Part shown: in pieces, positions 1 to 20,452 of the stretch
Numbering within the stretch: the first letter of the stretch is position 1
Layout: each line of letters opens with the position of its first letter
From: Candidatus Schekmanbacteria bacterium RIFCSPLOWO2_02_FULL_38_14
Lineage (GTDB): Bacteria > Schekmanbacteria > GWA2-38-11
Direction: 5' to 3'
DNA: 20,452 nt
Assembly: GCA_001790855.1 (NCBI GenBank)
Contig: MGDH01000041.1
Span: forward strand, 37,339 to 57,790
Program-made: the position numbers and the translations under genes
The notes under the pieces: generated by a model
What the model saw: only the letters and a program-made list of their open reading frames with translations
What the model was told of the DNA's origin: nothing
Databases searched by the model: none

Positions 1-22
1 CATATTTCTTCTCTCTTCTTGA

Positions 23-45
23 CGCAGACTAAAGTCTGCGGCTAC
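23..45 (+). repeat. REP-like hairpin followed by GCTAC (copy 1)
   Basis: A perfect 8-bp inverted repeat, CGCAGACT and AGTCTGCG around a 2-base loop, is followed directly by GCTAC. The same layout recurs near 7819, 12236, 16297 and 17642. This copy lies just downstream of the minus-strand flavoprotein gene, so it could also act on that transcript's 3' end. The rest of 1-114 shows no gene. Confidence 0.75.
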
Positions 46-114
46 ATCTGCTTCCTGACTCCTAACTTCTCCTCACGTATCCCGTATCATGTGTCACGAG
101 CAACGGTTCACGGC

Positions 115-1683
115 TCACTTCTCCGGTGGTGGTGCAAAAGGGTTTGTCTCAGGCAACGGATAACCGGGATTTGAAGTCATCCTCGGGTCAAGGAGTTTCT
201 TAAGCCCTAATACAAGTTCGTGATAGTTGCACATTGCAGGGCCTGTGATATAGTTCATTGCCCCAAGAGGCCATGAGGGATGCATTTTTTTGGCAAGCGC
301 ATCAGTGATTGTCTTTATATAACCAAGAAGAAATGCTTCACCGGCTTTAAGGTCATGTTCAAAATAAACTATTGGCTCAACCTCTGAAAAATGCCCCATC
401 TGATAGGAATTAATCCAGTCACTCTTTGTTGTGTCTTCTACAAAAAGCCCTCTCTTGTAAGCATCCTCGATAATAGGCCAGAAGATTTCACTTGATTTGA
501 TAGCGTGGTCAAGGGAATCAAAGCCAAAGCCGCCCATTACAAAGAAGTCTCCTGCAGGTCTGTAAAGCCTGTTTGAAAGCCCTGTCCTGAATGCTTCGCC
601 CATTGCATTGTAGCCTACCTTATATAGCTCTTCATCAACGAGTTTTCCACCGTGCTCCTTTATTATCTCCATCAGGACCTTTTCTTCGTACTCAACCTGT
701 CTTGCTGAGGAAAAGCCTGCAATGGTTACAGCAAGGATATTTTTCCACTTCTTCTGAAAATCAGGCCATCTCTTCCAGAACTCCTCAACTGAAGCGCAGT
801 CTGCCGCAAGTATCCAGTTTGCGCCTTCAGCGTGGACTGCCGCGCCTATCTCGCATTGGCCTATGTCATACATGGCATCGCCAACTTTTTTCTTTGATGG
901 GAAATCTATTAAAAATATCTTAAATCTGTCTTCAGGAAATTTTGCAACAAAGTTAGGATTTGCTCCTTCACAGGGAAAGACTCTCGGTCCCGGATATGAG
1001 AAAAGCTTTACAGCCATTGTTGTGACCATTCCAAGGCCTCCGCAGTGTCCGGTATCTGCCCTTACCAGTCCCTTTAAATTTAGCCCTGCGCAATCTCCCC
1101 AGAACCATCCGCCGTTTGGGACCCCTCTTGAACCGATTTTTAAAAGGTCGCCGTTCGGGAGCACCCAGTCAACGCCCAGTATTCCGCGGTTATAGCCAAA
1201 CTTGTGAGCCATTCCTCCCATTCCCTGAAACATATTGTTTGCCACAACTGAAACCTGCGAACCTGCCTCAGGTGTTGTGATTGTAAGGCCTACTTTGTGT
1301 GTTTCAGCCTGAAGCTGTGCATAGGAGACATAAGGCTCAACTACTGCATACATGTTCTTTTCATCAATATCCAGAATCCTGTTCATCCTTTTTGGGTCTA
1401 TGATTACTGTATCAGGGCGTACAGGAATTGTTGGTGGAAGAAGATTGCTTCCTACAGGAATGTAGTTGAATCCATATCTGTTGGCAATCCTGATTATTGC
1501 CTGAACTTCCTCTGTTGAAGAAGGAAGAACAACTGCTGCAGGCCTGTATTTCCCGCTCTGGGCATGGGTAATGTAGAGCAGCCACATGTAGCTGTAGGCT
1601 GTTGTTATGGCAGGATCATCGCTTATATTTTCTGGACCAAGCACATCTTCAAGTGCCTGATAAGCTCCCTTTGGTAAACTCAT
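115..1683 (-). CDS. FAD-binding oxidoreductase, VAO/GlcD-like (flavoprotein subunit 2)
   Basis: A 522-residue flavoprotein of the vanillyl-alcohol oxidase/GlcD superfamily, which oxidises alcohols, phenols or 2-hydroxyacids with FAD. An FAD-binding-4 (PCMH) domain covers roughly residues 48-215, with the usual opening (AVVLPSSTEEVQAIIRIAN) and the pyrophosphate-side region PVGSN (77-81). The C-terminal substrate/cap domain ends in LDPRMTSNPGYPLPE, close to the family's LDP..NPG ending. The ATG at 1683 has a GGAGG ribosome site at 1692-1696, 8 bases upstream. It is the last gene of a unit with the Fe-S protein and a second flavoprotein, like glcDEF. The closest-looking relatives are the PchF (4-cresol dehydrogenase flavoprotein) branch, but the substrate cannot be read from sequence. 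I see no signal peptide, so it is probably cytoplasmic and docked to the Fe-S subunit. Confidence 0.85.
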   Translation of the reverse strand: MSLPKGAYQALEDVLGPENISDDPAITTAYSYMWLLYITHAQSGKYRPAAVVLPSSTEEVQAIIRIANRYGFNYIPVGSNLLPPTIPVRPDTVIIDPKRMNRILDIDEKNMYAVVEPYVSYAQLQAETHKVGLTITTPEAGSQVSVVANNMFQGMGGMAHKFGYNRGILGVDWVLPNGDLLKIGSRGVPNGGWFWGDCAGLNLKGLVRADTGHCGGLGMVTTMAVKLFSYPGPRVFPCEGANPNFVAKFPEDRFKIFLIDFPSKKKVGDAMYDIGQCEIGAAVHAEGANWILAADCASVEEFWKRWPDFQKKWKNILAVTIAGFSSARQVEYEEKVLMEIIKEHGGKLVDEELYKVGYNAMGEAFRTGLSNRLYRPAGDFFVMGGFGFDSLDHAIKSSEIFWPIIEDAYKRGLFVEDTTKSDWINSYQMGHFSEVEPIVYFEHDLKAGEAFLLGYIKTITDALAKKMHPSWPLGAMNYITGPAMCNYHELVLGLKKLLDPRMTSNPGYPLPETNPFAPPPEK

Positions 1684-1730
1684 ATTTTTTTCCTCCCCTT
1701 ATTTTCTTATTTCTGAGTAATCACTTTAGC

Positions 1731-3008
1731 TTATTCACCTAAAGCTTCAGTTACTATGTTAATAAGGCTGATCATTTTGATTTTGTTTCCATCAGCCTTA
1801 ATCCCTTCATCAAAATTCAGCTCACACCAGGGACATGCAGTTACAAGCGCATCAGCCCCTGTTGATTTTGCCTCTTCAACTCTTTCCCTTGATGACCAGA
1901 GAGCAAACTCAGGAAAAGCAGATTTCACGCCTCCACCTGCGCCGCAGCACCACGAATATTCTCTTATCCTTTCCATCTCAACAAACTTGAGTCCCGGAAT
2001 CGCCTTTAAAATATTTCTCGGAGGGTCATAGACCCCTTTGTTTCCGAAGTTTCTTGTCCTCGGAGGGTCTGACAGACCCCATTTAGTCCTTGTCCCGTCC
2101 CATATATTCTGCGGTTCTCCACCTCTTCCCATATGGCATGGGTCGTGCCATGTTACAGTCAGCGGAACCTTTTTCTTAAAATCAAGCTTCCCTTCAATAA
2201 GCATCTTTTCTATAAGCTGTACACCCTGAACCACCTCAAAATTCATCTTCCCGATTTCAGGATAGTGGTTTGTAAAAATTCCAAAGCATCCCGCGCAGGA
2301 GGTTATTACTTTTTCAACCCCGAGTGAATTAAAGGTTTCTATATTCTTCTTAGCAAAGTCGTGGTAAACATCTTCTGCTCCAACCTTAAGCGCAGGGCTC
2401 GCGCAGCATATTTCCTTGTTACCAAGAATTCCTATGTCAAGTCCTGCTTTCAAGAGGAGTGAGAGTGTATTCTGTGCTACTATCTGTACATCAGGATTAT
2501 AGGAATAAGTACAGCCTGCATAGTAAAGGATTTTTGCTTTTTCTTTTGTAATATCCTTAACCTTAACTTTTCTTGCCCAGTTGGAGCGTCTTGTTCTTGG
2601 CTGTTGCCAGGGGTTGTCATAGTTTTTAATGCTCTCAAGCCCTGCCTTGTGTGCAGGAAGAGGTCCTTTGCCCGCCTTTACAAGTTCAATCCTTATCTGG
2701 TGCAGGATTTCAAGCGGCTCCATATCCCTTGAGAACTTGCAGGTCACATCACATCCGCCGCAAAGGGTGCAGGCATAAAGTACTTCTAACACCTTGTCTG
2801 TAACCTCGATTTCTCCCTCAAGGAGTCCTCTTATGACATCAAATCTTCCCTGCGCAGAATAAGCGTCAAACAAATACTTTGAAACCGATGGACATACCTT
2901 TGCAAACCTGTGACTCTGGGTTCTCCATGGATGAACCCATTTGCACATAGAGCATCGTTCACAGTTCACCAGATCCCATTTGTATTTTTCAAGGCTTTTC
3001 ATTATCAT
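1731..3008 (-). CDS. (Fe-S)-binding protein, GlcF/HdrD-like, two CCG domains
   Basis: An electron-transfer subunit of about 425 residues, expected to pass electrons from the flanking flavoproteins to quinone or another carrier. The N-terminus holds two ferredoxin-like motifs. The second is normal (CxxCxxCxxxC in TLCGGCDVTCK, about residues 80-90). The first is stretched: three cysteines spaced CxxCxxC (CERCSMC) and a fourth only in KVCPS about 17 residues later. Two CCG (cysteine-rich) domains follow, with YYAGCTYSYN, EICCASP, TSCAGCFG, HDPCHMGRGG and SWCCGAGGGV. I chose the ATG at 3008: GGAGG (3015-3019) lies six bases upstream of it but touches the ATG at 3014. It sits 92 bp after the first flavoprotein gene and 47 bp before the second, so it is probably one operon. 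Role inferred from GlcF, HdrD and LutA relatives. Confidence 0.87.
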   Translation of the reverse strand: MIMKSLEKYKWDLVNCERCSMCKWVHPWRTQSHRFAKVCPSVSKYLFDAYSAQGRFDVIRGLLEGEIEVTDKVLEVLYACTLCGGCDVTCKFSRDMEPLEILHQIRIELVKAGKGPLPAHKAGLESIKNYDNPWQQPRTRRSNWARKVKVKDITKEKAKILYYAGCTYSYNPDVQIVAQNTLSLLLKAGLDIGILGNKEICCASPALKVGAEDVYHDFAKKNIETFNSLGVEKVITSCAGCFGIFTNHYPEIGKMNFEVVQGVQLIEKMLIEGKLDFKKKVPLTVTWHDPCHMGRGGEPQNIWDGTRTKWGLSDPPRTRNFGNKGVYDPPRNILKAIPGLKFVEMERIREYSWCCGAGGGVKSAFPEFALWSSRERVEEAKSTGADALVTACPWCELNFDEGIKADGNKIKMISLINIVTEALGE

Positions 3009-3053
3009 CACCATCCTCCAATTTTATATATTTTATTTCAGATTTTTGTTTTC

Positions 3054-3087
3054 AGATTGCAGATTGAAAATCTTAAATCTACAATCT
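3054..3087. repeat. Nested AT-rich inverted repeat in an operon gap
   Basis: AGATTG at 3054-3059 pairs with CAATCT at 3082-3087, and inside it AGATT (3061-3065) pairs with AATCT (3069-3073). The sequence resembles the low-complexity TTTCAGATTGCAGA tract that appears again near 14823-14837. It lies between the first flavoprotein gene and the Fe-S gene. There is no T-tract, so it is not an obvious terminator; it may be a decayed repeat or a processing hairpin. Confidence 0.5.
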
Positions 3088-3106
3088 CAAATCAGCAATA
3101 TGTTCT

Positions 3107-4648
3107 TTAAAACCCAAGCTTTCCGGGATTCATTATATTATTCGGGTCTAAAAAGTCCTTCACTGTTTTTGCTGTTTTGCTGGAAATCGCATTCCTGTTA
3201 TTGACCATATAAGCCCATCTTCCATAAGCCCTTGTGAAAACACCGCCAAGGTCAATAAGCCTTTCGCTTGCAGCAAGGTGGAGTTTATTTACCATCTCTT
3301 TTTCTGCACTGTTGTTCGGGTCGTAGGGAAGATTGAACTCAAGATGTGTTGCTCTTCCGTTTTCAATGGGCTGGATGTAAACTCCTATGTCAGATACAGG
3401 GTATTCAAAACATTCAGCAGCTTCATTCATTGCTTTTATAAATTCAGGAACCCTGTTCAGCGTTGTCAGGAAAAAGATATCTGCGCTTGCCCCTCTTGGA
3501 ACATCCTTCCAGTAAAGCTCTTTTTGCCAGGGCTTTCTCATATTCTCATCAAAAAACTTTCTGGAGTGCGGCACTTCAGGAATTGTTGCCTGAGGATAAA
3601 CCCCCTGAGCCTGTGCCTCTTCAAACATATCCTGTTCCTGCCATGCAACTTTTTCCTCAGGAAGCCTTTTTGTTCCTGCAATGCAGTGGATTAATGTGAA
3701 TGATGGAAGCTTCTTTTTAAGCTCTGCATAGCCCGCAGCGCCATCTTCAGCAAGAATGGCTGCCAGATTGGCTTTGTTCAGAATAAAGCATTCATATCCA
3801 AGCCACCTGCGCTGTATCCCATATGTAAAGTTTATAAGAGTATTTAAGTCTCTTGAGGGTGTAAAGAATATCTTCTGGACTGTTGGCAATGGTTCTGCCA
3901 TCAGATTTGCCCATGTAATTATTCCAAGAGTCCCCTGAGACCGTGTGTAAAGGCGGTTCCAGTCAAAACCCGGTCCCCATGGCCCAACAAGGTCTGAGAG
4001 GGAAACTTCAGGTGGCGCAGACGCAGCAGAGCCTGTCCTGAAAATATCTCCCCTTGGAAGAACTATTTCACATGTGTAAAGCGGTTCGCTGTAGTTGAAT
4101 TCTGTAACCATCATCGGCTCACCCTCAAGATGAGCAGAAACTACTGATTTTTCCCTGTGCGGAAGAAGCGGCATTAAAGCCCTTAACCCGTTTTTCTCAA
4201 GCTCAGGCTGAAGCTCGCCGTAGGTAACACCCGGCTGGATTCTTACAGCCCTGTTCCTGCTATCAATCTTAAATATCTTCTTCCACCTGCTCAAATCTAT
4301 GACAATTCCGCTCTCAAGCGGGATTGTTGCACCGTAGAAGTGAACGCCTGAACTTGCAGGAATTAACGGAACCCTTTCTTCATTGGCAAGTTTTACTATT
4401 TTCTGAATCTCTTCTGTATTGTTTGGAAAGACTACAAAGGTAGGTTTTCTTGGGGCTTCAAGGCTTTTGTCCTTTGAATACTTTGCTAATGTTTCAGCAT
4501 CATCAATAACATTGCCTGCTCCGGCAATATCTGATAATTTTTTCCTGAGCCTTTCCTTGTATTCTTTCTTTTCTTTTAACACCTGGGAATAAGGCTTATC
4601 CTCAAGGGGTTTAATGTAATCAATCTTGGCAGGAATTTTCTCTGGCAT
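3107..4648 (-). CDS. FAD-binding oxidoreductase, VAO/4-cresol dehydrogenase-like (flavoprotein subunit 1)
   Basis: A 513-residue FAD enzyme, the promoter-proximal gene of the flavoprotein/Fe-S unit. The FAD-binding-4 domain begins near residue 70 (FVVFPNNTEEIQKIVKLAN) with the FAD-contact segment IPASSGVHFYGA (96-107) and the RIQPGVTYGEL strand. The FAD-oxidase C domain follows, and the protein ends in the family hallmark LDPNNIMNPGKLGF. The length agrees with VAO/PchF enzymes (about 520-560). The ATG at 4648 has GAGGAG at 4655-4660, six bases upstream. It is divergent enough from the other flavoprotein of the unit that the two look like distinct subunits (as GlcD and GlcE are) rather than a recent duplication. 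Candidate substrates, by family only, are 2-hydroxyacids, p-alkylphenols or aryl alcohols. No export signal is visible. Confidence 0.86.
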   Translation of the reverse strand: MPEKIPAKIDYIKPLEDKPYSQVLKEKKEYKERLRKKLSDIAGAGNVIDDAETLAKYSKDKSLEAPRKPTFVVFPNNTEEIQKIVKLANEERVPLIPASSGVHFYGATIPLESGIVIDLSRWKKIFKIDSRNRAVRIQPGVTYGELQPELEKNGLRALMPLLPHREKSVVSAHLEGEPMMVTEFNYSEPLYTCEIVLPRGDIFRTGSAASAPPEVSLSDLVGPWGPGFDWNRLYTRSQGTLGIITWANLMAEPLPTVQKIFFTPSRDLNTLINFTYGIQRRWLGYECFILNKANLAAILAEDGAAGYAELKKKLPSFTLIHCIAGTKRLPEEKVAWQEQDMFEEAQAQGVYPQATIPEVPHSRKFFDENMRKPWQKELYWKDVPRGASADIFFLTTLNRVPEFIKAMNEAAECFEYPVSDIGVYIQPIENGRATHLEFNLPYDPNNSAEKEMVNKLHLAASERLIDLGGVFTRAYGRWAYMVNNRNAISSKTAKTVKDFLDPNNIMNPGKLGF

Positions 4649-4779
4649 AAAATTCTCCTCTGCTAATTCTTATTTATAAAGTCAAGTTTCAGCAGGTCTT
4701 AAAACCAAGAAACCCCTGTTTAAGAGACTTCTTTACCTGACCATTTAAATAATGTTTAAAAACCCAAATGTTTTTCTCA

Positions 4780-4806
4780 TTTCTAATAAAAAAAAAGAAT
4801 TGTCAA
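4780..4806 (-). promoter_or_regulatory. Candidate promoter for the flavoprotein/Fe-S unit
   Basis: On the minus strand a perfect TTGACA lies at 4806-4801. A weak TAGAAA follows after 15 bases (4785-4780). The same box context, CTTGACAAT, occurs upstream of the CbiX-like gene and of mtnP. The -10 half is poor, so this is a -35 candidate more than a proven promoter. Confidence 0.3.
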
Positions 4807-4820
4807 GGCAATTTTTAGGC

Positions 4821-4843
4821 CTGTGAAAAATTCTTTTTCACAG
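4821..4843. promoter_or_regulatory. Perfect 10-bp palindrome between divergent promoters
   Basis: CTGTGAAAAA and TTTTTCACAG form a perfect inverted repeat around the 3-base loop TTC. It lies in the 332-bp gap between the flavoprotein/Fe-S unit and the bilin-reductase-like gene, 14 bases upstream of the minus-strand TTGACA and about 78 bases upstream of the plus-strand TTGACC. It could be a regulator site for both divergent units or an RNA hairpin. The half-site spacing does not match a standard CRP/FNR site. The rest of 4649-4980 has no gene. Confidence 0.45.
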
Positions 4844-4920
4844 CCACTTATAGCTGATGGTTAAAAGCTAATTTCTGATTGCTTTGAAATAACCTTTACA
4901 AATATTTTACTTTTTTTCTG

Positions 4921-4948
4921 TTGACCCGATATTATATTTTCTTATATT
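4921..4948 (+). promoter_or_regulatory. Sigma-70-type promoter of the bilin-reductase-like gene
   Basis: TTGACC at 4921-4926, a 16-base spacer, then TATATT at 4943-4948. Transcription would start near 4955, giving a short leader that contains the AAGGAGG ribosome site at 4968-4974. Confidence 0.65.
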
Positions 4949-4980
4949 CTAACTATAAATCAAAGTTAAGGAGGTAGCTT

Positions 4981-5691
4981 ATGGCAGCGTTAAGAATCTA
5001 TGATTATTTTGAGAGAATGGATGAAATGATGAAAAAATCCTTCAACCCGGTTCCTAATTCTCTTAAAGATGAGTTCCTGCACAAGGAAGTTGAATTTGAA
5101 GGAAGGCTGGTTGAAAACACTGCAAGAACCTACCATGCAGAAAAGTTAAAGCATATTTCAGTATCAAAGTTTGTTTCCCATGGAGTCCTGCAGTCACACA
5201 ATATGACTATTTTTCCTGATGGAAACTATGATGTCCCTCTTTTTGGAACAGATATAGTCATATTTGAAAAGATGCTGGTTGTATACTGTGATCTGACACC
5301 CTATGTAAAAAATGAGGAAATTGTAAAAAAGTATTTGGATTCAATGAAACCACTGCACGAAAAATATAAAAACCTTCCTGACGAGATGCCGAGGGGAAGG
5401 GAGTGGCTTGAAAAAATATCTTCAGGGTTAGGCATTACAGTTACCGGCACAAATGTGGACTGTGTTGAGGATGCTTTTAAAGGGGTTACGGAGTATTTTA
5501 ATCTTTTTGCTTCCTATATCAATAAGGCAACTCCGGTAAATGAAAAGAGAAAAGCAGAAATAGCAGAGGGAAGAAAAAAAGTTATTGCGCTCTTTACTGA
5601 ATATGACCCCGGCTATGGTCCGATGAAAAAATATTTTGGCAAGGAATGGACTGACTACTACTTCCACAATGTGCTCTTTGCGGGAAATTAG
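4981..5691 (+). CDS. Ferredoxin-dependent bilin reductase homologue (PcyA/PebA/HY2 family)
   Basis: A 236-residue protein that I recognise as a ferredoxin-dependent bilin reductase. This family reduces biliverdin IX-alpha to phytobilins using electrons from ferredoxin, without a flavin or metal cofactor. Evidence: FPDGNYDVPLFGTDIV (78-93) matches FPEPLYGLPLFGCDIV of cyanobacterial PcyA, including the catalytic Asp (PcyA D105, here D91). The C-terminus FGKEWTDYYFHNVLF (219-233) reproduces the PcyA ending FG..W...Y...VLF with identical spacing. The middle (GREWLEKISSG, then EYFNLFASYINKATPV) follows the family order, and length is normal (PcyA about 245). By eye, the PcyA Glu76 position is Ser60 and PcyA His88 falls at His73/Asn74, so the product is probably not simply phycocyanobilin. 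AAGGAGG lies six bases before the ATG. No heme oxygenase, phytochrome or phycobiliprotein gene is in the window. The family call is strong; substrate and product are unknown. Confidence 0.88.
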   Translation: MAALRIYDYFERMDEMMKKSFNPVPNSLKDEFLHKEVEFEGRLVENTARTYHAEKLKHISVSKFVSHGVLQSHNMTIFPDGNYDVPLFGTDIVIFEKMLVVYCDLTPYVKNEEIVKKYLDSMKPLHEKYKNLPDEMPRGREWLEKISSGLGITVTGTNVDCVEDAFKGVTEYFNLFASYINKATPVNEKRKAEIAEGRKKVIALFTEYDPGYGPMKKYFGKEWTDYYFHNVLFAGN

Positions 5692-6018
5692 GGACAAAGC
5701 ATACCCTGCCCAATTCGGTATCCGGCGTTCGGCAAGATATACGAAACCGGTTTCCTTACCCTTACCAAATAATCTTACCTTTCAAATTTTAATCTTTCTA
5801 TTACTCTTCCAACCTCCTCTTTCCGGTCAAGATGTAGAAACACACCTTTTAGTGGCAATCTCTAAGCAATTGATTTACATAAAACTGAGATTGCGGAGTT
5901 TATCCTGAGCGAGATTGCTTCAGGGCTAAAGCCCTTCGCAATGACAGACACGGAATTCTCGGTCAGCCTCTTCAGGTCTGTTGGTTTTTATATGGTCAAC
6001 ATATCTAAAAACCTGTTT
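5692..6018. other. Intergenic stretch between convergent genes
   Basis: This 327-bp gap between the bilin-reductase-like gene and the convergent CbiX-like gene shows no convincing gene. It holds a strong hairpin (5914-5942) and a short sequence also found near 17620 (5955-5969). No classic terminator with a T-tract is obvious after the bilin-reductase-like stop codon. Confidence 0.6.
5914..5942. repeat. REP-like hairpin (ATTGC...GCAAT type)
   Basis: ATTGC (5914-5918) pairs with GCAAT (5938-5942), and AGGGCT (5922-5927) pairs with AGCCCT (5930-5935) around a 2-base loop; small TTC/TC internal bulges separate the two helices. This is a typical intergenic REP-like element and may serve as the 3' end signal for the two convergent genes. 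Confidence 0.65.
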
Positions 6019-7014
6019 TTACATTATTGAACCGTGGCTATGCCCTGAGCCTTCCTCTGCAGGTGCCTCTTCTTTCTTATCTTTTTCAGCATATCTTGTT
6101 GGGTCAGATTTTACAAACTGCTCTGACGCAACTCCCTTTTCAAAAGCTTCCTTTATCCATTTTACCATGTTGGGATGTTCAACCATTCCCTTGCTTGTAT
6201 AGACAAAATCATAGTCCTCTAAAAGTTTAACCCATTTGCCACCGGGCTGGATACTTCTTATATCCTGCACCATGGGCCATACTATCAGCACCTTGCTGTC
6301 TTTTGATGCTTCTGCAAGCTGAGCCTTTATTTCATTTAATTGTTTTTCCTTGATGTCTTTTGCAGCATCATCTCTGAAGTAATTCATTATGACTCTTTTG
6401 TATGGCGATTTTTTCTTTACCTGCTCAACAAGGGCTTTTATTGCCTTGTCATAGTATGGCATTTCCCATTCATAGGTTGCGCCGTGGTCTATGATAAAGA
6501 GGGTTTCCTCTTTTGGGTTTTTTGAGAGCTCTTTTGCTCTGCCAAGAAGGATGTCTGCGATTAATGGGCTGTCAAGCCATCCATCTGAAAAATAGAATGA
6601 TGCATTTGCCTTTGCAAAGACAATTGGCTCACCCATCATTTCCCTGTCAGCAGGTTTCTGAGGTTTTGGTCCCAAGCCAAGGACGTATGCTGCCCTTGAA
6701 AGAAGCGCAGCATTCTCTTTGTTGTTAAAACAGGGAATGGCCACTATCTTGTTTACTCCCTGTGCTTCAAGTTTATTAACTGCATACTGCATTGACCCTG
6801 AAACTCCCCACGTAACACAGCAGACATAGCCAAGTTCTACAGGAACTCCTGTTGACGCCCTCACAGCATCGCGGAGTTTCTCAGCACCCTCGTTGTACGC
6901 CTGATTCCCTCCGTGCTCAAGGAGCAGAATTCCGGTCTTCTCAGCACAAAATCCTTTTGGGATAAAAGCAACAACAAAGGCAAGGCTTAAAAACAGAATC
7001 AAAAATTTTTTCAT
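6019..7014 (-). CDS. Exported two-lobed CbiX-like (sirohydrochlorin chelatase-fold) protein
   Basis: A 331-residue protein with a Sec signal peptide (MKKFLILFLSLAFVVAFIP, probable cleavage after GFCA near residue 24), so it acts in the periplasm or at the surface. The mature part has two CbiX-like halves. The first begins GILLLEHGGNQAYNEGAEKL, with His34 where CbiX has its metal/tetrapyrrole-site His in a GHGS-type motif. The second begins TLFIIDHGATYEWEMPYYDKA, with His177. Class II chelatases (CbiX, CbiK, SirB, HemH) insert Co, Ni or Fe into tetrapyrroles or are degenerate copies. The tail is charged and ends in GHSHG, a small possible metal site, as in some CbiX proteins. GGAGG at 7023-7027 lies eight bases upstream of the ATG. 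It converges on the bilin-reductase-like gene. Exported CbiK types are known in Desulfovibrio; whether this one is a chelatase or a tetrapyrrole-binding scaffold is open. Confidence 0.75.
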   Translation of the reverse strand: MKKFLILFLSLAFVVAFIPKGFCAEKTGILLLEHGGNQAYNEGAEKLRDAVRASTGVPVELGYVCCVTWGVSGSMQYAVNKLEAQGVNKIVAIPCFNNKENAALLSRAAYVLGLGPKPQKPADREMMGEPIVFAKANASFYFSDGWLDSPLIADILLGRAKELSKNPKEETLFIIDHGATYEWEMPYYDKAIKALVEQVKKKSPYKRVIMNYFRDDAAKDIKEKQLNEIKAQLAEASKDSKVLIVWPMVQDIRSIQPGGKWVKLLEDYDFVYTSKGMVEHPNMVKWIKEAFEKGVASEQFVKSDPTRYAEKDKKEEAPAEEGSGHSHGSIM

Positions 7015-7044
7015 AAAAAGATCCTCCTTTTTTTGATTTATTTG

Positions 7045-7071
7045 AAATTAGATAAAAAAAATTATTGTCAA
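7045..7071 (-). promoter_or_regulatory. Candidate promoter of the CbiX-like gene
   Basis: Minus-strand TTGACA at 7071-7066, then TAATTT 15 bases later (7050-7045). The -35 is perfect and its context CTTGACAATAA also precedes mtnP, but the -10 is weak. Confidence 0.3.
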
Positions 7072-7087
7072 GGAATTTAAATTTTAT

Positions 7088-7116
7088 ATGACATATACAT
7101 AATTTATATATATTAT
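7088..7116 (+). promoter_or_regulatory. vapBC promoter
   Basis: ATGACA at 7088-7093, a 17-base spacer and TATTAT at 7111-7116 form a good sigma-70-type promoter upstream of vapB. It is overlapped by an inverted repeat that fits autorepression. Confidence 0.55.
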
Positions 7117-7127
7117 AGTTATGTATA
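7094..7127. promoter_or_regulatory. Probable VapB operator (inverted repeat)
   Basis: TATACATAA (7094-7102) and TTATGTATA (7119-7127) are perfect 9-bp inverted repeats 16 bases apart, bracketing the -10 box. Ribbon-helix-helix antitoxins usually bind such half-sites in their own promoter, so VapB or the VapBC complex is the likely ligand. The surrounding AT-richness makes chance palindromes easier, hence moderate confidence. Confidence 0.55.
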
Positions 7128-7157
7128 AAATTTGTATATAAATTTAGGAGTAATAAA

Positions 7158-7403
7158 ATGGCACTTAAAGCCAAGAGAATAATTTTTTTACTGGAAGAGA
7201 AACTAAGCAAAGAGTTTGATTCTTTAGTCCCCCGCGGGCAAAGAAGCAAAATAGTTAATGAAGCTTTGAGAAAAGAGCTTCTAAAACTCAAGAGGGAAAA
7301 AGCAACTGAAAAGTTGATAAAAATCCGTTCTGAAAGCCATAAGGTTTCAATCGAAGAGATTACAGAAGTTTTAAGAAAAGACAGACATAGGCATCAAAAA
7401 TGA
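7158..7403 (+). CDS. vapB: VapB-type ribbon-helix-helix antitoxin
   Basis: An 81-residue basic protein. A beta strand (AKRIIFLLEEKLSKEFDSL) and a helix-turn-helix around QRSKIVNEALRKELLKLK match ribbon-helix-helix antitoxins that bind DNA as dimers and neutralise a PIN-domain toxin with their C-terminus. The ATG has AGGAG at 7146-7150, seven bases upstream. It overlaps vapC by four bases (ATGA), the normal arrangement for co-translated toxin-antitoxin pairs. The antitoxin reading frame is intact although its toxin gene is broken. The exact antitoxin subfamily is uncertain. Confidence 0.75.
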   Translation: MALKAKRIIFLLEEKLSKEFDSLVPRGQRSKIVNEALRKELLKLKREKATEKLIKIRSESHKVSIEEITEVLRKDRHRHQK

Positions 7404-7818
7404 AACTGATAGTTCCTGATGCTTCTATTATAATAAAATGGTCTTTTAAAGAACCAGACCAGGATATTGCTTTATCAATACTAAATGGATGGCTTGAAGG
7501 TAAATTTGAAATTATCCTACCTCATCTTTGGATATTTGAAGTTGGCAATATTATAGGAATGAAAATTCCTGATTTAGCTAATGATGTAATGAATATTTTA
7601 ATAGATTATGAATTTAAAGAATGTGAAATGACAAAAAATTTATGCCAAAAGATTTTTGGTTTAATGAGAGAAATCAATGTTACCTTTTATGATGCAGCTT
7701 ACCATTAGTTTAGCAATCCAGGGAAATGGAACCTTTATAACTGCTGACAAAATATATTTTGATAAGGCTAAAAAAAAGGCATATTGGATTTTTAAGTCAG
7801 TGGGTTCGAGGTTTTTAA
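7400..7818 (+). pseudogene. vapC: vapC PIN-domain toxin gene, frameshifted
   Basis: The first 102 codons encode a PIN-domain ribonuclease: VPDASIIIKW with Asp7, then Glu47 in IFEVGNI, then Asp98 in FYDAAYH. The frame stops at a TAG at 7706-7708. Skipping one T at 7706 restores the family sequence: YDAAYH continues as SLAIQGNGTFITADKIYFDKA, including the last acidic residue (ITAD) and the final strand. The reading frame therefore carries a +1 insertion. Without repair the toxin lacks a catalytic Asp and should be inactive. The restored frame has no stop before the hairpin at 7819 and would run on to 7928 inside the next gene, so the hairpin may have replaced the original end; I end the feature there. 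A sequencing or assembly error at this site is possible. It could once have cleaved tRNA or rRNA, as VapC toxins do. Confidence 0.8.
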
Positions 7819-7841
7819 CGCAGGCTGAAGCCTGCGGCTAC
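7819..7841 (+). repeat. REP-like hairpin followed by GCTAC (copy 2)
   Basis: CGCAGGCT (7819-7826) and AGCCTGCG (7829-7836) form a perfect stem with a GA loop, followed by GCTAC (7837-7841). It has the same architecture as the copy at 23-45. It lies between the convergent broken vapC and MFS genes, and the MFS stop codon begins at the next base. Confidence 0.8.
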
Positions 7842-9029
7842 CTAATATTTTTTTTGTTTCACAACAAAAACTGCAATCAGTGCAAAGGTTGCCCATCCAA
7901 AGAAGTAAAAGGGGACTTTTATATCTGATAAGTCTGAGATAATTCCTCCCGTAGAAGGACCAATCAGATAACCGATGGAAAAAGATAAATTCCACAATCC
8001 GTAAGCCATCCCCTGCTCTCCCTGTACTGCGCCTTTTGAAATCAGAAACATCGATGTGGTGACAAGCATTCCCATTGCTATTCCCAATAAAATGAAGACA
8101 GGAATCCATGAATTAAATGATGACAGATTTACCATCATTGAAAGAGAAACAGCAGTTATCAGAGAGCCCGAAAAGATAACAGGATTTGTTCCAAACCTGC
8201 TTATTGCAATCCCGATTAATGGCTGTGCAATAGTAAGAGAGACAGAGAGAATGCCAAAGAGAAATCCAATATCGCTTTTAAGGAATGACAGTGAGTCCAT
8301 ATATAAAGGGAAAAGGACTTCTGCCATCCCAATGCAGCAGTAAATCGAGAAAATGGAGAGGCATCCAATAAAAATACCGCTGTTTTTCAATAAAAACATA
8401 ATCCCTTTTCTGCTATATGAGACAGCATCAACCTTTCCCTGTTCACGAAGTCCGACAAAAGAAGTTACAGAAAAGCACATCGCAAGAACAAAACAGATTA
8501 TAAATGGGGTTTTAAAATCTCCGACTCCGCCAATCAGAGGACCTGCTATCAAACCAAGTCCAAAGGCTGTGCTGATAAGGCTTATCTCAAGTCCTTTTCT
8601 TTTTGACCCTTCTGTTGCCCTGCTTGCCAGAGGCTGTGCAGCAACCCAGGCAATTGCCGAGGCTACACCCTGAAATGCCCTTGCTGTGACTAATATCCAG
8701 ATAGAGGTTGTGAATATGAGTGTCAGAGAGGAAACTGCAAGGCAGAGCATCCCGAGACCTATTACAAGCCCATTCCTTCCGACCTTGTCAACAAAATACC
8801 CGAAAGGGAGAATGACAAGGATGAAAGCTACAGAGTAGGCTGAAAGCGCCAATCCTATTTGCGCATCAGATGCCTTTAAAAGTTTTGCAAAGATTGGAAC
8901 ACTCGGCGTTATTACCCCATAGCCAACCATATCAGTAAAAATTACACCACAGCAGATAAGGAGAGTGAAGATGCGAGAAAATCTGTTTGGATTATTGGAA
9001 TTTTGGATTTGGATTTTTCCATTTGACAT
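7842..9029 (-). CDS. MFS transporter, DHA1-type drug/metabolite exporter
   Basis: A 395-residue major facilitator with about 12 hydrophobic segments. The motif-A loop between segments 2 and 3 is GYFVDKVGRNGL (D..GR), typical of proton-driven antiporters of the DHA1/TetA-like group; segment 5 has GLIAGPLIGG (motif C-like), the antiporter signature. The substrate is unknown. It follows a second MFS gene by nine bases on the same strand, so the two are co-transcribed, probably from the nadE promoter. The start is uncertain: the first 15 residues (MSNGKIQIQNSNNPN) come from a low-complexity ATCCAAAAT tract, the ATG has no ribosome site, and membrane segment 1 begins only near residue 20. The 3' end abuts a hairpin repeat. 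Confidence 0.85.
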   Translation of the reverse strand: MSNGKIQIQNSNNPNRFSRIFTLLICCGVIFTDMVGYGVITPSVPIFAKLLKASDAQIGLALSAYSVAFILVILPFGYFVDKVGRNGLVIGLGMLCLAVSSLTLIFTTSIWILVTARAFQGVASAIAWVAAQPLASRATEGSKRKGLEISLISTAFGLGLIAGPLIGGVGDFKTPFIICFVLAMCFSVTSFVGLREQGKVDAVSYSRKGIMFLLKNSGIFIGCLSIFSIYCCIGMAEVLFPLYMDSLSFLKSDIGFLFGILSVSLTIAQPLIGIAISRFGTNPVIFSGSLITAVSLSMMVNLSSFNSWIPVFILLGIAMGMLVTTSMFLISKGAVQGEQGMAYGLWNLSFSIGYLIGPSTGGIISDLSDIKVPFYFFGWATFALIAVFVVKQKKY

Positions 9030-9038
9030 TTTTTTGTT

Positions 9039-10262
9039 TTACGCCTGCTGTTTTCTTGCATCCCTTACCATTTTCCCAAGAATTATTACTGAAAACAAAC
9101 AGACTGCTCCGCAAAGACCTACAGTCATTTGTGTTCCAACAAGGTGGGCAACTATTCCTGCAATAAAATTTCCAAGGGGTGCAACTCCCATGAGCATGAA
9201 AGTAAAGACACTCATCACCCTGCCTCTTAAAGCGTCAGGAACAACCTCCTGAATGAATGTGTTTGTCATTCCTATCTGGGTAATCATCCCCCATCCGATA
9301 AAAAAGAGAAAGATAAGTGATGGGAAAAACCATTTTGAAAAAGAGAATAATATGATAAAAAAAGAGCATACCATGCCGCCTAAAATGACAATGTTGAGTT
9401 TTGTCTTGTTGTTTCCTGATGCTATTCTTAATGCCCCGAAAACCGAGCCAAGCCCTGACATCCCCATCAAAAACCCCATCCCGCGTGAACCAACCTTAAG
9501 AATATCGCGCGCAAATACCGGCATGAGGATTACATAGGGCATTCCAAATATGCTAATTACTCCAACCATCATAAGAAGAAAAAAAACTACCCTGTTTTCC
9601 CTGATATATCTGAACCCTTCTCCAAGGCTTTTTGAGAGGTTATTCTCTGAAACAGCCTGAGGTTTGCTTTCTATATTTACAAGATAAAGTCCTATTATTA
9701 CTGCAATGTAGCTAACCGCATTTATATAAAAACAAAAAGCCTCGCCAAACAGGGAGATTAGAATTCCTCCTATTGCAGGTCCTATTATTCTTGCTGCATT
9801 AAAAATTGAAGAGTTCAAGCCAATTGCATTTTTTAAATCCTCCTTGCCTACAAGCTCTACAACAAAGGACTGCCTTGTCGGAGCATCAAAGGATGTGATT
9901 GTTCCAAAAAGGGATGCAATTATAATAATATGCCAGATTTTTATAAGATCTGTATAGGTAAGAAATCCAAGCAGAAAGGCTAAAACCATGGAGCTTATCT
10001 GCGTTGCAATGAGAATCTTTCTTTTGTCCAGCTTATCAGCAACTGCCCCTGCAACAAAAGAAAGTAAAAGCACGGGAATAAAGCTTATAGAGCTTACAAT
10101 TCCGAGCATGAATGGGGAATTTGTGAGGCGGAATACAAGCCAACTCTGTGCTACAATCTGCATCCACGAGCCAATGAGGGAGATAAACTGCCCTGTCCAG
10201 AAAAGTCTGAAATTTCTGTGCGAAAGAGCCCTGAAGGTCTGACGCATCACATCTGTTTTCAT
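9039..10262 (-). CDS. MFS transporter, EntS/DHA3-like exporter
   Basis: A 407-residue major facilitator with 12 predicted membrane segments. The start (RALSHRNFRLFWTGQFISLIGSWMQ) and the stretch APTRQSFVVELVGKEDLKNA followed by NAARIIGPAIGG are characteristic of the MFS_3/EntS (DHA3) family, which exports siderophores, macrolides or other small molecules. Motif A is ADKLDKRK. It lies 18 bp after nadE and 9 bp before the other MFS gene, all on the minus strand. It is a different MFS family from its neighbour, so this is not a tandem duplication. No clear ribosome site precedes the ATG, which fits translational coupling to nadE. The substrate cannot be predicted. Confidence 0.87.
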   Translation of the reverse strand: MKTDVMRQTFRALSHRNFRLFWTGQFISLIGSWMQIVAQSWLVFRLTNSPFMLGIVSSISFIPVLLLSFVAGAVADKLDKRKILIATQISSMVLAFLLGFLTYTDLIKIWHIIIIASLFGTITSFDAPTRQSFVVELVGKEDLKNAIGLNSSIFNAARIIGPAIGGILISLFGEAFCFYINAVSYIAVIIGLYLVNIESKPQAVSENNLSKSLGEGFRYIRENRVVFFLLMMVGVISIFGMPYVILMPVFARDILKVGSRGMGFLMGMSGLGSVFGALRIASGNNKTKLNIVILGGMVCSFFIILFSFSKWFFPSLIFLFFIGWGMITQIGMTNTFIQEVVPDALRGRVMSVFTFMLMGVAPLGNFIAGIVAHLVGTQMTVGLCGAVCLFSVIILGKMVRDARKQQA

Positions 10263-10280
10263 AGCTAAGGAGTCATCTCT

Positions 10281-12041
10281 CTACCCTCGAAACTTGTTTG
10301 TTATTGGTATCCTTCTTCCTGAACCAAAGGCTTTTGGGGTTATCCTGATTCCTGGCGCAGCCTGCTGTCGCTTATACTCATTTCTGTCAACACGGATAAC
10401 AACATCCTTTACTATTTTTTCTTCATATCCAAGGGCAACTATTTCCTCAATGCTCTTGTCAAGCTCAACACATAGATGCAGTATCCCGTCAAGTATGTTG
10501 TAGTCAGGCAGGGAATCAGTATCCTTCTGGTTTGACCGCAGTTCAGCAGAAGGCTCTTTTGTAAGGCATCTTTCAGGTATTTGTGGTTTTTTAGACATTG
10601 AATTGCGATATTTTGATAGTTCATATACGAGGGTTTTGGGAACATCAGAAATTACCGCAAATCCTCCAGCCATATCACCATAAAGAGTTGTATACCCCAT
10701 GCTGAGTTCCGATTTGTTGCCTGTTGTCAGCAGAAGGTAGCCGAATTTATTTGAAAAAGCCATCAGGATATTGCCCCTGATGCGTGCCTGCAGGTTTTCT
10801 TCTGTTATGCCAGGCTTTGTTCCTTTAAAAACCGGAAAGAGAGTCCCAATGTATGATTTATAAACTTCATATATTGGAATTTTTTCAAGTTTTATTTTTA
10901 GATTTTTTGCAAGTTTCTGCGCATCTTCAAGGCTGTGCCTTGAGGATATATGGCTTGGCATTGCAATTCCAACAACGTTTTCAGCTCCCAAAGCATCGAC
11001 AGCGATGGTAGCTGTAATAGAGGAATCTATGCCTCCGCTCAAGCCTATTACCACTTTTTTAAACCCGTTTTTCCTCACATAATCACCAACCCCAAGGACA
11101 AGGGCATCATAGATTTCCTTAAAGGGATCTTTTTCAACAACTCTCTTTTTTACAAGAAATGGATTTTTCCTGACATCAAGCTGTTTAAGTTTTCTATCAG
11201 TTGATATCCTGGTTTTTCCTCTGGAGATTACCTTGCTTACATTGAAATTTTCAGGCTTTTGCTGAAACTCTCTTGCCCTCGGGTCTCTTAACCGCGTTCT
11301 TTTTACATCTTCAAGGCTAATGTCAGAAAAAACTAAATCCTCCTTGAAAAGTTTTCCCTCAGCAATGGTATTGCCGCTGCAGTCAATTAACAGACCATTG
11401 CCGTCAAAGACTAAATCATCCTGCCCTCCTACAAGGTTGTTGAATATGAGATTTACAATATTGTCACTTGCCCTTGTCATGAACATGTTCTTTCTAAAGT
11501 CAGGTTTTCCAATGTGGTATGGAGAAGCAGAGATATTGATTATTAATTCTGCGCCTGCGTGGCACTGGTTTTCTGTTGGAAAGCCCGGAACCCATATATC
11601 CTCGCATATGCTCACGCCAAAAACCACTGTGTCAGTTTCAAAAACAAAGGTCTCTCTGCCTGCCTTAAAATAGCGCTTCTCATCAAACACCCCGTAATTC
11701 GGAAGGTGGATTTTGTGCTGGATTCCTATTATTTTCCTGTCGTGGATTACTGCTGCAGAATTAAAGACATCTCCGTCATCGTGAACAAAGCCAACTATTG
11801 CAATGATTCCTTCAGTCTCTTTAACAATATCCTGAAGCCTTTGCTGGTTTTCTTTTATGAATTTTGTTTTAAGCAGCAGGTCTTTTGGAGGATAGCCTGT
11901 AATTGCAAGCTCAGGAAAGGTGATGAGGTTTATCTTAAGCTTTTTTGCCTCTTTGATGGCACTGATGATTTTTCCCGTATTGCCATCAAGGTCGCCAACA
12001 GTTGTGTTAATCTGGGCTATGCCAGCACGTATGTATTTCAT
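10281..12041 (-). CDS. nadE: Glutamine-dependent NAD+ synthetase
   Basis: The enzyme converts deamido-NAD+ to NAD+ using ATP and glutamine, the last step of NAD synthesis, in the cytoplasm. Numbered from the ATG at 12041 (586 residues), the N-terminal nitrilase-type glutaminase domain has the catalytic Glu44 (FPELAITGYP), Lys110 (QHKIHLPNYGVFDEKRYF) and Cys146 (VSICEDIW). The C-terminal ATP-pyrophosphatase domain has the P-loop SGGIDSS (335-341) and TTGNKSELSMGYTTLYGDMAGG. Length and order match the two-domain NadE. An upstream in-frame TTG at 12068 would add nine residues, but family conservation starts at MKYIRAGIAQIN. It is the first gene of a unit with two MFS genes; a TTGACA-TATAAA promoter lies upstream. 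Confidence 0.95.
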   Translation of the reverse strand: MKYIRAGIAQINTTVGDLDGNTGKIISAIKEAKKLKINLITFPELAITGYPPKDLLLKTKFIKENQQRLQDIVKETEGIIAIVGFVHDDGDVFNSAAVIHDRKIIGIQHKIHLPNYGVFDEKRYFKAGRETFVFETDTVVFGVSICEDIWVPGFPTENQCHAGAELIINISASPYHIGKPDFRKNMFMTRASDNIVNLIFNNLVGGQDDLVFDGNGLLIDCSGNTIAEGKLFKEDLVFSDISLEDVKRTRLRDPRAREFQQKPENFNVSKVISRGKTRISTDRKLKQLDVRKNPFLVKKRVVEKDPFKEIYDALVLGVGDYVRKNGFKKVVIGLSGGIDSSITATIAVDALGAENVVGIAMPSHISSRHSLEDAQKLAKNLKIKLEKIPIYEVYKSYIGTLFPVFKGTKPGITEENLQARIRGNILMAFSNKFGYLLLTTGNKSELSMGYTTLYGDMAGGFAVISDVPKTLVYELSKYRNSMSKKPQIPERCLTKEPSAELRSNQKDTDSLPDYNILDGILHLCVELDKSIEEIVALGYEEKIVKDVVIRVDRNEYKRQQAAPGIRITPKAFGSGRRIPITNKFRG

Positions 12042-12110
12042 TGGGTAGTTTCTAATAAGCTTCCTCAATCCGTTTTAAGCTGAAAGAGAAATTGCTTCAA
12101 TATCTTAAAT

Positions 12111-12138
12111 TTTATAACCCTAAATCAAAATTTGTCAA
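12111..12138 (-). promoter_or_regulatory. Promoter of the nadE operon
   Basis: On the minus strand a perfect TTGACA (12138-12133) and TATAAA (12116-12111) are separated by 16 bases. Transcription would start near 12104, about 60 bases before the chosen nadE start. Confidence 0.65.
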
Positions 12139-12161
12139 ATTAAAAGGTAGAGAATTATATA

Positions 12162-12190
12162 TTGACTAACCATTTTTAATCCTGTTAATT
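12162..12190 (+). promoter_or_regulatory. Weak candidate promoter for holA
   Basis: TTGACT at 12162-12167, a 17-base spacer and TTAATT at 12185-12190. The -10 is poor and other AT-rich sites nearby are equally possible. The hairpin at 12236-12258 would lie in the leader. Confidence 0.25.
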
Positions 12191-12235
12191 TTCTATATTA
12201 AAATTTGGTGCAGATAATTTTTAGTTAGGAAAAAT

Positions 12236-12258
12236 GTAGCTGCAGAGCGCAGCTCTGC
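12236..12258 (-). repeat. REP-like hairpin with GCTAC (copy 3, reversed)
   Basis: GCAGAGC (12242-12248) and GCTCTGC (12252-12258) form a perfect 7-bp stem. On this strand GTAGC precedes it, so the copy is in the opposite orientation to the others. It sits in the leader of holA, 28 bases before the start codon. Confidence 0.7.
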
Positions 12259-12286
12259 TTAAGCAAAAAATATTGAAAAAGAAAAC

Positions 12287-13393
12287 ATGCAAAAAAATTT
12301 AGATAAGATTTTGAAGGATATCAGTTCTGGCAAGACTGCTCCTGTGTACCTTCTTTTTGGAGAAGACGGGTATTTTGTTAATGAGGCTTTTAAAAAACTT
12401 TTAGATAGTTTTGTCCCTGAAGAGGACAGGTCTTTAAATCTGGAAATCTTTAAGGGTGAAAAATTAGACTTAGATGCTGTGATAATAGGGCTTTCATCCT
12501 ATCCATTTTTGGCAGGCCACAAGGTTGTTGCACTCTTAGACCAGGAGATGCCGGCTTCAACTTCCCCGGATTTTGATTTGCTCCTTGAATGCCTTGAGAA
12601 AAATATCCCGCCTCAGAACCATTTAATCATAGCAACATCAAAGACTGTTGATAAGAGAACCGTTCTGTTTAAAAAGATTAAAGAAATCGGCGAGATTTTT
12701 GCATTTGAAGAAGAAGATGCAAGAGACAGATATTCCAGCTTCAGAGATAAAATTAATGAGAGAGTAACCAGTGAAGGTAAAAAAATCACAGGGGAGGCAT
12801 TTGACAGTTTGATAGACAGGACCGGGTTTGATGCGCGCCTGATATTTGCAGAAATTGAAAAACTCCTGAACTTTGCAGGTGACAAGAAAATAATCGATAA
12901 AAGCGATGTAGATGCAGTTGTTCCTGTAACAAGGCAGCAGGTAATATTTACTCTTCTTGACGCAATGAGCAGAAGGGATAAAAAAATCGCTTTTGATATA
13001 CTTGAAAGACTTTTATCAGAGGGGGAAGAGCCAATAAAGATTAATCACATGATGGCAAGGCAGATAAGGCTTTTACTGCAGGCAAAAGAGCTTCTGGAGA
13101 CTGAGCATTTGAAAAAGTTCAACGAGAATTCCCAGTTTCCTCTTTTTCAAAAACTTTTTGGGAACAGAATAGAAGAATTCAGGGACAGATACAAGGAGGA
13201 TTCTTATAATCTTTTTTCATATAAGCCTTTTTATGTTTTCAATGTATCAAGGCTTGCTTCCAAATGGGATAAGGAATCGCTTTTAAAAAGTTTCAAATTC
13301 CTGCATCATGCTGATATGGATTTGAAAAGTTCAGGCAATGAGCAGGGAAAATTGATTTTACAGAAATTGATTCTTAATCTTGGGCAGGAGTGA
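12287..13393 (+). CDS. holA: DNA polymerase III subunit delta (clamp loader)
   Basis: A 368-residue clamp-loader subunit that opens the beta sliding clamp during replication. The opening APVYLLFGEDGYFVNEAFKKLL is the HolA signature (PVYLL.G.E.yl..ea), and SSYPFLAGHKVVAL follows as the N-terminal ATPase-like fold's next strand (family pattern: FF...RvV.l). The middle helical domain has GFDARLIFAEIEKLLNFAGDKK, and the C-terminal domain MARQIRLLLQAKEL, which packs against delta-prime and tau. Length is usual (about 340). The stop codon overlaps the ribosome site region of holB, so both clamp-loader genes are co-expressed. The ribosome site before the ATG is weak (purine-rich GAAAAAG). Confidence 0.92.
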   Translation: MQKNLDKILKDISSGKTAPVYLLFGEDGYFVNEAFKKLLDSFVPEEDRSLNLEIFKGEKLDLDAVIIGLSSYPFLAGHKVVALLDQEMPASTSPDFDLLLECLEKNIPPQNHLIIATSKTVDKRTVLFKKIKEIGEIFAFEEEDARDRYSSFRDKINERVTSEGKKITGEAFDSLIDRTGFDARLIFAEIEKLLNFAGDKKIIDKSDVDAVVPVTRQQVIFTLLDAMSRRDKKIAFDILERLLSEGEEPIKINHMMARQIRLLLQAKELLETEHLKKFNENSQFPLFQKLFGNRIEEFRDRYKEDSYNLFSYKPFYVFNVSRLASKWDKESLLKSFKFLHHADMDLKSSGNEQGKLILQKLILNLGQE

Positions 13394-13397
13394 AGAG

Positions 13398-14777
13398 TTG
13401 AATACCATTGGTTTTGAGCATATAACAGGGCAGGAAATTGCAGTTTCACACCTGAGGTCCCTGCTGAATAAGGACTCCTGTGCGGGAGCATATCTTTTTA
13501 CAGGACAGGAAGGAATCGGCAAAAAGATTTCTGCAATATCTTTTGCAAAAGCCCTTGTCTGCCACAAGGCATCTCCTGACCCCTGCAATGAGTGCGTTTC
13601 CTGCAAGAAGATTTCCAGCGCACTTTTTTTCCATCCAGATATTACCCTTTACCACGATGTTTATAATCCTGTAGGAATTCCAAGATTTATTTCTTTAAAG
13701 AAGATGGGATATGAAGGAGACGAGTCTTTAAAAGGAGAAGATGTCTATTTAGAAGCCTGCAAACTGCTTAAGAAAAAGGAACTTCTGTTAAATCCTGTAA
13801 GTTCTGAAAAAGGGGTTGAGACAGTAGATTTTTTTTATCTTAACCCGGCTAAATTGTTTGTTGAAAAAGACGGGAAGACATATATCTCTTCATCTCTGAT
13901 TGAATCAAGCCTTGAGCCGCTCATCAGGGAAAATTCCTCTGCCCACGTCCTTGCAAAATGGCTTTATACCTTTACTAAGGGATTCTACAAACAGAGCTTT
14001 AAAGTCGGAGAGCAGGAGGGAGAGGATGGAAGGGAAAATGTCAGGGGAATTATAAAAGATATTTATCTGAAGCCGTCAGAGGGGAAAAGAAAGGTTTTTA
14101 TAATTGATGATGCCCACAAGATTACTGAAGTTGCAGCAGATGCGTTCCTTAAAACCCTTGAAGAACCTCCAAAGGATTCAGTGATAATACTGATTACTTC
14201 AAAGCCTGAGATGTTGCTTCAGACAATCCGCTCCCGGTGCAAAAAGATCAAATTCCAGCCAATCGGAAAGAAATCAATCTGTGAGTTTATCAGGAAAACT
14301 AAAAACCTCGGCTATGAAGATTCCCTTCTTGTTGCATCGTTTTCTCAGGGAAGTCTTGGCAGGGCATTGGAGATGAATCTTGACGAGGTTTTGGAAAAAA
14401 GGCAGGAGATAATCAATCTTACTTCGCAGGACAGTTTGAAAAACACGAGCAGGTTTTTCCATTTTGCAAGGGTATTTTCAGGAGAGGGCAAGGAGGACAG
14501 AAGGCATAAAATAAATTCAACTCAGGAGTTTATTGAGCTGATGCTTTCGTGGGTTCGCGACCTGATTCTGGTTAAAAGAGACGGGGACAGGGAAATGGTT
14601 ATAAATTTTGATAAGATTGATGAACTTAAAAAGATATCCAATAAATACAGTTTTGAGAAGTTAGAAACTATCTTTTCAATTTTTTCAGGAGCAAGCCGGC
14701 TTCTTTCAAGAAATGTTGATGTAAGGATTATGATTGAGTCCTGCCTCGTGGAAATGAAAGAAGTAGTTAGTTGTTAG
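13398..14777 (+). CDS. holB: DNA polymerase III subunit delta-prime, with large internal insertion
   Basis: The clamp-loader delta-prime subunit, an AAA+ protein. I chose the TTG at 13398 because AGGAG (13386-13390) lies seven bases upstream, just before the holA stop; the in-frame TTG at 13380 has no such site. The product is about 459 residues, well above the usual 310-340. Domain 1 begins FEHITGQEIAVSHL, with a P-loop FTGQEGIGKK (about 35-43) and zinc-binding cysteines at about 55, 63, 66 and 69 (CNECVSCKK). Normally the next block is HPD followed by a short linker to the KRKVFIIDDAHKITE strand; here about 120 residues (roughly 88-208) intervene. After the insertion the family order resumes: DAFLKTLEEPPKDSVIILITS and IRSRCKKIKF. 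The insertion has no motif I recognise. Confidence 0.9.
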   Translation: MNTIGFEHITGQEIAVSHLRSLLNKDSCAGAYLFTGQEGIGKKISAISFAKALVCHKASPDPCNECVSCKKISSALFFHPDITLYHDVYNPVGIPRFISLKKMGYEGDESLKGEDVYLEACKLLKKKELLLNPVSSEKGVETVDFFYLNPAKLFVEKDGKTYISSSLIESSLEPLIRENSSAHVLAKWLYTFTKGFYKQSFKVGEQEGEDGRENVRGIIKDIYLKPSEGKRKVFIIDDAHKITEVAADAFLKTLEEPPKDSVIILITSKPEMLLQTIRSRCKKIKFQPIGKKSICEFIRKTKNLGYEDSLLVASFSQGSLGRALEMNLDEVLEKRQEIINLTSQDSLKNTSRFFHFARVFSGEGKEDRRHKINSTQEFIELMLSWVRDLILVKRDGDREMVINFDKIDELKKISNKYSFEKLETIFSIFSGASRLLSRNVDVRIMIESCLVEMKEVVSC

Positions 14778-14794
14778 TGAACAGTATTCCGTAG

Positions 14795-14815
14795 GGGCAG
14801 GGACAAGCCCTGTCC
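14795..14815. repeat. GC-rich imperfect hairpin
   Basis: CAGGG (14798-14802) and CCCTG (14808-14812), extended by GGG and TCC with one G-T pair, form an 8-bp stem with a 5-base loop. It is a common type of intergenic repeat just after the holB stop; there is no T-tract, so a terminator role is doubtful. It is followed at 14823-14837 by the TTTCAGATTGCAGA-type tract. Confidence 0.5.
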
Positions 14816-14864
14816 TTCTCTGGATTTCAGATTGCAGAGTGCAAGCAATAAAACAAAAAATAGG

Positions 14865-14892
14865 TTGACTGGAATTTTTAATATTCTATAAT
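14865..14892 (+). promoter_or_regulatory. Promoter of tRNA-Ala
   Basis: TTGACT at 14865-14870 and a perfect TATAAT at 14887-14892 are separated by 16 bases. The tRNA starts 12 bases downstream, so this is a strong dedicated stable-RNA promoter. Confidence 0.8.
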
Positions 14893-14904
14893 AAAAACCA
14901 TTCT

Positions 14905-14977
14905 GGGGCTGTAGCTCAGTTGGGAGAGCACAAGGCTGGCAGTCTTGGGGTCAGGGGTTCGACCCCCCTCAGCTCCA
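14905..14977 (+). tRNA. tRNA-Ala (anticodon GGC)
   Basis: A complete 73-base cloverleaf. The acceptor GGGGCTG pairs with CAGCTCC, including the G3-U70 wobble pair that identifies alanine tRNA. The D-arm is GCTC/GAGC. The anticodon stem CAAGG/TCTTG (one G-T) encloses the loop CTGGCAG with anticodon GGC. The T-arm AGGGG/CCCCT holds TTCGACC, and the discriminator is A73. The 3' CCA is not encoded (the next bases are TAC), so it must be added after transcription. A strong promoter precedes it and a terminator follows. Confidence 0.95.
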
Positions 14978-14981
14978 TACC

Positions 14982-15007
14982 AAAAAGGGGACGGTTGTTC
15001 CCTTTTT
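14982..15007. terminator. Bidirectional intrinsic terminator
   Basis: AAAAAGGGGA and TTCCCTTTTT form a 10-bp stem (one G-T pair) around a 6-base loop. On the plus strand it runs into a T-rich tract after the tRNA. On the minus strand it ends in TTTTT just beyond the bamD stop codon, which overlaps its edge. It therefore serves both convergent transcripts. Confidence 0.75.
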
Positions 15008-15809
15008 ATTTTTTCTTTGAAATATTCTTTTTAACCTCAATATCAATTCCGTATTCTTCGCCATACTGCTTTATCATAAAAGCAGCATACCTTGCGTAGG
15101 AACTTTTTGGATATCTTGAGAGCAATTCCTTGTAGGTCTTTAAAGCTCTTTCCCTTTCCTCGCCTTCCCAGTATGATTCTGCAAGAAGGATAATTACCAT
15201 TGGTTCTATTTTCTGGTCGGGGTAGTTTTCAAGAAGCCCTCTGAGCCTTCTTGTTGCAGCTCTGTACTCCTTTATCCTGTAATAAAAATTCCCTATATAA
15301 TATTCATGCCTTACAATTCTCTCAGTGCATTTTTTAATCTTTTCCCTGGATTTTGGCGCATAGGGGCTGTCAGGGGTTACTTTCAAAAGATCCCTGAACT
15401 GCTTTATTGCTTCTTCTGTTTTTGACTGGTCAACGTCATAAGGCAGCATCTGGTTATAGAGAGATATCCCAATTCGGTATCTTGCCAGATCTTTACTGCC
15501 ATGGGCAGGATGGTAATCAAGAAATTCCTTGTATTCTGCAATTGCTTCATCATACTTTTTATCCAGATAATAGCTTTCTCCAATCTTGAGACGGACATTT
15601 GAAAGGGTACTGCTTTCAGGAAATTCTATTTTTATTTTTTTAAACGCCTCTACTGCATCTCTGTATTTTTTTTTCTTGAATGCCTTTTCTCCCCTTGTGT
15701 ACAACTCGTTTACTGAAAGGCTGTTTTCAATGGTTTGCTGGGTAGCACAACCGATGGAGAACAATAGAATCCAAACCAGTAATTTAGTGGCTATTCCTGA
15801 GATTTTCAT
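15006..15809 (-). CDS. bamD: Outer membrane assembly lipoprotein BamD-like (TPR)
   Basis: About 267 residues. BamD is the essential lipoprotein of the BAM complex, which inserts beta-barrel proteins into the outer membrane. A lipoprotein signal (MKISGIATKLLVWILLFSIGC) ends in a lipobox-like SIGC, then come TPR helices: LYTRGEKAFKKKKYRDAVEAFKKI, KIGESYYLDKKYDEAIAEYKEFL and DLARYRIGISLYNQML, ending with EEYGIDIEV. I chose the ATG at 15809: minus-strand AGGA lies five bases upstream of it, while the ATG at 15821 has no ribosome site. A plain TPR lipoprotein of the YfiO/ComL class is the alternative. It is the last of four minus-strand genes, ending in the shared terminator. Confidence 0.85.
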   Translation of the reverse strand: MKISGIATKLLVWILLFSIGCATQQTIENSLSVNELYTRGEKAFKKKKYRDAVEAFKKIKIEFPESSTLSNVRLKIGESYYLDKKYDEAIAEYKEFLDYHPAHGSKDLARYRIGISLYNQMLPYDVDQSKTEEAIKQFRDLLKVTPDSPYAPKSREKIKKCTERIVRHEYYIGNFYYRIKEYRAATRRLRGLLENYPDQKIEPMVIILLAESYWEGEERERALKTYKELLSRYPKSSYARYAAFMIKQYGEEYGIDIEVKKNISKKK

Positions 15810-15875
15810 ATTTTCCTGCATTGAGCTGAAGTTTTGTTTGAAATTCAGTATTTTGGATTTAGAGTTTTTTATTAC

Positions 15876-16253
15876 TCAATACATATACCTTCCGTCAGTG
15901 GTAAAGGCGTTCTTTATCAACTCAATCTTTCTTTGTTCCTTTTCACCTGTGATTCCAATAACATCAAAACGGCAGCCTGTTCTCTTTATCCCTTTTCCTA
16001 TAAGATAAGTAAGAGCAGTTTTTACAATTTTTCTCTGTTTCGACGGATTAACAGAGAGTTCAGGCTGGGCAAAATCCTTAGAAATCTTGGTTTTTATTTC
16101 AACAAAAACTATGTCATCCTTATCTCTTGCAATAATGTCAATTTCACCTGCTCTGTTCCTGTAATTTCTTTCCACTATCTGATATCCATTCTTTTCAAGA
16201 AATTTGCAGGCAATATCCTCACCTTTTTTTCCGAGCTCTATTCTTTTTTCCAT
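15876..16253 (-). CDS. YraN/UPF0102 family nuclease-fold protein
   Basis: A 125-residue protein of the YraN (UPF0102) family, small proteins with a restriction-endonuclease-like fold whose role is unsettled. The start LGKKGEDIACKFLEKNGYQIVERNYR, then GEIDII (Glu37, Asp39) and FVEIKTK (Glu52, Lys54) give the PD-(D/E)XK-like acidic and lysine residues. The C-terminal RFDVIGI strand is also present. Length is normal. It lies 62 bp after trpB and about 66 bp before the chosen bamD start. No good ribosome site is visible. The family call is strong; the molecular function is not established by the sequence. Confidence 0.92.
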   Translation of the reverse strand: MEKRIELGKKGEDIACKFLEKNGYQIVERNYRNRAGEIDIIARDKDDIVFVEIKTKISKDFAQPELSVNPSKQRKIVKTALTYLIGKGIKRTGCRFDVIGITGEKEQRKIELIKNAFTTDGRYMY

Positions 16254-16296
16254 TTTAGTTTCTCACTGCCAGTCGCTTATTGTTCGTAGTTTAAAA

Positions 16297-16319
16297 GCAA
16301 AGCTTCGCTCTGCAGCTAC
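16297..16319 (+). repeat. REP-like hairpin with AGCTAC (copy 4)
   Basis: GCAAAGC and GCTCTGC form a 7-bp stem (one A-C mismatch) with loop TTC, followed by AGCTAC. It overlaps the end of trpB: on the minus strand the TAG stop of trpB is read from its GCTAC. Confidence 0.6.
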
Positions 16320-17512
16320 TTTGCTTTTTTTTCCAGCAGCTTCTGTACGTGGATCACATCTTTATCGCCCCTGCCTGAAAGTCCAAGCACTACCAATGAA
16401 TTCCTGCTGAACTTTTTCCTGTGCTTATAAAGGTATGCAATGGCGTGTGATGTTTCAAGAGCCGGAATTATTCCCTCAAGCTCTGATAAAAGCCTGAACC
16501 CTTCAAGGGCTTCATCATCTTTAACAGAAACATATTTTACCCTTTTGATTTCTTTCAGATAGCTGTGCTCAGGTCCTACTCCGGGATAATCAAGCCCGGC
16601 TGAAACAGAGTGAGCTTCCCTTACCTGCCCGTCATCATCCTGAAGTATATAGCACTTGCTCCCGTGAAACACCCCAACCTCTCCTGCCTCAAGCGAGGCT
16701 CCGTGCATTCCTGATTTAAGTCCGTATCCTCCGGCTTCCACTCCAATCAACTCCACTTTATCATCAATGAAAGAATGAAAAAGCCCTATCGAATTACTCC
16801 CTCCGCCAACACAGGCAATACAGTGGGTTGGAAGCCTTCCTTCTTTCCTGTAAATCTGTTTTTTCGTCTCCTTGCCTATTACTGCCTGAAAATCCCTTAC
16901 CATCATTGGATAGGGATGGGGACCGACAACAGAACCGATTATGTAATGGGTATTTTCCACATTCGTAACCCAGTCTCTCAATGCCTCATTTATTGCATCC
17001 TTAAGTGTCCTGCTTCCTGATTTTACAGGAGTTACTTTCGCTCCAAGAAGCTTCATTCTGAATACATTGAGAGATTGCCTTTCAATGTCTTCTTCTCCCA
17101 TGTACACTTCACATTCAAGCCCGAAAATACTTGAAACCGTTGCAGTTGCAACTCCGTGCTGCCCTGCCCCTGTCTCTGCAATTATTCTTTTCTTTCCCAT
17201 TCGCTTTGCAAGGAGAATCTGGCCAAGGGTGTTATTTATCTTGTGGGCTCCTGTATGAAGGAGGTCTTCTCTCTTTAAATATATTTTACCTGTCCTGAGG
17301 CAATCTGAAAGCCTCTTTGCAGAATAAAGAGGCGTTGGCCTTCCCGCATATTCTTCCAGATAATATGAAAGCTCTTCCTGAAATTTCTTATCACTTTTTG
17401 CCTTAAGATACTCTTTTTCAAGCTCCTCAAGAGCTTTCATCAAAGTTTCAGGGACAAATCTCCCTCCAAAAATCCCGAAGTGACCTTTCTTATCAGGTAA
17501 GTTGTATTTCAT
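16316..17512 (-). CDS. trpB: Tryptophan synthase beta chain (TrpB1 type)
   Basis: A 398-residue PLP enzyme that condenses indole and serine into tryptophan. The N-terminus [16 protein letters not shown] is the TrpB1 hallmark. The PLP Lys91 lies in [10 protein letters not shown], the catalytic Glu113 in AETGAGQHG, and the phosphate-binding loop is GGGSN (236-240). Length is normal (E. coli 397). No trpA or other trp gene is in the window; the neighbours are mtnP and yraN, so any TrpA partner must be elsewhere. The ATG at 17512 has no visible ribosome site; the segment before it is A-rich. The last codons and the stop lie on the edge of a hairpin repeat. Confidence 0.96.
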
Positions 17513-17557
17513 TTTTTTAGTTTTCAGCTAACAAGCGTCAGCATTCAGCTATCAGCT

Positions 17558-17603
17558 AAATCCCCTCTAACCCCTCTTTTTCAAAGGGGGGATGGGGGAA
17601 TTT
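17558..17603. repeat. C-rich/G-rich inverted repeat
   Basis: An imperfect palindrome: a TCCCCTCTAACCCCTCTTTT arm is complemented by AAAGGGGGGATGGGGGAATTT. This type of element (TCCCCC..TAACCC../..GGGTTA..GGGGGA) is a frequent short intergenic repeat in bacteria. It lies between mtnP and trpB with two further repeats. Confidence 0.7.
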
Positions 17604-17641
17604 TTACCGCTTGAATGACATTCTCGGTCAACCTGTAAAGA

Positions 17642-17686
17642 GGCAGAGCAAGGCTCTGCCTGCCTGTTCGGCAGACAGGCAGCTAC
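17642..17686 (+). repeat. Double REP-like hairpin with AGCTAC (copy 5)
   Basis: The first hairpin, GGCAGAGC (17642-17649) with GCTCTGCC (17653-17660), is perfect. The second, TGCCTG (17661-17666) with CAGGCA (17676-17681), is also perfect and is followed by GCTAC (17682-17686). It lies 14 bases from the mtnP stop. It is the only tandem copy of the family here. It is preceded at 17620-17634 by a 15-base sequence nearly identical to 5955-5969. Confidence 0.7.
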
Positions 17687-17699
17687 ATTTTTAATTCTC

Positions 17700-18554
17700 T
17701 CACAGGTATTTCCCAAAAATCTGTTTCAAGTCTTTTTTTATTTTTGCAGGTATCTTATCCTTTGCTGTGATAATCGCATACTTTAAACTCTCAGGGCAGC
17801 TACATTTTCTATGAGGCTTTATCTTTTTTACAGCATTCCTGATTATGCTCTGAGCCATTTTAACATTCTTTCTTATAATTTCCAGCACAGCATCAATTGT
17901 AACATCCTCTTCTTCCTCGTGCCAGCAGTCGTAATCAGTTGCAAGGGCGATTGTCCCGTAGCAGATTTCAGCTTCCCGTGCAAGCTTTGCTTCAGGGATG
18001 TTTGTCATTCCTATTACATCAACGCCCCACTTGCGGTAGATGAGGGATTCTCCTCTTGTGGAAAACTGGGGTCCCTCAATACATATGTAAGTCCCGCCTT
18101 TATGAACCCTTGCGCCTGCTTCTTTTGCTGATGAATAAAGGATACAGGCAAGCTCATCGCAAATAGGGTCTGCAAACTGAATATGCCCTGCAATTCCGTT
18201 ACCGAAAAAGGTACTTATTCTTGTTTTGGTCCTGTCGTAAAACTGGTCAGGGATTACAATATCTCCCGGTCTTATCTCTTTTTTCATGCTTCCAACAGCG
18301 CTTACTGAAATTATCCATTCAACCCCGAGTTTTTTCATCCCATATATGTTTGCCCTGAAATTGATTTCGTGCGGCAATATCCTGTGTCCCTTTCCATGGC
18401 GCGGGAGAAAGACCATTTCTTTGCCGTCGAGTTCTCCCATGATATATTTATCAGAGGGTTTGCCAAACGGGGTTTTGACTTCAGCTTCCTTTACTTCCTT
18501 CAAATCCTTCATTTCATAAAGGCCGCTTCCACCAATTACTCCGATTTTACCCAT
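17700..18554 (-). CDS. mtnP: S-methyl-5'-thioadenosine phosphorylase
   Basis: A 284-residue phosphorylase that splits 5'-methylthioadenosine into adenine and methylthioribose-1-phosphate, the entry to methionine salvage. IGVIGGSGLYEM is the PNP/MTAP phosphate loop, LPRHGKGHRILPHEINFRANI is the family signature, and GPQFSTRGESLIYRKWGVDVIGMTNIPEA holds the base site. ATDYDCW, with two Asp, fits 6-aminopurine (MTA) preference over guanine/hypoxanthine PNP. GGAGG (18561-18565) lies six bases before the ATG. It is the first of the mtnP-trpB-yraN-bamD run, but the 187-bp repeat-filled gap makes co-transcription with trpB uncertain. A 6-oxopurine PNP is the less likely alternative. Confidence 0.92.
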   Translation of the reverse strand: MGKIGVIGGSGLYEMKDLKEVKEAEVKTPFGKPSDKYIMGELDGKEMVFLPRHGKGHRILPHEINFRANIYGMKKLGVEWIISVSAVGSMKKEIRPGDIVIPDQFYDRTKTRISTFFGNGIAGHIQFADPICDELACILYSSAKEAGARVHKGGTYICIEGPQFSTRGESLIYRKWGVDVIGMTNIPEAKLAREAEICYGTIALATDYDCWHEEEEDVTIDAVLEIIRKNVKMAQSIIRNAVKKIKPHRKCSCPESLKYAIITAKDKIPAKIKKDLKQIFGKYL

Positions 18555-18786
18555 CTCTTACCTCCAGGAACAGGTTGATAAATAATTTTTTTTTAAAACT
18601 AACAAAGGAGTTTGTTATTGTCAAGAAACAACAGAAAGACAGGAAACTTCAAGCAAAATTGTCAAAAGAAATTCTCCAGATTATAAAAACAAATTATCCC
18701 AGACATTTCAGATTTTTGTTGTTTTTCTTATCTGGTTATCTTATTATATATAAAAATAAAGTAAAAATTCTTTTGCTTTATCTGAC
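18555..18786. other. AT-rich gap upstream of mtnP
   Basis: It holds the mtnP ribosome site and promoter candidate. A plus-strand reading frame runs through 18575-19069 but is AT-driven, crosses an IS remnant on the other strand and looks like no known protein. I see no gene in it. Confidence 0.5.
18596..18624 (-). promoter_or_regulatory. Candidate promoter of mtnP
   Basis: Minus-strand TTGACA (18624-18619), 17-base spacer, TAGTTT (18601-18596). The -35 is perfect and has the same CTTGACAATAA context as that of the CbiX-like gene; the -10 is weak. Confidence 0.4.
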
Positions 18787-19127
18787 CTATGAGTCTGTCG
18801 TTGCCTTAAATCTCTTCTTCTGCTTGCATTCCAACCCAAGATTTTTGCGTACGCTTAATCCGGCAAACTCCCACCTCAACACCATGCTCTGCCAACTCAC
18901 GCTTGACTCTCGCCAGCTCTATTTCTATATTTGTCTGACGCCTTTGATGCTTGCCTACATCCACAAGCTTACCATTTTTATTCATCTTGACCCAGTAGGC
19001 CTATTGTTGATGAAGGCAAGGACAATCGCCGACCTGCCTCAGTTGCGCTTAACCCCACTTCTTTTATAAGCTTTACTGCTTCCTCTCTAAATTCCTTTGT
19101 GTAATTTTTCTTCGGGATCCTTTCCAT
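18787..19127 (-). pseudogene. IS3-family transposase remnant (OrfA fused by deletion to a piece of OrfB)
   Basis: From the ATG at 19127 the minus strand reads MERIPKKNYTKEFREEAVKL, then KEVGLSATEAGRRLSLPSST, the helix-turn-helix start of IS3-family OrfA. After a one-base frameshift near 18995 it continues YWVKMNKNGKLVDVGKHQRR and IEIELARVKRELAE, the OrfA coiled coil. It then jumps to HGVEVGVCRIKR and, after another shift, LGLECKQKKRFKATTDS, the OrfB segment just before the first catalytic part. The missing centre (ERDILKK-type end of OrfA and start of OrfB) was deleted, with a joint near 18885-18893. The DDE catalytic region is absent, so it is inactive. GGAGGT precedes the ATG. Confidence 0.85.
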
Positions 19128-19279
19128 GATGACACCTCCATCTTTATAATATGTTACTCAACTTTGGTGTCCACTATTTTCAGCTTACCTCAATTTCCGC
19201 AGGAATGACGGTAATTAATTGGACAGCTGTGACTTGCTATCTATTCTCAAAAAAGAAGAATAAGGTTCAGGATAAGTAT
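19128..19279. other. Probable IS end and downstream flank of the rhomboid gene
   Basis: It contains the IS3 remnant's ribosome site (19134-19139) and a possible IS terminus around GGTGTCCACTA (19166-19176). The opposite terminus is not visible. The remaining bases up to the rhomboid stop show no gene. Confidence 0.35.
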
Positions 19280-19996
19280 TCAATGATAGTAGGGTTTGTC
19301 GTTGTTCTGGTCATCATCTTTTGAGATGACCCGCAGTTTTCTTTTCAGACGGTGATATTTAAGCTTAAGATAAGCCTGCCTAAATATCTCCTTAATGTCC
19401 CAGTTTTTAAGATATAAATAACCAAAAATCATTCCTCCGAGATGGGTTATATGGGCAATGCCGTTTCCGCTGGCTGACATTGAAGAGAATAAGGCAACGG
19501 ACCCCATAAGGATTACAAAATGCTTTACCTTTATCGGGAACAGAAAATACAGGTACACCATTCTGTCAGGGAAAAGCATCCCGTATGCCATAAGTATTCC
19601 GTATATTGCACCTGATGCTCCGATTGTAGGGCTAATTGATGTTGGAAGAAAAATTACTGTGCAAATCCCTGCTCCGACGGCACATAATAAATAATATTTT
19701 AAAAAAAATGCTGAACCCCATATTCTTTCAAGGTCCCCGCCAAACATCCATAAGGCAAGCATATTAAAAAAGATGTGGAATAGCCCACCGTGTAGAAATT
19801 GGTAGGTAAAAAGCTGCCAGAAATAAAACTCCCTGATGACCATGTAAGGCACAAGCCCAAAAAAATATATTATTTTGTAACTGGCAAAAAATTGAAGAAG
19901 GAAGACAGCTACATTGGCAATAATCAATTTTTTTATAACCGGGGTTACAGGGAAACCAAAGGAAAGAGACGAACCGCTTCTGTAATAATAGCTCAT
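19280..19996 (-). CDS. Rhomboid-family intramembrane serine protease
   Basis: A 238-residue membrane protein with about six hydrophobic segments. The catalytic serine is Ser128 in GASGAIYG (126-133) and the catalytic histidine is His185 in AHITHLGG (181-188). The HGGLFHIFFNMLALW segment (69-83) supplies the conserved His and Asn of the oxyanion region, and LERIWG is the L1-loop motif. Rhomboids cleave substrates within the membrane; the substrates are unknown here. A charged cytoplasmic tail (KRKLRVISKDDDQ) follows. The start overlaps the stop of the upstream aldo/keto reductase gene by four bases (ATGA), so the two are translationally coupled, although no functional link is known. Confidence 0.93.
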   Translation of the reverse strand: MSYYYRSGSSLSFGFPVTPVIKKLIIANVAVFLLQFFASYKIIYFFGLVPYMVIREFYFWQLFTYQFLHGGLFHIFFNMLALWMFGGDLERIWGSAFFLKYYLLCAVGAGICTVIFLPTSISPTIGASGAIYGILMAYGMLFPDRMVYLYFLFPIKVKHFVILMGSVALFSSMSASGNGIAHITHLGGMIFGYLYLKNWDIKEIFRQAYLKLKYHRLKRKLRVISKDDDQNNDKPYYH

Positions 19997-20452
19997 TGCG
20001 CTACCATTGCTATCAAGTCTTTTATTCTCTGTTTTGTAGGAAGTTCATATGGACATTTTTCTTCGCATTGTCCGCATTCAGAGCAGGTTTTAAGGCTTGG
20101 GAGGAGTCTTTTAGCCATAGTATTAAGCATATATTCTATATTTTCATCCTTTGGCTTGCCATAGCATTTTTGATGGATTCCATGGACAAAGGGAATCATT
20201 ATGTTGGAAGGACATGGTTGACAGTATGAGCATCGTCTGCAAAAATCTTTTCCAAGAGATTCAACATCTTTTTCAAGCGTTAAAAGTTCTTCTTTGGTGA
20301 GTTTTCTGTTTTCTGAAATTATCTTAAAATTTTCTTCAAGTTCCCTTAATGATGCGATGCCCGGAACAATGAGGTCCACATCGTAATCAAGGAAAAAGCG
20401 AAGAGCTAAAGGAATATCCGGTATAACACCGCCACCAAGCGGTTTCATTACG
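19993..20452 (-). CDS. Aldo/keto reductase with C-terminal dicluster 4Fe-4S domain (3' part)
   Basis: The C-terminal part of a gene that runs off the right edge; the visible ATG at 20448 lies inside the protein, not at its start. The end of the aldo/keto reductase barrel is seen (KPLGGGV, then PLALRFFLDYDVDLIVPGIASLRELEENF). It is followed by two 4Fe-4S motifs: CRRCSYCQPCP (Cys 70, 73, 76, 79 from the visible Met) and CSECGQCEEKCPYELP (Cys 122, 125, 128, 132). This fused form is common in anaerobes and is thought to couple NAD(P)H- or ferredoxin-linked electron flow to carbonyl reduction. The substrate is unknown. It is the upstream gene of the rhomboid pair. Confidence 0.9.
   Translation of the reverse strand, partial: VMKPLGGGVIPDIPLALRFFLDYDVDLIVPGIASLRELEENFKIISENRKLTKEELLTLEKDVESLGKDFCRRCSYCQPCPSNIMIPFVHGIHQKCYGKPKDENIEYMLNTMAKRLLPSLKTCSECGQCEEKCPYELPTKQRIKDLIAMVAQ

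Follow-up and report, generated by a model that had tools for sequence, protein, structure and literature searches.

A conserved bilin reductase homologue of Candidatus Schekmanbacteria belongs to a large paralogous family without recognisable heme oxygenase partners

The stretch of DNA analysed here (the window, 20,452 nucleotides) comes from contig MGDH01000041.1 of Candidatus Schekmanbacteria bacterium RIFCSPLOWO2_02_FULL_38_14, a sediment bacterium whose assembly is 2.68 Mb in length and 99.4% complete. It carries a gene of the FDBR (bilin reductase) family, identified by its PF05996 match, its AlphaFold2 model and its orthologues, together with a convergent neighbour and a transporter gene found by tblastn approximately 2.1 kb away. 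The features discussed below are as follows:

4921..4948, plus strand: candidate sigma-70-like promoter, TTGACC-16-TATATT (10/12 consensus positions)
4968..4975, plus strand: Shine-Dalgarno sequence AAGGAGGT, 5 nt upstream of the ATG, read from the sequence
4981..5691, plus strand: FDBR-family gene (group A), 236 aa
5200..5202, plus strand: codon of Asn74, at the PcyA His88 position; Asn as in PebA and PebB
5251..5253, plus strand: codon of Asp91, equivalent to PcyA Asp105 and GtPEBB Asp99
5605..5607, plus strand: codon of Asp209, equivalent to GtPEBB Asp219
6019..7014, minus strand: CbiX-like protein with a signal-peptide-like N-terminus (PF01903, 22.1 bits against a cut-off of 22); convergent neighbour
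7842..9029, minus strand: MFS transporter (DHA1/TetA-like)

The gene has its own ribosome site, as a preliminary description of this DNA had stated. The promoter that the same description assigned to it is retained only as a weak candidate, because sigma-70-like boxes are frequent in this AT-rich stretch (10 found versus 3.9 expected). The encoded protein matches PF05996 (Fe_bilin_red) with an E value of 8.1e-32 and 111 bits (cut-off 31) in the HMM search that had been proposed as a check, and the alignment is full-length (residues 13-233, profile positions 4-227 of 228); a chance resemblance is excluded. The best matches in a sequence search of the PDB are GtPEBB (6e-18), PebA (2e-12) and PcyA (3e-9), with HY2 matched too. 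Both sequence blocks on which the preliminary description was built (PLFG.DIV with its Asp, and an FG..W...Y...VLF ending) are present at PcyA spacing: PLFGTDIV occupies residues 86-93 and includes Asp91, and the C-terminal block FGKEWTDYYFHNVLF occupies residues 219-233. Orthologues with approximately 72% and 69% identity (up to 73%) occur in two other Schekmanbacteria genera. Comparison with these gives pN values of 0.16-0.18 and pS values of 0.73-0.85, and the gene is therefore under purifying selection. This protein is a genuine, well-conserved FDBR homologue.

Among named records that contain an orthologue, the nearest (72%) is that of Candidatus Schekmanbacteria bacterium GWA2_38_11, whose genome is in the same family as that of the window. 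This match and the kinship with Schekmanbacteria indicate that the window is not cyanobacterial, and contamination was rejected: orthologues in Schekmanbacteria genomes are 69-73% identical, versus 19-24% for cyanobacterial FDBRs. Phage and plasmid origins were likewise rejected, as phage and IMG/VR matches are PcyA-type and merely 23-25% identical and the sole plasmid matches are cyanobacterial FDBRs (PebA/PebB, 23-27%). The proposal of a bilin reductase homologue in a non-cyanobacterial host is thus borne out by the orthologues. The host is apparently non-photosynthetic, a description based on its kinship and on missing phycobiliprotein and phytochrome matches rather than on photosystem or (bacterio)chlorophyll genes. 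The sole COX1-like ORF seen in the window's genome has 136 aa (L092:5561-5968, minus strand); the three relatives have full-length heme-copper oxidases.

An AlphaFold2 model (pLDDT 85.7, pTM 0.85), for which the window protein was combined with six phage homologues and two relatives from Schekmanbacteria, predicts a seven-stranded alpha/beta/alpha sandwich that superposes on solved FDBRs. This agrees with the fold anticipated in the preliminary description. Bilin reductases take the first places among solved structures, with GtPEBB (Z 27.3, 2.0 Å over 230 residues) ahead of PcyA (Z 25.7), PebA (25.0) and HY2 (24.4); RCCR (22.6) and CPOX (18.3) come next.

Residue equivalences were taken from an alignment with PcyA, PebA, PebB and GtPEBB, and so refer to sequence positions and not to a three-dimensional pocket. 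Asn74, Asp91 and Asp209 align with the corresponding residues of PebA, PebB and GtPEBB and are invariant throughout group A. In known FDBRs the GtPEBB Asp99 position is the proton donor, and Asp219 is a second catalytic Asp; both are essential in GtPEBB (PMC6755814). The window protein has Ser62 and Asn74 in place of PcyA Glu76 and His88, the residues by which PcyA is recognised. Its active site is therefore like that of PebA, PebB and pre-2, and the earlier label "PcyA-type" does not hold. According to PMC10151467, PcyA Glu76 is needed for reduction of the 18-vinyl group; lacking it, the window protein should not reduce this group or make phycocyanobilin. Nor is it a copy of PebB, since the position of GtPEBB Arg215 is Phe205 rather than Arg. 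Overall, it resembles PebA, PebB and GtPEBB in profile, fold (Z 25-27), size, the Asn and both catalytic Asps, and a C-terminal FG..W..YY...LF block, but identity to these enzymes is 20-24% and, in contrast to their systems, its genome has neither phycobiliproteins nor a recognisable heme oxygenase.

The preliminary description had found no phycobiliprotein gene nearby, and this observation extends to all four Schekmanbacteria genomes searched. Heme oxygenase (PF01126) gave no match in any of them at E 0.1, with a positive Synechococcus control, and Phycobilisome (PF00502), V4R (PF02830) and PHY (PF00360, phytochrome) gave none either; the heme oxygenase and phytochrome genes for which the preliminary description had proposed a search were thus not recovered in these genomes. 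For phycobiliproteins and BBAG proteins, the search covered matches to the PF00502 profile. Anaerobic heme opening by ChuW/HutW (TIGR04107) was rejected, as the four genomes match only below the cut-off (190 bits versus 400), as do all 14 control genomes, and the top-scoring protein of the window's genome is HemW. A PF01126 companion gene is a usual rather than a strict criterion for an FDBR, and lack of a profile match is not lack of function: a divergent heme oxygenase may be present.

We favour the reading that the window protein is a ferredoxin-dependent, cofactor-free radical reductase of an open-chain tetrapyrrole, without a recognisable heme oxygenase supply, and give it a probability of roughly 60%. 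By analogy with the mechanism of the FDBR family (PMC6755814; PMC10151467), a low-potential ferredoxin would deliver single electrons to a conjugated molecule, probably an open-chain tetrapyrrole, bound between the C-terminal helices and the seven-stranded sheet. The reaction would run through a substrate radical: Asp91 would protonate the substrate, Asn74 and Asp209 would arrange the water or protons needed in the second step, and the outcome would be a two-electron reduction. A bilin substrate is suggested by the family and the active site, these being the lines of evidence available because no bilin-binding or bilin-making partner was found; the independent bilin pathway considered in the preliminary description is likewise no more than possible. 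With no recognisable supply enzyme, an imported or unusual substrate is plausible, and the cell would either take it up or produce it by a pathway not recognised here. The MFS transporter could carry substrate or product. In each of the three genomes with group A, tblastn places the transporter gene near it: downstream with a 14 bp overlap in G003 (L041) and approximately 2 kb away in G001 (L029), as in the window. The transporter resembles drug/metabolite efflux pumps and scores below every named cut-off. The CbiX-like neighbour was rejected as a tetrapyrrole clue, as its match is borderline and it was not found near group A elsewhere.

The window gene is one of a family. PF05996 genes number 3, 3, 12 and 8 in the four genomes (counts based on profile searches and single stretches), three of which are 97-99% complete and the fourth, G001, 70%. 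The 26 paralogues are stand-alone proteins of approximately 230-245 aa and fall into about 11 old orthologous groups, with strong support for each multi-member group. Most groups are common to several genera, and groups A and B occur in both families of the phylum. Outside the phylum, PF05996 was found in 4 of 382 genomes, with three strong PcyA-type matches and one weak match. The latter (L078, in G249, an unrelated 5.2-Mb genome; 33.6 bits) is very divergent and possibly RCCR-like. Some paralogues are clustered: 6 of the 8 FDBR-like genes of G003 lie on one contig, C7 (binomial P 2e-4), and 4 of the 12 in G002 lie on a 25 kb contig, also designated C7 (L032; P 3e-6).

The catalytic positions differ from group to group. 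Both Asps are kept in groups B (where the third position is Asn or Thr), E and K, groups D and G have an RCCR-like Glu and Asp, group C has Glu plus Glu or Ser, and in groups F, H, I and J the primary acid is replaced by Asn or Tyr. This variation suggests that the chemistry of the paralogues has probably diverged. The FDBR fold might have been recruited in this phylum to reduce, with electrons from ferredoxin, conjugated molecules other than tetrapyrroles, and the window gene might be among these cases. For the window gene we regard this as unlikely, if the strongest of the alternatives. It would explain why a genome can hold as many as 12 paralogues and no heme oxygenase match, and why four groups have lost the primary acid. 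It also fits the neighbours of several paralogues, which include SdhA-like and other FAD flavoproteins, DUF169 and SDR proteins and an O-methyltransferase and hint at possible further substrates for the family. Group A, however, has the full FDBR residue set and a predicted structure nearest to GtPEBB, and group D lies beside a CPOX-like gene in G002, a tetrapyrrole theme. In both of its genomes, group D also adjoins a NIR_SIR-ferredoxin protein; group C lies next to a B12-binding radical SAM protein. A protochlorophyllide-reductase-like reading of the group D and H neighbours was discarded, as Pfam gives NIR_SIR and Fer4. DUF169 proteins were seen within two genes of groups H and I (L038, L039, L045), with Pfam confirmation for L045 and assignment by eye for the others.

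A second alternative is a classical bilin pathway whose heme oxygenase has diverged beyond the reach of PF01126 or is absent from the assemblies, and whose phytobilin product serves a photoreceptor or globin that escapes recognition. Heme oxygenases can be mutually unrecognisable (PMC10151467). Phytochromobilin is also the product of the pre-2 enzyme CAP_1520, whose clade shares its Asn and Asp with the window protein. Against this stand the high completeness of three of the four genomes, none of the four with a PF01126 match, and the missing PHY, PF00502 and V4R matches; we consider such a pathway improbable. Scavenging of an RCCR-like kind, in which the protein would detoxify or use chlorophyll catabolites from sediment, where chlorophyll debris is abundant, is very improbable: a profile of the 26 paralogues finds RCCR in the PDB (E 2e-9), 6 of the 26 match PF06405 (RCC_reductase) weakly (E 0.1) and an MFS transporter is linked, but the window protein itself has no PF06405 match at E 1, and carries Asp rather than the Glu of RCCR at position 91. 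A search for Stay-green (PF12638, Mg-dechelatase) gave no match but rang in no control either, and so carries no weight.

The RCCR matches of the paralogue profile and of the six members indicate that the family as a whole bridges FDBR and RCCR, which share a fold. This fits the placement of Schekmanbacteria sequences in PMC10151467, where the FDBR/RCCR-like sequences noted by Rockwell and Lagarias (its ref. 7) seemed to lie between FDBR and RCCR and then fell in an outgroup on the RCCR side. Those sequences very probably belong to the same family as the paralogues described here. In our trees, which contain no pre-PcyA sequences, the backbone was not resolved when RCCR was included, and group A could be placed neither with FDBRs nor with the other paralogues. 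Without RCCR, neither a single clade of all Schekmanbacteria sequences (AU p 0.298) nor a union of group A with known FDBRs (AU p 0.19) was rejected. Because the deep order is not resolved, the ancestral lineage suggested in the preliminary description is neither shown nor excluded.

The window protein shares with the pre-PcyA enzymes (pre-1, pre-2 and pre-3) its status as an FDBR homologue in a non-photosynthetic bacterium and, with pre-2, the Asn and Asp. In PMC10151467, the gene cluster of pre-1 and pre-3 comprises heme oxygenase, Fe-S, V4R and BBAG proteins, and that of pre-2 a globin and a B12 protein; none of these genes is among the window's neighbours. The Schekmanbacteria family differs further in being multi-copy, in lacking heme oxygenase, V4R and PF00502 (phycobiliprotein-like globin) matches in the four genomes, and in its position outside the pre-PcyA clade in the tree of PMC10151467. 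The suggestion of a "pre-PcyA type" is therefore not upheld.

Phycobilisomes and plant phytochromes owe their pigments to bilin reductases, the origin of which is debated. As argued in PMC10151467, PcyA derived from heterotroph enzymes found beside heme oxygenase and bilin-binding globins, and all known relatives of the FDBR, RCCR and CPOX fold are ultimately oxygen-dependent. That paper was the only one in the literature searched to name both Schekmanbacteria and bilin, and its main text is silent on the copy number, residues, partners and activity of the Schekmanbacteria sequences. The presence of FDBR-like sequences in the phylum is thus already known; we did not find the scale of the family in print, and the interest lies in this scale, in the lack of recognised partners and in the divergence of the active sites. 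As many as 12 genes of this fold in one genome, without a recognisable heme oxygenase or bilin-binding protein, would point either to an extensive group of reductases yet to be explored or to a fold older and broader than bilin chemistry.

Beyond the favoured reading of the window protein as an open-chain tetrapyrrole reductase, we tentatively suggest, at less than even odds, that numerous reductases of the FDBR/RCCR fold form a heme oxygenase-independent system in the phylum, alongside a parallel CPOX-like set, and act on tetrapyrroles or on compounds new to the fold. If so, the FDBR fold would not be tied to oxygen-dependent breakdown of heme or chlorophyll, which would contradict the published view. 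The window gene offers a good starting point, as only group A joins conservation across three genera with a full catalytic set in every member. CPOX-like (PF01218) genes number 3, 2, 4 and 7 in the four genomes; the one protein compared with NCBIfam scored 181 bits against a cut-off of 297. CPOX (HemF) resembles the window protein in overall fold, but its reaction differs and there is no significant sequence kinship: with an hhalign probability of 17%, only the shared fold is claimed for the FDBR-like and CPOX-like families. Several of the CPOX-like loci (L082, L083, L084-L087, L090 and L091) are far from typical HemF. One further CPOX-like match in G003 (L047:13521-14441, minus strand) has a signal-peptide-like ORF start, which suggests an exported protein.

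Elsewhere in the window, a three-gene operon at 115-4648 (minus strand), divergent from the FDBR gene, has an Fe-S/CCG protein gene flanked on either side by one for a GlcD-like FAD protein and is heterodisulfide-reductase/glycolate-oxidase-like. A pair at 7158-7928 (plus strand) appears toxin-antitoxin-like by eye, with an 81 aa protein followed by a PIN-like protein of 102 aa whose frame seems to run on in another frame near 7700; the two parts tested gave no Pfam match. A DNA polymerase III delta-prime-like gene (PF13177) at 13380-14774 (plus strand) has an insertion-like segment of approximately 120 aa between the end of its zinc module and the IIDDAHK motif.
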